Assembly: GCA_028768545.1 (NCBI GenBank)
Contig: CP054838.1
Location: forward strand, 2,715,001-2,779,000
Origin: Desulfobacter sp.
Lineage (GTDB): Bacteria; Desulfobacterota; Desulfobacteria; Desulfobacterales; Desulfobacteraceae
Direction: 5' to 3'
DNA: 64,000 nt
The notes beneath the pieces were generated by a model. It ran no database searches and had not been told where the DNA came from. It saw nothing but the letters and a program-made list of their open reading frames with translations. Position numbers and translations under genes: made by a program. Shown one piece after another: positions 1 through 64,000 of this stretch (positions are counted from its first letter, which is position 1; every line of letters starts with the position of its first letter).

Positions 1-86
1 GAAGACTACGAGGTTGATAGGCCAGGTGTGTAAGCATGGTAACATGTTCAGCTAACTGGTACTAATAGGTCGTGAGGCTTAGCCAC
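1..86 (+). rRNA. rrl: 23S ribosomal RNA, 3' end (partial)
   Basis: The first bases match the conserved 3' terminal region of bacterial 23S rRNA, including the GTTGATAGGCC block and the final GTGAGGCTTAGCC stretch. The gene begins outside the window. The exact 3' end is estimated by comparison with the usual end of the molecule. It is followed by about 130 bp of spacer and then the 5S gene, so this is the distal part of a 16S-23S-5S operon read rightward. Confidence 0.95.
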
Positions 87-216
87 TTTTTTCCATAAAC
101 AAGATTAAACGCTTTAATGCAGACATATTGAATTTACTACAACAGATAACAAATTAGGATTCCTGGGACATGTAGAAGAACATCATTCAGAAGTTCCAAG
201 ATCCAGCCATTTTAAT

Positions 217-330
217 CCGGTGGCAATGGCAAGGCGGCCACACCCGTACCCATCTCGAACACGGAAGTTAAGCGCCTTAGCGTCGATGGTACTGCATGGG
301 AGACTGTGTGGGAGAGTAGAACGCCGCCGG
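217..330 (+). rRNA. rrf: 5S ribosomal RNA
   Basis: A segment of about 114 nt contains the universal 5S core (CCCGTACCCATCTCGAACACGG can be followed from about position 241) and the late GGGAGAGTAGAACGCCGCCGG block. The first and last bases (CCGG and CCGG) pair to form helix I. It lies downstream of the 23S gene on the same strand and just before a strong terminator. Ends are accurate to a few bases. Confidence 0.95.
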
Positions 331-340
331 ATTATTCTTT

Positions 341-378
341 AAAAGCCCTGATCATAGAAATATGGTCAGGGCTTTTTT
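341..378 (+). terminator. rRNA operon terminator, bidirectional
   Basis: An inverted repeat AAGCCCTGA / TCAGGGCTT with a short loop is followed by a run of T on the + strand and preceded by A residues, so it can work on both strands. It ends the rRNA operon and overlaps the stop region of the convergent glycosyltransferase gene. Confidence 0.85.
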
Positions 379-1594
379 AATTTAAATTATTGTATATTTT
401 TTCGATTCTTGCAAATACCTTTTCCCAGGTATAGGCATTTGAAATTTCATTGGCCTGTTCCATATCCGGCTGTCTATTTTTTTTTGCCTTTTTAATACTG
501 TTTGTTATCGCGTTTGAAAGTGTTTGCACCAACGCAGGCATATCTTTATCAAAGGGTTGATCTATTCTCTTTAGAGGCGGTAGTTCTAAAAAATCAACCA
601 TTGAGGATTGCGCATGGCCAAAAATTTCCCTGGTTCCTGGAAGGGCCGTGGTCAGAATCCGGCAGCCCGAGGACAATGCTTCCATGAGCACCAGAGGCAG
701 GCCTTCAAAAAAGGAGGGGAGAACAAAAAGATGGGATTGTCTCATCAGACGTGCCAGGTCATTGTGGGGCAAAGGGCCGTGAACAATAACCCGGTCTCCA
801 AGGGACTTTGCAAGGTCTAAGCACTCTTTTTCTTCTCTGCCGTTACCGGATCCGGCCAAATGGAGGCGATAGTTTAGGGACGAAATTTTTTTTAGGGATT
901 TCAGGAGCCATGGCACTCCTTTAGCGCGGCTCAATTTCCCCGCATAAAGAACATCAATCGGTCCTTGGTTCGTCTTAGGTCCCGGGTAAAACAGTTTATT
1001 GTCAAATCCTGCGCCAATTAGATGAAGTTTTTCCAAATCCAGCCCTTGGAGGGCTAAAATTTGATGCCTCTGGTGCCGGCTCAGACAAAGGATACCATCA
1101 CTTTTTGTGATAAATTTTCTTATTTTAGGTTTTAGATCTGGACACAAAGAAACTTGGCGCAGGCAGGTACCGTGACAGGAGGTTACCACGGGTCGGTCAT
1201 GAAACACTTCTCTAGCAATCATGGAGACAATCCAGAGGTGATGAGTATGAATGATGTCCGGTTTGAATGTATCCCGGGCATTTTGAATAGCCGTTTTAAA
1301 GGCTGTTTCATATTTTTTTAGACGTTCTGGTCCCATTGAGGCAAACACCGTGCTTGGGTAGGGCATGATATCGCTCATGCCTGGCAAGGGGAAGTTCAGG
1401 GCTTTATTGTTGAACCGGACAAATTTAGTATGGCCCGGTGGAAGTAACGAGTGATCCATTTCAAATTTGTCCTGGATACCGGCGACCAAAAAATTTTTGT
1501 GGCCTTTGGCTTCTGCCTGCTTGATGATGGCCTGGGTAGTCTTTCCAGACCCTGTAAAATCTGGCATCTGACTTAAAATATGAAGGATTTTCAT
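377..1594 (-). CDS. glycosyltransferase family 4 protein
   Basis: A 405-residue GT-B fold glycosyltransferase, which would transfer a sugar from a nucleotide-sugar donor, probably in cell-surface polysaccharide or lipid glycan assembly in the cytoplasm. The N-terminal half starts with MKILHILSQMPDFTGSGKTT, a glycine-rich acceptor loop, and carries the family pattern IIHTHHLW near residue 115. The C-terminal half has the donor-site pattern DVLYAGKLSRAKGVPWLL near residue 214 and the E-x7-E region FFEGLPLVLMEALSSG near residues 298-313. It stands alone, convergent with the rRNA operon, with a 200-bp gap to the tRNA gene on its other side. The sugar and acceptor cannot be deduced. Family assignment is firm. 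Confidence 0.88.
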   Translation of the reverse strand: MKILHILSQMPDFTGSGKTTQAIIKQAEAKGHKNFLVAGIQDKFEMDHSLLPPGHTKFVRFNNKALNFPLPGMSDIMPYPSTVFASMGPERLKKYETAFKTAIQNARDTFKPDIIHTHHLWIVSMIAREVFHDRPVVTSCHGTCLRQVSLCPDLKPKIRKFITKSDGILCLSRHQRHQILALQGLDLEKLHLIGAGFDNKLFYPGPKTNQGPIDVLYAGKLSRAKGVPWLLKSLKKISSLNYRLHLAGSGNGREEKECLDLAKSLGDRVIVHGPLPHNDLARLMRQSHLFVLPSFFEGLPLVLMEALSSGCRILTTALPGTREIFGHAQSSMVDFLELPPLKRIDQPFDKDMPALVQTLSNAITNSIKKAKKNRQPDMEQANEISNAYTWEKVFARIEKIYNNLN

Positions 1595-1793
1595 AAGGCT
1601 GACCCTACCATATGATTTTGCATCTTAAAAGAGGAACCCACTCATTTTGCAGGAGAGATGTTTTTTGGTAATATTTTGTAAATTGTGGAATGATAATTCG
1701 ACAATGTCTATACATTTTGAAAAAATTCAAAAATGAACACAAGAATAAACTAAGAAAGGCTTTAACCTAAAAGCTGAAAAACCTTGATATCAT

Positions 1794-1870
1794 TGGCGCG
1801 CCCGGCAGGATTCGAACCTGCGACCCCCTGATTCGTAGTCAGATACTCTATCCAGCTGAGCTACGGGCGC
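1794..1870 (-). tRNA. tRNA-Arg (anticodon ACG)
   Basis: Read on the minus strand, the sequence folds as a full cloverleaf: acceptor stem GCGCCCG/CGGGCGC, D arm with AGCTCAGCTGGATAGAG, anticodon stem-loop CTGACTACGAATCAG with ACG in the loop, and T arm GGTTCGAATCC. CCA is encoded. The ACG anticodon is normally modified by TadA to ICG, and tadA is the next gene pair to the right. Confidence 0.96.
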
Positions 1871-1954
1871 GCAAAAATACAAACAACCAGACATATATAT
1901 CAGCCTTTTATGGAGATATCAAGGAATTTTATTGGTTATTTCCAAAGGATATTT

Positions 1955-2152
1955 TTAGTTCAGGCAATGCCAGAAATATTGATTCATTTGGTCAAGATCA
2001 ATGGAGCGCCATTGGGAGCAGCGGACCCATTTTTCTCGACGCTCTCCTTGTTCACGCCGTTCTGCTGACCGTCTTTCAGATTTGGGTGAAAGAGCCATAT
2101 GGCGCCGGTTGATATTGCTTCGCCGGTCAATACCGGATCGTAGAATAGTCAA
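1955..2152 (-). CDS. small Arg-rich protein of unknown function
   Basis: A 65-residue basic protein with repeated GIDRRS, INRR, SERRSAERR and GERREKW blocks. Small proteins with repeated (D/E)RR units ending in a tryptophan-containing tail are common in sulfate-reducing Desulfobacterota; their function is unknown to me. It lies between tRNA-Arg and tadA on the opposite strand to tadA. The repeated RR pattern could in principle be compositional, so the call is moderate. No signal peptide or membrane segment is seen. Confidence 0.55.
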   Translation of the reverse strand: MTILRSGIDRRSNINRRHMALSPKSERRSAERREQGERREKWVRCSQWRSIDLDQMNQYFWHCLN

Positions 2153-2322
2153 TGGTCTTGAGTCCCTGGATGGTTTGTTTTGTTCAAAGAAGTGTGTTCA
2201 TAAAATTAACAAACCCAATTTTAAAGTTCAATCAGGGGAAATTGTATTTTATTATTTTTTTCTACCTAGTTGATAATGATTTGACCTCAAGGGAAAAGGC
2301 TTATATAAAAGAAGGTTGGAAT

Positions 2323-4063
<1,741 letters not shown>

Positions 4064-4108
4064 ATTGACTTTTGTAGGATTTTAGTATATTTAAAACTGT
4101 CTTTACGT

Positions 4109-4185
4109 CGGGATGTGGCTCAGTCTGGTAGAGCACTGCGTTCGGGACGCAGGGGCCGGAGGTTCAAATCCTCTCATCCCGACCA
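4109..4185 (+). tRNA. tRNA-Pro (anticodon CGG)
   Basis: Cloverleaf with acceptor stem CGGGATG/CATCCCG, anticodon stem-loop CTGCGTTCGGGACGCAG with CGG, T arm GAGGTTCAAATCCTC and encoded CCA. It reads CCG codons. It lies 45 bp after purA on the same strand and shares the terminator at 4241-4280. Confidence 0.96.
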
Positions 4186-4240
4186 CGTTAAGATGCTTTT
4201 TTTTTGTATTAGAAGGGTTCATCTGTGAACCTGCCCTCAT

Positions 4241-4280
4241 AAATCCGGCCATCCGCAATTTAGGATATCCGGATTTTTTA
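4241..4280 (+). terminator. terminator after purA / tRNA-Pro
   Basis: Inverted repeat AATCCGG / CCGGATT, with an inner ATCC/GGAT pairing, followed by TTTTTT. It ends the tadA-purA-tRNA-Pro unit just before a new promoter. Confidence 0.75.
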
Positions 4281-4309
4281 TTGACAGAATTTTGCTGTGT
4301 TACTATCCT
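4281..4309 (+). promoter_or_regulatory. predicted sigma-70 promoter of the sensor kinase remnant
   Basis: A perfect TTGACA at 4281-4286 is followed after 17 bp by TATCCT (4 of 6 to TATAAT). It lies immediately after a terminator and about 30 bp before the likely start codon at 4339. Prediction from consensus only. Confidence 0.45.
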
Positions 4310-5398
4310 TCTCTTATCAGTCTCAAAAGAAAAATATTATGGATACATACTTTGCACCTGCCAAAAGAACAGATCGACGAGAATTAAGAAATCAAGTTAT
4401 CGAGATCAGTCACAGCCCGGTGATGAATGCCCTGCTTGAAACATCCGGCGGGATTCTGGTCGTGCTTAACCAGGATCGGCAGATCGTTGCTTTAAACCAT
4501 GCCTTTTTGGAAAGTTTGGGAGTTTCTGACATTGCCGATGTCCTGGGCCTTCGTTTAGGGGAGAGCTTACACTGTATCCATGCCCATGATCAGCCGGGAG
4601 GCTGCGGCACAACCGAGCATTGTGAATCTTGCGGTGCGGCCATTGCCATGATGTCTGCCATCAGTCATGAAAAGGAAGATGAACAGCTCTGTGCTTTGGT
4701 ATCTGACAAGAATGGTCAGGTCTCTGACATCTGCCTCCAGGTCAGGGCAAAGCCCTTTGGGGTGGATGGAAACAAATGGATATTGTTTTATGCCCAGGAT
4801 GTGACGCAGCAGCAATTCTGGCTGAATGGGGACCGGGTGTTTTTCCATGATATCAACAATACCCTTACCGCGCTTTACGGCAATGCCCAGCTTTTGGAAA
4901 TGAGATGGCCAAATCGGCAGGAAATTACATCCATACGTAAATCCATTAAACAGCTTGTCAGTGAAATTTTCATTCAAAAAGATTTTTCCCACCACAGGGA
5001 TGCCACATATCGCCCCTCCAATTGCGCCGTATCCTTGAGTCAGGTTAAAAAAAGTCTGGATTCGGTCATTCGTGGGCACAAGGCCTCCTACGGTAAAAAA
5101 ATCGTGTCGTCCTGGCCGGATTAGGACCATATTCTGGATACCGACCCTTTGCTTTTGTCAAGAATTCTGGGCAATATGGTGATCAATGCACTTGAAGCCA
5201 CCCCTGAAAACGGAGAGATCAAAATTGAATTAGAGGCAGGCGTCAATGGGCAAATGATCTGGCGTGTCTGGAATCAGTCCCCCATTCCAAAGCCGATCCA
5301 AAAACGGATATTTCAGCGGTATTTTAGTTCCAAAGAGGGAAACGGCAGGGGGTTGGGTACCTATTCCATGAAATTGTTCGGGGAATCCTATTTAAAGG

Positions 5399-6709
5399 CA
5401 GTAGTGTCCGGTTAGGTTGTTGCATATAAAAAGCATCTAAAATCATTGAAAAAACAGTCTGTTTTGTGTTGACAAATGTGCGTAAAAATTTTTGTGCGCC
5501 TTGAAAACTTAACTCAAGGAGCTCAAATGACGCACATCTCAGTCCCTAAAAAACAACTACGGTCCCTGAACTTTGACAATTTCAGGTGCCCTCTGATAAA
5601 GTCACTTTCAAAAGCACCGGAATTACAATCTCGAGGAGACCGCCCTTTAAAAATGACATTCGAAGACCAGATAAATGCTTTGGTTTATTTCCATCTTCAG
5701 GAGCACAAGTCTGCCCGACATTTAATTCAGGATCTCAAGGAGAATGTTTTTGCTAAAGAAAATATTGCGCCAGACGGTGGTATCAGCCGTAGTAGTTTCT
5801 GTGAAGCCATCAATCACAGGGGACTCGAACAACTGCAATTTATCTTTGAGGATCTTTATAAACAGGCTCTTGAGTGTCATCCGGGTGAACACGCCGAGTT
5901 AGGAGAGTTGGTTTCCATTGACGGTAGTCTCATAAATGCAGTCCTTTCAATGCACTGGGCGAACTACAGAAAAGGAAGTAAAAAAGCCAAAGTACATTGC
6001 GGATTTGACATTAATCACGGAATCCCAAACAAAATCTTTTTGACTGAAGGCAACGGCGCTGAACGCACCTTTGTTCCCAAAATACTTTCCAAGGGGCAAA
6101 CAGGTGTTATGGATCGTGGATATCAATCCCATAAAGAATTTGACCTGCTTCAGGAGCAAGGCAAACATTTTGTCTGCCGTATAAAAACCAGGACAACAAG
6201 AACAATTATTGATAACCACGAGACCCCTTCCGACAGCTACATTTTTTATGATGCACTGGTTAAACTTGGTACTCCGAATCAAAACCAGACGAAAAGGCCT
6301 GTTCGGGTTGTTGGCTATAAAATTGCTGGCGTCAAATACTATGTGGCAACTGACAGGCATGATTTAACAGCGGAACAAATAGCAACAATTTATAAACTCC
6401 GGTGGACCATTGAGGATTTTTTCAAATGGTGGAAAGAACATCTGAAGGTATATCATCTCATTGCCCGCAGTGAATACGGCCTTATGGTTCAGATTCTTGG
6501 CGGCCTTATCACTTACCTGTTACTGGCAATCCATTGCCAAAAACAGTTTAATGAAAAGGTCACGATCAAAAGAGTTCGGCAGCTGCGAACCGCCATTCTA
6601 AATGACCTGTTTGGCTGCGAGGAGCAGGGCTCTCATAGTTCAAACAGGGACAATATTGTCAAAGATCAAAAAATTATTGAGCAAGCAAAAACCTAACCGG
6701 ACATCACTG
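5399..6709 (+). mobile_element. IS4-family insertion sequence, copy A (1311 bp)
   Basis: The ends are imperfect inverted repeats: left CAGTAGTGTCCGGTTAGG and right (reverse complement) CAGTGATGTCCGGTTAGG. It is flanked by the 9-bp direct repeat ATTTAAAGG at 5390-5398 and 6710-6718. The duplicated target lies inside the histidine kinase gene. Two further copies of identical length lie at 44633-45943 and 61700-63010. The clean duplication shows that this copy arrived by simple transposition. Confidence 0.93.
5527..6696 (+). CDS. IS4-family DDE transposase (copy A)
   Basis: A 389-residue transposase. The catalytic triad is visible as D in SIDGSLI, D in VMDRGYQSHKEF and E in the Y-(2)-R-(3)-E-(6)-K signature YKLRWTIEDFFKWWK that is diagnostic of the IS4 family. 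I chose the ATG at 5527 (MTHISVPKKQL) because AAGGAG lies 8 bp upstream. An ATG 51 bp earlier adds 17 residues but has no ribosome binding site. Intact and probably active. Confidence 0.9.
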   Translation: MTHISVPKKQLRSLNFDNFRCPLIKSLSKAPELQSRGDRPLKMTFEDQINALVYFHLQEHKSARHLIQDLKENVFAKENIAPDGGISRSSFCEAINHRGLEQLQFIFEDLYKQALECHPGEHAELGELVSIDGSLINAVLSMHWANYRKGSKKAKVHCGFDINHGIPNKIFLTEGNGAERTFVPKILSKGQTGVMDRGYQSHKEFDLLQEQGKHFVCRIKTRTTRTIIDNHETPSDSYIFYDALVKLGTPNQNQTKRPVRVVGYKIAGVKYYVATDRHDLTAEQIATIYKLRWTIEDFFKWWKEHLKVYHLIARSEYGLMVQILGGLITYLLLAIHCQKQFNEKVTIKRVRQLRTAILNDLFGCEEQGSHSSNRDNIVKDQKIIEQAKT

Positions 6710-6792
6710 ATTTAAAGGGAAAGATTTCCTTTGTCTCATCTCAATCCCAGGGAACCACCTTTACTTTTGTTCTGCCTCCTGTAAAATCAAAA

Positions 6793-6841
6793 CAGCCCAA
6801 AAGATTAAGTTAAATTTAGGGCAATCGGTTTTGGGCTTTTT
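6793..6841. terminator. bidirectional terminator between the kinase remnant and the TRAP binding protein gene
   Basis: AGCCCAAAA and TTTTGGGCT form a 9-bp stem; T residues follow on the + strand and A residues precede it. It separates two convergent genes. The loop carries the kinase stop codon. Confidence 0.75.
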
Positions 6842-6856
6842 GTTCAAGGGCTTGTA

Positions 6857-8041
6857 TCAAATATAATGATTGCCCTGGCAGATGTTCTGCCCTGTTTTGT
6901 TCCAGACCGTCATCTGGTCTCTGAAATTTAAAAAGGAGTCATAAACTTTTCTGGTCAAAGGATCAGACGAGGCCATCTGTTCTAATACCTCCAAAGATAT
7001 TTTTTCCAGATTTTTGAGCACCGGGTCCGGGAATTTTTTGAGTTGAACCTGATGACGGGTGACAAGCTCATGAAGTGCCCGGGTATTTTTGGATTCAAAT
7101 TCAGAGAGCATCCAGATATTGGATTTGTATGCCGCTGCCTCAACAATGGCTTTTAAATCCTGTGGCAGCAGGTTCCAGGCATCCTGGTTTACCATGGTTT
7201 CTATACCGGTGCCGGCCTCGTGCCAGCCCGGGTAGTAATAATACTTGGCTGTTTTGTGAAACCCCATTTTTAAATCATGGAAAGGTCCGAGCCATTCTGC
7301 GGCATCCATCGTCCCTTTGGTCAGGCTGGCATATATGTGGTCCCCGGCTGCTATCATTGGTTTTCCGCCGGCTCGCTCAAGCACTTTGGCTCCCAGGCCC
7401 GGGATTCTCATTTTTAATCCCTTGAAATCGGCCATGGAATTGATTTTTTTGTTAAACCAGCCGCCCATTTGAACCCCGGTATTTCCAGCAATAAAAGGCT
7501 TGAGATTAAATGGGGCATAAATTTCATTCCAGAGCGCCATTCCGCCTCCGGAATAGAGCCAGGCATTCATTTGCTGGGCATTGAACCCAAAGGGGACACT
7601 GGCAAAAAATTGGGCTGCCAAAGAGGTCTGGGTCCAGAAATAGGCGGCCCCATGTCCCATCTGGGCATTGCCCTGGCTGACCGTGTCAAATACCTCCATG
7701 GGGGCAACAAGTTCACCGCTTCCATAGACCTTGATTTTGAGCCGGCCGCAGCTCATCTCGTCCACCCATCTGGCAAACCGGTCTGCACCCTGTCCGAGGA
7801 TGGGAAAGTGAGCCGGCCAGGTTGTGACCATTTCCCATTGAATGGATTTTGGTTTGCAGACATTTAAACTTGCCGCCTTTGGTGGCAAGGAAGATTTGGT
7901 TTTTGTTTGGCCGCCTAAAACCCCTGCAACACCTGCAACGCCGACTGAAGCTGCCCCAAGGCCTACCTTTTTGATGAATTCGCGCCGTTTGTTTTCTGCT
8001 ATGAAAATCTCCTTTTTCCGGTTCAGCAGGTTATTTTGCAT
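6857..8041 (-). CDS. TRAP transporter substrate-binding protein, Tat-exported (DctP family)
   Basis: Periplasmic binding protein of a tripartite ATP-independent transporter, usually for organic acids. The 394 residues begin with a twin-arginine signal (R19-R20 in KRREFIKKVGLGAAS) and a hydrophobic AGVAGVLGG segment, so export is probably folded via Tat. The mature protein has the family features: the VTTWPAHFPIL strand, the GSGELVAPMEVFDTVSQGNAQMGHG block, and the MRIPGLGAKVLERAGG substrate-site helix with Arg. No membrane TRAP subunits (DctQ/DctM) are adjacent; they must be elsewhere or lost. It follows mqnA by about 135 bp on the same strand. The substrate is unknown. Confidence 0.9.
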   Translation of the reverse strand: MQNNLLNRKKEIFIAENKRREFIKKVGLGAASVGVAGVAGVLGGQTKTKSSLPPKAASLNVCKPKSIQWEMVTTWPAHFPILGQGADRFARWVDEMSCGRLKIKVYGSGELVAPMEVFDTVSQGNAQMGHGAAYFWTQTSLAAQFFASVPFGFNAQQMNAWLYSGGGMALWNEIYAPFNLKPFIAGNTGVQMGGWFNKKINSMADFKGLKMRIPGLGAKVLERAGGKPMIAAGDHIYASLTKGTMDAAEWLGPFHDLKMGFHKTAKYYYYPGWHEAGTGIETMVNQDAWNLLPQDLKAIVEAAAYKSNIWMLSEFESKNTRALHELVTRHQVQLKKFPDPVLKNLEKISLEVLEQMASSDPLTRKVYDSFLNFRDQMTVWNKTGQNICQGNHYI

Positions 8042-8175
8042 ATTATCCTGGTGCAGATCAACGCCGGCCCAAAATCGCCATATGAATGGGAACGAGCAAA
8101 TTTTGTGACCTTGTGTATTTTGATACTATGCAAAAAAACCTGGGCAGGTCAAGAGATCTTCTTTTAATACACAGA

Positions 8176-9012
8176 TTATCTGATAGGATCGAAAAAACGG
8201 ATTTCAGATTTCTGCCTTAAAATGTCCTGGTCAAAAAGAGAATCGAAAAACAGGCCCATGGCTTTTATTTTTAAAGAATCCAGGTCACAGATGAGCAGAT
8301 CATAATAGGTCTTTATCAAATCATAGGGCAGTGCCAGTTTTTTTTGTCCGGCCCCAATAATTGTTTCCAGGTTTTCATATCCTTTTGTTTTGGATGCCAA
8401 AAGCAGATCATGGGCTGCCCTGACCCGTTCAGGATGCTGTTGGGCAAAGGTTTTTCTCACTACCCAAAGGGCAAATACAAATGGCAGGCCTGTCATTTCA
8501 TGCCAGATACTGCCCAGATCAAGCCTGTATTTGAACCGCTGATCCCATGGCTGGGTCAGGGCGGCATCCCCGATTACCATGACCGCATCAATGTCATCGG
8601 GCACCTTGGTGATATCCCCGACATTGCCTATCTTGAACCGGGGAACAATGTTGCGCTGGGCAAATATCATTTTTAGAAATGATGCCCCGGATGCGGATTC
8701 ATTGGAAAACATGATAGATTTTTCGGTCAATTCATCCAAAGGATAATTGCTGGCGCAGATTACGCTTAAAACCTTACCGTGGCAGGAGATTGAAAGGTTG
8801 GGAAGGATCAGAAGATCCTTGTGGTTCATGGCGTAAAAGGCCGCAGATATTGGGCTTATGTCAATTTGTCCGGTTTTGATCTTATGGTTCAAAGCCGCAG
8901 GCACATCCGGCACAAGGGTCATCCATGGGGGCTGCATGCCATTGTCAAGGCCGTAGTAAACAGGGGAGGCGTTGATATAGGTAATTTTACCCATTAAAAG
9001 TTTAGATTTCAT
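8176..9012 (-). CDS. mqnA: chorismate dehydratase MqnA (futalosine menaquinone pathway)
   Basis: Converts chorismate to 3-[(1-carboxyvinyl)oxy]benzoate, the first step of the futalosine route to menaquinone. The 278 residues begin with the typical GKITYINASPVYYGLD and contain PDVPAALNHKIKTGQIDISPISAAFYA, MIGDAAL-like VIGDAALTQ and the LGSIWHEMTGLPFVFALW segment of the MqnA family (periplasmic-binding-protein-like fold, cytoplasmic). The start overlaps the end of the upstream amidohydrolase by 11 bp, and mqnC and mqnE lie further upstream. Identification is firm. Confidence 0.93.
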   Translation of the reverse strand: MKSKLLMGKITYINASPVYYGLDNGMQPPWMTLVPDVPAALNHKIKTGQIDISPISAAFYAMNHKDLLILPNLSISCHGKVLSVICASNYPLDELTEKSIMFSNESASGASFLKMIFAQRNIVPRFKIGNVGDITKVPDDIDAVMVIGDAALTQPWDQRFKYRLDLGSIWHEMTGLPFVFALWVVRKTFAQQHPERVRAAHDLLLASKTKGYENLETIIGAGQKKLALPYDLIKTYYDLLICDLDSLKIKAMGLFFDSLFDQDILRQKSEIRFFDPIR

Positions 9013-10192
9013 TCCAGGTCAGTCTTTCTAAAAGTTGATTTTTGTTGGGAACATCCATGTCCAGGTATACAAAACAGGACGCTTTTCCCGGGGCAAGGCA
9101 GCCAAATTTATGGTCAAGGCCAAGGGCTTTTGCCCCGTTGATGGTTGCCATATTGAAAATGGTTTCAGGTTTGATATTTGGGTAGTGGGTCCTGACAAAT
9201 GCCATTTCGTCAAATAGGCTCAAGGATGCGCAGGACGCAAGGCTGTCTGTTCCAAGGGCAGGGTCAAGACCTTTTTTCAGCATTTTTTCTATATCCGGGA
9301 GCCGTTGATGAAGATTTTCATTGCTTCTGGGGCTAAGACAAATTTGGGTGCCCGTATCTGCCAGGATGTCAATATCTTTGGCATTTAAATGAAGCAGATG
9401 CACTCCAAGGGTTGCTGAATCCAGAATTCCAAGTTTATGTAAATAGCCCACCGGAGTGGTATTGCCCACAGGCCAGTTCCGGATGTCAATTTTCCGGGAT
9501 AATAAAAAATCCGCCCACAATCCTTTTCCTTTATCCAGAAATTCGGATTCCTCGCAGGATTCAGCCAAGTGGATGGAAAAGACAAGGCCCTGGGCCGCGG
9601 TTTGGGTTTTTAATCGGCCCAGCAGATCAGGTGAACATGTATGGGGGGCATGACCTGCCATGGAAAAAAAAAGATTGTTTTTGATAAGATCCTGGGCCTT
9701 GGGAAGGATATCTTTGGGTATGGCCCCGCCCAAGCATTCTTGAAACCAGATACCGGACAAGCCGTTTTTTTGAACCAAATCCCGGGTAATGCCCAGGGTG
9801 GATATTTCCCCGATAATTCCAGTGCCAAGCGCTTTGAGACCTTTGGCTGCCCTATTGGCGGCTTGTCTTAATCTGTTTTCGCCCAAATTATCCCGTTTGT
9901 TCAGCAATTGCCGGACCCAGGCAGTAAACCCCTGGTCAAATGCCAGGTCAGTTTCAAGTGCGGATAATTCCAAGTGCACATGGGCATTGACCAGTGCCGG
10001 AATAATCACCCCATTGCCAAGCTCTTTTATTTTTCCTTTGGGTTTTGTTGCCAAAACAGACTTGATGCGGTTGTTTTCGATCACAATATATCTGTTTTCA
10101 AATATTTTGCCTGATCCCTGGAGTATCCATCGGGAATGAAAGCATCCCTCAACAGGGTTAAAAAAAGATATGAAAGACCCTGGCTGGTTCAT
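9002..10192 (-). CDS. amidohydrolase, candidate aminodeoxyfutalosine deaminase
   Basis: A 396-residue metal-dependent amidohydrolase. The first metal motif is NAHVHLEL near residue 69; downstream are GHAPHTCSP, HLAESCEESEF and TDSLASCASLSL, which fit the remaining His and Asp ligands of the ATZ/TRZ and adenosine-deaminase-like group. It sits between mqnC (4-bp ATGA overlap) and mqnA (11-bp overlap). By context it probably deaminates 6-amino-6-deoxyfutalosine, the product of MqnE, to futalosine. The substrate is an inference. Other members of this family act on chlorinated triazines or guanine. Confidence 0.8.
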   Translation of the reverse strand: MNQPGSFISFFNPVEGCFHSRWILQGSGKIFENRYIVIENNRIKSVLATKPKGKIKELGNGVIIPALVNAHVHLELSALETDLAFDQGFTAWVRQLLNKRDNLGENRLRQAANRAAKGLKALGTGIIGEISTLGITRDLVQKNGLSGIWFQECLGGAIPKDILPKAQDLIKNNLFFSMAGHAPHTCSPDLLGRLKTQTAAQGLVFSIHLAESCEESEFLDKGKGLWADFLLSRKIDIRNWPVGNTTPVGYLHKLGILDSATLGVHLLHLNAKDIDILADTGTQICLSPRSNENLHQRLPDIEKMLKKGLDPALGTDSLASCASLSLFDEMAFVRTHYPNIKPETIFNMATINGAKALGLDHKFGCLAPGKASCFVYLDMDVPNKNQLLERLTWNEI

Positions 10193-11244
10193 AAAAGAGT
10201 GTAATAACAGTCCCGCTGACAGGCTTCAAAGCCTGCGGTTTCAATCAGGCGGCGAAGCTCTTGTTCCGGGAGCATGAAATCCACCCCGGCGGATTTCACC
10301 ACATTTTCTTCAATCATGGTGGATCCCATGTCATTGGCCCCGAAAAATAAGGCCAATTGTGCGATTTTGTCTCCCTGGGTGACCCAGGACGCCTGGACAT
10401 TATCGATATTGTCCAGAAAGATACGGCTTAGGGCCAGGACCTTGAGGTATTCTGCACTGGTGGTTTTGGGTACATTGATTCGGGTATTTTGGGGTTGAAA
10501 GGTCCAGGGGATAAAGGCGGTAAATCCTTTGGTTTCATCCTGAAGCGCCCTTATTTTTGCCAGGTGTTCAATGATGTGGATATCTTGTTCCAGATGACCG
10601 AACATCATGGTGGCAGAGGAGCGCATACCCGCCTTATGGGCCTTTCTCATGACCTCAAGCCAGGCCTTAGCCCCGCATTTGTTGGGGGAGGCTTTTTGAC
10701 GTATCTCATCACACAAAATTTCAGCCCCCCCACCCGGGATGGAGTCAAGCCCGGCCTTTTTAAGGATTTCAACGGTCTGTTCAATGGTCAATTTTGATTT
10801 GCGGGCAATAAAATTAATTTCAGGAGGGGAAAATCCATGAACGTGGATGGGATAATTTTTTTTGATAAACTCGAGCATGTCCACATAAAAATCGATCTCC
10901 AGGTCCGGGTGCATTCCGCCCTGCAAAAGGATCTGGGTTCCACCCAGATCCAGGGTTTCCTGGATTTTATCCCCAATTTCTTTTTGGCTCAGGATATACC
11001 CGTTGTCTGAGCCCGGAACCGCATAAAAGGCGCAGAATCTGCACCCGGAGACACAGATATTGGTATAATTGATATTCCGGTCCACCACAAAGGTCACTTG
11101 GTGTTCAGGGTGATGATCAAAGCGTTTCTGGTTGGCCAGTCGGCCCATGGTTAAAAGATCAGCCCCATGAAAAAGGTCAAGGGCCTCCCGGGCGTCTATT
11201 CGCTGCCCTGCATTTATTTTGTCAATAATTGGTTCTAGTCTCAT
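10189..11244 (-). CDS. mqnC: cyclic dehypoxanthinyl futalosine synthase MqnC (radical SAM)
   Basis: Radical SAM enzyme that cyclises dehypoxanthine futalosine in menaquinone synthesis. The 351 residues carry the cluster-binding motif C64-x3-C68-x2-C71 (CVSGCRFCAF), a QGGMHPDL strand, the SIPGGGAEIL loop and AFIPWTFQPQNTRI, all typical of the MqnC/CofG-type group. It ends with CQRDCYYTLL. It is paralogous to MqnE, which lies 24 bp upstream, and is distinguished by the FAVPGS-like FYAVPGSDNGY following the cluster motif. Its stop overlaps the amidohydrolase start. Confidence 0.93.
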   Translation of the reverse strand: MRLEPIIDKINAGQRIDAREALDLFHGADLLTMGRLANQKRFDHHPEHQVTFVVDRNINYTNICVSGCRFCAFYAVPGSDNGYILSQKEIGDKIQETLDLGGTQILLQGGMHPDLEIDFYVDMLEFIKKNYPIHVHGFSPPEINFIARKSKLTIEQTVEILKKAGLDSIPGGGAEILCDEIRQKASPNKCGAKAWLEVMRKAHKAGMRSSATMMFGHLEQDIHIIEHLAKIRALQDETKGFTAFIPWTFQPQNTRINVPKTTSAEYLKVLALSRIFLDNIDNVQASWVTQGDKIAQLALFFGANDMGSTMIEENVVKSAGVDFMLPEQELRRLIETAGFEACQRDCYYTLL

Positions 11245-11268
11245 CGTTTGCTTCGCTTTTTTTGGGGG

Positions 11269-12360
11269 TCATCCTTTGACGGGGTTATAAAAGGAATCCC
11301 GCTGGACAGGTTCAAATCCGGCGCGCCTGATCATCTTTTCCATCTCTTTTTGGGGCAGGCCTTTGGCTGATTTAGCACCGGCCGTATGGGTAATGCGTTC
11401 CTCAATGATGGTGCCGTCCAGGTCATCGGCACCAAAGTTCAGGGCGACCTGGGCCAAGGCTTCTCCGATCATCACCCAATAGGCTTTGATATGATCAAAA
11501 TTATCCAAAAGCAGCCGGGCAACAGCTATGTTTTTGAGATCGTCCATGGCAGTGGTGGGAGGCAGGTGGTCAAGTTTTGTATTTTGAGAATGAAAGGCCA
11601 GGGGAATAAAGGCTGAAAACCCTTGGGTCTCATCCTGGATTTCTCTGAGGGCAAGAAGGTGATCCACCCGTTCCTCCATGGTTTCAATATGGCCGTACAA
11701 AAGGGTAGCATTGGTTTTGATACCTGCCTGGTGAACCGTTTTGACAATTTTAAGCCACCTTTTGTGGCCTATTTTTTTGGGGAAAAGGGCATCATGGATT
11801 CTGGTGTTCAGAACCTCGGCCCCGCCTCCCGGCATCATGTCCAGTCCGGCCTGCCTTAATTTTTCAACGGTCTGTTCAAGGCTTAATCCGGACAAATTTG
11901 ATAAATAGTCAATCTCAACACAGGTAAAGGCCTTGATGGTGGCATTGGGACGGACCTGCTTTACGGTTTTGAGCAAGTCTATGAAATAGTTGAAATCAAG
12001 GTCTTCGTTAAGGCCGCCCACAATGTGGAGTTCAGACACAGGCTCGTCAATTCGTTCCAGCAGTCGTTTTTTGATCTGTTCTGCAGACCAGATATAAGAC
12101 CCTTTTTCGCCGTTGTCCTTGGCATAGGCGCAGAATTTACACCGGTTTTTACAGATATTGGTGTAATTGAGATGCTGGTTATAAATATAAAAGGCTTTTT
12201 TCCCGTGTCGGGCCTGCCTTGCATGATCTGCGATTTGTCCAAGCCCCAAAAGATCCTGGGTCTCATAAAGACAAATCCCGTCTTCCTTTGAAAGACGGGA
12301 GCCCTGCCTGACTTTTGCATAAATATGCCCAAGCCGGTCATCCATAAATGGCATTTCCAT
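11269..12360 (-). CDS. mqnE: aminofutalosine synthase MqnE (radical SAM)
   Basis: Joins 3-[(1-carboxyvinyl)oxy]benzoate to S-adenosylmethionine to form aminofutalosine. The 363-residue form starts at ATG 12360, which overlaps the upstream stop in TAATG, with GAGGCGG just before it. A longer in-frame reading to 12489 runs through the tail of the preceding gene in another frame and looks Lys-rich and artificial. The radical SAM motif C70-x3-C74-x2-C77 (CKNRCKFCAYA) is followed by HIVGGLNEDL and MMPGGGAEVLN. Together with MqnA, MqnC and the amidohydrolase this gives four enzymes of the futalosine route; mqnB and mqnD are not in the window. Confidence 0.93.
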   Translation of the reverse strand: MEMPFMDDRLGHIYAKVRQGSRLSKEDGICLYETQDLLGLGQIADHARQARHGKKAFYIYNQHLNYTNICKNRCKFCAYAKDNGEKGSYIWSAEQIKKRLLERIDEPVSELHIVGGLNEDLDFNYFIDLLKTVKQVRPNATIKAFTCVEIDYLSNLSGLSLEQTVEKLRQAGLDMMPGGGAEVLNTRIHDALFPKKIGHKRWLKIVKTVHQAGIKTNATLLYGHIETMEERVDHLLALREIQDETQGFSAFIPLAFHSQNTKLDHLPPTTAMDDLKNIAVARLLLDNFDHIKAYWVMIGEALAQVALNFGADDLDGTIIEERITHTAGAKSAKGLPQKEMEKMIRRAGFEPVQRDSFYNPVKG

Positions 12361-13808
12361 TACCGCCTCTTTTTTCTTCTTACGATTTTCTTTTTCTTTT
12401 TGGGTTTTGCCGCCTCTGCTGCCGCTGCTATATGCTGGCTGGGTTCCAGCAGGTTGTTTTGGGTATAGGCACAGGCGGCTCTGGGACATTTTAAACCTTT
12501 TTCTCCCGAAGGGGTAAGGGTTTCAGTTAAAAATGGATTTTTACACAAGGGGCATTCAAAATGATAGGGCTTTTCCCAGGAAACAAATCTGCAGTCCCTT
12601 TGGGTGCATGAGAAGAACACCTTTCCCTTTTCAGTGGTTTTTTCCTCAACTTTTCCAATTTTGCACAGGGGGCAGGGCATGGCCAGATCCTGTTCAAAGG
12701 CGGCGATTTTGGATTCAATATCCTCATCTTCTTGTGACGCTTTTGCTTGTTGGCTCTGTTGCTCTGCCTTGAGCTGCTCTTTTTCCTCCATCTGGCGGAT
12801 CCGCTCTTCCATGGCTTTGAGCTGGGCCTCTTTTTCAGCCATTTGGGCTTCTTTGGCCTCTAATTGCGCTGCCTTTTCCTTTGCCTGCCTGGCCTCTTCT
12901 CTGGCTGTTTCTAATGCTTTTTCCTTTTCTTCCAGACGTTTAAGCTGCTGGGCCAGTTCCTGGGCTGCATCCTGGGATTCTTTTATTTTTTCATCTTTTT
13001 CAGCCAACTGCCTGGCCAGGTCTGCGGCTTTTTTTGCCTCTTGTTCAGCCTGGAGAATTTCACGCTTTTGAGCTTCTATTTCCTCTTTGCTCGGCCCTTT
13101 GTCAAAGACATCCTGAATTTTGAGCTTTTCCCGGTATTCCCCGGTTCTTTTTTTTCTGGTTTTGATCAGTTTTGACAGCCGGTCCAGGTTTTCACCTTTA
13201 AGCTTGGCGGAAATTTGTTTTGATTTGGCAGAAGATTCCTGGTGAACGCCTTTGACCATCTCGCTTGCCCGTTTTTCAGCATGGTCGCGGGTGACCGCAA
13301 CCCCCCGGGTTTTCAGGGAAGTTTCAAAGCTTTGTTTGGCAAGTTCCAGGCTTTTTCGCCCTGAATTGACCTCATGATTCATCTGAAGAACAAAGGCGAT
13401 CAGGTTCATTCCCTGCATCCCAGGAAACATGGAATCGAGAAATCCTGCCATCATAAAGGCGGCCATTTCCGCCTTGAGTTCTCCAGCCTCATTCGTGCTG
13501 ATAAATCCTGCGCTCATGCTGCTGGTAATGGCATTTTTAAGGTGATCGTCATTTTCCAGTCCAATATCCACAAGTTCCGAAGAAAAGCTTTCCCGATGAT
13601 ACCGCTCAGGTGGAAAATCTGCGTATTGTTTAATTTCCCTCTCCCGTTCCACAATAATGGTGATGCAGGAAATGGTGGCCAGGTTAAAAGACATCATCGC
13701 CATATTGGAATCCACGTCAATAAATGCTGTGATTTCCCTGGCAAGGATTTTATCCAATTGATTTCTGACAAACTCCTGGCTGGCGTCGCTGCCCGGTACG
13801 GGTTCCAT
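12360..13808 (-). CDS. coiled-coil protein with two C-terminal zinc ribbons, unknown function
   Basis: A 482-residue protein I do not recognise as a named family. Residues 1-150 are a folded domain of mixed composition with hydrophobic helices. Residues about 225-385 form a long charged coiled coil rich in E, K, Q and A. Residues about 395-450 carry two topoisomerase-type zinc ribbons: C-PLC ... CTQRDC and CPLC ... CPRAAC. The tail is very basic (KKKKKIVRRKKRR). It lies 5 bp after an acidic 140-residue protein and a ParA-like ATPase and is translationally coupled to mqnE. Zinc ribbon plus basic tail suggests nucleic acid contact; that is inference. ATG at 13808 follows AAGGAGAATAAAGGAT. Confidence 0.75.
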   Translation of the reverse strand: MEPVPGSDASQEFVRNQLDKILAREITAFIDVDSNMAMMSFNLATISCITIIVEREREIKQYADFPPERYHRESFSSELVDIGLENDDHLKNAITSSMSAGFISTNEAGELKAEMAAFMMAGFLDSMFPGMQGMNLIAFVLQMNHEVNSGRKSLELAKQSFETSLKTRGVAVTRDHAEKRASEMVKGVHQESSAKSKQISAKLKGENLDRLSKLIKTRKKRTGEYREKLKIQDVFDKGPSKEEIEAQKREILQAEQEAKKAADLARQLAEKDEKIKESQDAAQELAQQLKRLEEKEKALETAREEARQAKEKAAQLEAKEAQMAEKEAQLKAMEERIRQMEEKEQLKAEQQSQQAKASQEDEDIESKIAAFEQDLAMPCPLCKIGKVEEKTTEKGKVFFSCTQRDCRFVSWEKPYHFECPLCKNPFLTETLTPSGEKGLKCPRAACAYTQNNLLEPSQHIAAAAEAAKPKKKKKIVRRKKRR

Positions 13809-13813
13809 ATCCT

Positions 13814-14236
13814 TTATTCTCCTTCCTGATTGATTTCAGATACCATGGCTGCAATCTCAGATGCCATTTTGTCTGGCTTGTTTTTTTCTGAAGATATTTG
13901 AGGCAGATCTTCAATTGGATCAAAATCGTCTTCCATGGGTGCCATATCATTTTCCAAGGGCTTAACATCATCCCCCTGTGTGGATATTTCCATGCATTCT
14001 CCGTTTCGGTTAAAAATAACAGAGAGGGGCACCTTGATTTCAAATTCAAATTTATAGGCAATCTTATTATTGTGAACAATCAGGTTTCCGTCTTTATAGT
14101 CGACATCTTCTTGAACAGCAAATCCGTGTTTGTCCAGCAGCATCTGTTCTATGGCATCCCAGTCAAGCTCTGCATTGATGGTATCAATAAACTCTTTCTC
14201 ACTTTCCTGAATGGATTCTGGATTTGTAAGCTTCAA
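13814..14236 (-). CDS. acidic protein of unknown function
   Basis: A 140-residue protein. The first 85 residues (MKLTNPESIQESEKEFIDTI onward) look folded, with several beta-strand-like segments around residues 45-85. The rest is acidic and low in complexity (PMEDDFDPIEDLPQ). It sits 8 bp after the ParA-like gene and 5 bp before the coiled-coil zinc-ribbon gene, so all three are probably co-transcribed and may form one complex. No motif of known function, signal peptide or membrane segment was seen. Confidence 0.72.
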   Translation of the reverse strand: MKLTNPESIQESEKEFIDTINAELDWDAIEQMLLDKHGFAVQEDVDYKDGNLIVHNNKIAYKFEFEIKVPLSVIFNRNGECMEISTQGDDVKPLENDMAPMEDDFDPIEDLPQISSEKNKPDKMASEIAAMVSEINQEGE

Positions 14237-14244
14237 TGGTCACC

Positions 14245-15015
14245 TCATTTGGGGTTAGGCCCTGATATGATTTCCCGGGCCAGTGCCAGATATGCCTGGG
14301 CAGCCGGGGATTTGATATCATAAAGGGCAAGGGGGTTTTTTTGGTCTATGGCTTTTTCAACCGCCCTGTCGCCCGGGATCATGGTGGCATAGACCAAGTC
14401 ACGGGTGTCTGAAAGGTTCTGATGGGATAATCCAATTTGGAAATCCTTGGTGGCATCACACCGGTTAAACAAGATTCCTGCAATTTTTAAGGGGGTGTCA
14501 TGGGTGTGCCGGATATACTGAATGGATTTGAGCAGGGCGTAAAAATCTTTGATCCAATTCGGGCGCGGGACCAGGGCTGCAACAAGCCAGTCAGATGCGG
14601 TTTGTGCTGCAATGCTTAAAAATCCATAGGAAGAGGGGCAATCCAAAAGAATGAAATCATAATCCATTTGGATCTCTTCCATCAGCAGCCTTAGAATTTT
14701 TTCGTTGGCAGCCAGCCTGGACAACTTTAATGATACCCCAAACAGGCTGAATCCGGCCGGTAAAATGTCCAGGTTGTTGAATTCTGTTTTTGAAATGGCC
14801 TCCATGAGAGAGGCTTTGCCGTTGAGTACCGAAGCCAGATCAAAGGGATAGTCCGTAGTGTTTACCCCGGACCATTCTGATACGCATCCCTGGGGATCGC
14901 AGTCAACCAGCAGTACTTTTTTTTCATATAGTCCCAGGGAAACCGACAGGTTTAAGGCGGTTACGCTTTTACCCGATCCGCCTGTCGGTCCTGAAATTGT
15001 CAATACTTTGCTCAT
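14245..15015 (-). CDS. ParA/MinD-family ATPase
   Basis: A 256-residue cytoplasmic ATPase of the ParA/MinD superfamily, used to position DNA or protein cargo. The nucleotide loop is GPTGGSGKSVTALNLSVSLG (residues 9-28), the A' motif is VLLVDCDPQG (D39, D41) and the Walker B region is FILLDCPSSYGFLS. The first residue of the usual KGGxGK motif is T11 rather than the signature lysine. Downstream genes on the same strand encode an acidic protein and a coiled-coil protein. A divergent SUMF1-domain gene starts 167 bp away across a tandem repeat. No parB or centromere-like array is recognised. The cargo is unknown. Confidence 0.85.
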   Translation of the reverse strand: MSKVLTISGPTGGSGKSVTALNLSVSLGLYEKKVLLVDCDPQGCVSEWSGVNTTDYPFDLASVLNGKASLMEAISKTEFNNLDILPAGFSLFGVSLKLSRLAANEKILRLLMEEIQMDYDFILLDCPSSYGFLSIAAQTASDWLVAALVPRPNWIKDFYALLKSIQYIRHTHDTPLKIAGILFNRCDATKDFQIGLSHQNLSDTRDLVYATMIPGDRAVEKAIDQKNPLALYDIKSPAAQAYLALAREIISGPNPK

Positions 15016-15108
15016 ATCTGTATATTTTTAGCATATTTTTAAAAAAATTCAACGGAATAGTTTGAAACCGCTGTTTGCACCTGTATTTGACAGGTGCTGT
15101 TAAGATAT

Positions 15109-15160
15109 ATCATAATAAACCACTTATAACATAAATCATAATAAACCACTTATAACATAA
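15109..15160. repeat. two tandem copies of a 26-bp AT-rich repeat in a divergent intergenic region
   Basis: The unit ATCATAATAAACCACTTATA plus ACATAA occurs twice, back to back and without mismatch, at 15109-15134 and 15135-15160. It lies between the ParA-like gene (start 15015) and the divergent SUMF1-domain gene (start 15182). Position and spacing would fit an operator for one or both genes, but this is not shown. Confidence 0.85.
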
Positions 15161-15181
15161 AGATTAAGGAGATTCTCTTTT

Positions 15182-16699
15182 TTGGGCAATGTAACCATCA
15201 CATTAGCAGGTATCAGCGAGGTTGTTGAGAATCTTGGCTATAGATCCGGATCTGTCAAGCAAAGGGCCATCCAAGCCATTCAATTCTATTATCGCTCTGA
15301 AGAAAGTATCAATGAGGTCGTGTCCATTGATACCGACACCCTGATCCGGCAGATATGGGATGTTGGGGACGATTTTTCTAAAATCAGATCAAAGCGGAGA
15401 AATTTTTCCAGTTTAAAGTCTTCAATCAATTCAGACTTAAAAAAACTGGCGAAAAAAGAGCTTAATTCTGAAAATCTGACCCTAACCGAGACCAATACCT
15501 TTGACATGACCGAGGAGGCAAAAACCAGCCTGCTCCACTCCTTTACCGATGCCGTCCAGACAGGAGATCTGGATTTGGCCAAGGCCACGGATATTTTAAA
15601 GGCCGTGACTGATTTTTTAAAAGATATTGATATTTCCGCTTCCCAGGATGAATCCATTGATATCATTAACCAAATTAAACAGGTCCTTGGTAAACTTGGC
15701 ACCCGTATTTTAGAAGAAGACCAAGATGTTGAAGAAATTGAGGTGGATGAGGATGCCGAAGAAATTGAGATCGACGAAGATGAAGAGATAGAAGAGGTCG
15801 AGATTGACGAGGATGAGGACCTTGAGGAAGTTGATGAGCTGGATGAAGAAGAACTTGAGGCGCTGGAGGCCTTTCGAAATGCCAGGGAGCTTGCCGAACA
15901 ATTTGATGATACCCTGGGTGAAAGAGAAAAAAAATTCAACGCCTATGTGAAGATTCCAGAGGGGATTTATACCATTGGCACTCAAAAGGCCCTGAAATCC
16001 AGCCTCACACTTCAGGAATTTGAGATGCCCCTGGTCTATATGGGAAAATATCCAGTGACCAATGCCCTGTTTGAAATTTTTATCGAACATACCGGATACG
16101 TGATCACGGCTGAGAAAAAAGGCTTTGGCGTGGTTTACTACAGCCGTTATGAAAAAAAGGGGGATACGGCATCCTGGAAAAACCAGGCAGGATCCAAAGA
16201 TGTCAAAGGCGCCTGCTGGTACCAGCCGTCAGGTCCGGGGTCCACACTCCACGATAAAAGAAATCATCCGGTTGTCCAGGTGAGTGTGGAAGATGCCTTT
16301 GCCTATGCCTCATGGATCGGGCGCAGGCTTCCTTCCGAGGCGGAATGGGAAGCTGCTGCAAGGACGGATCTGGGGTATAAATATCCCTGGGGAAATCAAT
16401 TTGATATCAAGGCTTTGAATATTGAAAAAACCGAACGTTCCCAAACAAGCCCTGTGGACTTTTATGATGCCCATGCCAATGAATTCGGCATGACGGACAT
16501 GCTGGGCAATGTTATGGAATGGACCGCTGATATGGAATTACCCCCCTTTAAAACCAGGGAAAAGCGGCCTTACAACGTCGCCAAGGGAGGGGGCTGGAAT
16601 GGGTTGGAAAACATTACCATAAGTTCCCGGGGATTATTTGTTCCAGATTTTACCGCCAATACCATCGGGTTCAGATGTCTTTCTGAATTATTTCAATAG
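15182..16699 (+). CDS. SUMF1/FGE-fold domain protein with acidic linker
   Basis: A 505-residue protein. Residues 1-180 are helical and resemble nothing I can name. Residues about 180-225 are a repeated acidic stretch of (E)EIE(V/I)DED units. Residues about 255-505 are a formylglycine-generating-enzyme/SUMF1 fold: MGKYPVTNALFEIFIEHTGY, GRRLPSEAEWEAAARTDLGY, YPWGNQFD, EFGMTDMLGNVMEWTAD and the final NTIGFRCLSE. Many such domains are not enzymes but serve as sugar or protein-binding modules. It starts with TTG at 15182, with AAGGAG 10 bp upstream. xerD begins 2 bp after its stop. The opposite-strand ParA-like cluster may be its functional partner. Confidence 0.82.
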   Translation: MGNVTITLAGISEVVENLGYRSGSVKQRAIQAIQFYYRSEESINEVVSIDTDTLIRQIWDVGDDFSKIRSKRRNFSSLKSSINSDLKKLAKKELNSENLTLTETNTFDMTEEAKTSLLHSFTDAVQTGDLDLAKATDILKAVTDFLKDIDISASQDESIDIINQIKQVLGKLGTRILEEDQDVEEIEVDEDAEEIEIDEDEEIEEVEIDEDEDLEEVDELDEEELEALEAFRNARELAEQFDDTLGEREKKFNAYVKIPEGIYTIGTQKALKSSLTLQEFEMPLVYMGKYPVTNALFEIFIEHTGYVITAEKKGFGVVYYSRYEKKGDTASWKNQAGSKDVKGACWYQPSGPGSTLHDKRNHPVVQVSVEDAFAYASWIGRRLPSEAEWEAAARTDLGYKYPWGNQFDIKALNIEKTERSQTSPVDFYDAHANEFGMTDMLGNVMEWTADMELPPFKTREKRPYNVAKGGGWNGLENITISSRGLFVPDFTANTIGFRCLSELFQ

Positions 16700-16701
16700 A
16701 G

Positions 16702-17595
16702 ATGAATATGAATGACTTGATAGACGGGTATATTGATTATCTCATTGTTGAAAAGGGCTTGTCCTCTAACAGTATTGAGGCCTATACCTCAGATTTGGTC
16801 TCGTATGTGAATTTTCTTGAAAAAAATAAGATCCAGGATATTGCCATGGCTGAAACCACCCTTATTTTGGCCTGGCTTATTTTTTTGACGAAAAAGGGAT
16901 TATCTCCCAAATCAAGGGCAAGACACCTCATAACGGTCAGGGGGTTTTATACCTATTTGGCCGGGGAAAAAATGATCGAGAAAAATCCCATCAAGGATGT
17001 GGACATCCCCAAAATTGGCCAGAGCCTGCCAAAGGTGATTTCTGTATCTCAGGTCGAGGCCCTTTTGAATGCGGGCAATCCTGAAAACCCTAAGGGGTTG
17101 AGAAATATTGCCATGATGGAAATCATGTACGGCGCAGGACTTCGGGTCTCAGAGTTGATTCATTTGAAATTATTGGATGTCAATCTTGATTCAGGTCTTG
17201 TGCGGGTGATGGGAAAAGGCGCAAAAGAACGCATCATCCCCATTGGTTCCAAGGCCAGAGAAAGGATTCGCCAATGGATTGAAACTGGGCGGCCAAAGGT
17301 GTTAAAACAAATTGTTTCTGAGTATCTTTTTGTGGCAAGGGCGGACCGTCCAATGACACGCCAGGCTTTTTGGAAAATTATCAAACAATATGCCCAAACC
17401 GCGGGTATATCGACCCTGGTCACCCCCCACACCCTGCGTCATTCGTTTGCCACCCATCTTTTGGAGGGCGGGGCAGATTTACGATCCGTCCAGACCATGC
17501 TGGGCCACTCTGACATTTCAACCACACAGATTTATACCCATATTTCCAGGGATTATCTGGTGAGAATGCACCAAAGATACCATCCGCGAAATTGA
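16702..17595 (+). CDS. xerD: tyrosine site-specific recombinase XerD-like
   Basis: A 297-residue lambda-integrase-fold recombinase. The N-terminal SAM-like DNA-binding domain (residues 1-95) is followed by the catalytic domain with R148 (GAGLRVSEL), K172 (MGKGAKERIIP), H243 and R246 (HTLRHSFATHLLEGG), H269 (LGHSDISTTQ) and nucleophile Y278 (IYTHIS). Length and motifs fit chromosomal XerC/XerD, which resolve chromosome dimers at dif, more than phage integrases. It is co-transcribed with the SUMF1-domain gene (2-bp gap). An internal ATG at 16708 is an alternative start. Xer proteins act together with a partner recombinase, which is not in this window. Confidence 0.9.
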   Translation: MNMNDLIDGYIDYLIVEKGLSSNSIEAYTSDLVSYVNFLEKNKIQDIAMAETTLILAWLIFLTKKGLSPKSRARHLITVRGFYTYLAGEKMIEKNPIKDVDIPKIGQSLPKVISVSQVEALLNAGNPENPKGLRNIAMMEIMYGAGLRVSELIHLKLLDVNLDSGLVRVMGKGAKERIIPIGSKARERIRQWIETGRPKVLKQIVSEYLFVARADRPMTRQAFWKIIKQYAQTAGISTLVTPHTLRHSFATHLLEGGADLRSVQTMLGHSDISTTQIYTHISRDYLVRMHQRYHPRN

Positions 17596-17619
17596 TTTTC
17601 CGGCAAGATTAAACGCCGG

Positions 17620-17751
17620 GCTTTCCTGGCCACCGGCAAGGGGCCATATTGCGGCGCCAAGCGAGCGACCAATGAGGCGTATAAGTCATACTCCGCAGTG
17701 AGGAGCAAACCAAGGCAACCAAGAAGATGGTGCTGAATGGTAGATCAGGGT
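17620..17751 (+). repeat. interspersed intergenic repeat, copy 1
   Basis: A sequence of about 130 bp downstream of xerD that recurs in reverse orientation at 32037-32171. From the shared CATATTGCGGCG core to GATCAGGG I count 92 identical bases of 106. The core GGCGCCAAGCGAGCGAC is unchanged. TGCGG and CCGCA in the core can pair, enclosing a small GTAT/ATAC hairpin. No coding capacity is evident. The rest of the 17596-17884 gap holds nothing recognisable. Confidence 0.82.
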
Positions 17752-17884
17752 CATCCAAGTTATGATTTTAAATTGCCTGTAATTATGATATGTTTTATGT
17801 TCTTAACTCTATTTTATCCTTGGGTAAACGCTGGTTTTTCTGAAATTTTGGCAGATCTTAATGTCATGAATACGGGCATGGCAA

Positions 17885-20718
17885 ATGACTAAATTTACCG
17901 ATTATAGATGGCTGGCCCTTTTTTTCGGGGCATTCTTTTTTTTATCCGGGTGCCAGGCTGGCCTGGCAGGAACAGATCAGCGGATATATCCTGAAACCTA
18001 TGGTCTGCTGGTTTCTTCTTTAGATCAACAAGAAATGACAATGGACCTGGATCTTAACAGCCCCGGCGTCCAGAAGTATGTGTCAGGCCCCTTGCCCCAG
18101 GGGCTTGACAACGATGCCTGCTTGTTTTTTTTCTGGGATTTTGACATCCCGGATTTTTTTAAAAATACCCCATTGCTCTTGTTTGTTCCGGCCACCCCAT
18201 ACCCCCTGGAAATAAGGGTCAACGGATATTTGGTTTTCTCAAGCGGTGTGATGAACTCCAACACCCGGCTTGACAAATACTATGGAGAGCGTGAATTTAT
18301 TTCCCGGACAATTCTCAACCTTGACGGTAGGAACAGATTAACGATTAAGGCTGTTCCAAGAAAAATCAGAACAGCCCTGCCTAAAATTTTTATGGGCAAG
18401 GCCACAGACGTATCCTCCAAAACAGTCTGGTACTCCATTGGACAATACAGCCTGCCCTTTGGATTTTCTTTGCTCAGTTTTTTTTCTGGTTCATGCTTAT
18501 CATCCTCTGGGCCGGAAACAAGTTTAAAAATTTAAGCCATTTTTATTTTTCCCTGACCTGCCTTTTCTTGGGCATGGCTTATTTGCATATGGGGTTGACC
18601 TCCCCTGACCGGGACGGACTTTTTTTATGGCAATTATCGCGGTTTAGTTTTTCAGCGGCTGGGGTTTGCATTTGTTTTTTCATTTTGGATTTTATCCAGC
18701 TCAAAACATGGACCCGGAAATTTAAAATAAATTTGGCCGTTCTGAGCCTGGTTGCCTTTGCGGGTATCCTTTTTTTTACCCGGGAAAGTATTTATGAGGT
18801 TAAGGCGCTGTTTTTTATTATTTCAAAATGGTTTTTGGGGCCGGTGATGATCATCATCCCCTTGATTCTGATTGTTGATTTTTTTAAGAGCAAACGAAAG
18901 GAATCTTTCATTATTTTAGTCTCTTTTTCCATCACGGCCATTACCGCGTTTCGAGATTTAAGGTTTGATCAAAATTTTATAGAGGCAGAGTTTTGAATGA
19001 TTCCCTTGGGATTTATGGCCATGGAAGTCGGGGTTATCCTGGTGTTGGTTCTTGAACAAAAAAAAATGTTTACCACCATTGCCTCCCAGAAAAAAAATGC
19101 CGAAGCCATGAACCAGCAGTTAATTCAGGCCAAGGAAAGGGCGGAAACCGCCAATGCGGCCAAAAGCCGGTTTCTGGCAACCATGAGTCATGAGATCAGA
19201 ACGCCCATGAACGGTGTCATGGGAATGAACCGGCTGCTTTTGGACACCGCCCTGACCTCTGAACAGGCCGGGTATGCCATGGCAGCGAAGGAGAGTAGCG
19301 AATCCCTGCTGACCCTGATCAATGATATTCTTGATTTTTCAGAAATAGAAGCCGGAAAAATGGATTTGGAAGAGGTTGAGTTTAACCTTCACACTCTGTT
19401 GAATAATTTTATTTATACCATGGGATATCGGGCCCGTGGGAAAAAACTTCAGCTTATATTTGAACCGGATTCTAAAAATCCTGTTTTTGTCAAGGGCGAT
19501 CCGGGCCGCCTGCGACAGGTCTTGACCAATCTTGTGGACAATGCCATTAAATTTACCCCAAAGGGCCATATCCGGGTGGGCACAAAACTCCAAAGCCAAA
19601 CTGCGACCCACCTTGAGATGAAGTTCACCATCCAGGATACTGGCATTGGTATCCCCCAAGAAAAGCAGGGGATGCTGTTCAAGGATTTTACCCAGGTGGA
19701 CTCTTCTGATTCCAGAAAATACGGGGGAACAGGCCTGGGGCTTGCCATCTGCAAACAATTAACAGAACTCATGGGCGGATCTATTCAGGTCAAGAGTGAA
19801 GAAAAAAAAGGCGCTTTGTTTTCTTTTACAATTCAGTTGAAAGCATCTCACCCAAAGCCCTCCTTTAAATCTCCCGATGGGGTGGTCGGATTTAAGGTGT
19901 TGGTCATGGACCCTGTTGGCCACTCGGGCAAACTCATGAAGCAGACCCTTGAATCCTGGTCTTTGCCTGTATGTCTAACCCAGGATGCTGCCGGGGGGAT
20001 TGAAGCTCTAAAAGAGGCTGCTGCCGCAGGTGAGCCCTTTGAGCTTGTCATTTTTGATCCTGACCTTCCTGATATGGACGGCCATGCCCTGGTGAGCATC
20101 CTCAAACAAGTGCACGAGATTTCCACGCTTTCCCTGGTGGTTGTCTCTGCCGCGGGACAGCGGGGCGATGCTGTTTTATATCATGAGATGGGGGTATCTG
20201 CTTATTTTACCCGGCCTGTTATCAATTCCGACCTGTACAATTGCCTGGTCATGATCAAAGAGCAGAAGGAGAAAACAAAAGCAGATCCTTCCGGCCTGAT
20301 CACCCGTCACAGCCTTCAGACCCGTAAAAATGCCCGGTATAAGCTGTTGCTGGTGGAAGACCACCCCATCAATCAGCAGGTGGCAAAAGGAATGCTCAAA
20401 AAGTTGGGATATGATGCCGACCTTGTTTTTGACGGGGCCCAGGCTGTCCGGGCGCTGAAGGAAACCTCATACACCCTGGTGCTCATGGACGTTCAAATGC
20501 CGGTCATGGGCGGATTTGAAGCCACCCGGATCATCCGGGAATCTTCTCCTGGCATTTTGAATCCTGATATCCCCATTATTGCCATGACAGCCAATGCCAT
20601 GGCAGAAGACCGGCAAAAATGCCTGGATGCCGGCATGGATGATTATATCCCCAAACCCATCCGGCCTGAAATGCTCTCTGCGGTTCTTGAAAAATGGATT
20701 TCAAAAGTCCCGTCCTAA
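17885..20718 (+). pseudogene. hybrid sensor histidine kinase, broken by a frameshift and an in-frame stop
   Basis: The parts read as one kinase. A signal segment with an LSGC lipobox-like site comes first, then an extracytoplasmic beta domain and a multi-helix membrane region of the 7TMR-DISM type. After these are HisKA ([10 protein letters not shown]), HATPase ([20 protein letters not shown]), a first receiver ([12 protein letters not shown]) and a second receiver ([22 protein letters not shown]). The frame shifts at a run of eight T near 18480-18488; the second part resumes with MLIILWAGNKF. An in-frame TGA at 18994-18996 follows IEAEF and the same frame continues with [11 protein letters not shown]. 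The soluble kinase part (18997-20718, 573 residues) is open and could be made alone. Homopolymer sequencing error could explain the first lesion. Confidence 0.82.
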
Positions 20719-20833
20719 CGGATTTCTTTTTGTATCTTTACAAGAATCTCCATGAATATTGATTCCTTGCATTGATTTATGATACAAGTGCGCCAAATCA
20801 ATAACCCGAAAATGAGCAGGAATCAGCAAACTT

Positions 20834-20857
20834 AGGGGGATGGCCCCCTCTTTTTTT
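20834..20857 (+). terminator. intrinsic terminator directly upstream of pfaD
   Basis: AGGGGG ATGG CCCCCT is a perfect 6-bp GC stem with a tetraloop, followed by C and seven T. It ends only 14 bp before the pfaD start codon, so it must either end the kinase transcript or act as a leader attenuator for pfaD. Confidence 0.8.
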
Positions 20858-20871
20858 GCCATTAAAAAAAT

Positions 20872-22431
20872 ATGACAATTCAATCTGTTTTACACAAGAT
20901 CATTTCCCAGGTCGGAAGATCTGGATTTATTACAGAATCCAATGGGGAAATCTTTTTTTCCGAAGAAAAAACAATTTCCCTTCCCTTATCTGCCAACCAG
21001 GCGTTTTTGCCTGGGATTGCGCCCCAGGACCTCGGAGATTCGGAGTTTAAAAAGCGTCATGGCCTGATCTATCCCTATGTGGCCGGTGCCATGGCCAATG
21101 GGATCTCTTCAGCAAGTCTTGTCAAAACCATGGCTGAAAACGGGATGGTCGGCTTTTTCGGGGCAGGGGGATTAGGCCTGGGGCAGATTGAGTCAACCAT
21201 TTTGGACCTTAAGTCAAGTCTTAAAGACACCCCTTTTGGGTTTAACCTGATTCACAGCTTGGGGGATCCCGACCATGAGATGGCAACGGTCCGCCTTTAC
21301 CTGGCCCACGGGATTCGCTTGATTTCCGCTGCCGCCTTTATGCGGATGACCCTGCCCCTTGTCTACTATCGGGTCAAGGGAATCCACAGGAATGAAAATA
21401 ATGAGATTGTGGTCCCCAATCAGATCATTGCCAAGGTCTCCAGAATTGAAATTGCAAGGCAGTTCTTTTCACCCCCGCCTGAAAAACTGGTGAATAAGTT
21501 AAAAGAACTCGGGTGGGTGACTTCCGAAGAAGCCCAATTGGCAACCCAGATTCCCATGGCCCAGGATCTTACGGCAGAAGCGGATTCAGGCGGGCATACA
21601 GACAATCGTCCTGCCCTGGCCCTGTTGCCGACCATGATTGCCTTAAAAGAAGAATATATGGAAAAATTTAACTATGATTCTGCCTTGTGTGTGGGTCTGG
21701 CAGGCGGCATTGCCACCCCTGAATCCACGGCAGCAGCCTTTGGCATGGGCGCGGCCTATGTGCTGACAGGGTCGGTGAATCAGTCCTGCGTGGAAGCAGG
21801 GGTTTGTGAGGATATCAGGCGACTGCTTGCCCAGGCGGAACAGGCAGATGTTGCCATGGCCCCGGCAGCGGATATGTTTGAGATCGGAGCCAGGGTCCAG
21901 GTGCTCAAGCGGGGCACCTTGTTTGCCGTGAGGGCGGAAAAACTCTATCAATTGTACAAAACCCATGGGCGGTTTGAAGATATTGATATAAAATTAAGAA
22001 AAGAGATCCAGGAAAAATTTCTTTTGACCACCTTTGAAGAGGCCTGGCAGTCCACCCAATCGTTTTTCCTTGCCCAGGGCAATGAAAAAGAGATTCTCAG
22101 GGCCCAGGCGGATCCCAAGTATAAAATGGCCCTGGTGTTCAGATCCTATCTGGGCCAGTCCTCCAGGTGGGCCATTCAAGGCGATCCCAAGCGGCGCATG
22201 GATTACCAGATCTGGTGCGGACCTGCCATTGGCGCGTTTAATCAATGGACAAAGGGGTCTTTTCTGGAGTCTCATGAAAACAGATTTGCCGCTGAAGTGG
22301 GCCTTAATCTGCTGTACGGCGCCTGTGCCTGTACCCGGGCCTCTTTTCTCAGGGCCCAGGGCATGAGTCTTCCCCCGGGCGCCACAAGAGTTTTTCCCAT
22401 GAAAAAACAAGAGATTCTCTCTTTGATTTAA
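20872..22431 (+). CDS. pfaD: PfaD-type enoyl reductase of polyunsaturated lipid synthesis
   Basis: A 519-residue FMN-dependent TIM-barrel enzyme of the 2-nitropropane dioxygenase-like group. PfaD proteins serve as the enoyl reductase in trans for Pfa synthases. Visible features are MAENGMVGFFGAGGLGLGQ near residue 85, DLTAEADSGGHTDNRPALAL (the flavin/active-site region near residue 227), the phosphate-binding GLAGGIATPESTAAAFGMGA and the C-terminal ACACTRASFLRAQGMSLPPG region typical of PfaD. It lies 120 bp upstream of the multidomain synthase on the same strand. The start lacks a clear ribosome binding site and follows a terminator hairpin. Confidence 0.92.
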   Translation: MTIQSVLHKIISQVGRSGFITESNGEIFFSEEKTISLPLSANQAFLPGIAPQDLGDSEFKKRHGLIYPYVAGAMANGISSASLVKTMAENGMVGFFGAGGLGLGQIESTILDLKSSLKDTPFGFNLIHSLGDPDHEMATVRLYLAHGIRLISAAAFMRMTLPLVYYRVKGIHRNENNEIVVPNQIIAKVSRIEIARQFFSPPPEKLVNKLKELGWVTSEEAQLATQIPMAQDLTAEADSGGHTDNRPALALLPTMIALKEEYMEKFNYDSALCVGLAGGIATPESTAAAFGMGAAYVLTGSVNQSCVEAGVCEDIRRLLAQAEQADVAMAPAADMFEIGARVQVLKRGTLFAVRAEKLYQLYKTHGRFEDIDIKLRKEIQEKFLLTTFEEAWQSTQSFFLAQGNEKEILRAQADPKYKMALVFRSYLGQSSRWAIQGDPKRRMDYQIWCGPAIGAFNQWTKGSFLESHENRFAAEVGLNLLYGACACTRASFLRAQGMSLPPGATRVFPMKKQEILSLI

Positions 22432-22551
22432 GGGCTTGGTTGAATGTAAAACTTTTGTCAATTCCCCTATCAATGGGTGATTTCAGGGGTTTTGACCGGT
22501 ATATTTGGCCCTTAACGTATAAACATTAATTACAAATCTAAAATTGTATCT

Positions 22552-25500
22552 ATGGCACCCAAAAAAACAAATATGATTACCCAGCCCATCGCCATCATCG
22601 GCATGGGCTGTATTTTTCCGGAATCCAGGAATCTTAAGGAATACTGGCATTTGCTTTTCAACGGCATTGATGCCATCAAGCCCATTCCCGAAGACTCCCA
22701 CTGGCAGTTAAAAGACTATTATGATTCTGATCCTGCCTGTCCTGACCATACCTATTGCACCCGGGGCGGATTCATTCCGCCAGTCGCCTTTGACCCCCTG
22801 CGCTACGGCATGCCCCCTAAAAATATCCAAGCCACAGACACCTCCCAGCTTCTCGGGCTTGAGGTGGCCAGGATGGCATTGGCAGACGCCGGATACCCGG
22901 TGGGCAATTCAGATATTCAAGATAAGAAAGTCAATGTGATTCTGGGGGTTACAGGGACCCAGGAGCTGGTGATTCCTCTGGGGGCAAGGCTTGGGCATCC
23001 TGTATGGAAAAAGGCAATGGAGGATGCCGGCATTGATCCTGCCAAGACCCGGGAAATCCTCCAGCGTATGGGCAACGGCTATGCCCAGTGGCAGGAAAAT
23101 TCATTTCCCGGGCTTTTGGGGAATGTGGTTGCCGGAAGGATTGCCAACCGTCTGAACCTTTCGGGCACCAATTGCGTTTCAGATGCGGCCTGCGCAAGTT
23201 CCCTGTCAGCGGTTCATATGGCCATTATGGAACTTGAGTCCGGCCGGTGCGACATGTCCATCACCGGAGGGGTCGATACCCTGAATGATATTTTCATGCA
23301 CATGTGTTTTTCCAAAACCGGGGTGCTTTCCCATACCAGTGATGCAAAACCCTTTTCCAAGGATGCCGACGGTACGGTTTTAGGGGAAGGAATCGGCATG
23401 CTGGTCTTGAAACGGCTGGCAGATGCTGAAAAAGATAAAGACAGAATTTATGCGGTCATCAGGGGGATGGGCACCTCCAGTGACGGTAAAACCTCTGCCG
23501 TGTATGCGCCCGAGGCAAAAGGACAGGTCAGGGCCCTTAAAGAGGCCTATGAAACATCCGGGATTGATCCTTTTTCCGTTGGGTTGATCGAAGCCCACGG
23601 TACAGGAACCCGGGTGGGAGACAAGGTCGAATTTACCGCATTAAAAACCTATTTCAGCGATGGGGCCAGGCACAATACCACGGCAGTGGGATCTGTAAAA
23701 TCCATGATCGGTCACACCAAGGCCTCGGCTGGTGCGGCAGGCCTTATTAAATCTGCCCTGGCCCTTCACCACAAGGTGATTCCCCCCACACTCAAGGCGG
23801 AAGTGCCTGACCCTGAACTGGATATCAATAACTCCGCCTTTTATCTTAATTCAAGTTCAAAACCCTGGATTCAGGCGGGTAAATCTTCTGAGCCCAGACG
23901 TTCAGGCGTTTCCGCCTTTGGGTTTGGCGGATCAAATTTTCATGCCGTGCTTGAAGAATACCAGCCTGAAAAAAGACATGTTTCCTGGGACGGGGCCGTC
24001 CAGATTATTGCGGCTTCAGCAGATGATCTTCAGACCCTCTCCCAAAAGCTTGGGCGTATAAGGGACAAGGTTGCAGCCCATGATGCCGGGGATGAGGTCG
24101 AGTATTCCCAGGCCCTGGCCTGGCAGGCAGGTGAATCCAGACATCAATTTTCCAGCCAGGATGAGTATAGGATCCTGATTCTGGTCTTAAAAAAGGATTG
24201 TTTTTCAGATCTCATGGACCAGGCCCTTGAGGCCATAGACAAACAAGAAGCCCCCATCCCCCCTGTCTTTTTCGGCAAAGGAAAGCCTGACGGGAAACTG
24301 GGCTTTGTTTTTCCGGGGCAGGGAAGTCAGTACACAGGCATGGGAAAATCGCTGATCTCTTTTTTCCCCGAGGCCATGGACGCCTTGAAACTGGGTCAGT
24401 CCTGTATGGAAAAAATTAATCTGGAACCTGAAACCCGGCCCTTATCCGAGTACATTTATCCTCTGCCTGAACATGTGCAGGATAAAAATGAGGCCCAAAA
24501 GGCCCTTCGCAAGACCCAGATTGCCCAGCCTGCCATTGGCGCCGTATCCCTGGCCATGATCCAGATTCTCAAACGGTTTAAGATCGCCCCGGAGATGACA
24601 TGCGGCCACAGCTTTGGGGAATTGTCCGCCCTTTATGCCGCTGGCTGGATGGATCAAAAAAGTTTTCTTGAGCTTTCCGCAGCCAGGGGCTATCAGATGG
24701 CCCAGGCCGGTAAACAAGGGGAGGACCCCGGCAGTATGCTGGCGATCCAGGCCCCCATTGAAACCATCCAGGCTCTTGTTGAAAAACATGGACTGGATCT
24801 GGTGCTGGCCAATAAAAATTCTCATACCCAGGGTGTGTTGTCCGGCAGTACAAGTCAGATCGATAGGGCAAAAAAAATCTGTAAACAGGAAAAGGTCCGG
24901 GCTGTGAAACTTCCTGTGGCAGCCGCCTTTCACAGCGCCCTTGTTGAAAAGGCAACAGGTCCGTTCAAGGATTTTCTGTCCAAAAAGATATTAACCCCCA
25001 CCCATGTTGATGTATTGTCCAATACCACGGGCAAATCCTATCCCCGGAATAAAAAAGAGAGCAAGGATCTGCTTGGCAACCAGCTCATGCATCCGGTAAA
25101 TTTTATTGACGACATTGAATACATGCATGAAAAAGGGGTTTCCACATTTCTTGAAATTGGCCCTAAAACCGTTCTTTCAGGTCTGATCCGGTCCATTTTA
25201 AAGGATGAAAAAATTCAGGCCTGGGCCCTGGACAACGCGTCGGGCAAAGATTCAGGTCTTCATGACCTGGGCACAGCCTTGTGCCGGGTGGCTGCCAGTG
25301 GATACGGTGTTGATCTTAGGTGCTGGGAAGATCCCGCACTGGAACCTGAAATTCAAAAAATGAAACTCATGCTCAGCGGTGCCAATCCAAAGCCTGAGGA
25401 AAAAAGTATCCCCCCTGTGGCTCAGCCCTTGGCCCCTGAGGCACAGCCCTTACCCCTTGAGGTAACCCAAGATAAAAATCTGGAAGAATCAGGTCCTTGC

Positions 25501-28500
25501 CCGGATGTTCAAAACAATCTCCCATTGGATCTGTCTGACAAACAAGGAAATATTATGACACCCTCTTCACATCCCCATACAACTAACCCTCAATCTTCTT
25601 TGGGCCCTCAAAATGTGGACCTGCTTCAAAAGGGTCTTGAAACCATGCAGCAGCTCCAGGCCCAGACGGCCCGGGCCCATGAAAAATTTTTGGAAACACA
25701 GGTCCAGGCCAGCCAGACCCTGGCTGCCATGATGGAACAGACCCGGGGCATTGCACCGGACAATTCATATCCCAAGGCGCAATATCCGGCCCCTGTAACA
25801 CCGGTGCCAGAACCCGTTGTGACCGAGGAAAGACCACGTTCGCAAATGCCCACGCCCCTGGAGAGCGATATTCCCCAAACAGCCGTACCTTCTGCTAAGG
25901 CCTTTGTCCCTGAAACACCTCAGATGCCTTTAACGGATTCTGAGCCGCCAATGTCTGTAAAGCCGATTTTGTTTGAGATCGTCAGCAGGTTAACCGGGTT
26001 TCCCCAGGAGATGCTTGAACCGGACATGGACATTGAATCTGATCTGGGCATTGATTCCATTAAAAAAGTGGAAATTATTTCAGAACTTGAAAAACAGATG
26101 CCGGCCGGTCAGACATTATCTTCGGACCATCTGTCTTCCGTTCGTACCCTCAAAGATATCTATGGGGCCATGGCAGGGGACGATGCATCAGAAACTGAGA
26201 CCGTTATACCGAACAAAGGGGCTGAGCCCACCCCTGCCGAGAACGCGTCAGAAAAAGCGCTCCGGACATTGGAGGTGCTTGTGAATATTATCAGTGATCT
26301 GACTGGGTTTCCAACACAGATGCTGGAACCTGAGATGAATCTTGAGTCAGATCTCGGCATTGACTCTATCAAGCGGGTTGAAATTTTATCCCAAATGGAA
26401 CAGGAGCTGCCCGGGATTCGAACCATATCACCCGATGACATGGGGAGACTCAAAACCATCCAGGACATTGTCCAATTCCTTATTCCGGCTGAACAAACGG
26501 GGGTCTCCAACCCTCCTAAAAAAAAAACTTCGCCTGATGCCGTAAAAGAGGAGGCTCTTCCCTTAAGGTCGGCCCCGGGCGGAATTGTTCGCCAGGAGAT
26601 TGTACTCAATCAATATCCCACAAATCAGATCCGGTTCTACAATGGATCCCGGATTGAACTGCCATGGGACAAAACAGTCTACCTGACCCGGGACAAGGCC
26701 GGCATTGCCCAAGCCTTTAAACAGGAATTTGAAAAACTGGAAATTAAGGCCGCGCTTATTGATATCAGCGGGGAAACAATATCTGACCTTCCTGACGCCG
26801 CAGGCCTTGTCCTTGTGCCAAACGCCTTTGATCCTCTGGATGATGCCCCGTCTTTTTTGGTGTCTGCCTTTGGACTTGCCAGTAAAAATTGTGGGTTTCT
26901 GGAAGCGTCTGCAAAGAAAAAAGGCAGCTTTTTTGCCACAATCAGTTTTTCAGGCGGCAGTTTCGGGTTTGACGGGGGGGCGCCTGGAATAAATCCAATG
27001 TACGGGGGCCTGGCCGGTTTGACCAAAACGGCGGACCTTGAATGGAAAACCGTATTGTGCAGGGCTCTGGATATGCCGGCAAGCATAGAAAAAGTCAAGG
27101 AAAATGCAGAGGCCGCCGTTGCCCTGATGCTGACCCATGGTGGTGTTGAAATGGGGCTTGACGGAGAACAATGCGCTATTCCTGCTCTGCAAATAAAAAA
27201 AATACCCTCTGAACCCTTATCTTTAGGCCCCCGTGATGTTGCCGTGATCACGGGCGGGGCCAAAGGGGTGACCGCTGAATGCGCCCTGGCCCTGGCCAAA
27301 GCCTGTTCCCCGCGCATTGTGCTTTTGGGCCGTTCTCCCTCTCCTTTTAAGGAGCCTGAATGGATCCAGGATCTCACAGACCCAGGCGAGATGAAAAAAG
27401 CGATTCTGGCCCAGGGAGCCGCCGGCGAAAAACCCACCCCCGCCCAAATTGAAAAAGAGTATCAGGCCATTCTTTCAAACCGGTGCATCCAGGAAAATAT
27501 TGACCGTATCAAGGCTTGGTCCCCCCAGGTTGAGTATTATTCGGCTGATATCCGGGACAAGGGCCAGGTGGATAAGATTTTTACCCGAATCACCTCTGCT
27601 TTAGGACCTATCGCCGCCGTTATTCACGGGGCAGGCGTGGTTGAAGACAAACGGATTGCCGAAAAAAAGATGGACCCGTTTAAACGGGTCTTTGAGACAA
27701 AAGTGACAGGGCTTGATGCCATTTTAGGGGCAATCAATGATCAAACCCTTCGTTATCTTGTTTTATTCTCTTCGGTTGCGGCCAGAATGGGAAATCCCGG
27801 GCAATGCGACTATGCCATGGCCAACGAGGTCTTGAATAAAAAAGCCCAGACCTTGGCCAAGGAACAGCCTCAAATACGTGTGTTGTCGCTGAACTGGGGG
27901 CCCTGGGACGGCGGCATGGTCAATGACAGCTTAAAGCGCGAGTTTGCAAGGCGGGGAGTGGATCTTATTCCCCAGACCCTGGGTGCCGATCAGATGGTCC
28001 GGGAAATGGGTAATCCGGATCACCATTGTGTTGAGGTGGTCATCGGTGGGGGGATGAACCCTGAGCCGTCTGAAAAAAAAACGGTGTTGAACAGGGCCAT
28101 GACCCAGATCCTGGGACCCAGCGCAAGTCCGATTATCAATGATCACAGAATCAATCATGACCCTGTTGTTCCCTTTGCCATGATAACAGACCTTTTGGCC
28201 TGTGCCGGGGAAAAGAATAATCCAGGCCTGAAATTTTCAGGGATGGAGGAGATGAGGCTTTTAAAGGGGATTGTGCCGGGACGAGACGAGTTTTTAGTTC
28301 AGGTGGATCTGGGCAAATGCATACCCAAGCAAAACATGTATTATGCGCCGGCAGCCCTGTCATCCGGGGACAAGGGGGAGATTGTCCATGCCAGGGCCAA
28401 ATTGCTCTTGGAAAATACCTTGCCTGAGCCTCCGGTGTTGTCCAAGGCTGCTTTCATGGATTTAAAACCCTATGCCCTGTCTGTTGAACAGGCATATGAT

Positions 28501-30093
28501 CAGGTTCTTTTTCATGGCAAAAAACTTCATGGCATTGTGAGTATTACAGGGGTCTCCTCCAAGGGGATCGAGGTTCTTTCACGCCAGGCCAAAGATATGG
28601 ATCAATGGTATGACAGTCCTTACAGCAAACATTGGACAATTGATCCCATGATGATAGATGCGGCATTCCAGGCCGCTATTTTGTGGACCTATCATACCCG
28701 GAATCAAGTCTGTCTGCCCAGCTTTTTTGAAAGCCTAAGGCTCTATTCATACTATTCTGAGAAAAAGGGCAAGATCAGGATTTTGTTTACGGTTAACCAT
28801 CAGACCGAATATAAGGTTCAGGGATATTTTACCTTTTTGGATGAAACCGATACCGTGATTGCCAGTATCATGGGGTTTGAAGCGGTGATTGATTCAGGAC
28901 TTTTAGATAAGTTCAAACCCGAGCCGTTGTTTAGCCGAAAAAAAATCCTTGCCTTTGCCCAAGGCAACCCTTCGGACGCCTTTGGCCAGCCCTATGAGAT
29001 CTTTGATGAAAAACGGCAGATCGCAAGACTGCCAAAACCCCCCTATTTTTTCATGGACAATGTGGTTCGTGCAGACCATACCCCATGGGAAATGAGACCC
29101 GGGGGCTGGATTGAAACCACCTATGAGATTCCTGATAATGAATGGTATTTTGCGGCCAATCGAAGTGATTGTCTTCCGTTTTGCATTCTTTTGGAAATCG
29201 CCCTTCAGCCCTGCGGGTGGCTTGCCGCCTATGCCGGTTCCGCCCTGCAAAGCAATGAGCGGCTACATTTTAGAAACCTGGGAGGACGGGCAACCTATCG
29301 TCGTAATTTAACCCGAACCTCGGGCCAGGTGATGGTCAGGGCAAAGATGACCGATGTATCCAAAGCCGGGGGCATGATTATCCAGGATTTTGAAATGGAA
29401 GTCTTAAATCAGGGCCAGGTGGTATACCAGGGTACAACCAATTTTGGTTTTTTTACCCAACAGGCCCTGTCCAACCAGGTAGGGATTCGGGAGAGCCGTT
29501 TTTTTGTCGACCTTCCGGCCCATACGGGGGGTCCTATCCCAAGGTTTAAAGATGATGCCCCTGTGACCCCGGCAGACATAGACTTGAGCCCGGATTCAGG
29601 CATGCCGTCCAAAGCACTGAGAATGATTGATTGTATTGATTATTTCGATCCCCAGGGCGGGGTGTATGAAAAAGGGTGTGTTCAGGCCGTAAAAAAGGTG
29701 GATGCCAATGAATGGTTTTTTGATGCCCATTTTTACCAGGACCCGGTATGTCCGGGCTCTTTAGGTGTTGAATCCTTTCTTCAGATGCTTCGTTTTGTTT
29801 TGATTGAAACTTATGAAATCGACCTGGAGGATTATGAGTCTGTGATACTGGAGGAAAATGCCCATGAATGGATATACCGGGGGCAGATTATTCCAGCCAA
29901 TAAACAGGTTATAATCCAGGCCCATATCAAGGAAATCTCCCATGATAACACACATTATACGGTTGTTGCAGACGGCGCCCTCGGGGTGGACGGAATTTGC
30001 ATCTATGAAATGAAAGATTTCGGGATTCAGTTTTCACCGGCAGTTAAAGAGAAGCGTTCTTCTAAGTCTAAAACCATGTCCCAGAACCGATAA
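22552..30093 (+). CDS. Pfa-like multidomain polyunsaturated fatty acid / polyketide synthase
   Basis: A 2513-residue iterative type I synthase. Ketosynthase: residues about 10-455 with C214 (DAACASSL), H349 (EAHGTGT) and H388 (IGHTKAS). Acyltransferase: about 584-905 with S687 (CGHSFGEL). A Pro/Gln-rich linker then leads to two acyl carrier domains with S1169 and S1272 (both LGIDSIK), 103 residues apart. Ketoreductase: about 1560-1790 with ITGGAKG at 1566 and Y1754. PKS-type dehydratase: about 1860-2110 with H1865 and D2036 (MIDAAFQA). Residues about 2130-2500 are PfaC-like FabA dehydratase repeats (LPFCILLEIALQPCGW, and a second PVCPGSLGVESFLQML). This merges PfaA- and PfaC-type domains in one chain and lacks a chain-length-factor domain. 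It needs PfaD (upstream) and a phosphopantetheinyl transferase (not seen). The exact product is unknown. Confidence 0.92.
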   Translation: MAPKKTNMITQPIAIIGMGCIFPESRNLKEYWHLLFNGIDAIKPIPEDSHWQLKDYYDSDPACPDHTYCTRGGFIPPVAFDPLRYGMPPKNIQATDTSQLLGLEVARMALADAGYPVGNSDIQDKKVNVILGVTGTQELVIPLGARLGHPVWKKAMEDAGIDPAKTREILQRMGNGYAQWQENSFPGLLGNVVAGRIANRLNLSGTNCVSDAACASSLSAVHMAIMELESGRCDMSITGGVDTLNDIFMHMCFSKTGVLSHTSDAKPFSKDADGTVLGEGIGMLVLKRLADAEKDKDRIYAVIRGMGTSSDGKTSAVYAPEAKGQVRALKEAYETSGIDPFSVGLIEAHGTGTRVGDKVEFTALKTYFSDGARHNTTAVGSVKSMIGHTKASAGAAGLIKSALALHHKVIPPTLKAEVPDPELDINNSAFYLNSSSKPWIQAGKSSEPRRSGVSAFGFGGSNFHAVLEEYQPEKRHVSWDGAVQIIAASADDLQTLSQKLGRIRDKVAAHDAGDEVEYSQALAWQAGESRHQFSSQDEYRILILVLKKDCFSDLMDQALEAIDKQEAPIPPVFFGKGKPDGKLGFVFPGQGSQYTGMGKSLISFFPEAMDALKLGQSCMEKINLEPETRPLSEYIYPLPEHVQDKNEAQKALRKTQIAQPAIGAVSLAMIQILKRFKIAPEMTCGHSFGELSALYAAGWMDQKSFLELSAARGYQMAQAGKQGEDPGSMLAIQAPIETIQALVEKHGLDLVLANKNSHTQGVLSGSTSQIDRAKKICKQEKVRAVKLPVAAAFHSALVEKATGPFKDFLSKKILTPTHVDVLSNTTGKSYPRNKKESKDLLGNQLMHPVNFIDDIEYMHEKGVSTFLEIGPKTVLSGLIRSILKDEKIQAWALDNASGKDSGLHDLGTALCRVAASGYGVDLRCWEDPALEPEIQKMKLMLSGANPKPEEKSIPPVAQPLAPEAQPLPLEVTQDKNLEESGPCPDVQNNLPLDLSDKQGNIMTPSSHPHTTNPQSSLGPQNVDLLQKGLETMQQLQAQTARAHEKFLETQVQASQTLAAMMEQTRGIAPDNSYPKAQYPAPVTPVPEPVVTEERPRSQMPTPLESDIPQTAVPSAKAFVPETPQMPLTDSEPPMSVKPILFEIVSRLTGFPQEMLEPDMDIESDLGIDSIKKVEIISELEKQMPAGQTLSSDHLSSVRTLKDIYGAMAGDDASETETVIPNKGAEPTPAENASEKALRTLEVLVNIISDLTGFPTQMLEPEMNLESDLGIDSIKRVEILSQMEQELPGIRTISPDDMGRLKTIQDIVQFLIPAEQTGVSNPPKKKTSPDAVKEEALPLRSAPGGIVRQEIVLNQYPTNQIRFYNGSRIELPWDKTVYLTRDKAGIAQAFKQEFEKLEIKAALIDISGETISDLPDAAGLVLVPNAFDPLDDAPSFLVSAFGLASKNCGFLEASAKKKGSFFATISFSGGSFGFDGGAPGINPMYGGLAGLTKTADLEWKTVLCRALDMPASIEKVKENAEAAVALMLTHGGVEMGLDGEQCAIPALQIKKIPSEPLSLGPRDVAVITGGAKGVTAECALALAKACSPRIVLLGRSPSPFKEPEWIQDLTDPGEMKKAILAQGAAGEKPTPAQIEKEYQAILSNRCIQENIDRIKAWSPQVEYYSADIRDKGQVDKIFTRITSALGPIAAVIHGAGVVEDKRIAEKKMDPFKRVFETKVTGLDAILGAINDQTLRYLVLFSSVAARMGNPGQCDYAMANEVLNKKAQTLAKEQPQIRVLSLNWGPWDGGMVNDSLKREFARRGVDLIPQTLGADQMVREMGNPDHHCVEVVIGGGMNPEPSEKKTVLNRAMTQILGPSASPIINDHRINHDPVVPFAMITDLLACAGEKNNPGLKFSGMEEMRLLKGIVPGRDEFLVQVDLGKCIPKQNMYYAPAALSSGDKGEIVHARAKLLLENTLPEPPVLSKAAFMDLKPYALSVEQAYDQVLFHGKKLHGIVSITGVSSKGIEVLSRQAKDMDQWYDSPYSKHWTIDPMMIDAAFQAAILWTYHTRNQVCLPSFFESLRLYSYYSEKKGKIRILFTVNHQTEYKVQGYFTFLDETDTVIASIMGFEAVIDSGLLDKFKPEPLFSRKKILAFAQGNPSDAFGQPYEIFDEKRQIARLPKPPYFFMDNVVRADHTPWEMRPGGWIETTYEIPDNEWYFAANRSDCLPFCILLEIALQPCGWLAAYAGSALQSNERLHFRNLGGRATYRRNLTRTSGQVMVRAKMTDVSKAGGMIIQDFEMEVLNQGQVVYQGTTNFGFFTQQALSNQVGIRESRFFVDLPAHTGGPIPRFKDDAPVTPADIDLSPDSGMPSKALRMIDCIDYFDPQGGVYEKGCVQAVKKVDANEWFFDAHFYQDPVCPGSLGVESFLQMLRFVLIETYEIDLEDYESVILEENAHEWIYRGQIIPANKQVIIQAHIKEISHDNTHYTVVADGALGVDGICIYEMKDFGIQFSPAVKEKRSSKSKTMSQNR

Positions 30094-30143
30094 CGGTGGA
30101 CGGGCCTTTTCAGGGGCCGCACCCATCTGATCCTTAAAGATGA

Positions 30144-30181
30144 AACAGCCTTTGGCATTAGGATTGCCAAAGGCTGTTTTT
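30144..30181. terminator. terminator between the convergent synthase and DUF89-like genes
   Basis: CAGCCTTTGGCA and TGCCAAAGGCTG form a 12-bp perfect stem with a 7-nt loop, with A residues before it and TTTTT after. It can end transcription from both sides. Confidence 0.92.
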
Positions 30182-30221
30182 AACTGTCAGTTTCTGACCT
30201 TCAGGTTATGAAATATTTGGG

Positions 30222-31967
30222 TTAAATGTCGGCCAGGCGCTGGTCATACATGGATCCGATTCCGTACTCAGCCCTTCGCATGAACTTGTCCAAAGAGGGT
30301 CCGATGAGCTGCATTTCCGGGTTTTTTTTCTGGACATCCTGGGCAATGCGCATTTCTTTGGTGCACCCGGTGCTGTAAGTGGCATCCTTTCCAATCCATT
30401 CCGGGGGGACTTTTTTCTTCATCAGGGCAAAACTTTCTGCAATATCCTCTGAGGTCTGAAACCGCCAGATATCGATAAAACCGCTTCTTTGGACAATTTC
30501 CCACATATACATCAGATCGTCAGCATCCATGCCCGGCTCATAGTATAATGAGGGGTTGATGATGAACAGGTCCGATGCCTGGCCAAAGAGATGGTCAATA
30601 AAACAGCTCATGATTTTTTTGGCCACATCAATTTTGCCTGGAATGGATCCGATAATGCCGCTGTAAAACATAACTGTCATGTTTTTGGCTTTGGCTGATT
30701 TCATCTGGTCAATGATCCGGTCCGCTTTTTCTTCCAGGTCGGTGTGGGCAAAATTGATGAATTTAGGATGCCTGGGTTTGAAGGTGATGGAAAGATCTCC
30801 ATCTGTTTTACTGATATTTATGATATCCCGGGTAAACTTAAAATGGGTGTCAATCAATCGTTTTTTTTGTTCCTCCCCCCTTGAGATCACGCAGTCCACC
30901 TCTTTAAAAATTCTGGAAAATGTGGTGGAGACCAGCAAAAGATTGAGGTTTTCCTGGGTGCCGTCCGAGACCACATAAAGATTTTCATCCTGCTTGAACC
31001 GCTGGACCAATTTGTTTTTGCTGATGGTTTTGTCATGGATAAAGTGGGCATTGCCAAGGGCCTTTGCCAGGGTGGGGTCGGTACGGATGTCGGTGAGGGA
31101 TAGTTTTTTAAAAAAAGGGGTTTCCTTGACCGCTAAAACCACCACATGCCCCAGTTCTGCCAGGAATTTGGCAATGGAGATATCCACCACAGCATCTCCG
31201 GATCCATCGGTGATCCACAAAAATTTTGATTTGGGCTGGTGGACAAGGCCTAAAAGTTTTTTTAAACCGTTCCCTGTGATTTTTTTTCTGAACAAGGCGT
31301 TTATCTCGGACAAGGAGGGAACTTTGAATTTTGGGTCCTGCCAGAGGTGGCCGGATGCCAGCAGGCTGAGCAATCGCTTTAATTCAATCTCTTTTATTTT
31401 TTCCCTGAGTTCCGAAAGTCCTAACTCTTCCATATTGTCAATGCTGCCGTTGATATGGTTCAAGGCCTTTTTAAAGGTTTCTGAGGCCAGGAATCTGTGG
31501 GCTCTCTGGTTTTCTTTTTTTTTCCGGCCAGAATAGGGATCTTCAATGTGGGTCCTGCTTAAAAAGATTTTATACAATCGTTTTTCAAGGCGAGAGGGGA
31601 TAAGCAAACGGCTTTCAACCTCATGGTCAAATTTGATTTTAATCAGGGCAGTTAAAAAATTTTTATCATAGTCTAAATCAATAAGATCATCCACCAGCTG
31701 GATTATTTTGTCATAGACCTCCTTGTACCTGGTCTTGAGAAATTCTGTGTTTTTTCTGGACATGATGGCTGAAAACATGGGGTCGGAACAGGGATAATAC
31801 CGTTCATTTTTTTCAGGAAAGACCATGAATTCGACTTGTTCCACGGTACCGACCTTTGTGGGATAGGCAAAGGGATCAATGTGGTTTTCAAGGAAAAATG
31901 AAGTAAACCAGGCATCCTGGTCCGGGTTTTTGCCATTGCTGAGATTGGGGTGTGCTGCTGCCGCCAT
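30222..31967 (-). CDS. DUF89/ARMT1-like protein, unknown substrate
   Basis: A 581-residue soluble protein. Residues 1-250 are helical. The C-terminal part from about residue 250 resembles the DUF89 (ARMT1-like) metal-dependent phosphatase fold: LWITDGSGDAVVDISIAKFL (an Asp-rich nucleotide-loop-like motif), VVLAVKETPFFKKLSLTDI, VVSDGTQENLNLLLVST and EVDCVISRGEEQKKRL, which matches the usual ADLVIxKG segment. DUF89 proteins remove phosphate from damaged metabolites; here the catalytic function is only inferred and the similarity was judged by eye. It stands alone between convergent and divergent neighbours, with AGGAGG a few bases before the ATG. Confidence 0.6.
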   Translation of the reverse strand: MAAAAHPNLSNGKNPDQDAWFTSFFLENHIDPFAYPTKVGTVEQVEFMVFPEKNERYYPCSDPMFSAIMSRKNTEFLKTRYKEVYDKIIQLVDDLIDLDYDKNFLTALIKIKFDHEVESRLLIPSRLEKRLYKIFLSRTHIEDPYSGRKKKENQRAHRFLASETFKKALNHINGSIDNMEELGLSELREKIKEIELKRLLSLLASGHLWQDPKFKVPSLSEINALFRKKITGNGLKKLLGLVHQPKSKFLWITDGSGDAVVDISIAKFLAELGHVVVLAVKETPFFKKLSLTDIRTDPTLAKALGNAHFIHDKTISKNKLVQRFKQDENLYVVSDGTQENLNLLLVSTTFSRIFKEVDCVISRGEEQKKRLIDTHFKFTRDIINISKTDGDLSITFKPRHPKFINFAHTDLEEKADRIIDQMKSAKAKNMTVMFYSGIIGSIPGKIDVAKKIMSCFIDHLFGQASDLFIINPSLYYEPGMDADDLMYMWEIVQRSGFIDIWRFQTSEDIAESFALMKKKVPPEWIGKDATYSTGCTKEMRIAQDVQKKNPEMQLIGPSLDKFMRRAEYGIGSMYDQRLADI

Positions 31968-32036
31968 AAGGCCTCCTGTTTAAGATTCAGACAGGGATAT
32001 TACCATTTCGGACCGGGTTTTTCAAATCAATGAGTT

Positions 32037-32171
32037 GCCCCTGATCCACCATACAGAACAATCTTCGTCGTTGCCTGCGTTTGTTCCTCCCTGCGGAGTA
32101 TGATTTATACACCTCACTCGTCGCTCGCTTGGCGCCGCAATATGGTACCGCCTGGTGGCCAGGAAAGCACG
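32037..32171 (-). repeat. interspersed intergenic repeat, copy 2 (inverted)
   Basis: The same element as at 17620-17751 in the opposite orientation, with one small indel near CCACC and scattered substitutions. It lies in the gap between the DUF89-like gene and the DnaJ-domain gene. An open frame crosses it but shows no family features. Confidence 0.82.
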
Positions 32172-32254
32172 GAACATCCTCATATTTAAATAAATATGAA
32201 ATTAGGCGGTGGATTTGAGTTGCCCGGGCCTTGACCTGAGAAAATACCCGTCGT

Positions 32255-32896
32255 ATGGTCATGGGTATGGACAAAAAACAGGCATTCCAGATTTTAGGCA
32301 TTGGACCGGGAACAACCCAAAAAGAGGCTAAAATTGCGTTCCGGGCTCTGGCAAAGACCTGTCATCCGGACCGGTATCGATTTACAAATTCTTTTCCAGG
32401 GGAAATTGCCGCCCAGGACCGGATGAAAGAGATAAATCTGGCCTTTGATTTTATTTTGCCTTTGCTGCCCATGACCCCTGCCAATGAAGTGCCTAAAAAT
32501 GAACCTAAAGATGAGCCTAAAATTAAGACGGAGAATAGACCCGGACCTGGCTTTTTTTCATCCATTAAAAAAAAGTTTAAACCAGGGTCCCGCCCCCGGC
32601 AGGCGTTTAAATCCCGTCCGGATCAAAAAAAATCGTCCGGCCCAAGGCCCAAAGCCCGACCCGTTGAAAAAACGGGGTTTGCCTCTGTATTGAACGCCCT
32701 TGAGCCGGGAATCAAGCCCGCCCTTTTAAACGGGTCTGGGCTCCGGTCTTGTACACAGCCCTATGAAAATTATTATCGATATATGGCCTTTAAAAAAAAG
32801 ATAAAAGATGCAAAGAAAAAATCCCGGACTATGGGGGGAGATTCCGTGGGAAAGATCAGCCCTGTTCAGCGGATTAAACCCATAGGTCACGACTGA
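32255..32896 (+). CDS. J-domain (DnaJ-like) protein
   Basis: A 213-residue protein. Residues about 6-75 are a J domain with the essential HPD tripeptide (CHPDRYRF), which stimulates the ATPase of a DnaK partner. The rest is a Pro/Lys-rich basic linker with an acidic-basic KNEPKDEPKIK repeat and a short C-terminal helix (ENYYRYMAFKKKIKDAKKK). There are no zinc-finger or substrate-binding domains, so it is not canonical DnaJ but a specialised co-chaperone. Start is either 32255 or the ATG at 32264; no ribosome binding site decides this. It is convergent with the phosphoesterase gene. Confidence 0.82.
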   Translation: MVMGMDKKQAFQILGIGPGTTQKEAKIAFRALAKTCHPDRYRFTNSFPGEIAAQDRMKEINLAFDFILPLLPMTPANEVPKNEPKDEPKIKTENRPGPGFFSSIKKKFKPGSRPRQAFKSRPDQKKSSGPRPKARPVEKTGFASVLNALEPGIKPALLNGSGLRSCTQPYENYYRYMAFKKKIKDAKKKSRTMGGDSVGKISPVQRIKPIGHD

Positions 32897-32911
32897 TATC
32901 CTGATTGTGAG

Positions 32912-33427
32912 TTAAGAAAAAGAAATTGAGGCCAGTGGTTTTCCTGTTTTCAGTGCCAGGAGGGATATCCCTTTTTCGTCTATGCTGGCGTAGGTGGCTA
33001 AATTATTTCTGGGCAGGGCAATGCTGCCGGGATTCAGGAAAATTTTGTTTTGTTTTTTTTCAAGGCTGCACAGATGGGTATGGCCCTGGATGATGATATC
33101 CGCCCGGGTATGATCAATTCCTGTCTTGTGGCCATGATGGAGGAGAATGGTTTTTCCGAAAACTAAGAATTGTTTTTCATGACTCTGCCCGGGATAATAG
33201 GATTCAACATCACAGTTTCCATATACATAATAAAAGGGATGGTCAAAGGATTTTAAGTCTGAACGAATATGGTCGGGTTGAAAATCCTGGGATCCATAGT
33301 TGCCGTACCGGGTGTCAAACAGGTCTCCTGCAACCACGAGGCTGTCTTGTTCCGACATCAGGGCTTGAACTGTAAGCCATGCGGCCATGCTGCCGTGGAT
33401 ATCTGCTGTGACCAGAATTTTTGCCAT
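32912..33427 (-). CDS. YfcE/MJ0936-type metallophosphoesterase
   Basis: A 171-residue calcineurin-like phosphoesterase. Metal-binding motifs are TADIHGS (residues 7-13), VVAGDLFDTR, YGNCDVE and the late GHTHL and NPGSIALPRN. Related proteins hydrolyse phosphodiesters in vitro with Mn2+; the natural substrate is unknown. It follows the M48 protease gene by 16 bp on the same strand, in a run ihfA - M48 protease - phosphoesterase. Confidence 0.9.
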   Translation of the reverse strand: MAKILVTADIHGSMAAWLTVQALMSEQDSLVVAGDLFDTRYGNYGSQDFQPDHIRSDLKSFDHPFYYVYGNCDVESYYPGQSHEKQFLVFGKTILLHHGHKTGIDHTRADIIIQGHTHLCSLEKKQNKIFLNPGSIALPRNNLATYASIDEKGISLLALKTGKPLASISFS

Positions 33428-33443
33428 TTATATCCTAGGTTGT

Positions 33444-34688
33444 TTAAGATTTTTCCAGGGCTGAAATCCGTTCTATGATCGGCGGATGGGAATAGTTTAA
33501 AAACACATAAAATGGATGGGGGGTCAAATTGGACAGGTTATGGGCGCTCAGTTTTTTCAAGGCTGAGATCAGTGCCTGTGGGTGGTTTGTGGTGTCCGCG
33601 GCAAACCGGTCTGCCTCGTATTCATCCCTCCGGGAAGAGATCTGCATGGCAATGGAAATGATCAGGTCAATGGGGGAAAAGAGAATGGAAAAAAAGACAA
33701 GTCCTGCGTACACAGAAGGGGTGTCCACAAAAAAGGCATGGAAAAGACTTTCCTGGGAAATAAACAAAGATATTAAATAAAAGAGAATGCCGGTCTGAAC
33801 AATGCCCAACACCATTCGGCGCTGGATATGTTTTTTTTTGAAATGGCCCATTTCATGGGCCAATACCCCAACCAGCTCTTTTTCATCCTGTTCTTTGATC
33901 AGGGTGTCATACAGGACGATGCGCTTATTTTTGCCGAATCCGGTAAAAAACGCATTGGATTTTGCACTTCGTTTGGACCCGTCCATGACAAAAATCTGGG
34001 TTAAAGGAAAGTCAATGGATCGGGCATAGGTGAAGATGGCTTTTTTCAAGGGGCCTGATTCAAGGGGGGTAAACCGGTTGAACAACGGCATGATCCAGGT
34101 GGGAACAATATATTGGACCCCGAGAAGAAAGAGGCTTGTGGCAATCCAGCAAAGCATCCAGGCCCAGGATCCTGCAGACTCGAAAAACCATAAGATCAAA
34201 GAGAGAAGAGCGGATCCCAATACCGTTGAAATGAGAATTGTTTTGATCAGGTCCAGCACAAAGGTTTTCCCCGTGGTTTTATTAAAGCCGTACCGCTCTT
34301 CAATAATAAAGGTGGAGTAGACGGAAAAGGGTAGGGAAACCAATAATTTCAGCCCTCCAAGGATACCGATGAACAAAAGTCCTGTGACAATGGGGTTTTG
34401 TCCAAGACTCCTGACAAGGCTGTCCAGAATTCCGAATCCGTTGCAGAACCAGAAGATAAGGATCAGCCCCAGATCAACGCTTGCAGAGACCATCCCGAAT
34501 CGGGTGGTCTCTTTAAGGTATGCTTGGGATTTGTCATACCGATCTGAATCATAAACATCACAAAACGCGTTGGGCAGTGGGGAATTTAAATTGCCCAGAT
34601 TCAGGTAATCGGCAAGATTATTCATCAGGTAACTGCCCACAAGGGAGACCAGAATAATGGCGATAATTATTTGTTCTGATAAAAACAT
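33444..34688 (-). CDS. M48 family membrane metalloprotease (Ste24/CAAX protease 1-like)
   Basis: A zinc metalloprotease in the cytoplasmic membrane, related to Ste24 and HtpX, with probable roles in membrane protein quality control. Using ATG 34688 (MFLSEQIIIAIIL) gives 414 residues. An upstream ATG at 34736 would overlap the end of ihfA and adds a poorly hydrophobic segment. Several membrane helices are visible, then the zinc motif HEMGHFKKKH (LAHEMGH) and the third ligand EYEADRFA. The N-terminal half matches the CAAX protease 1 N-terminal domain (ERYGFNKTTGKTFVLDLIK). It lies 11 bp after ihfA. Confidence 0.9.
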   Translation of the reverse strand: MFLSEQIIIAIILVSLVGSYLMNNLADYLNLGNLNSPLPNAFCDVYDSDRYDKSQAYLKETTRFGMVSASVDLGLILIFWFCNGFGILDSLVRSLGQNPIVTGLLFIGILGGLKLLVSLPFSVYSTFIIEERYGFNKTTGKTFVLDLIKTILISTVLGSALLSLILWFFESAGSWAWMLCWIATSLFLLGVQYIVPTWIMPLFNRFTPLESGPLKKAIFTYARSIDFPLTQIFVMDGSKRSAKSNAFFTGFGKNKRIVLYDTLIKEQDEKELVGVLAHEMGHFKKKHIQRRMVLGIVQTGILFYLISLFISQESLFHAFFVDTPSVYAGLVFFSILFSPIDLIISIAMQISSRRDEYEADRFAADTTNHPQALISALKKLSAHNLSNLTPHPFYVFLNYSHPPIIERISALEKS

Positions 34689-34699
34689 CGTGGCAGGCG

Positions 34700-34981
34700 T
34701 CAGGAATTGATTTGGTCTCGAAGTTTTCCTGAGCATTTAAAGGTGACGACGCGTCTGGCCGGCAGGGTCATTTCTTCATCTGTTGCTGGGTTTCTTCCCT
34801 TTCTGGCTTTTTTTTCGTTAACACAGAATTTTCCAAAGCCGGATATCATGATGTCTTCGCCGTTTTCAATGGTTTCTTTGATAATTTCGAGAAACTCTTC
34901 CATGACCTCATAGGTCGTTGTTCTGGACAGGTTGAGTTTGTTTTGTATCTTTTCTGCAATAATGGTTTTGGTTAAGGCCAT
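34700..34981 (-). CDS. ihfA: IHF/HU-family DNA-bending protein (IHF alpha-like)
   Basis: A 93-residue nucleoid protein. The helical N-terminus (MALTKTIIAEKIQNKLNLSR) is followed by the DNA-binding beta arm containing GFGKFCVNEKKARKGRNPAT and the C-terminal VTFKCSGKLRDQIN helix. The K-x-R-x-G-R-N-P arm and position-specific residues favour IHF-alpha over HU, but this is by eye. AGGAG lies 8 bp upstream of the ATG. It leads the M48 protease - phosphoesterase group. Confidence 0.88.
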   Translation of the reverse strand: MALTKTIIAEKIQNKLNLSRTTTYEVMEEFLEIIKETIENGEDIMISGFGKFCVNEKKARKGRNPATDEEMTLPARRVVTFKCSGKLRDQINS

Positions 34982-35508
34982 AAAATTTTACTCCTGCAAC
35001 ACAAAGGGCGCCAAAATGATTAAAAATAGAGTGCTAAAATACTTTAAAACCCGGGCCCTTGTCAAGTCAGGATGCATTAAGATTCAGGGGGAATCAATTT
35101 AAATGAGTTTAACCGGCCCCGGGGGTCGGCATGGGCCGGGTCATGGGGGGAATTATTGAAAATTTGCCCATGTTTTTTTAAAAAAAATGATATTTGATTT
35201 TTGGTGTGACAATCTAAAGCGTATAGACCCCAGGGAGTGGAAAAACCAAATTAGAATTCATACGGGTTTATCCGTTATTTCAAATTATTGTGCAATCTTG
35301 GGCATCACCTGGGGCTCAAATGGATCTGTCAGGACCAACGCCGAGCTTGAACCCTGTCATGGCACTTGTTTTTAGATTGTTAATTGTTTCATAGTTTGTT
35401 ATTTGTATGGGGAAAAATGCGAATCGCTCTATTGGGATTGATTTGAAATGTCAAATAAAAATAATCGTTTGGCCTGATTTGAATATTGGGTTTTCACATG
35501 GAGAGGGT
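34982..35508. other. non-coding stretch between ihfA and purB
   Basis: About 527 bp with no convincing gene. A CCGGCCC/GGGCCGG inverted repeat lies at 35113-35139 without a T run. A 62-codon open frame (35187-35375) has no ribosome binding site or family features. Both flanking genes must have promoters here (divergent), but no clear consensus pair was found. Confidence 0.6.
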
Positions 35509-36888
35509 ATGACAAAGGTTTCATCAATTACACCGCTGGACGGGCGCTATGCACGCCTGATAGAAGAACTTGCGGAAATTTTCAGCGAATTCGGGCTGAT
35601 CCGTCACCGGGTAAAAGTAGAAATAGAGTGGCTTGAATTCATTATCACGGATTTAAAACTCAATCAGATTCAAGGCCAAAACCAGGATTTGGATTTATCC
35701 TTGCTAAAAGGGATAGTTGACCGATTTTCAGTGGAAGACGCCCTTCGGGTCAAGCAGATAGAAGCCAAGACCAATCACGATGTCAAGGCCGTGGAATATT
35801 TTATCAAGGAAAAGATGGAAACGGCCGGGCTTTCATCCATAAAGGAGTGGGTCCATTTTGCCTGTACATCCGAGGATATCAATAACACGGCCTACGGGCT
35901 GATGCTCAAACAAGGCAAAACCCTTGTCCTTGGTTTTTTAAAGGAGCTTGTTCGTTCGTTTGAAGAAAAGGCCAAAGCCTACAAAGCCGTGCCCATGATG
36001 TCCAGAACCCATGGCCAGCCGGCCACCCCCACCACAGTGGGCAAGGAATTTATCAATTATGCCTGGCGGATGAACCAGGAAATTGAGTTTCTTGAAAGCA
36101 AGGCGGTTCAGGCCAAAATAAACGGGGCCACCGGTAATTATAATGCCCATTGGTTTGCCTTTCCCGATGTGGACTGGATTGATGCTTCCCGCAGATTTAT
36201 CTGCAATCATCTGGACCTGGACCCCATTTTGTTTACCACCCAGATTAACCCCAACTCTGCCCTGTCCCAGATCCTTCATTCCCTGGTCAGGGCGGCTGCC
36301 ACCATGATTGATTTTGACCGTGACATGTGGGGATATATCAGTCTGGGCTATTTTACTCAGCGGGTGAAAAAAGGGGAAACCGGTTCTTCCACCATGCCCC
36401 ACAAGGTTAATCCCATTGATTTTGAAAACAGTGAAGGCAATATGGGGATCGCCATTTCCATGATGGAGCATTTGGCTGTTAAACTTCAGAAATCCAGGTT
36501 TCAACGGGATTTGAGCGATAGTACGGTCTTGCGAAGCCTTGGGTCGGCCTTTGGTTATTTTTCAATCGGGATCAAGAATGCATTAAAAGGCCTTTCCAAA
36601 GTAGACCTGAACACTGCAGCCCTGGCCCTGGATCTTGACGATAATCAGGCGCTTCTAGCTGAACCTTTTCAAACGGTGATGCGGGTTTATGGAGAAAAAA
36701 ATCCCTATGAGCGGCTCAAGGATTTAACCCGGGGACAGAAAATCGGTAAATCAGACCTGACCGCGTTTGTGACGGATCTGGAAAAGGTGCCTGACCACGT
36801 AAAGGCCCGTATGGAAACATTGAGCCCCGCCACCTATGTCGGATTAGCCGAATCATTGGTGGATACCTATTTTAAAGAAAAAAAATAG
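35509..36888 (+). CDS. purB: adenylosuccinate lyase
   Basis: Cleaves SAICAR to AICAR and adenylosuccinate to AMP, releasing fumarate. The ATG at 35509 gives 459 residues and has GGAGAGGG just upstream; an extension to 35407 is not supported. Motifs are TSEDINNTAYG (active-site region), MSRTHGQPATPTTVGKE and the fumarase/lyase signature GSSTMPHKVNPIDFEN. The length and the form SITPLDGRY match the E. coli-like PurB group. It is 15 bp upstream of an HD-GYP regulator gene and probably co-transcribed. Confidence 0.96.
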   Translation: MTKVSSITPLDGRYARLIEELAEIFSEFGLIRHRVKVEIEWLEFIITDLKLNQIQGQNQDLDLSLLKGIVDRFSVEDALRVKQIEAKTNHDVKAVEYFIKEKMETAGLSSIKEWVHFACTSEDINNTAYGLMLKQGKTLVLGFLKELVRSFEEKAKAYKAVPMMSRTHGQPATPTTVGKEFINYAWRMNQEIEFLESKAVQAKINGATGNYNAHWFAFPDVDWIDASRRFICNHLDLDPILFTTQINPNSALSQILHSLVRAAATMIDFDRDMWGYISLGYFTQRVKKGETGSSTMPHKVNPIDFENSEGNMGIAISMMEHLAVKLQKSRFQRDLSDSTVLRSLGSAFGYFSIGIKNALKGLSKVDLNTAALALDLDDNQALLAEPFQTVMRVYGEKNPYERLKDLTRGQKIGKSDLTAFVTDLEKVPDHVKARMETLSPATYVGLAESLVDTYFKEKK

Positions 36889-36903
36889 GGAGGATACCTG
36901 CAA

Positions 36904-38472
36904 ATGCGGGATAAATATCAGACCGTAATGGACGGCCCCCTTGTTTTTGCCGGAGAGGAGAGCCAGGGGGCACAGGATTTGTTGACGCCGGAACTCAAAA
37001 AGGGAACCTGGAAGATTCTGGTTGTCGACGATGAAAAAGATATCCATGAAATTACCCGGATTACTCTCAAGGGGTTTGTGTTTGAAGGGCGAACCGTCTC
37101 TATAATCAGCGCATTTTCCGGGCAGGAGGCAAAAGAAATTTTCAAGACCCGGTCTGATATTGCCATGATTCTTCTGGATGTAGTCATGGAAGAAGAAGAC
37201 TCGGGACTCAAACTGGTGGAGTATATCCGGGAAGAGATGAACAACAGCACAGTCCGTATTGTTTTGCGTACGGGCCAACCGGGAAAGGCCCCGGAACACA
37301 CCATCATTTCCAGGTATGACATCAATGGTTACCGGACCAAGCCCGAGTTTACCGCCCATCGGTTGTTTACCAGTGTCACCGCATGCCTCAGGGCCTATAA
37401 AAGCCTGAAAATTATTGAACGCAATCAACAGGGGCTGGAATCCATTATCAAGTCCACCTCTGAAGTGTTTAAAACCAAATCCTTTAATGCCTTCGGTATT
37501 CAGGTCCTTGATCAATTGGGGGCTATCCTCAATTTACAGACTGATTCAGGGGTTTGCGGCGGATATTTTATCGGTTTTCCCATGGGAAGATCCCTGATGA
37601 TTGCAGGTACCGGCGAATTCGCCGGAATGGACGGAGTGCCCATTGAGCAGGTCTTGTCTGATTTTGGGGTTGACGAGTATGAGCGCTTGTTTGACCAGGG
37701 CGGGGAAGCCTTTGTTTTTGGCATGTATATTGGTGTGTTTAAAACCAAGGAAGGATTTACCAGCACCCTTTTTCTCAAGGGGGCGGACCTGCTCTCTTCC
37801 GAAGAGCATTACCTGTTAAGGATTTATGCCAACAATGTATCCATCGGGTTTGACAATATCAGTCTGGCAAGGGAAATTATCAACACCCAAAAAGAGGTGA
37901 TACTGATTCTCGGGGAGGTTGTGGAAACCAGATCCCAGGAGACTGCAAATCACGTTACCCGTGTGGCAGAAGTATGTTATCTGCTGGCCAAATTATACGG
38001 CATGGACGATGAGCAGGCAGAGCTTCTCAGGCTTGCATCTCCCATGCATGATGTGGGTAAGATCGGCATACCCGAAGCCATTTTGAACAAACCGGGCAGG
38101 TTAAGCCCGGAAGAGTTTAGTACGATCAAAGGGCATGCCCGCATCGGGTACGAAATTTTGAACAAATCAAATCGTTCCATCATGAAAGCGGCAGCCATTA
38201 CTGCCCTTGAGCACCATGAACGCTGGGATGGAAAAGGGTATCCAAGGGGGCTGAAAGAAGAGCAGATTCATATTTTCGGCAGGATCGCCGCTGTGGCAGA
38301 TGTATTTGATGCCTTAAGCCACAAGCGGTGCTACAAAGATGCCTGGCCAGTTGAAAAAATCATTGATACATTTAAAAAAGATGCAGGACCCCATTTTGAT
38401 CCAAAACTTGCCGCCCTGTTTTTAGATCATATTGATCAGTTCTACGGTATCAACCGCCGGTTTCCTGAGTAG
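36904..38472 (+). CDS. response regulator with HD-GYP phosphodiesterase domain
   Basis: A 522-residue two-component regulator that probably degrades cyclic di-GMP. Receiver domain: residues about 38-165 (ILVVDDEKD, with phosphoacceptor Asp in MILLDVVME). A middle region of about 170-320 matches the DUF3369-type sensor domain usually found in these proteins. HD-GYP domain: about 335-515 with HDVGKIGIPEAILNKPG, GHARIGYEIL, HHERWDGKGYP (the GYP motif is present) and DVFDALSHKR. All ligands appear intact. It follows purB by 15 bp. Its 3' end overlaps the convergent small gene on the other strand by 31 bp. No cognate kinase is adjacent. Confidence 0.92.
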   Translation: MRDKYQTVMDGPLVFAGEESQGAQDLLTPELKKGTWKILVVDDEKDIHEITRITLKGFVFEGRTVSIISAFSGQEAKEIFKTRSDIAMILLDVVMEEEDSGLKLVEYIREEMNNSTVRIVLRTGQPGKAPEHTIISRYDINGYRTKPEFTAHRLFTSVTACLRAYKSLKIIERNQQGLESIIKSTSEVFKTKSFNAFGIQVLDQLGAILNLQTDSGVCGGYFIGFPMGRSLMIAGTGEFAGMDGVPIEQVLSDFGVDEYERLFDQGGEAFVFGMYIGVFKTKEGFTSTLFLKGADLLSSEEHYLLRIYANNVSIGFDNISLAREIINTQKEVILILGEVVETRSQETANHVTRVAEVCYLLAKLYGMDDEQAELLRLASPMHDVGKIGIPEAILNKPGRLSPEEFSTIKGHARIGYEILNKSNRSIMKAAAITALEHHERWDGKGYPRGLKEEQIHIFGRIAAVADVFDALSHKRCYKDAWPVEKIIDTFKKDAGPHFDPKLAALFLDHIDQFYGINRRFPE

Positions 38473-38804
38473 GGTATTTTATTTTTAGCGGGTAAGGAAA
38501 GCGGTCCTGGTTTTGAAATGGGGGACATGTCCTTGAAGCTGCTGACATACCAGGGCGCTGATTTGTATTTCAACTGTTTGAGTCCCTTGGTCTCAAGTGC
38601 ATTAATGGCCAGGGAAAAGGTGTGGTAATCAATTTCAATCTCTTCCCATCCCAGGTATTTAAGCCGTTTGTTGGCCTGGCAATGGGACATGCTCGGATTG
38701 ATCAAAAAGGCATTGGCAAGGCTTCTGATGAAACCGGGGATCATTGATGATTCAACCTCGTTTTCAATAAGTTTGTGCACAAGTTTTTGATCAATCATCG
38801 TCAT
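38442..38804 (-). CDS. conserved small protein of unknown function
   Basis: A 120-residue protein with two helical halves: MIDQKLVHKLIENEVESSMI at the start and HCQANKRLKYLGWEEIEIDY in the middle, then a Pro/Lys-rich tail. No domain is recognised. It is convergent with and overlaps the end of the HD-GYP gene by 31 bp. The N-terminal part looks like a real folded protein. The overlap tail is less certain. Confidence 0.6.
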   Translation of the reverse strand: MTMIDQKLVHKLIENEVESSMIPGFIRSLANAFLINPSMSHCQANKRLKYLGWEEIEIDYHTFSLAINALETKGLKQLKYKSAPWYVSSFKDMSPISKPGPLSLPAKNKIPYSGNRRLIP

Positions 38805-39131
38805 AAGTTACCAAATTATAAAAGAGAAATTTTGAGATAAATCCATCCAGCCGAGTTTCAAGTGTAATAAAGAATGAGAACCGAGTCAAATCCGGTGAGT
38901 TATGATTAAAAATGAATTTACAATGTTTTGCCGGTCAATTCAATGGTTTCACGATTTTTATCCGTTGGGCAAAAAGATTTTTGATAAATTCCATTGAATT
39001 TCTTTAAAAAGCGTCTGTTTTTGAAATCAAGGCCTATGAACTCCGTGAAATGGCACAGGAGAAAACTTTGTCTTTTATTCTCTATTTGGGGATGATATCC
39101 TTTGCCATTGTTTGAGTTTTGGAGGAAGGGT
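38805..39131. other. non-coding gap with a long-spaced inverted repeat
   Basis: About 327 bp without a gene. AATTCAATGG (38937-38946) and CCATTGAATT (38991-39000) are perfect 10-bp inverted copies separated by 44 bp. This could be an operator or RNA structure ahead of the AMMECR1 gene; nothing else supports a role. Confidence 0.5.
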
Positions 39132-39719
39132 ATGACAGGTCAATTATGTCAAGGTGAGGGCAGGCTGCTTTTAAAAATGGCCAGGGCCAGTATTGGTGAA
39201 AAATTAGGGATTCAATCTTGCGATCCAAAAGACGGTGACCAGGACCTGGGTTTTTTGAAAGAAAAGCGGGGCCTTTTTGTCACCCTTCATAAAAAAGGGC
39301 ATCTTCGCGGGTGTATCGGTACCATTGAACCTGTGAAACCCCTGGGATCCGGTATTTGTGAGAACGCGGTGTGTGCGGCTTTTAAAGATTACAGGTTTCC
39401 CCCGTTGACCGAAGATGAGTTTTCTTGTATGGACATTGAGATCAGCCTGTTGTCAATACCTGAAATGCTGGAGTATAAAAGCCCGGAGGACCTGGTCCAA
39501 AGGCTTGTACCCGGTCGCGACGGGGTGATTGTTGAAAAAGCGGGGTGCCGGGCCACGTTCTTGCCCCAGGTATGGGAGCATCTCCCCCTTTGTGATGCAT
39601 TTTTAAGCCAGTTGTGCACCAAGGCGGGACTTGGGGCCGATGCCTGGCAAAAAGAGGACTTGACCATATATACCTATGGTGTTCAGTCTTTTGCAGAGGG
39701 CTGCCCGCCTGATCTTTAA
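39132..39719 (+). CDS. AMMECR1-domain protein (AmmeMemoRadiSam system protein A)
   Basis: A 195-residue AMMECR1-fold protein. The ATG at 39132 has GGAGGAAGGGT immediately upstream, better than an in-frame start 30 bp earlier. Motifs are GLFVTLHKKGHLRGCIGTIE (the LRGCIG signature), FKDYRFPPLTEDEF, VPGRDGVIVEKAGCRATFLPQVWE and the conserved C-terminus. In many bacteria it is fused to or next to a MEMO1 homologue and a radical SAM protein. Neither is next to it here. The function of the set is unknown. Confidence 0.88.
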   Translation: MTGQLCQGEGRLLLKMARASIGEKLGIQSCDPKDGDQDLGFLKEKRGLFVTLHKKGHLRGCIGTIEPVKPLGSGICENAVCAAFKDYRFPPLTEDEFSCMDIEISLLSIPEMLEYKSPEDLVQRLVPGRDGVIVEKAGCRATFLPQVWEHLPLCDAFLSQLCTKAGLGADAWQKEDLTIYTYGVQSFAEGCPPDL

Positions 39720-39792
39720 CCGGGGGTTTTGGGCCGGAAAAATCATGGGATCAGCCCGGTTTTTTAAAATTGATAATACTGATGGAATTGAT

Positions 39793-40053
39793 ATGAGTGT
39801 TGACAAAGAATTGTTGGAAGTTGTTTTGGCCATAAAAGACGTGGATGAACTCATGGCCTTTTTTAAAGACATCTTCACCCCGGCAGAACTGGATGATATT
39901 TCCCTGCGCTGGAAATTACTCAAAGACCTTCACCAGGGGGTGACCCAGCGGAAAATTGCTGAAAAATACGGGATCAGCCTCTGCAAAATCACCCGGGGAT
40001 CCAAAGTCCTTAAGAACAAGGATTCTGTTGTATTAAAGGTGTTAAACTCTTAG
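39793..40053 (+). CDS. TrpR/YerC-family transcriptional regulator
   Basis: An 86-residue all-helical protein with the Trp-repressor fold: FTPAELDDISLRWKLLKDLHQGVTQRKIAEKYG (helix-turn-helix) and ISLCKITRGSKVL, matching the TITRGS recognition helix of TrpR. ATG 39793 (MSVDKELLEVV) is the natural start; the longer frame from 39676 overlaps the AMMECR1 gene. Whether it senses tryptophan or belongs to the YerC group cannot be told. No trp genes are nearby. Confidence 0.8.
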   Translation: MSVDKELLEVVLAIKDVDELMAFFKDIFTPAELDDISLRWKLLKDLHQGVTQRKIAEKYGISLCKITRGSKVLKNKDSVVLKVLNS

Positions 40054-40101
40054 GCGGTTTACACTCTTTGTCTTTCTTCGGCCTTGACAATTTGTGACGC
40101 C

Positions 40102-40719
40102 TCAGGGCTTCACTTGGGCGATCAATTCCAATGCCAGTTCAGACCAGAGTTCCATATTCAGATTTAAAAGATGGCTGGTGGGCGTCCATGTAAATTGATT
40201 CAGCTCCGGGCCAGGGACATAGGCATGGGGGGAGGCGGTTTGAATCCTGAATACGGCACCCAGGTGAACCCTGCCCACAGGGGTGATGTCTTCACTGATA
40301 ATTCCTGCAAATTCAGTAGGCCCTTCTTGGGGTTGCCGGACAAGTTCTTCATCCAGTTCCCGTGCCATGCCAGACATTAAAATCTGCCTGAAACTAGATT
40401 GGTCGCAGGATCGGTCAATGGGGTTGATATGGCCGCCAATGCCTACAGACCAAAGGTTATGAAGGCGTGTTTCACTTCCCTGGCGGTTGTACGCGGCAGT
40501 TTGGCTGCCATCTTGGGTCTGAAGCAGGATATAGGGAATAACTTGTTTTTGTCCGGGATCCTGTTCTGCCTTTTGCCGGTCCACAAAGGCAAAACCGCTT
40601 TGGGTGCACTGATTGACAAATGCAGACAGATCCATTGGCAGGACGGTTCTTTTTTTCATCCATGTTTCGGGCAAAGACTGCCGGTTAATGCACAATACTT
40701 GTTCTTTGAGGTCTGGCAT
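40102..40719 (-). CDS. Nudix-fold phosphoesterase-like protein
   Basis: A 205-residue protein whose central part carries a recognisable, slightly divergent Nudix box: GGHINPIDRSCDQSSFRQIL followed by MARELDEELV (R-E-L-x-E-E core). Length and the VGIGGHINPID form match a group of predicted Nudix phosphoesterases found in bacteria. The substrate is not predictable. Flanked by a convergent TrpR-like gene and a divergent ornithine cyclodeaminase-like gene. Confidence 0.75.
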   Translation of the reverse strand: MPDLKEQVLCINRQSLPETWMKKRTVLPMDLSAFVNQCTQSGFAFVDRQKAEQDPGQKQVIPYILLQTQDGSQTAAYNRQGSETRLHNLWSVGIGGHINPIDRSCDQSSFRQILMSGMARELDEELVRQPQEGPTEFAGIISEDITPVGRVHLGAVFRIQTASPHAYVPGPELNQFTWTPTSHLLNLNMELWSELALELIAQVKP

Positions 40720-40866
40720 ATTGATTCCTTATCTTTGTTTTTCTGCAGCACTGCCCGGATTTGTATCATATTTTAAAGTGGAATGCATGTCAGTTGGGGT
40801 TTTCATGGCCATTTTTTTTTGCCTGTGGTATGGGAAAACATCTGTTAACAGACTGGAGAGAACCTT

Positions 40867-41838
40867 ATGCTGTTTTTAAACAAAGAAGATCTGGCTCAAA
40901 TGGATCAACATCGGATTCAAAATGCTGTTCTCACTGCATACGAGTTGATGAATTCCAAAAAATTTAATATGCCGGACCGTATCCATGTCCAGGACAAGGA
41001 AAATACCCTGCTGCTCATGCCTTGTTTTGGTGAGCAATATTTTGCCACCAAGCTGGTCTCTGTCTTTCCCAATGCAGCACAAAAAGGACTGCCTGTGGTC
41101 AACGGGCTCATGACCCTGGCCGATAATGGCAGTGGAATCCCGCTGGCTGTTATGGATGGTGCCGCAGTGACCGCAGAAAGAACCGGGGCTGTGGGGGGAT
41201 TGGGGGTCAGATTGTTAACAGATCCCCAAATCAAGACCGCCGGGATTTTTGGTGCCGGAGTTCAGGGCTTCAGTCAGGTTCGGTATCTGATGCTGAATCG
41301 GGATATCCAGACTTTGCTGATTTGTGATATCAATACAGAGGCGGCTCAGACCATGGCAGACAATCTTTCAGCCACATTCAAGGATGTGGATGTCAAGGTG
41401 GTAAAACAGCCGGATGACCTGGTTGAACTTTCAGAGTTGGTCATTGCCGCCACCACCAGCCCTCAGCCGTTATTCAGCGATGACCATGACCTGGTCAAAG
41501 GAAAAACCTTTATTTCCATTGGTTCTTTTCGGCCGGAGATGAAGGAATTTCCCGATGCCGTGATCACCTGCGCGGACAAGGTGTTTGTGGATACCCTTTT
41601 TGCTGCAAAAGAGTCTGGCGATATTTGTCAGCCCCTTGAAAAAAAAATCAAAACAATCGAGGATATTTTGCCTTTTGCCGGTCTGGTCGGGGCCGGGAGA
41701 TCCAGGGAAAATACCAGGGGAAATGATCAAACCCTGTTTTTTAAATCCGTGGGTATGGCGTTGTTTGATTTGACCGTGGCTTCTGCGATCTACAATCTTG
41801 CCCTGGAAACAAAAACAGGTACGGCTCTTGATTTTTAA
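40867..41838 (+). CDS. ornithine cyclodeaminase / mu-crystallin family protein
   Basis: A 323-residue NAD(P)-dependent enzyme. N-terminal substrate part: RIHVQDKENTLLLMPCFG and YFATKLVSVFPNA. Rossmann domain from about residue 125: TAGIFGAGVQGFSQVRYLM (GxGxxG), with ICDINTEAAQTMADN as the beta-alpha unit that follows. C-terminal part: FISIGSFRPEMKEFP. The family includes ornithine cyclodeaminase, alanine dehydrogenase and ketimine reductases. The specific reaction cannot be assigned. Monocistronic. Confidence 0.87.
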   Translation: MLFLNKEDLAQMDQHRIQNAVLTAYELMNSKKFNMPDRIHVQDKENTLLLMPCFGEQYFATKLVSVFPNAAQKGLPVVNGLMTLADNGSGIPLAVMDGAAVTAERTGAVGGLGVRLLTDPQIKTAGIFGAGVQGFSQVRYLMLNRDIQTLLICDINTEAAQTMADNLSATFKDVDVKVVKQPDDLVELSELVIAATTSPQPLFSDDHDLVKGKTFISIGSFRPEMKEFPDAVITCADKVFVDTLFAAKESGDICQPLEKKIKTIEDILPFAGLVGAGRSRENTRGNDQTLFFKSVGMALFDLTVASAIYNLALETKTGTALDF

Positions 41839-41891
41839 CAGGGCTTAAATTTAAACGGCCTTGGATTAAATGAGATTGATCAGAAAGAAAG

Positions 41892-41966
41892 TGGAGCGGG
41901 AAACGGGATTTGAACCCGCGACTTCGACCTTGGCAAGGTCGCACTCTACCACTGAGTTATTCCCGC
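41892..41966 (-). tRNA. tRNA-Gly (anticodon GCC)
   Basis: On the minus strand, acceptor stem GCGGGAA/TTCCCGC, anticodon stem-loop CGACCTTGCCAAGGTCG with GCC, T arm GCGGGTTCAAATCCCGT and encoded CCA. It reads GGC and GGU codons. Confidence 0.96.
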
Positions 41967-42070
41967 TCAGCAAAAGACGAGGTATTTTTATAGCAATGGG
42001 GCTGTCTTGTCAAGCATAGTTTGGCATAAAGCCGGGGCTAAATATTTAACCTGTTGATAAAAGAAGGAAA

Positions 42071-43066
42071 ATGGAAACAAAAAAAGTCATGGTTACCGGA
42101 GGCGGGGGATTCTTAGGCAAGGCCATTGTCCGCAAATTATTAGAAAAAGAGGTCACGGTTTTTTCTTTTTCACGCCATTATTATCAGGATCTTGCTGATA
42201 TGGGGGTAACCCAGATCCAGGGAGACCTGGGAAACCGTGAATGTGTAATCTCTGCTTTCAGGGGAATGGACACGGTGTTTCATACCGCGGCTAAACCCGG
42301 TCTGTGGGGGGATTATGACCTCTACTATCAGGTCAATGTACAAGGCACCATCCATGTGATCGAGGCCTGCCGGGAAAACAAGGTCCAGCAACTGGTTTAC
42401 ACAAGTTCCCCGTCTGTAATTTTTGATGAATTTGACATGGAAAATGTGGATGAGTCTGTGCCCTATCCTGCCACCTATCTTGCCCCTTATCCCCAGACCA
42501 AGGCTCTGGCAGAAAAAGAAGTGGTTCAGGCAGCAGCCAAGGGGCTTAATGCCATTATCCTGAGGCCCCACCTTATTTGGGGACCCCATGACAATCATCT
42601 GGTGCCCGGGATTATTGCCAGAGCAAAACAATTGAAAATTATTGGGCGGGATGATGACCTGGTGGATACCATTTACGTGGACAATGCCGCTGATGCACAC
42701 ATCCTGGCGGCTGAAAAACTTGAAACCCGGCCCAGCCTTTCAGGTAATATTTATTTTATCAGCCAGAATGAACCCATTTCTAAATGGAAAATGGCCAATG
42801 CCTTTTTGTCGGCAGCTGGACTGCCTCCCATAAGGGGACGGGTTTCGGCTGGAACGGCATATGCCGCCGGCTGGATATTTGAAAAAGTTTTTACCCTTTT
42901 CAGAATTCAGAAGGATCCGCCCATGACCCGGTTTGCCGCCAAGGAGCTTGCCACCTCGCATTGGTTTAATATTTCCCGGGCCCAAAAAGACCTGGGATAT
43001 CTGCCCAAAGTATCCACAGAAACAGGGCTTAAACGGTTAAAAGAATGGCTTTCTTCAGAGGGATAA
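42071..43066 (+). CDS. OleD-like NAD(P)-dependent epimerase/dehydratase
   Basis: A 331-residue short-chain dehydrogenase of the extended type. TGGGGFLGKAIV (residues 9-20) is the dinucleotide loop, and YPQTKALAEKEV contains the catalytic YxxxK. The segments HTAAKPGLWGDYDLYYQVNVQGT, TSSPSVIFDEFDMENVDES and LRPHLIWGPHDNHLVPG closely resemble OleD (2-alkyl-3-oxoalkanoate reductase of long-chain olefin synthesis) and 3-beta-hydroxysteroid dehydrogenases. OleABC partners are not in the window. An IS6 copy begins 4 bp after its stop, so any downstream operon partner may have been separated. Specific function is inferred. Confidence 0.82.
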   Translation: METKKVMVTGGGGFLGKAIVRKLLEKEVTVFSFSRHYYQDLADMGVTQIQGDLGNRECVISAFRGMDTVFHTAAKPGLWGDYDLYYQVNVQGTIHVIEACRENKVQQLVYTSSPSVIFDEFDMENVDESVPYPATYLAPYPQTKALAEKEVVQAAAKGLNAIILRPHLIWGPHDNHLVPGIIARAKQLKIIGRDDDLVDTIYVDNAADAHILAAEKLETRPSLSGNIYFISQNEPISKWKMANAFLSAAGLPPIRGRVSAGTAYAAGWIFEKVFTLFRIQKDPPMTRFAAKELATSHWFNISRAQKDLGYLPKVSTETGLKRLKEWLSSEG

Positions 43067-43070
43067 AATA

Positions 43071-43907
43071 GGTTCTGTTGCAAAAAATATTTCCAGGACA
43101 AAGAGATCGTTCAGGCGTAAAATTTACGCAGCATAAGAAAACAGATTTTCGACGAATTTTTTCTGCTTTAAAATTTCTCCCTTCCTGATATTTTTAACTT
43201 GTCCTTTTCTGATCATGTTCATAATTTCATAGCCTTTTAGCGTCCGCCAGGCAGAATGAAATGTCTTGAACCCCATACCAGCTCTGACAAGCTTTTTGAT
43301 AAACCGGTGGTCTTGCTCAATAATATTGTTCAGATATTTATTCTGTCTTAGGATACAGTCCTTATTCAGAAGCTTTTTTTCTTTCAAAGCCTTTACAGCC
43401 GGAGGATATGCAGGATTTCCGTCAACACTCAGAACCCGAGGTCTGGAGCTATTGGAAGCTCGCAGCATCTTTTTAAAAAATCGTTTGGCAGATTCCATAT
43501 TACGTCTGCTGCGAAGAAGAAAATCGATGGTATTTCCACGGGAATCGACCGCTCGGTAAAGATACTTCATTTTCCCCCGCACCTTGATATATGTTTCATC
43601 AATACGGTAAGAATCATTTGATTGCCGCAGATACTTCCTGCTTCGCTTTTCCATTTCAGGAGCATAGCGCTGAACCCATCGGTAAATGGTACTGTGATCC
43701 ACAGACAAGCCCCGTTCTTGCATCATCTCTTCCAGATTCCTGTAACTCAGTTGATATCTCAGATACCAGCGAACATTCAACAGGATGATTTCTTTTTCAT
43801 AATGACGCCACTTGAAAGGGTTTTCATTTTTCATACTATCTCTCTGCAAATAAATTAGTGCCAAAACGGACTTGTATCAGACATTAATAATTTTTTGCAA
43901 CAGAACC
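43071..43907 (-). mobile_element. IS6-family insertion sequence, copy 1 (837 bp)
   Basis: Terminal inverted repeats GGTTCTGTTGCAAAAAAT at both ends, typical of IS6/IS26-type elements. Flanks (ATAAAATA left, CAAAGAAT right) do not match, so there is no 8-bp target duplication here; this copy has been through a rearrangement or a replicative event. Near-identical copies lie at 44595-48210 (interrupted) and 60197-61033. Confidence 0.92.
43124..43834 (-). CDS. IS6-family DDE transposase (copy 1)
   Basis: 236 residues from ATG 43834 (MKNENPFKWRHY), preceded by AGAGAGATAGT. Catalytic residues are D in YRIDETYIKVRG, D in LSVDGNPAYPP and E in NIIEQDHRFIKK. These are the standard IS6 motifs. It looks intact. 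Confidence 0.92.
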   Translation of the reverse strand: MKNENPFKWRHYEKEIILLNVRWYLRYQLSYRNLEEMMQERGLSVDHSTIYRWVQRYAPEMEKRSRKYLRQSNDSYRIDETYIKVRGKMKYLYRAVDSRGNTIDFLLRSRRNMESAKRFFKKMLRASNSSRPRVLSVDGNPAYPPAVKALKEKKLLNKDCILRQNKYLNNIIEQDHRFIKKLVRAGMGFKTFHSAWRTLKGYEIMNMIRKGQVKNIRKGEILKQKKFVENLFSYAA

Positions 43908-44004
43908 CAAAGAATACTGGAAAAAGAAAAACAACCCCAAAACCAGGGATATGGAAATGGATGCCGCCTCTGCCCTGGATGTGGATGAAAAAATTTTTGA
44001 ATAG
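43908..44004 (+). pseudogene. 3' remnant of an unidentified gene cut off by IS6 copy 1
   Basis: Immediately after the IS6 end an open frame reads KEYWKKKNNPKTRDMEMDAA, then SALDVDEKIFE and TAG at 44002-44004. Charge pattern and the clean stop suggest the C-terminus of a real protein, perhaps a membrane protein tail, but I do not recognise it. Its 5' part is not in the window. Confidence 0.5.
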
Positions 44005-44075
44005 CCCCATATGCCTGCAGCCCGCCTTAACCATTGGCAGCCATTTTTTTCCTGCCCGTTCCGGACAGATTTGGA

Positions 44076-44103
44076 TTGACAATCATGGCAGGTGAGGTAT
44101 ACT
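44076..44103 (+). promoter_or_regulatory. sigma-70 promoter of selC
   Basis: TTGACA at 44076-44081, 16-bp spacer, TATACT at 44098-44103. Transcription would start near 44110, about 15 bp before the tRNA-Sec gene. Confidence 0.75.
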
Positions 44104-44124
44104 GTCTGGCGTTCGTTTTGATGC

Positions 44125-44222
44125 GGAAGCACGCGGCTCACTGGTGGGGCCCTCGGACTTCAAATCCGATGTGGGGAGTTAATACCTTCCCGGGTAGGTT
44201 CGATTCCTATGTGCTTCCGCCA
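44125..44222 (+). tRNA. selC: tRNA-Sec (selenocysteine, anticodon TCA)
   Basis: A 98-nt tRNA with an 8-bp acceptor stem (GGAAGCAC/GTGCTTCC), anticodon stem-loop CGGACTTCAAATCCG with TCA, a long variable arm (TGTGGGGAGTTAATACCTTC region), T arm GGTTCGATTCC and encoded CCA. These are the hallmarks of bacterial tRNA-Sec, so the organism inserts selenocysteine at UGA. No selA, selB or selD is in the window. A strong promoter precedes it and a T run follows it. Confidence 0.96.
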
Positions 44223-44594
44223 TTTTTTTTGTAAAATCAAACACTTCACTTTTCGGTTTTCGTTCCAAAACATTCTAACTCGTTCCAAGGATTTTAACGA
44301 AATCTTTTCGGTTGTCCTAGGCCACAACATTTTTAAAAAACTTTTTCCTTGTTCAAAGCATTTTTTGACTGAACCCCTCATGGGTTGGAATGACAAAAGC
44401 ATTGTGGGGCAAAAGCTATTTCAAAATGCTTATCGTCCCCTGACATCCTTATGGTTCCTCTGATATAAAAATGAACAGGAAAGGTCCGGGCTTGTCGGCC
44501 TGCAAAATTTTGAGTATAGATATACCCAAAAAAGATTCAACCCTTGTAGTGTTCGTGAATACAAACCCCAAAAAGGATTATAATGACTCAATTT
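44223..44594. other. non-coding stretch between selC and IS6 copy 2
   Basis: 372 bp beginning with a T run that may end the selC transcript. No open frame with family features and no tRNA was found. An inverted pair around GCATTGTGGGGCAAAAGC...CAAAATGC is weak. The right edge abuts an IS6 end. Confidence 0.6.
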
Positions 44595-44632
44595 GGTTCT
44601 GTTGCAAAAAATTATTAATGTCTGATACAAGT

Positions 44633-45943
44633 CAGTGATGTCCGGTTAGGTTTTTGCTTGCTCAATAATTTTTTGATCTTTGACAATATTGTCCCTGTTT
44701 GAACTATGAGAGCCCTGCTCCTCGCAGCCAAACAGGTCATTTAGAATGGCGGTTCGCAGCTGCCGAACTCTTTTGATCGTGACCTTTTCATTAAACTGTT
44801 TTTGGCAATGGATTGTCAGTAACAGGTAAGTGATAAGGCCGCCAAGAATCTGAACCATAAGGCCGTATTCACTGCGGGCAATGAGATGATATACCTTCAG
44901 ATGTTCTTTCCACCATTTGAAAAAATCCTCAATGGTCCACCGGAGTTTATAAATTGTTGCTATTTGTTCCGCTGTTAAATCATGCCTGTCAGTTGCCACA
45001 TAGTATTTGACGCCAGCAATTTTATAGCCAACAACCCGAACAGGCCTTTTCGTCTGGTTTTGATTCGGAGTACCAAGTTTAACCAGTGCATCATAAAAAA
45101 TGTAGCTGTCGGAAGGGGTCTCGTGGTTATCAATAATTGTTCTTGTTGTCCTGGTTTTTATACGGCAGACAAAATGTTTGCCTTGCTCCTGAAGCAGGTC
45201 AAATTCTTTATGGGATTGATATCCACGATCCATAACACCTGTTTGCCCCTTGGAAAGTATTTTGGGAACAAAAGTGCGTTCAGCGCCGTTGCCTTCAGTC
45301 AAAAAGATTTTGTTTGGGATTCCGTGATTAATGTCAAATCCGCAATGTACTTTGGCTTTTTTACTTCCTTTTCTGTAGTTCGCCCAGTGCATTGAAAGGA
45401 CTGCATTTATGAGACTACCGTCAATGGAAACCAACTCTCCTAACTCGGCGTGTTCACCCGGATGACACTCAAGAGCCTGTTTATAAAGATCCTCAAAGAT
45501 AAATTGCAGTTGTTCGAGTCCCCTGTGATTGATGGCTTCACAGAAACTACTACGGCTGATACCACCGTCTGGCGCAATATTTTCTTTAGCAAAAACATTC
45601 TCCTTGAGATCCTGAATTAAATGTCGGGCAGACTTGTGCTCCTGAAGATGGAAATAAACCAAAGCATTTATCTGGTCTTCGAATGTCATTTTTAAAGGGC
45701 GGTCTCCTCGAGATTGTAATTCCGGTGCTTTTGAAAGTGACTTTATCAGAGAGCACCTGAAATTGTCAAAGTTCAGGGACCGTAGTTGTTTTTTAGGGAC
45801 TGAGATGTGCGTCATTTGAGCTCCTTGAGTTAAATTTTCAAGGCGCACAAAAATTTTTACGCACATTTGTCAACACAAAACAGACTGTTTTTTCAATGAT
45901 TTTAGATGCTTTTTATATGCAACAACCTAACCGGACACTACTG
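44633..45943 (-). mobile_element. IS4-family insertion sequence, copy B (1311 bp)
   Basis: Same ends and length as copy A. Flanked by the 9-bp direct repeat GATACAAGT at 44624-44632 and 45944-45952, so it inserted by simple transposition into the left part of IS6 copy 2. Differences from copy A are a handful of bases. Confidence 0.93.
44646..45815 (-). CDS. IS4-family DDE transposase (copy B)
   Basis: 389 residues, essentially identical to copy A; it differs by LLLTIHCQ for LLLAIHCQ and RCSLIKS for RCPLIKS. The start at 45815 (MTHISVP) is chosen for its AAGGAG site. Confidence 0.9.
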   Translation of the reverse strand: MTHISVPKKQLRSLNFDNFRCSLIKSLSKAPELQSRGDRPLKMTFEDQINALVYFHLQEHKSARHLIQDLKENVFAKENIAPDGGISRSSFCEAINHRGLEQLQFIFEDLYKQALECHPGEHAELGELVSIDGSLINAVLSMHWANYRKGSKKAKVHCGFDINHGIPNKIFLTEGNGAERTFVPKILSKGQTGVMDRGYQSHKEFDLLQEQGKHFVCRIKTRTTRTIIDNHETPSDSYIFYDALVKLGTPNQNQTKRPVRVVGYKIAGVKYYVATDRHDLTAEQIATIYKLRWTIEDFFKWWKEHLKVYHLIARSEYGLMVQILGGLITYLLLTIHCQKQFNEKVTIKRVRQLRTAILNDLFGCEEQGSHSSNRDNIVKDQKIIEQAKT

Positions 45944-46384
45944 GATACAAGTCCGTTTTGGCACTAATTTATTTGCAGAGAGATAGTATGAAAAATGAAA
46001 ACCCTTTCAAGTGGCGTCATTATGAAAAAGAAATCATCCTGTTGAATGTTCGCTGGTATCTGAGATATCAACTGAGTTACAGGAATCTGGAAGAGATGAT
46101 GCAAGAACGGGGCTTGTCTGTGGATCACAGTACCATTTACCGATGGGTTCAGCGCTATGCTCCTGAAATGGAAAAGCGAAGCAGGAAGTATCTGCGGCAA
46201 TCAAATGATTCTTACCGTATTGATGAAACATATATCAAGGTGCGGGGGAAAATGAAGTATCTTTACCGAGCGGTCGATTCCCGTGGAAATACCATCGATT
46301 TTCTTCTTCGCAGCAGACGTAATATGGAATCTGCCAAACGATTTTTTAAAAAGATGCTGCGAGCTTCCAATAGCTCCAGACCTC

Positions 46385-47835
46385 GAGGGCGTTCAAAATT
46401 CTGTGTCAGTTGAATGAAAGCTGATATACTCAGCTAAATAAGGAGAACTGACATGACCGAAGAAAACACCGAATTTGATTTTCAAAAAGCCCTTAAAGGC
46501 ATCCAGGAAGGTAAACCCTTCACAGGTAAGGGCGGCGTCCTTACATCATTAATCAAAAATCTTGCTGAAGCTGCTCTTGAAGGAGAGTTGGAGTCCCATC
46601 TCGGGCAGGAAGTTTCTGCCAACCGCCGTAATGGAAAAAGCAAAAAGACCATTAAATCCCTGGATGGTAAATTTGAGCTGGAAACCCCGCGTGACAGGGC
46701 CGGAACCTTCTCTCCACAGATCGTCAAAAAACATCAGACAACGCTCAGCGATGAAATTGAAAGAAAGATAATAGCCCTTTACGGCCTGGGCATGAGTTAT
46801 AATGATATGGCTTCCCATTTACAGGAAATCTATGGACTTGAGATTTCAAATGCCACTCTGAGCACCATTACCGATAAAATCATCCATACCGTCAAAGAAT
46901 GGCAGGCCAGGCCGTTGGAAAATGTGTACCCAATCGTATGGCTTGATGCCATACATTATAAAGTACGAGAAAACGGAAAGGTCGGCAGCAAGGCCGTTTA
47001 CACAATTCTTGGGGTGAATATCGAGGGCCGCAAAGAGGTTCTTGGGCTGTACATATCCGAGAATGAGGGTGCGAACTTCTGGCTGCAGGTGTTAACAGAC
47101 CTTTCAAACCGAGGGGTAAAAGATATCCTAATTGCCTGTGTTGATGGTCTAAAAGGTTTTCCCGAGGCCATTGAGACCATATTCCCGGACACAGAAGTTC
47201 AACTCTGCGTAGTCCACCAGATCCGAAATTCATTGAAATACGTTGGTTCCAAAAATAAAAAGAAATTTATGGCAGATCTAAAACGTGTTTATAAAGCGGT
47301 CAATAAGGATCTGGCCGAAGAAGAACTGGATATCTTGGAAAATAAATGGAATGACAAATACCCGATTGTGATAAAATCCTGGCGGAACAACTGGGAACGC
47401 CTCAGTCATTTCTTTAAATATCCAGAAGAGATTCGACGGATAATATACACCACAAATACCATTGAGGCTGTGCATCGACAGTTTCGAAAACTGACCAAAA
47501 CAAAGGGATCATTCCCGAACCAGGACAGCCTGTTAAAGCTGCTTTACATGGGGATCCAGAACGCCAGTAAAAAATGGACAATGCCGATTCAAAATTGGTC
47601 ACTGACAATTTCCCAGTTGGCAATTTTCTTTGAAGGCCGGCTGGATAAAGAGCTGGGAATTTGATAGGGATTTATTTACAGATGGAAAAGATGGTTCCAG
47701 GAACTCCACTCCAGCAAAAGTCAACTCCTCCGACGTGGCTGATTGAAGGCCCATTCTCGGACCTGACTTTTACTTCCGCTGGCGCTGAGGCAGATCCGGG
47801 AACCGAAACCGTGACACAGAATTCTGAACATTCCC
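46385..47835 (+). mobile_element. IS256-family insertion sequence (1451 bp)
   Basis: The terminal repeats, aligned without gaps over 24 bp, share GTTCA-AATTCTGTGTCA. The left end starts GAGGGCGTTC and the right end, reverse complemented, GGGAATGTTC. The target CAGACCTC is duplicated (46377-46384 and 47836-47843). Only one copy is in the window. The region after the transposase (47665-47810) has no gene. Confidence 0.88.
46453..47664 (+). CDS. IS256-family (mutator-type) transposase
   Basis: 403 residues with AAGGAG 9 bp before the ATG. The family's DDE motifs are visible: D in IVWLDAIHYKVRENGKV, D in LIACVDGLKGFPEAI followed by FPDTEVQLCVVHQIRNSLKY (mutator signature), and E in IIYTTNTIEAVHRQFRKLTK. 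Intact. Confidence 0.92.
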   Translation: MTEENTEFDFQKALKGIQEGKPFTGKGGVLTSLIKNLAEAALEGELESHLGQEVSANRRNGKSKKTIKSLDGKFELETPRDRAGTFSPQIVKKHQTTLSDEIERKIIALYGLGMSYNDMASHLQEIYGLEISNATLSTITDKIIHTVKEWQARPLENVYPIVWLDAIHYKVRENGKVGSKAVYTILGVNIEGRKEVLGLYISENEGANFWLQVLTDLSNRGVKDILIACVDGLKGFPEAIETIFPDTEVQLCVVHQIRNSLKYVGSKNKKKFMADLKRVYKAVNKDLAEEELDILENKWNDKYPIVIKSWRNNWERLSHFFKYPEEIRRIIYTTNTIEAVHRQFRKLTKTKGSFPNQDSLLKLLYMGIQNASKKWTMPIQNWSLTISQLAIFFEGRLDKELGI

Positions 47836-48210
47836 CAGACCTCGGGTTCTGAGTGTTGACGGAAATCCTGCATATCCTCCGGCAGTAAAGGCTTTGAAAG
47901 AAAAAAAGCTTCTGAATAAGGACTGTATCCTAAGACAGAATAAATATCTGAACAATATTATTGAGCAAGACCACCGGTTTATCAAAAAGCTTGTCAGAGC
48001 TGGTATGGGGTTCAAGACATTTCATTCTGCCTGGCGGACGCTAAAAGGCTATGAAATTATGAACATGATCAGAAAAGGACAAGTTAAAAATATCAGGAAG
48101 GGAGAAATTTTAAAGCAGAAAGAATTCGTCGAAAATCTGTTTTCTTATGCTGCGTAAATTTTACGCCTGAACGATCTCTTTGTCCTGGAAATATTTTTTG
48201 CAACAGAACC

Positions 48211-48547
48211 TCCAGCAGGATCCAAGTCCAAGGTCGGCGGCTGCCAGGTGGATGAAAGTCGAGGCAATGGCGGCATCTTCAACGCAGACATCCGAAATGG
48301 TCGTGTCGGCGCAGACCACGATGCCCAAAGGGGCATTTTTTAAAAAAGATGCGCCGTGGGGCTTGGACCTGGAAAGGCGGTCCAGGAGTTTGGGATCGTC
48401 CACAGCGATGAATCTCCAGGGATTCAACCCCCGGGAAGAGGGGGACCTTAAGGCCGCTTCGAGAATCTGCGCCCTTGTATTCTCATCAATGGGGCGGGAT
48501 GTGAATTTGCGTACACTTCTGCGCGCTCTGATCAAATCTAAAAACAT
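48211..48547 (-). pseudogene. nitroreductase family protein, 5' half (split by IS6)
   Basis: Reads MFLDLIRARRSVRKFTSRPI through AALRSPSSRGLNPWRFI to AAADLGLGSCW, the FMN-binding part of a nitroreductase, then runs into IS6 copy 2. The last bases before the element, read along the gene, are CTGCTGGA. The other half, beginning with the same CTGCTGGA, is at 61034 on the opposite strand. Start ATG 48547. Confidence 0.9.
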
Positions 48548-48604
48548 GGATGATTCCTTAAAAAAAGTATGGGTCTTAAAATGGCAGGACCGGTTTTGCA
48601 GGGT

Positions 48605-49000
48605 CTAGTGAAACCGGGTAATGTTGATATCTCCTTTGGCGCTCATCTCGTCAAATTTTTTTCTTAAAAATTGTTTAAATTTGTTTCGGGTTATCGGCCA
48701 TAAGAGCATGAGCCCGAAGGTATCGGTCATCAGGCCCGGGGTAATCAAAACAAGACCGGCCACCAGGATGATCAGGGCATCAATGAGTTCTTCTGCCGGC
48801 ATCAGGCCTTGATTCAGGTTCTGCTGGACTTTTAACATGGTGTTCAGCCCTTCCATTCGGGCCAGCCAGGCCCCGGCAAAACCGGTGAGAATAACCAGAA
48901 GTACGGTATTGAGTCCACCGATGACCGTTCCGACCTTGATCAGAAGGTAAAGTTCAACAACCGGGATAAGGGTGAAGCATAAAAAAAGTTTAAGCAGCAT
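48605..49000 (-). CDS. fxsA: FxsA family membrane protein
   Basis: A 131-residue cytoplasmic membrane protein. Hydrophobic segments LFLCFTLIPVVELYLLIKVG, TVLLVILTGFAGAWLARMEG and ALIILVAGLVLITPGLMTD fit the FxsA family, in which the ITPGLxTD motif is conserved. E. coli FxsA relieves phage T7 exclusion by F; its cell role is unclear. AGGAG precedes the ATG by 8 bp. A TTGACA lies upstream, with a long 19-bp spacer to TATGCT. On the same strand as lgt upstream and the nitroreductase 5' half downstream. Confidence 0.9.
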   Translation of the reverse strand: MLLKLFLCFTLIPVVELYLLIKVGTVIGGLNTVLLVILTGFAGAWLARMEGLNTMLKVQQNLNQGLMPAEELIDALIILVAGLVLITPGLMTDTFGLMLLWPITRNKFKQFLRKKFDEMSAKGDINITRFH

Positions 49001-49057
49001 GGAATGACTCCTAAATTATTAATATCTTAAAGCATAATGGAGATGAAACCGGATTTG

Positions 49058-49891
49058 TCAAGGGCTCTTCTTGGTACTGGAGCGGGGGTATGAAATAAGA
49101 CTGGTCCCTGCTATAACCATGAGGCTGCAAAGAATTTGCCCCATGGTCATGCCCCATGGCAGCGGGCTCAGGTGGGCATCGGGTTGGCGCACAAATTCAA
49201 TGCAAAACCGGATGACCCCATATCCGATGAGATAAAAGCCGGCCATTTTATTTTTGGCCCATGGCGTCTTTCTCATGGCCATGAGAATAAAAAACAAACA
49301 AAGGCCTTCAAAACAGGCTTCATACAACTGGGAGGGATGGCGCAGGGTTTGTGCGGGATCCTGGGGAAAGATCATGCCCCAGGGCAGGGAGGTGGGCCTG
49401 CCGTACAATTCTCCGTTTAGAAAATTGCCCAGCCGGCCAAAGGTATACCCAAGGGGAATCACCGGGCAGATAAGATCTGAAAATGACCATATATTGATCT
49501 TTTTTTTCTTGCAAAAGATGACAAAAACCAGGGCAACACCTAAGAGTCCTCCGTGAAAGGACATGCCCGTGATGCCGACAAACCGTATGCCGTTGGAAAA
49601 ATCAAAGGGCAGAAAGATTTCCCAAGGCCGGGAAACATAGAAAGAAAAATTGTAAATCAGTACATAGCCGAGCCGTCCCCCCAAAATGACCCCAAAGGCA
49701 GCCCAGGTAAAAAATTCCTGAATGGTGCTGATATCATAGGGAAAAGATTCACGGCTCAACCTGAATTTAATGACCAGGTAAACCATGATAAAGGCAACAA
49801 GGTACATCAGGCTGTAATAGCGGATTCCAAATCCGTTGAACTCGATAAGATACGGGTTGATCCGAAAGGGTAGGGTCTGCCAACAGGTCAT
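49058..49891 (-). CDS. lgt: prolipoprotein diacylglyceryl transferase
   Basis: Transfers diacylglycerol from phosphatidylglycerol to the lipobox Cys of prolipoproteins in the cytoplasmic membrane. The 277 residues have about seven membrane segments and the Lgt motifs GIRYYSLMYLVAF, GGRLGYVLIYN, GITGMSFHGGLLG and YTFGRLGNFLNGELYGRPTS. It is the last gene of the run secA-clpS-clpA-aat-(agmatinase remnant)-lgt, 6 bp after the remnant. Confidence 0.95.
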   Translation of the reverse strand: MTCWQTLPFRINPYLIEFNGFGIRYYSLMYLVAFIMVYLVIKFRLSRESFPYDISTIQEFFTWAAFGVILGGRLGYVLIYNFSFYVSRPWEIFLPFDFSNGIRFVGITGMSFHGGLLGVALVFVIFCKKKKINIWSFSDLICPVIPLGYTFGRLGNFLNGELYGRPTSLPWGMIFPQDPAQTLRHPSQLYEACFEGLCLFFILMAMRKTPWAKNKMAGFYLIGYGVIRFCIEFVRQPDAHLSPLPWGMTMGQILCSLMVIAGTSLISYPRSSTKKSP

Positions 49892-49897
49892 ATGGGA

Positions 49898-50624
49898 TCA
49901 GGACCTTGTTGTGTATAATCGCGCCAAAAACTCTTTGAGCAGCTTGGCTGCCGTCATGGCGGTCATGGACATAATATCCCGGTCTGGATTGTACTCCACA
50001 ATATCCCCGCCGATGATATTGCCCTTGAGGGTCTGGATGATGTCAAGCACCTGACGTGTGGTCATTCCCCCGGGTTCATGGTGGGAAACACCTGGAGCAA
50101 AGGCCGGATCCAGGCAGTCCATGTCAATGGAGAGATAAACAGGACCGTTAAATTCCAATGTTTCAAGCCAGTCCATGCCGTGGCGCATCTCATGGACTTG
50201 AACCCCGAATTTTTCAGCCTGGCGTCTTTGGTGGCCGTTCATGGTCCGGATGGGCGTCCAGGTGGAGGATATTCAAATCGGGATATCTGTCGGCATGGGC
50301 CTGGATGACAGGATAGGTCACAGAGTGATCGCCCCCAAGGCAGATGATCTTATTGTTTTTTTCCAGAAGTTCTCTTACCCTGGCTTGTATTTTTTCAAAG
50401 GCCGGGCCGGCACAGTCCACATCTCCTGCATCAACGAGAGTGTCCAGACTGCCAAGGTCAATGCCGGATTCGGTCCAGAGATTGGCAGAATCGCAAAAAT
50501 AGCCTTGCTGGATTTTGGCCGGTGCCAGGGCTGGACCTTTTCTAAAAGAACTGTTTTCATCCAAAGGAAGCCCGAGGATGCACAGGCTGTCTGACGGGGT
50601 TTGATTTGAAGGGCAAAGGATCAA
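49898..50624 (-). pseudogene. agmatinase/arginase-family ureohydrolase with an internal deletion
   Basis: The first part (50624 to about 50247) has GLPLDENSSFRKGPALAPAK, CLGGDHSVTYPV and ILHLDAHPD. The second part, in another frame, resumes with RTMNGHQRRQAEKFGVQVHE and holds YLSIDMDCLDPAFAPGVSH, the second metal motif. The family normally has some 30-40 residues between DAHxD and this point (YSHACPF-type segment). That part is missing, and the junction lies in TCCGGACC near 50243-50251. The reading frame is lost, so no active enzyme is expected. In an intact state it would hydrolyse agmatine or a related guanidino compound. Confidence 0.87.
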
Positions 50625-50633
50625 AAGGGCACC

Positions 50634-51347
50634 TTATGTTATTTCGGGGGCAAGATCAATATATTGGCCGGGTTCCCAGACGTCTTGGGGAACGTTTTCT
50701 TGAGTACAGGTGTTGAGAATGTCAAGGAAAGTATCCCTTGACATTTCTTTTGCCCCCATGCGCACTAGATGATCTGTGGTCACCTGGCAGTCAATGAGAT
50801 TAAAGTGGTAACGGTCCAGGTGGCGGGCAAGAGCCACCAGGGCCATTTTTGAGGCATCGGGTTTCCGGCAGAACATGGATTCTCCGAAAAAGGCTGTGCC
50901 CAAACTCACCCCGTAAAGGCCGCCGACCAGGGTTTGGCCCTGCCAGGCCTCTATTGAATGGGCCATTCCCATTTTATGGAGGTTGATATAGGCCTCTATC
51001 ATTTCTTCCACCAGCCAGGTGCCGTCTTGGCTGGCTCCCCTTGGCGCAGAACAGGCCAAAATGGTCTGTTCAAATGCCGTGTTGATACGGATGGTAAAAG
51101 GGTGCTTGCGTATTTTTTTTTTAAGGCTCCGGGAAATCCGAATTCCGGATGGACACAGCACCAGCCTGGGATTCGGCGACCACCAGAGAATGGGCTCCTG
51201 GTCTGAAAACCAGGGAAAAATCCCGTTTTCATAGGCCAGGATCAGCCGTTGGGGGCTTAAGTCTCCTCCGATGCAGAGCAGACCGTCAGATCTGGCAAGC
51301 CAGGCCGGGGGAAAATCAATTTTCTCGGACAGTCTGAACAGGGGCAT
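50634..51347 (-). CDS. aat: leucyl/phenylalanyl-tRNA-protein transferase
   Basis: Adds Leu or Phe from tRNA to proteins that start with Arg or Lys, marking them for ClpS/ClpAP. The 237 residues show the family core GLLCIGGDLSPQRLILAYEN, GIFPWFSDQEPILWWSPNPR, GTWLVEEMIEAYINLHKMGM, AHSIEAWQG and GGLYGVSLGTAFFGESMF. Start and clpA stop share one base (TGATG). A complete N-degron set is therefore in one operon. Confidence 0.96.
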   Translation of the reverse strand: MPLFRLSEKIDFPPAWLARSDGLLCIGGDLSPQRLILAYENGIFPWFSDQEPILWWSPNPRLVLCPSGIRISRSLKKKIRKHPFTIRINTAFEQTILACSAPRGASQDGTWLVEEMIEAYINLHKMGMAHSIEAWQGQTLVGGLYGVSLGTAFFGESMFCRKPDASKMALVALARHLDRYHFNLIDCQVTTDHLVRMGAKEMSRDTFLDILNTCTQENVPQDVWEPGQYIDLAPEIT

Positions 51348-53608
51348 CAGCTGGATTTAAAATTAAAGGTCAACTCATCATTTTTCAGGCCTATGGATAA
51401 TTTGCCACCTTTTTCCAGCCTGCCGAACAAAATTTCATCGGTGAGCTTGTCTTTGATGGTCGACTGGATCAGCCGTGCCAGGGGCCGGGCGCCAAATTTG
51501 GGATCATACCCTTTTTGGGCCAAATGGGTCCGGGCTGCGGCAGAATAGGTCAAGGAGATATCCTTGGCTTTGAGCATGGTTTTAAGCTCTCTCATATTCT
51601 TGTCAACAATGAGTTTCATCACGGTTTCAGACAGATGGTTAAACTGGACAATTCCGTCCAGACGGTTGCGAAATTCCGGGCTAAAGGTTTTTTCAACGGC
51701 TTTGAACCCCTTGGAATCGGCATCTGCGGTCTGGGAACCGAATCCAATGGAATTGGCGCTCATCTCCCTGGCCCCGGCATTGGAGGTCATGATGAGGATC
51801 ACATTTCTAAAATCAGCCGCTTTGCCGTTATTGTCCGTGAGCGTGGCATAGTCCATGACCTGGAGCAGAATATTGTAAAGGTCCATGTGGGCCTTTTCAA
51901 TTTCATCAAGCAACAGCACGCAATGGGGATGTTTTCTAATGCTGTCCGTGAGAATACCGCCCTGGTCAAACCCCACATATCCGGGAGGTGCGCCGATGAG
52001 GCGGGATACGGCATGCTTTTCCATATATTCGCTCATGTCAAAGCGTATGAATTCAATACCCATATTCTCGGCCAGCTGTTTGGCCACCTCGGTTTTACCC
52101 ACCCCTGTGGGGCCCATGAACAAAAAGGATCCAATGGGACGGTCAGGCGCAGCAAGGCCTGCCCTGGAGCGTTTTATGGCTGTGGTCAGGGTGTGAATGG
52201 CGTCATCCTGGCCGTAAATCACCCGGAATAATTTATCCGGCAGACTTTCCAGGCTGGACTTGTCAGCCGAGGTCACGTTGGATACCGGGACCTTGGCAAT
52301 TTTAGCCACAATATTTTCTATATCCTTGGGGCTGACATTTTTGCGCTTGCCCTCACCCTTGAGCCTTAAAAAAGCCCCGGTTTCATCCAGAACATCAATG
52401 GCCTTGTCCGGCAGAAAACGGTCATTGATATATTTATCAGACAGATAGGCAGCCGCTTCTATGGATTTGTCCGGATACTTTAAACCATGGTGTTCTTCAT
52501 AATAGGGACGAAGTCCTTTGAGAATCTCATAGGTCTCATCCACACTGGGTTCTGCCACCTCTATTTTTTCAAACCGCCGGGAAAAGGCCCGGTCTTTTTC
52601 AAAATGGTTTTTATACTCTTCATAGGTGGTGGTGCCGATGCACTTGATATCACCTGAGGACAGGGCCGGTTTTAGAATATTGGAGGCATCCATGGAACCT
52701 GATGTGGTGGCGCCTGCACCGACCACGGTATGGATTTCATCAATGACCAGCAGGGCATTTTCCTTTTTTTCAAGGGCATTGATCACGTCTTTGAGGCGTT
52801 GTTCAAAATCCCCCCGGTATTTGGTGCCGGCTAATAATGCCCCCATGTCCAGGGAGTAAAGCTCACAATCTTCTAAAAGATCGGGCACGGATTTATCATT
52901 GATTTTCAGGGCCAGGCCTTCGGCAATGGCCGTTTTACCCACGCCGGGATCCCCCACCAGAATCGGGTTGTTTTTTCTGCGGCGGCACAGCACCTGCATC
53001 ACCCGGTCGGTTTCAAGTTCCCTGCCGATCAAAGGATCAATTTTTTGGTCCTGGGCCCGTTTTAAAAGGTTGGCTGTAAAAGACTCCAAGGGATCATTTT
53101 TTTTCTGGCGCTTGGGTTTGGGTTCAGCCTGGCGGAAAAGCTGTTGCCCAGGGTCTGTATCTGGGGCACCTTTTTTTTCCATATCGACCTCATGGGAGAT
53201 ATGTTTGAGTACATCCAGCCGGGTAATCCCTTCGGCTTCCAGATAAAAGGCGGCATGTGAATCTTTTTCCTGGAAAATGGATGCCAGAATATCTCCCAGG
53301 TTCACCTCGGGTTTTTCAGCACTTCTGGCATGGTTGATTGCCCGTTGGATCATTCGCTGGAAGCCGATGGTCTGTTGAAGCACATATTCTTCCTTTGAAT
53401 CTATTTTGCTCAGTTTTTCATCAAAGAAATGTTCAAGCTCCTCTTTGATCTGATCCGGACTTCCGCCACATTTTTCAATGGTTTCAAGTCCTGTTTCATG
53501 GTTAAGGATGGCGTAAAGAACGTGTTCAACACATACATACTCATGCCTTCTTTTTTTTGCTTCCCGAACGGCAAAACCGAGAGCTGTACTGAGTTCTTTG
53601 CTGATCAT
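51347..53608 (-). CDS. clpA: ATP-dependent Clp protease ATP-binding subunit ClpA
   Basis: A 753-residue AAA+ unfoldase partnering ClpP. N-terminal double Clp-N domain (residues 1-150) binds ClpS. D1 has [15 protein letters not shown] and D2 has [15 protein letters not shown], each with a Walker B ([25 protein letters not shown]). The IGF/L loop region for ClpP docking (NSIGFGSQ near residue 615) is present. ClpP itself is not in the window. It lies 7 bp after clpS. Confidence 0.96.
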
Positions 53609-53615
53609 ATCTTCC

Positions 53616-53933
53616 TTACTCCTTTTCCATTGTACTTTTTAAGGGAAACCCTTTGTTGCTGGCCAGGTTATGAACGGTTTCAACTTTGGTTTCTGCAATC
53701 TCTCTAGGATAAATTCCGCAGATTCCTTTGCCCTTATTATGTACATTAAGCATTGTTTGGTTGGCTTTTTCAAGTGATTTTCCGAATACGCCGACCAGAA
53801 TATCCACCACAAACTCCATGGTTGTATAATCGTCATTGTGAAGAAGAACTTTATACATGGGCGGGCGATCTTCTTTTGTGGTCGATGAAATCCCTGGCTT
53901 GGTTCTCGAATCCGTGGATGTCATAGCGTTCAC
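53616..53933 (-). CDS. clpS: ClpS adaptor protein
   Basis: A 105-residue adaptor that delivers N-degron substrates to ClpA. PPMYKVLLHNDDYTTMEFVV carries the N-D-D substrate-binding motif; GICGIYPREIAETKVETVH follows the His-containing helix. The first 23 residues form the flexible N-terminal extension needed for delivery. The secA stop is directly adjacent on the same strand. Confidence 0.96.
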   Translation of the reverse strand: MNAMTSTDSRTKPGISSTTKEDRPPMYKVLLHNDDYTTMEFVVDILVGVFGKSLEKANQTMLNVHNKGKGICGIYPREIAETKVETVHNLASNKGFPLKSTMEKE

Positions 53934-56456
53934 CTATTTCATACAACATTTTTTGTATTTTTTACCGCTCCCGCAGGGGCAGGGATCATTCCTCTGTATC
54001 TTCTGGGATGAGCGTTTTACCGGCTGTTTCATGCTGGGCTCGTCAGAATGGGAAAAGGTCAAATCCTGTTGTTCTTCCTTTTTCATCTCATCCACCTGGT
54101 CAGGGGATGCCAGCTGGATTTTAAAGAGAATATCCACCACCTCTTCTTTGATCCGGTCCATCAGGGACTGGAACATTTCAAACCCTTCTTTTCTGTAAAT
54201 CCGCAAGGGATCCTGTTGTGCATAGCCCCTCAGGCCGATTCCCTCTTTAAGGTGATCCATGGACAATAAATGCTCTTTCCACCTTGTATCAACGGTCTGG
54301 AGAATGATGAACCGTTCAAGCTGGCGCATCTGTTCTGTGCCGATGAGACTTTCCTTGGCCTGGTAATTGCCGGTTGCGGCCTTGAACAAGGTGTCGGCCA
54401 TTTCATCCTTTGATAGATTTTTTTCCACAGGCGCATCCAGATCCAGGGCCATGTTAAACGACTTTTTAATGGCCGTATCCAGCCCTTTGAGATCCCAGTC
54501 CTTGATGGGGGTTTTTTCCGGTGCAAAGCTGTCAACCAGGTCATAGGCAAGATCTTCCATCATATCCAGAACGGCCTGTTTGAGATCCCCCTGTTCAAGG
54601 GCCTGGCGCCTTTGGCGATAGATCACTTCGCGCTGCTGGTTCATGACATCGTCATATTCCAGAAGATGCTTTCTGATTTCAAAGTTGTGGCCTTCTACCT
54701 TGGACTGGGCATTTTCAATGGCCTTGGAAATAAAGCGATGTTCAATATGTTCGCCTTCTTCAATGCCCAGACGGTCCATGACCGCATGAATCCTTTCCCC
54801 GCCGAATATCCTGAGCAGATCGTCTTCAAGGGAAAGGTAAAACCTGGAACTGCCCGGATCGCCCTGGCGGCCGGACCGTCCCCGCAACTGGTTGTCAATC
54901 CGCCTGGATTCATGGCGTGAGGTGCCCAGGATATGAAGGCCGCCCAACTCTTTGACCCCTTCTCCGAGCTTGATATCCGTACCCCGGCCCGCCATGTTGG
55001 TGGAGATGGTCACGGCCCCTTTTTGGCCTGCATTGGCCACAATTTTGGCCTCCGCCTTATGGTGCTTGGCATTGAGCACATTGTGGGGCACTTTCTTTTT
55101 CTTGAGTTGTTTGCTCAAATCTTCGGACACATCAATGGATATGGTCCCCACCAGAACCGGCTGACCTGTTTGATGAAGATGGATAATCTCTTTGATGGCA
55201 GCATCATATTTTTCTTTCTGGGTTTTATAAATCAGATCGGCATTGTCGATTCTGACCATGGGCCGGTGGGTGGGAATGACCAATACATCAAGGTCATAGA
55301 TTTTTTTAAACTCAGGCGCCTCGGTCTCGGCCGTACCGGTCATACCGGAAAGCTTGTCATACATCCTGAAAAAGTTCTGAAAGGTGATGGAGGCCAGGGT
55401 CTGGTTTTCATTTTCGATTTTTACGCTTTCCTTGGCTTCCAGGGCCTGGTGAAGTCCTTCACTGTAGCGGCGGCCGGTCATAAGCCGTCCTGTGAATTCA
55501 TCTACGATCACCACCTGGTCATTTTTGACAATATAGTCGGTATCCCGCTTGAACAGGGTGTGGGCCTTTAGGGCCTGATTCAAGTGATGAAGAATTTCAA
55601 TATTGACCGGATCATAAAGGTTGTCCACCTTGAGCAGGCTTTCCCCTTTGGCAATCCCTTCTTCTGTCAGGGAAACGGATTTGGCCTCTTCGTCCAGGGT
55701 GTAATCAGTCTCGTTTTTAAAGGCAGGGATAATGGTATTGACCTGGGTGTAAAAATGGGTGGATTTTTCTCCGGGACCTGAAATAATGAGCGGGGTTCTG
55801 GCCTCGTCAATGAGGATGGAGTCCACCTCATCCACAATGGCAAAGTTGAGGTGGCCCTGGGCCAGGTTTTCCTGTTCGAATTTCATATTGTCGCGAAGAT
55901 AGTCAAACCCGAACTCATTGTTGGTGCCATAAGTGATGTCTGACCCGTAGGCCTCTTTTCGCTCCTGGTCGGTCATGTCGTGGAGGATGACCCCCACGGA
56001 AAGTCCTAAAAAATTATAAATTTTGGCCATCCAGTCCGCATCCCTTTTGGCCAGGTAATCATTGACCGTGACAATGTGGACCCCTTTGCCGCTCAAGGCG
56101 TTTAAGTAAGCGGGCAGGGTGGACATAAGGGTTTTTCCCTCACCGGTTTTCATCTCTGCAATGGTGCCGTTGTGAAGGGCGATCCCGCCGACCAGCTGCA
56201 CGTCAAAATGCCTCATTTCAAGGATTCTGACAGAGGCTTCCCTGACCAGGGCAAAGGCCTCAGGTAAAATATCATCCAGGGTTTCCCCCTTGGCCAGTCG
56301 TTGTTTAAAGATTTCGGTCTTTTGGGCCATCTGGGTATCGGACAAGGCCTGGGTTTCAGATTCAAGTCCGTTGATTTGATCAATAACAGGTTGTAATTTC
56401 TTAAGGATCCGGTCATTGTTCGACCCAAATACTTTTGTGAAAAATTTGAATACCAT
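53934..56456 (-). CDS. secA: protein translocase ATPase SecA
   Basis: Drives post-translational export through SecYEG. The 840 residues carry [20 protein letters not shown] (Walker A), [20 protein letters not shown] (DEVD), the preprotein cross-linking region, DELQEGTN-type [16 protein letters not shown] and [10 protein letters not shown], and a C-terminal SEC-C zinc motif ([13 protein letters not shown]) that binds SecB or phospholipid. Co-transcribed with clpS-clpA-aat, which is not the usual E. coli layout. Confidence 0.97.
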
Positions 56457-56610
56457 GTAAGTCTTACCTATCTAAATCCTGAAGGTTAATTTAGGGAATA
56501 TCCAACTTGCCTGTACAACATATAAGCATTATTCAAAGAAAGAAAATAAAAAAAATAAAATTATTAATACATTAATAATCTTAGGATGGATGCAAGAGAA
56601 TGGGGCAGGC

Positions 56611-57537
56611 TTAATTGAGGATATATTTCAGGGGATTAACCGGGGCCCCGTTAATGCGGACTTCGTAATGAAGGTGGGGACCGGTGCTCTGCCCTGTGTT
56701 TCCCACGGTGGCAATCACCTCTCCGCGTTTGACCTTCTGTCCCGGTTTAACCATGATTTTTTTTAAATGGGCATATTTGGTCATTTTGCCGTAGCCGTGA
56801 TCGATGACAACCAGGTTGCCATAATACATTTTAGCGGCAGCATAGGTGATTTTTCCATTTGCCGTGGCAATGATTTTGGTGCCGGGCCGGTTGGAAATAT
56901 CAAGTCCTGAATGGAAGCTGCGTTTGCCTGTAAAGGGGGATTTTCGATAGCCGAACCTGGAAGTGATCCATCCGTTGACCGGTTTGATGGACGGGGTGGA
57001 TGCCAAAAGATTTTTCTTTTTTTCCAGTTTGTCGATTAAATCTTCAAAATCAAGTTTTTTCTGGGTGGTGGCCATGTTGACCTGGGTCACCTGGTGGTGC
57101 ATTTCCCGGATCAGGTTGTTATGGCGGGCTTTAAGGGGAATATCATGGCCAAGATTATTTTCAGGAATGCCGCCGATGCCGATGAGGCTTGAAGAATCCG
57201 AGGTTTTCTGGATATCTGCAATCAGCCTGACCTGGTCTTCAAGCCGGGTCAGATCGCGAACCTGCCCTTTAAGGACTTCGATTTCCTTGGCAAAGGTCTG
57301 GACCTGTTTTCTCTGGCTGTTCAACTCTCCGGTCTGGGATGCAATGGTCCGGTTGAGCCGGCCATTGTCAAAGGCGGTTTTTTTCAGGTTATAATAATCG
57401 TATCCTAGAAAAGAGATCCCCCCAACTACACCTAAAAACAGGAAAAACAAAACCAGAGCCACGGGCTTGAGCAAGGAAAATTCCCTGATATCTGAACTGT
57501 CTCCAGAATGAAACCAAATTTTGATTCGTTTTTTCAT
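56611..57537 (-). CDS. M23 family metallopeptidase with coiled coil (LytM-type)
   Basis: A 308-residue inner-membrane-anchored peptidoglycan hydrolase or regulator. One N-terminal membrane segment (LLKPVALVLFFLFLGVVGGI), a periplasmic coiled coil of about residues 60-180, then the LytM domain with HSGLDISNRPGTKI (first His/Asp), YGNLVVIDHGYG and TGPHLHYEVRING. All zinc ligands look intact, so it may cut cross-links itself rather than act only as an EnvC-like activator. It lies 150 bp upstream of secA on the same strand. Confidence 0.9.
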   Translation of the reverse strand: MKKRIKIWFHSGDSSDIREFSLLKPVALVLFFLFLGVVGGISFLGYDYYNLKKTAFDNGRLNRTIASQTGELNSQRKQVQTFAKEIEVLKGQVRDLTRLEDQVRLIADIQKTSDSSSLIGIGGIPENNLGHDIPLKARHNNLIREMHHQVTQVNMATTQKKLDFEDLIDKLEKKKNLLASTPSIKPVNGWITSRFGYRKSPFTGKRSFHSGLDISNRPGTKIIATANGKITYAAAKMYYGNLVVIDHGYGKMTKYAHLKKIMVKPGQKVKRGEVIATVGNTGQSTGPHLHYEVRINGAPVNPLKYILN

Positions 57538-57588
57538 CTTTACTCTCTTATAAGTTATGTCCCTGCGATGTCAAGCAATAATTCTTAT

Positions 57589-58626
57589 TTATAAAGGGGC
57601 TTGGACTTCGTCCAGTCCTGTGCTTTCCTCGATATTGAACATGAGATTCATATTTTGAACTGCCTGACCTGCCGCCCCCTTGACCAGGTTGTCAATGGCG
57701 GATATCAGGATCAGCCGACCGGTTGCATGGTCTAAGTGGCAACCGATATCACAGCAGTTCGTTCCCCTGACATGGGCCATGGCAGGAAATTTGCCCGGGG
57801 GTAAAATCCGTACAAAGGGTTCATCCTTATAGTATTTATCGTAGGTTTCTTGGATGTTCTCCAAAGAGACTTTCGGGTTCACCTGGGTATAGATGGTGGA
57901 AACCATTCCCCTTGTCACAGGTACCAGGTGGGGAACAAAGGTCAGGTTGATATTTTTACCGGCCGCCAGTCCTAAGACTTCTTCTATTTCAGGGGTATGT
58001 CTGTGATTTCCGACCTTGTATGGGGTAAAAGATTCATTGACCTCACAATAATGGGATCCCAAAGACAGAGACCTGCCTGCACCGCTGACCCCTGATTTTG
58101 AGTCTGAAATGATGCCTTTCGTATGGATCAGTTTTTCTTTGATCAGGGGCAGAAGGGGCAGAAGAATCGAGGTGGGGTAGCAGCCGGGGTTGCCGATGAT
58201 TCTGGCCTTTTTAATCTCTTGTCTATAGTGCTCACACAGACCGTAAACGCTTTCCTTTAACAGATCAAGATCGGAGTGGGGCTGGTATGCGGCTTCATAG
58301 GCCTTGGCATTGGTAAACCTGAAGTCTGCCGACAGATCCACCACCTTAATTCCCTTGTCAATTAATTGGGGGGCAAATGCCATGGAGACCTTGTGGGGCA
58401 GGGCCAAAAACATGAGATCTACCTTTTGAGACAGGGCTTTGGCGTCAAATTCTTCACAGATCAAAGATTCAAACCCTCTCATGGAAGGGAAGATATCAGT
58501 AAAGGGTTTACTCTTGTAAGAATTGGAGGTGACGGCCCTAAGGCAGGCCTTTGGGTGGTTAGAAATGAGCTTGACCAACTCTGCCCCTGTGTATCCTGTG
58601 GCTCCTGCTATACCTGTTCGAATCAT
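57589..58626 (-). CDS. argC: N-acetyl-gamma-glutamyl-phosphate reductase
   Basis: NADPH-dependent third step of arginine/ornithine synthesis. The ATG at 58626 gives 345 residues (MIRTGIAGATGYTGAELVKL); a start 72 bp earlier adds an unlikely tail. The motif GNPGCYPTS carries the catalytic Cys; SGVSGAGRSLSLGSHYCEVN and HRHTPEIEEVL are typical of ArgC. Other arg genes are elsewhere. Confidence 0.95.
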   Translation of the reverse strand: MIRTGIAGATGYTGAELVKLISNHPKACLRAVTSNSYKSKPFTDIFPSMRGFESLICEEFDAKALSQKVDLMFLALPHKVSMAFAPQLIDKGIKVVDLSADFRFTNAKAYEAAYQPHSDLDLLKESVYGLCEHYRQEIKKARIIGNPGCYPTSILLPLLPLIKEKLIHTKGIISDSKSGVSGAGRSLSLGSHYCEVNESFTPYKVGNHRHTPEIEEVLGLAAGKNINLTFVPHLVPVTRGMVSTIYTQVNPKVSLENIQETYDKYYKDEPFVRILPPGKFPAMAHVRGTNCCDIGCHLDHATGRLILISAIDNLVKGAAGQAVQNMNLMFNIEESTGLDEVQAPL

Positions 58627-58732
58627 TTTTTTCTCTTTATCATTTTGAATTGTCATGGTTTGGGCCATAGTTTTAAGACAGAACCGTGAATTTTGCAAAC
58701 CAAAATCTTAAATTCTCCATAAGATTTCCAGG

Positions 58733-59182
58733 TTAACGCACCACCAGGGTGTGGTTTTCATCAGCCAATGCCTGGTCAATGATTTTTTGGATCACCTCCC
58801 AGTTCCCCTTGCCAAGACCGGCGCCGATTTTAGGATATCCCATGCGCTTGCCTGAAAAATCTGTTTTTAATTGACTAAACAGGGTCTCAATGGCCTTATA
58901 ATCTGCCAAAACCCCCTTGCCTGAATAGTGAAACTGGGTATATCCATTGATGATAATCACCTTGTTGTTTGGTGTTTCAACCACGGCCTTGGAATAGGTG
59001 CCAAGCTTTGTTTTTTCTCCGGAAGCCGTTGACTGATCTGCCTGAAATGCCTGGGGAAAATAGTCACGGATTTGACGGGCAATGCCTGCCCCCATGGCAC
59101 AAAAACAATTGCATCCGTGGATGATCAGGTCAAATTTCCCTGCCAGGGTCAGTTCGATCAAATCTCCTGTTATACATTTCAT
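58733..59182 (-). CDS. macro domain protein (ADP-ribose binding)
   Basis: 149 residues from ATG 59182 (MKCITGDLIELTLAGKFDLI), the natural family start; an upstream start at 59302 adds 40 residues with no family match. The ligand-binding loops NCFCAMGAGIARQIRDYFPQ and YPKIGAGLGKGNWEVIQKII are typical of macro domains of the ALC1-like/phage type, which bind ADP-ribose or remove it from proteins. No ADP-ribosyltransferase gene is adjacent, so a DarTG-type toxin pair is not supported. Confidence 0.88.
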   Translation of the reverse strand: MKCITGDLIELTLAGKFDLIIHGCNCFCAMGAGIARQIRDYFPQAFQADQSTASGEKTKLGTYSKAVVETPNNKVIIINGYTQFHYSGKGVLADYKAIETLFSQLKTDFSGKRMGYPKIGAGLGKGNWEVIQKIIDQALADENHTLVVR

Positions 59183-59364
59183 GGGTCTGGGCCTTATGCT
59201 TAAGCTGCCTTTGCAGCGTTGGGTATGAATCATGGAAAATAAAAAAGGCTGCAAAAACCGTTCCCCGGCATCCCCAGGGCAGGACCCCTGTTTTGTGGTC
59301 ATATGTCACAAGGTTAGTGCTGTTATATCATTGGTGCGGTGAAATATCATCATTCATTGAAACA

Positions 59365-59390
59365 GCTGCCAGGAGGTAAGGCCTGGCAGC
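59365..59390 (-). terminator. inverted repeat, possible weak terminator after glnQ
   Basis: GCTGCCAGG and CCTGGCAGC form a perfect 9-bp stem with an 8-nt loop. On the minus strand it is followed only by a short TGTTTC, so termination would be weak. Confidence 0.45.
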
Positions 59391-59421
59391 GTTGGATTTC
59401 AAAAAGGGGAGGTTTAATGGA

Positions 59422-60174
59422 TCAATGCAGGATTTGGCTGAGGAAAAACCGGGTCCGTTCATGTTCTGGATTTTCAAAGAAATCAATGGGGTTGTTTTCT
59501 TCGAGAATCATTCCTGCATCCATGAGCATTACCCGCTGGGCAACGGTTTTGGCAAATCCCATTTCATGGGAGACCACGATCATGGTCATGCCTTCGTCAC
59601 TGAGCTGGACCATGACATCCAGCACTTCTTTGACCATTTCAGGGTCCAAAGCGGATGTGGGCTCGTCAAAGAGCATGACCTTGGGTTTCATGCAAAGGCT
59701 TCTGGCAATGGCCACCCGCTGCTGCTGACCACCGGAAAGCTGACCCGGATATTTATTGGCCTGTTCTGCAATCTTGACCTTTTCAAGGTAGAACATGGCA
59801 ATTTCTTCGGCCTCTTTTTTCGGGGTTTTTCTCACCCACACAGGACCTAAAACCAGGTTTTCAAGGATGGTTAAATGGGGAAAAAGATTGAAGTGCTGAA
59901 AGACCATCCCCACTTCGGTCCTTATTTTTTCTATGTTTTTCAGGTTGTTGGTCAGCTCTATGCCGTCAACAATGATTTTGCCTTTTTGATGTTCTTCCAA
60001 CCGGTTGATGCACCGGATCAATGTGGATTTTCCGGAACCTGACGGGCCGCAGATCACTATTTTTTCTTTTTTCTTTACTTCCAGGTTGATGTTTTTCAAT
60101 ACATGGAAATCACCGTACCATTTATTTAGATTTTTTATCTGGATAATGGTGTCGTTGTTTTTTACATCATTCAT
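59422..60174 (-). CDS. glnQ: polar amino acid ABC transporter ATP-binding protein
   Basis: A 250-residue ATPase of the GlnQ/HisP class: Walker [19 protein letters not shown], signature [15 protein letters not shown], Walker [16 protein letters not shown] and switch His in VVSHEMGFA. It should power an importer for a polar amino acid. Its permease and binding protein genes are absent: IS6 copy 3 starts 22 bp upstream of its start codon, where the rest of the operon would be expected. Thus the gene is intact but orphaned. Confidence 0.92.
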
Positions 60175-60196
60175 TTTTTCATTCCTAACAATTAAC

Positions 60197-61033
60197 GGTT
60201 CTGTTGCAAAAAAGATTTCCAGGACAAAGAGATCGTTCAGGCGTAAAATTTACGCAGCATAAGAAAACAGATTTTCGACGAATTTTTTCTGCTTTAAAAT
60301 TTCTCCCTTCCTGATATTTTTAACTTGTCCTTTTCTGATCATGTTCATAATTTCATAGCCTTTTAGCGTCCGCCAGGCAGAATGAAATGTCTTGAACCCC
60401 ATACCAGCTCTGACAAGCTTTTTGATAAACCGGTGGTCTTGCTCAATAATATTGTTCAGATATTTATTCTGTCTTAGGATACAGTCCTTATTCAGAAGCT
60501 TTTTTTCTTTCAAAGCCTTTACAGCCGGAGGATATGCAGGATTTCCGTCAACACTCAGAACCCGAGGTCTGGAGCTATTGGAAGCTCGCAGCATCTTTTT
60601 AAAAAATCGTTTGGCAGATTCCATATTACGTCTGCTGCGAAGAAGAAAATCGATGGTATTTCCACGGGAATCGACCGCTCGGTAAAGATACTTCATTTTC
60701 CCCCGCACCTTGATATATGTTTCATCAATACGGTAAGAATCATTTGATTGCCGCAGATACTTCCTGCTTCGCTTTTCCATTTCAGGAGCATAGCGCTGAA
60801 CCCATCGGTAAATGGTACTGTGATCCACAGACAAGCCCCGTTCTTGCATCATCTTTTCCAGATTCCTGTAACTCAGTTGATATCTCAGATACCAGCGAAC
60901 ATTCAACAGGATGATTTCTTTTTCATAATGACGCCACTTGAAAGGGTTTTCATTTTTCATATTATCTCTCTGCAAATAAATTAGTGCCAAAACGGACTTG
61001 TATCAGACATTAATAATTTTTTGCAACAGAACC
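60197..61033 (-). mobile_element. IS6-family insertion sequence, copy 3 (837 bp)
   Basis: Same inverted repeats and length as copy 1. The left flank (CAATTAAC) and right flank (CTGCTGGA) differ, but the right flank matches the inverted flank of copy 2 at 48211-48218. It marks the right border of an inversion. Confidence 0.93.
60250..60960 (-). CDS. IS6-family DDE transposase (copy 3)
   Basis: 236 residues from ATG 60960, identical to copy 1 apart from NLEKMMQER in place of NLEEMMQER. Catalytic D, D and E motifs as in copy 1. Confidence 0.92.
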   Translation of the reverse strand: MKNENPFKWRHYEKEIILLNVRWYLRYQLSYRNLEKMMQERGLSVDHSTIYRWVQRYAPEMEKRSRKYLRQSNDSYRIDETYIKVRGKMKYLYRAVDSRGNTIDFLLRSRRNMESAKRFFKKMLRASNSSRPRVLSVDGNPAYPPAVKALKEKKLLNKDCILRQNKYLNNIIEQDHRFIKKLVRAGMGFKTFHSAWRTLKGYEIMNMIRKGQVKNIRKGEILKQKKFVENLFSYAA

Positions 61034-61238
61034 CTGCTGGATACAAATAAGGAATCGGAATCATACCGCCTCTTTGAGTTCAGAGGATTTTATTAAAGAT
61101 CTTTTACTTGTTCCCGATAATTTAATGATTGAATCAATTATTGCGATGGGGTATTCTGACGAGCAGAAGAAAGGGCATGGGGAAAATAGACTTGAATTTG
61201 ATAAAATCTTCACAAATTATTTTGGCCGCAAAGGATAA
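61034..61238 (+). pseudogene. nitroreductase family protein, 3' half (split by IS6)
   Basis: Starts with the duplicated CTGCTGGA and reads in frame CWIQIRNRNHTASLSSEDFI, then KDLLLVPDNLMIESIIAMGY and ends FGRKG with TAA at 61236-61238. GSCW from the 5' half at 48211 and CWIQIR here overlap exactly, giving a normal nitroreductase end (SCWIQIR). It is followed directly by the HDOD gene. Confidence 0.9.
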
Positions 61239-61699
61239 ATGGAAGTAAAAGAAAAAATTCTCAACATGATCCAGAAACGGGAGAGTGATCTTCCAACGCT
61301 GCCGACGGTTGTAGACAGAATCATCTCTGTAGCATCGGATGAAAACACCACCACAGAGAAACTGGCCGAGGTAATTTCCTATGACCAGGGCATGACCAAC
61401 AAACTTCTCAAACTGGCCAATTCGATCTATTATGCCCAGAGAAACCCTGTGGAAACCATCAAACGCGCCATATCGGTAATCGGATTTGACGAGATCATCG
61501 GCATTGCCCTGGGTATGGGAATTTTATCCAGTGTTTCCAGCAAAAATGGGCTGACTCTGGATATGAAAGCCCTGTGGATCCACGGCATTGGCGTGGCCAC
61601 GGTATCCAAAGAGTTGGCCAAACGGACAAACCCGAGTATTGCCGGCAAAATATTTATTCCTGCCCTGCTCCATGACATGGGGAAAATCATATTTTCAGT
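61239..61699 (+). pseudogene. HDOD-domain protein, truncated by IS4 copy C
   Basis: ATG 61239 follows the nitroreductase stop with no gap. MIQKRESDLPTLPTVVDRII, KLAEVISYDQGMTNKLLKLA and IKRAISVIGFDEIIGIALGM are HDOD features; the next region has HDMGKIIFS and then IS4 copy C. HDOD proteins act in signalling, often without catalytic activity. The 3' part is missing from the window. The frame runs on for 23 codons into the element. Confidence 0.88.
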
Positions 61700-61712
61700 C
61701 AGTGATGTCCGG

Positions 61713-62882
61713 TTAGGTTTTTGCTTGCTCAATAATTTTTTGATCTTTGACAATATTGTCCCTGTTTGAACTATGAGAGCCCTGCTCCTCGCAGCCAAAC
61801 AGGTCATTTAGAATGGCGGTTCGCAGCTGCCGAACTCTTTTGATCGTGACCTTTTCATTAAACTGTTTTTGGCAATGGATTGCCAGTAACAGGTAAGTGA
61901 TAAGGCCGCCAAGAATCTGAACCATAAGGCCGTATTCACTGCGGGCAATGAGATGATATACCTTCAGATGTTCTTTCCACCATTTGAAAAAATCCTCAAT
62001 GGTCCACCGGAGTTTATAAATTGTTGCTATTTGTTCCGCTGTTAAATCATGCCTGTCAGTTGCCACATAGTATTTGACGCCAGCAATTTTATAGCCAACA
62101 ACCCGAACAGGCCTTTTCGTCTGGTTTTGATTCGGAGTACCAAGTTTAACCAGTGCATCATAAAAAATGTAGCTGTCGGAAGGGGTCTCGTGGTTATCAA
62201 TAATTGTTCTTGTTGTCCTGGTTTTTATACGGCAGACAAAATGTTTGCCTTGCTCCTGAAGCAGGTCAAATTCTTTATGGGATTGATATCCACGATCCAT
62301 AACACCTGTTTGCCCCTTGGAAAGTATTTTGGGAACAAAAGTGCGTTCAGCGCCGTTGCCTTCAGTCAAAAAGATTTTGTTTGGGATTCCGTGATTAATG
62401 TCAAATCCGCAATGTACTTTGGCTTTTTTACTTCCTTTTCTGTAGTTCGCCCAGTGCATTGAAAGGACTGCATTTATGAGACTACCGTCAATGGAAACCA
62501 ACTCTCCTAACTCGGCGTGTTCACCCGGATGACACTCAAGAGCCTGTTTATAAAGATCCTCAAAGATAAATTGCAGTTGTTCGAGTCCCCTGTGATTGAT
62601 GGCTTCACAGAAACTACTACGGCTGATACCACCGTCTGGCGCAATATTTTCTTTAGCAAAAACATTCTCCTTGAGATCCTGAATTAAATGTCGGGCAGAC
62701 TTGTGCTCCTGAAGATGGAAATAAACCAAAGCATTTATCTGGTCTTCGAATGTCATTTTTAAAGGGCGGTCTCCTCGAGATTGTAATTCCGGTGCTTTTG
62801 AAAGTGACTTTATCAGAGGGCACCTGAAATTGTCAAAGTTCAGGGACCGTAGTTGTTTTTTAGGGACTGAGATGTGCGTCAT
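61713..62882 (-). CDS. IS4-family DDE transposase (copy C)
   Basis: 389 residues from ATG 62882 (MTHISVP), same as copy A in the catalytic motifs (SIDGSLI, VMDRGYQ, YKLRWTIEDFFKWWK). Its leader carries a perfect 11-bp hairpin that covers the ribosome binding site. Confidence 0.9.
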   Translation of the reverse strand: MTHISVPKKQLRSLNFDNFRCPLIKSLSKAPELQSRGDRPLKMTFEDQINALVYFHLQEHKSARHLIQDLKENVFAKENIAPDGGISRSSFCEAINHRGLEQLQFIFEDLYKQALECHPGEHAELGELVSIDGSLINAVLSMHWANYRKGSKKAKVHCGFDINHGIPNKIFLTEGNGAERTFVPKILSKGQTGVMDRGYQSHKEFDLLQEQGKHFVCRIKTRTTRTIIDNHETPSDSYIFYDALVKLGTPNQNQTKRPVRVVGYKIAGVKYYVATDRHDLTAEQIATIYKLRWTIEDFFKWWKEHLKVYHLIARSEYGLMVQILGGLITYLLLAIHCQKQFNEKVTIKRVRQLRTAILNDLFGCEEQGSHSSNRDNIVKDQKIIEQAKT

Positions 62883-62884
62883 TT

Positions 62885-62915
62885 GAGCTCCTTGAGTTAA
62901 ATTTTCAAGGAGCTC
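62885..62915 (-). promoter_or_regulatory. hairpin covering the transposase ribosome binding site (copy C)
   Basis: GAGCTCCTTGA and TCAAGGAGCTC are perfect inverted copies with a 9-nt loop. In the mRNA the AAGGAG site for the transposase ATG lies in the 3' arm. Copies A (5494-5524) and B have GTGCGCCTTGA in the 5' arm, so their stem is shorter (CCTTGA/TCAAGG). Confidence 0.7.
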
Positions 62916-63010
62916 AAAAATTTTTACGCACATTTGTCAACACAAAACCGACTGTTTTTTCAATGATTTTAGATGCTTTTTATATGCAACAACCTAACCG
63001 GACACTACTG

Positions 63011-63388
63011 GGCCCGGACAAAAAAAAGATTCAAGCCCTGGAAAAAAAAATGACGGATCTGGGTATTTTAAAGGCAGATATTCTGGAAAAGTTCATTCGG
63101 GCTTCGGGCAGGGGGGGGCAAAAAGTGAATAAGACTTCCAGTGCTGTCTTTTTAAGCCATGGACCCACTGGAATTTGCGTTAAGGTGGGCAAGCATCGTT
63201 CCCAGCATTTGAACCGGTTTTTAGCCTTGCGCGCCCTTGTGGAAAAAATTGAAGCCCTGAAAATCGGGGTCAGGGACAAAGAGGCTGCCAAAATTGCCAA
63301 GAAGAAAAAACAAAAGCTGAACAGGAAAAGAAAAACGCGTAAAAAGCTTTCCGCCACCCTTGAAAACTCGGGGATTAAACGTGGATGA
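63011..63388 (+). pseudogene. release-factor-like protein (RF-1 domain), 5' end cut off by IS4 copy C
   Basis: The frame begins at the IS4 end with GPDKKKIQALEKKMTDLGIL and contains RASGRGGQKVNKTSSAVFLS, the GGQ-containing peptidyl-tRNA hydrolysis loop of class I release factor relatives, then LSHGPTGICVKVGKHRSQHL and a basic tail (KKKKQKLNRKRKTRKK). It resembles short RF-like rescue hydrolases. An ATG inside the IS element at 62963 is in frame and could make a hybrid with 16 element-derived residues. The end overlaps the convergent DUF503 gene by 14 bp. Confidence 0.85.
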
Positions 63389-63662
63389 TTTCCATGGTTG
63401 TATCCGCAATATAGGCCAGGCCCATGTCATGGGCCATGTTGAAAATCTTGTCAATTTGACTGTTTATTTTCCTTGCATCTCTGCCTGCGATGGCAAATCC
63501 GATTTGGGCCCATTCCAGGCTGTCGTTAAGGTCTGTTTCGGCAATGGAAACATGAAAGGTGTTGGATATTCTTGCGATCATTGATTTAACAATCTTACGT
63601 TTTGCCTTGAGCGAGGATATGCCGAAAAGTTTGAGCTTTAGCTGTCCGGTTCCCACGACCAT
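63375..63662 (-). CDS. DUF503 family protein (YlxP-like)
   Basis: A 95-residue small protein: VGTGQLKLKLFGISSLKAKR, KRKIVKSMIARISNTFHVSI, LEWAQIGFAIAGRD. These match the DUF503/YlxP family, which is often found near ribosome maturation genes such as rbfA. Function unknown. ATG 63662 directly follows the stop region of the upstream gene. Confidence 0.88.
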   Translation of the reverse strand: MVVGTGQLKLKLFGISSLKAKRKIVKSMIARISNTFHVSIAETDLNDSLEWAQIGFAIAGRDARKINSQIDKIFNMAHDMGLAYIADTTMEIIHV

Positions 63663-63668
63663 GGGATC

Positions 63669-64000
63669 TTAGAATGCACCCAGTTGGCAGGGTTTTATCC
63701 TGATATCAAGTTTTTCACATGCAGAGCCCATGGCCAGTTTTGAAATCCCATGGGCTTTTGCAATATCCCAGCATTGGCGGCAGGATAACCGTGAGTTTTT
63801 CTGGGTATTAAAAATCGTGAGTTCAAGGGCTTTAGAGACGTTCACCTTTGGGTTGATCTTTTTTTTGTCCGGAAAATATCCAAATAGCCCCAGTTGGCAG
63901 TGGGCAATACAAAGTTCCATCAGGTCGGTTTGGATTCCGATTTGGGCAGGTGTCTGGCCCAGAACTTTGGCAAGTCTGTGGGCAGAGGCGCAAAAAAGCT
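63669..64000 (-). CDS. two-repeat Cys-containing protein of unknown function (partial, 5' end outside)
   Basis: The frame is open to the right edge, so the protein starts outside the window; an ATG at 63920 is internal. It has two similar units: ASAHRLAKVLGQTPAQIGIQ followed by LCIAHCQLGLFG, and CWDIAKAHGISKLAMGSACE followed by LDIRIKPCQLGAF at the end. The shared pattern is a helix with A-x-x-x-G, then I-x-x-CQLG-x-F. I do not recognise the family. It lies 6 bp before DUF503 in the same direction. Confidence 0.7.
   Translation of the reverse strand, partial: LFCASAHRLAKVLGQTPAQIGIQTDLMELCIAHCQLGLFGYFPDKKKINPKVNVSKALELTIFNTQKNSRLSCRQCWDIAKAHGISKLAMGSACEKLDIRIKPCQLGAF

Follow-up and report, generated by a model that had tools for sequence, protein, structure and literature searches.

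The open reading frame at positions 22552-30093 of the window, by which we mean the whole analysed stretch of 64,000 nucleotides of a Desulfobacter sp. genome (contig CP054838.1, positions 2,715,001-2,779,000), is best read as the pfaA gene of a multi-protein Pfa synthase that is split over two chromosomal loci and feeds an Ole pathway; we put a rough probability of 0.7 on this reading. What is new is a Pfa/Ole system in which a dehydratase unit is shifted between subunits and in which the gene run is broken in two. The pieces of an anaerobic lipid pathway that lie scattered in the genome were reassembled by comparison with relatives, and one domain move between megasynthase subunits was traced.

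A PfaA subunit with a C-terminal FabA-like pair

The reading frame starts with ATG, contains no internal stop and encodes an intact protein of 2513 residues. The host genome consists of one contig of 4.96 Mb and is 97% complete. A Pfam domain search gave the order KS-AT-ACP-ACP-KR-PKS-type DH-FabA-like pair, with matches to ketoacyl-synt, Acyl_transf_1, PP-binding (twice), KR, PS-DH and FabA (two stretches); PKS_DH_N stayed below its cut-off (Table 1). The NCBIfam model of PfaA, TIGR02813, was matched with 1344 bits at a cut-off of 1010, and the second-best model reached 687 bits. The first-pass annotation had described a Pfa-type synthase of this domain order with PfaC-like dehydratase units on PfaA, and these three points are borne out. 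It had also named a KS domain outside the Pfa group as a finding that would speak against it, and by profile match the protein falls inside that group. The order KS-MAT-multiple ACP-KR of TIGR02813-type proteins is present, with two ACPs only, but the absence of FabA-like units, another trait of PfaA-type proteins, is violated by the pair at the C-terminus. The protein therefore is a variant PfaA.

The multidomain architecture of the 2513-residue protein is genuine, and it is conserved far beyond chance. In an end-to-end alignment with five relatives that are likewise encoded by single reading frames the identity was 52-65%, and the motif residues of the KS, AT, ACP and KR domains were invariant in all six proteins. 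The KS residues C214, H349 and H388 presumably have the roles that are usually given to them. The two FabA-like units at the C-terminus may be regarded as one dehydratase unit and not as two, because only the second keeps the FabA histidine, which we take to be an active-site residue. Scans for promoters and terminators gave signals no better than those of shuffled sequence, and a search of plasmid records gave matches of less than 60% identity, none of which covered 80% of the query.

Table 1 Features of the pfaD-pfaA region, the OleD-type gene and the distant pfaC. Positions refer to the window, except for PfaC (locus L005).
Feature	Position	Strand	Evidence
pfaA with relocated PfaC-type dehydratase unit, 2513 aa	22552..30093	+	ORF, Pfam, NCBIfam, alignment, tree
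KS domain; nucleophile C214, H349, H388	22582..23961	+	Pfam; motifs
AT, malonyl transferase type; GHSFG with S687	24304..25206	+	Pfam; motif
ACP 1; S1169 in LGIDSIK	25957..26181	+	Pfam PP-binding; motif
ACP 2; S1272 in LGIDSIK	26275..26481	+	Pfam PP-binding; motif
KR; TGGAKGV, Y1754/N1758	27244..27909	+	Pfam; motif
PKS-type DH-like domain of PfaA; H1865, D2036	28099..28881	+	PS-DH above, PKS_DH_N below cut-off; residues invariant in 6/6
FabA-like unit 1, degenerate; N2203 at the position of the FabA active-site His	28927..29466	+	Pfam; PDB alignment; motif
FabA-like unit 2; H2393 on the FabA His; E2407 where FabA has Asp	29605..30012	+	Pfam; PDB alignment; motif
pfaD, enoyl reductase, 519 aa	20872..22431	+	TIGR02814, 597 bits (cut-off 449)
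Candidate oleD-type 2-alkyl-3-oxoalkanoate reductase, 331 aa	42071..43066	+	Profile matches
PfaC, 1415 aa: KS, KS-like CLF, FabA pair	L005:8952-13199		Pfam

Most of the examined relatives from other families have two FabA pairs at the end of PfaC, whereas in the Desulfobacteraceae the second pair is located on PfaA. PfaC proteins with two terminal pairs, the second of which is akin to the PfaA tail, are found in the genomes G036, G043 and G045 from other families, and in G045 three of the FabA stretches of PfaC pass the Pfam threshold. G043 has a tail-less PfaA, and the PfaA matches in G036 and G045 stop before the tail position. Among 78 named loci the tail was present on PfaA in 43 and absent in 18, with 17 too incomplete to judge. 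PfaC of the tail-less organisms carries both FabA pairs in all five named loci (5/5); PfaC of Desulfobacter latus carries one pair. In an unrooted maximum-likelihood tree of the moved unit, comprising 56 rows (52 of them different), each labelled according to the domain that precedes the unit, one change separates 49 PfaA tails from 7 PfaC ends, and the split between the two groups has a support of 100/94 and was recovered in 200 of 200 bootstraps. Three low-scoring loci (L103, L123 and L151) were left out of this tree, and some of the family rows are identical to the rows of Desulfospira joergensenii and Desulfocicer vacuolatum, in line with a family Desulfobacteraceae as delimited in the genome collection; Desulfobacterium rows, which fall in this family too, bear the NCBI label Desulfobacteriaceae. 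We infer that a FabA-type unit has moved from PfaC to PfaA; this direction is taken from the canonical arrangement, which has both units on PfaC, the tree itself giving no root. The same PfaA tail is present in G052, a genome of another family.

The distant PfaC-Ole locus and its relation to pfaA

The pfaD gene ends 120 bp before pfaA and represents the only PfaD-family match in the whole genome. The sensor kinase gene upstream of the two genes (17885-20718) is broken. That only PfaD accompanies PfaA, as had been noted before, is correct as far as PfaD is concerned, but an OleD-type reductase gene 12 kb downstream of pfaA, still within the window, had been overlooked. A search of the whole genome with the FabA family gave four matches, two in PfaA and two in one reading frame near 3.33 Mb. 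The corresponding search with the KS family gave PfaA, the same reading frame near 3.33 Mb, a locus near 1.86 Mb and three thiolase-like reading frames. The frame near 3.33 Mb encodes a PfaC, and the distance between its start and that of pfaA is about 590 kb; in the second KS-like domain of this PfaC the nucleophilic Cys is replaced by Ser, which is CLF-like. The absence of a KS-CLF stated by the first-pass annotation thus holds for the PfaA protein and for the window but not for the genome, and a separate KS-CLF or PfaC gene elsewhere, which that annotation had itself named as evidence against its reading, was found, largely in the form described and with a FabA pair.

The PfaC-Ole locus extends over genome positions 3,328,951-3,337,550 and encodes PfaC, a putative OleA, a putative OleB, a 245-residue protein and a putative OleC, the four genes after pfaC following in overlapping frames on the same strand. 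OleA matches NF006720, a model named 3-oxoacyl-ACP synthase III, with 417 bits and above the cut-off, and the nearest solved structures are 3fk5, 3row and 4kti, which we take to be Xanthomonas OleA. OleB was assigned by a match to alpha/beta hydrolases and by its position. For OleC the best model is a fatty acid CoA ligase family, above cut-off; the olefin beta-lactone synthetase models gave 603 and 583 bits and thus lie below their cut-offs of 850 and 900. Within the genome the OleD-type reading frame of the window gives the highest 3Beta_HSD score (185 bits; runner-up 73 bits), and its best NCBIfam models, NF042423 (393 bits) and NF042422 (371 bits), both stay below the strict cut-off of 580. 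This frame probably provides the missing Ole step. The 245-residue protein between OleB and OleC has one apparent membrane helix, as judged by eye; it was considered as a substitute for OleD and rejected in view of this single hydrophobic helix, the lack of a Pfam or NCBIfam match and an unconvincing best structure match (E 0.028). An OleD next to oleC was also sought by scanning 17 loci for a nucleotide-binding motif, and no convincing candidate was present in the ole runs. In G026 two reading frames with such a motif lie upstream of pfaC.

A PfaB-type AT was detected neither on PfaC of this genome nor among the scanned neighbouring proteins. Among the proteins scanned only one other AT outside PfaA was seen, in a broken giant synthase, and a weak AT match is present on PfaC of G033, G036 and G045. 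The scanned neighbouring proteins also included no PfaE-type phosphopantetheinyl transferase. Judged by sequence, candidates for PfaA, PfaC and PfaD and for OleA, OleB, OleC and OleD are all encoded in this genome. All of these reading frames are open, and the catalytic motifs of PfaA and PfaC are in place.

In Desulfobacter latus the genes form one run on the same strand in the order pfaC-oleA-oleB-x245-oleC-pfaD-pfaA, and the same run is present in G017 and G018. Where pfaA is visible as a whole in the contiguous run of relatives, it consists of two reading frames. D. latus and G002 probably are one genome, and some of the named loci and G genomes are identical records, so that the rows are partly non-independent. 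PfaA was matched in 34 of the 36 family genomes (best E ≤1e-154; exceptions G011 and G024) and PfaC in 32 (exceptions G001, G011, G013 and G024); three of the four PfaC-negative genomes have a completeness of at most 74%. In all inspected PfaC loci of sufficient length, oleA follows pfaC. In G020 and G033 OleA and OleB are encoded beside pfaC, and OleC was not seen there. The closest loci in named genomes belong to Desulfospira, Desulfobacula, Desulfotignum, Desulfobacterium, Desulfocicer and Desulfobacter. Because the dehydratase units are divided between PfaA and PfaC, we assume that PfaA and the distant PfaC complement each other to a single set of domains, and the two loci of the window strain would accordingly act together.

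The source of membrane fatty acids

The fatty acid supply of the family poses a puzzle that is more interesting than the Pfa/Ole membership of the gene itself. At the curated cut-offs FabZ was found in none of the 36 family genomes and in 17 of the 23 genomes from other families; for FabF the numbers are 0/36 and 19/23. Either enzyme is present in 0/36 genomes within and 21/23 outside the family (outside exceptions G046, which is 83% complete, and G052), a contrast for which the Fisher test (p 5e-14) treats related genomes as independent and carries no weight. A tentative alternative to the Pfa/Ole reading is that PfaA with the relocated dehydratase and PfaD, with PfaC being optional, makes ordinary C14-C18 membrane fatty acids, that the type II pathway was lost and that the olefin is a side branch or absent. 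The missing FabF and FabZ speak in favour of such a role, but the contrast counts for about one event because the family members are related. Further support comes from the window genome, in which genome-wide searches with the KS and FabA families gave no stand-alone FabF/FabB or FabA/FabZ match, weak ones included: all KS-type matches are located in PfaA, PfaC, the broken giant synthase or the three thiolase-like frames, and all FabA/FabZ-type matches in PfaA or PfaC. G052, which lies outside the family and has the same PfaA tail, also is without FabF and FabZ above cut-off. On the other hand, FabH-type KAS III exceeds its cut-off in 34 of the 36 family genomes and is present in the window genome, so that some type II-like chemistry may remain. 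Weaker FabF- and FabZ-like matches occur in many family members and reach 407 bits (cut-off 494) and 153.1 bits (cut-off 155.15); both of these values stem from G004, where the FabZ-like gene, 2 bits short of its cut-off, adjoins the FabF-like one and weakens the case for a core role of PfaA. We tentatively take the weaker matches to belong to aryl-polyene-type clusters, G004 being borderline. PlsX was considered as a marker of a primary role and discarded: none of the 59 genomes has a match above cut-off (one weak match, in G028), and it is uninformative because even genomes with FabF and FabZ give no match above cut-off.

A competing candidate is a second synthase, a single chain of about 3900 residues with ER (NMO-type), KS, KS-like, AT, a further KS-like part, four ACPs, KR and a weak PKS-type DH. 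Its C-terminal part is present in 32 of the 36 family genomes and in 6 of the 23 others, and it could be the core enzyme instead. In the window genome the giant is broken by two frame changes and one stop and is cut off at an ISL3 element; its KR-DH end was not found elsewhere in this genome. Lipids were obtained from the relatives Desulfobacterium autotrophicum and Desulfobacter hydrogenophilus cultured in minimal medium with H2 or a single substrate (PMC4969296); fatty acids are therefore made de novo. Their maker in the family could be the PfaA-type synthase or the giant of about 3900 residues. The frameshifted and truncated giant of the window genome points to PfaA, and because FabF and FabZ are absent as well, the PfaA-type synthase may also serve as core fatty acid synthase there. 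G011, a 99% complete draft, points to the giant: it has this synthase, on two contigs, and two PfaD-family reading frames (782 and 796 residues), and is without PfaA, PfaC, FabF and FabZ. Its gene content speaks against a universal role of PfaA. A core function has been proposed before by Shulse and Allen for the Type S synthase of D. autotrophicum, in which fabA and fabZ were reported missing (PMC3098273). Such a function is compatible with the formation of a hydrocarbon by the Pfa and Ole proteins.

It is rather doubtful, though worth stating, that through the move of the unit PfaA and PfaD came to work on their own as a type I fatty acid synthase, that this enzyme took the place of type II synthesis in the desulfobacteracean ancestor, and that the same PfaA makes the hydrocarbon when combined with PfaC and the Ole proteins. 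If type II was replaced in this way, the saturated and monounsaturated membrane lipids of an entire family of sulfate reducers would be products of a polyunsaturated fatty acid synthase converted to this purpose. The 10-methyl and cyclopropane acids of the family serve as sediment biomarkers. One isotope study with strains of this kind assumes that the biosynthesis of bacterial fatty acids is conserved (PMC4969296). Should the Pfa-type synthase be the core enzyme, this assumption would fail for the family, and so would the label 'secondary lipid'.

Proposed pathway, product and comparison with known systems

Returning to the preferred reading of a split Pfa synthase that feeds an Ole pathway, we propose the following reaction sequence for the window strain. 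The AT would transfer malonyl units to the ACPs of PfaA, chains would be elongated both by the KS of the same protein and by the PfaC-borne KS-CLF, and the KR would carry out the reduction. The FabA-type units, one each on PfaA and PfaC, would dehydrate and isomerise and would thereby preserve cis double bonds with no need for oxygen; the remainder would be reduced by PfaD. OleA could then take two acyl chains off the ACPs and join them head-to-head, and the action of OleD, OleC and OleB would yield a hentriacontanonaene-like olefin with a long and probably polyunsaturated chain. A hydrocarbon-type product made anaerobically is our best guess by analogy, and on this point the first-pass annotation, which had considered such a product, is borne out. 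Geobacter bemidjiensis, an anaerobe with the genes pfaDABC-oleABCD-pfaE, makes C31:9 (PMC4882568; PMC3098273), and OleA draws on the ACPs of Pfa synthases in vivo (PMC6463001). Among the matches listed in the open-access literature no report of a long-chain hydrocarbon in Desulfobacteraceae was found.

A synthase of the EPA/DHA kind, the product of which enters phospholipids independently of the ole genes, would also show PfaA and PfaD profiles above cut-off, and except for a PfaB-type AT no domain is missing when both loci are taken together. We nevertheless regard it as unlikely, as oleA follows pfaC in all inspected loci of sufficient length, there are only two ACPs and no PfaB was seen; moreover, the consulted passages on the lipids of these bacteria list acids of the branched, cyclopropane and 10-methyl types, with no mention of polyunsaturated ones. 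The first-pass annotation had favoured a single-chain, minimal system without a chain length factor. The tailed PfaA and PfaD do hold one of each activity for a complete reductive cycle, and the loci of pfaA and pfaC are unlinked in the window genome, yet it is very unlikely that the two proteins work alone: PfaC is encoded in this genome and was matched in 32/36 family genomes, three of the four exceptions being at most 74% complete, it is contiguous with pfaD-pfaA in D. latus, G017 and G018, and PfaA and PfaC each hold a part of the dehydratase set. Hardly any weight is left for a decaying remnant without function, since the frames of the Pfa and Ole proteins are open, the motifs of PfaA and PfaC are intact and both proteins are conserved family-wide, even though the sensor kinase gene and the giant synthase are broken in this genome and the pfa genes of D. 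autotrophicum have been called possible remnants (PMC4882568). Overall, the earlier interpretation is partly supported.

Among the matches listed in the open-access literature, none described the relocated dehydratase, the split locus or the family-wide loss of FabF and FabZ in its title or at the start of its abstract. Shulse and Allen (2011) defined 20 types of synthases (PMC3098273), and several of them resemble the present system. D. autotrophicum is a close relative from the same family, and its Type S could correspond to the PfaA-type synthase, to the one of 3900 residues or to both. Type C of Desulfatibacillum alkenivorans also is a Pfa-type synthase of a deltaproteobacterium but differs by a fused pfaBC that holds both DH units. 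Type J of Planctomyces limnophilus shares the two-gene pfaD-pfaA cluster; its PfaA is KS-MAT-ACP3-KR and has no FabA units. With those Type A/B synthases (Shewanella EPA, Moritella DHA) that occur together with oleABCD the system has in common the PfaA profile, tandem ACPs, PfaD, the KS-CLF of PfaC and the link to OleA. PfaA of Type A carries 4-6 ACPs but lacks FabA units, both DH units being located on PfaC (PMC3098273), in contrast to the two ACPs and the FabA pair found here. The system also resembles that of G. bemidjiensis (Type I of Shulse and Allen), an anaerobe with pfaD, pfaA and PfaC-type genes and oleABCD. Note that contrary to G. bemidjiensis, in which the genes are in tandem and include pfaB and pfaE, the present system occupies two loci, its PfaC is without a PfaB-type AT, the second dehydratase unit is on PfaA, a small protein is encoded between oleB and oleC, and oleD lies apart.

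Broken and divided synthase genes

The giant synthase, the rival candidate to PfaA as core fatty acid synthase, is a single chain of about 3900 aa that occurs throughout the family and comprises ER, KS, KS-like, AT and KS-like domains, four ACPs, a KR and a weak DH. Its ortholog in the window genome, at the locus near 1.86 Mb (L017), is disrupted by two frame changes, one stop and an ISL3 element that terminates it, and its KR-DH end was found nowhere else in that genome. A second ISL3 copy lies upstream of pfaC at the pfaC-ole locus near 3.33 Mb (L005), and the two are near-identical (1213 of 1215 bases alike within the ORF). We speculate that recombination between such copies could, as one route among others, have divided the pfa-ole run.

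The hybrid histidine kinase upstream of pfaD is likewise fragmented, by one frame change and one stop, and is intact as a single ORF in relatives (1140 aa at locus L065, 1111 aa at L119). Together with the broken giant synthase it may reflect either real decay or an assembly error. The pfaA gene is a single ORF in the window genome and in G008. It is divided into two adjacent ORFs in at least 11 of 18 genomes of the same genus (for example at loci L149, L029 and L030), the first encoding KS-AT-ACP2 and the second KR-DH and the FabA pair.

Features and their coordinates
Feature	Position	Location
7TMR-DISM hybrid histidine kinase, fragmented	window 17885-20718	between xerD and pfaD
IS6 family transposase	window 43124-43864	immediately downstream of OleD gene
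tRNA-SeC gene	window 44125-44222	
ISL3 copy	L005:7030-8244	
Small protein, window genome	L005:15165-15902	between oleB and oleC
Broken giant synthase ortholog	L017:6589-14834 (genome 1856588-1864833)	
ISL3 copy	L017:14893-16107	
FabF-like and FabZ-like genes, adjacent	G004:C1:5999390-6013850	

Fatty acid genes in relatives

The draft genome G011 (99% complete), which shares the genus code of the window genome, carries the giant synthase spread over two contigs as well as other KS-bearing ORFs; the genome search found no PfaA, PfaC, FabF or FabZ in it. The closest approach to a type II set observed in the family is the FabF-like/FabZ-like pair of G004, whose FabZ-like gene scores 2 bits below the curated cut-off. 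None of the 59 searched genomes of the order has a PlsX match above cut-off, and acyl transfer onto glycerol phosphate may therefore proceed by another route.

Ole-associated protein and a planctomycete locus

The small protein between oleB and oleC (205-279 codons stop to stop) is present in 10 genomes read, nine of the family and G052 of another. It was not seen in the ole runs of G020, G033, G036, G043 and G045. It has no Pfam match and one apparent membrane helix, and may anchor the Ole complex.

The tRNA-SeC gene lies in the window, and selenoproteins with in-frame TGA are thus possible in this genome.

In the planctomycete Planctomycetaceae bacterium PLA4 (L112), pfaD, pfaA and PfaC are followed by OleA-like matches, the gene order being the same as that of the sulfate reducers; its PfaC carries two FabA pairs and also matches an AT.
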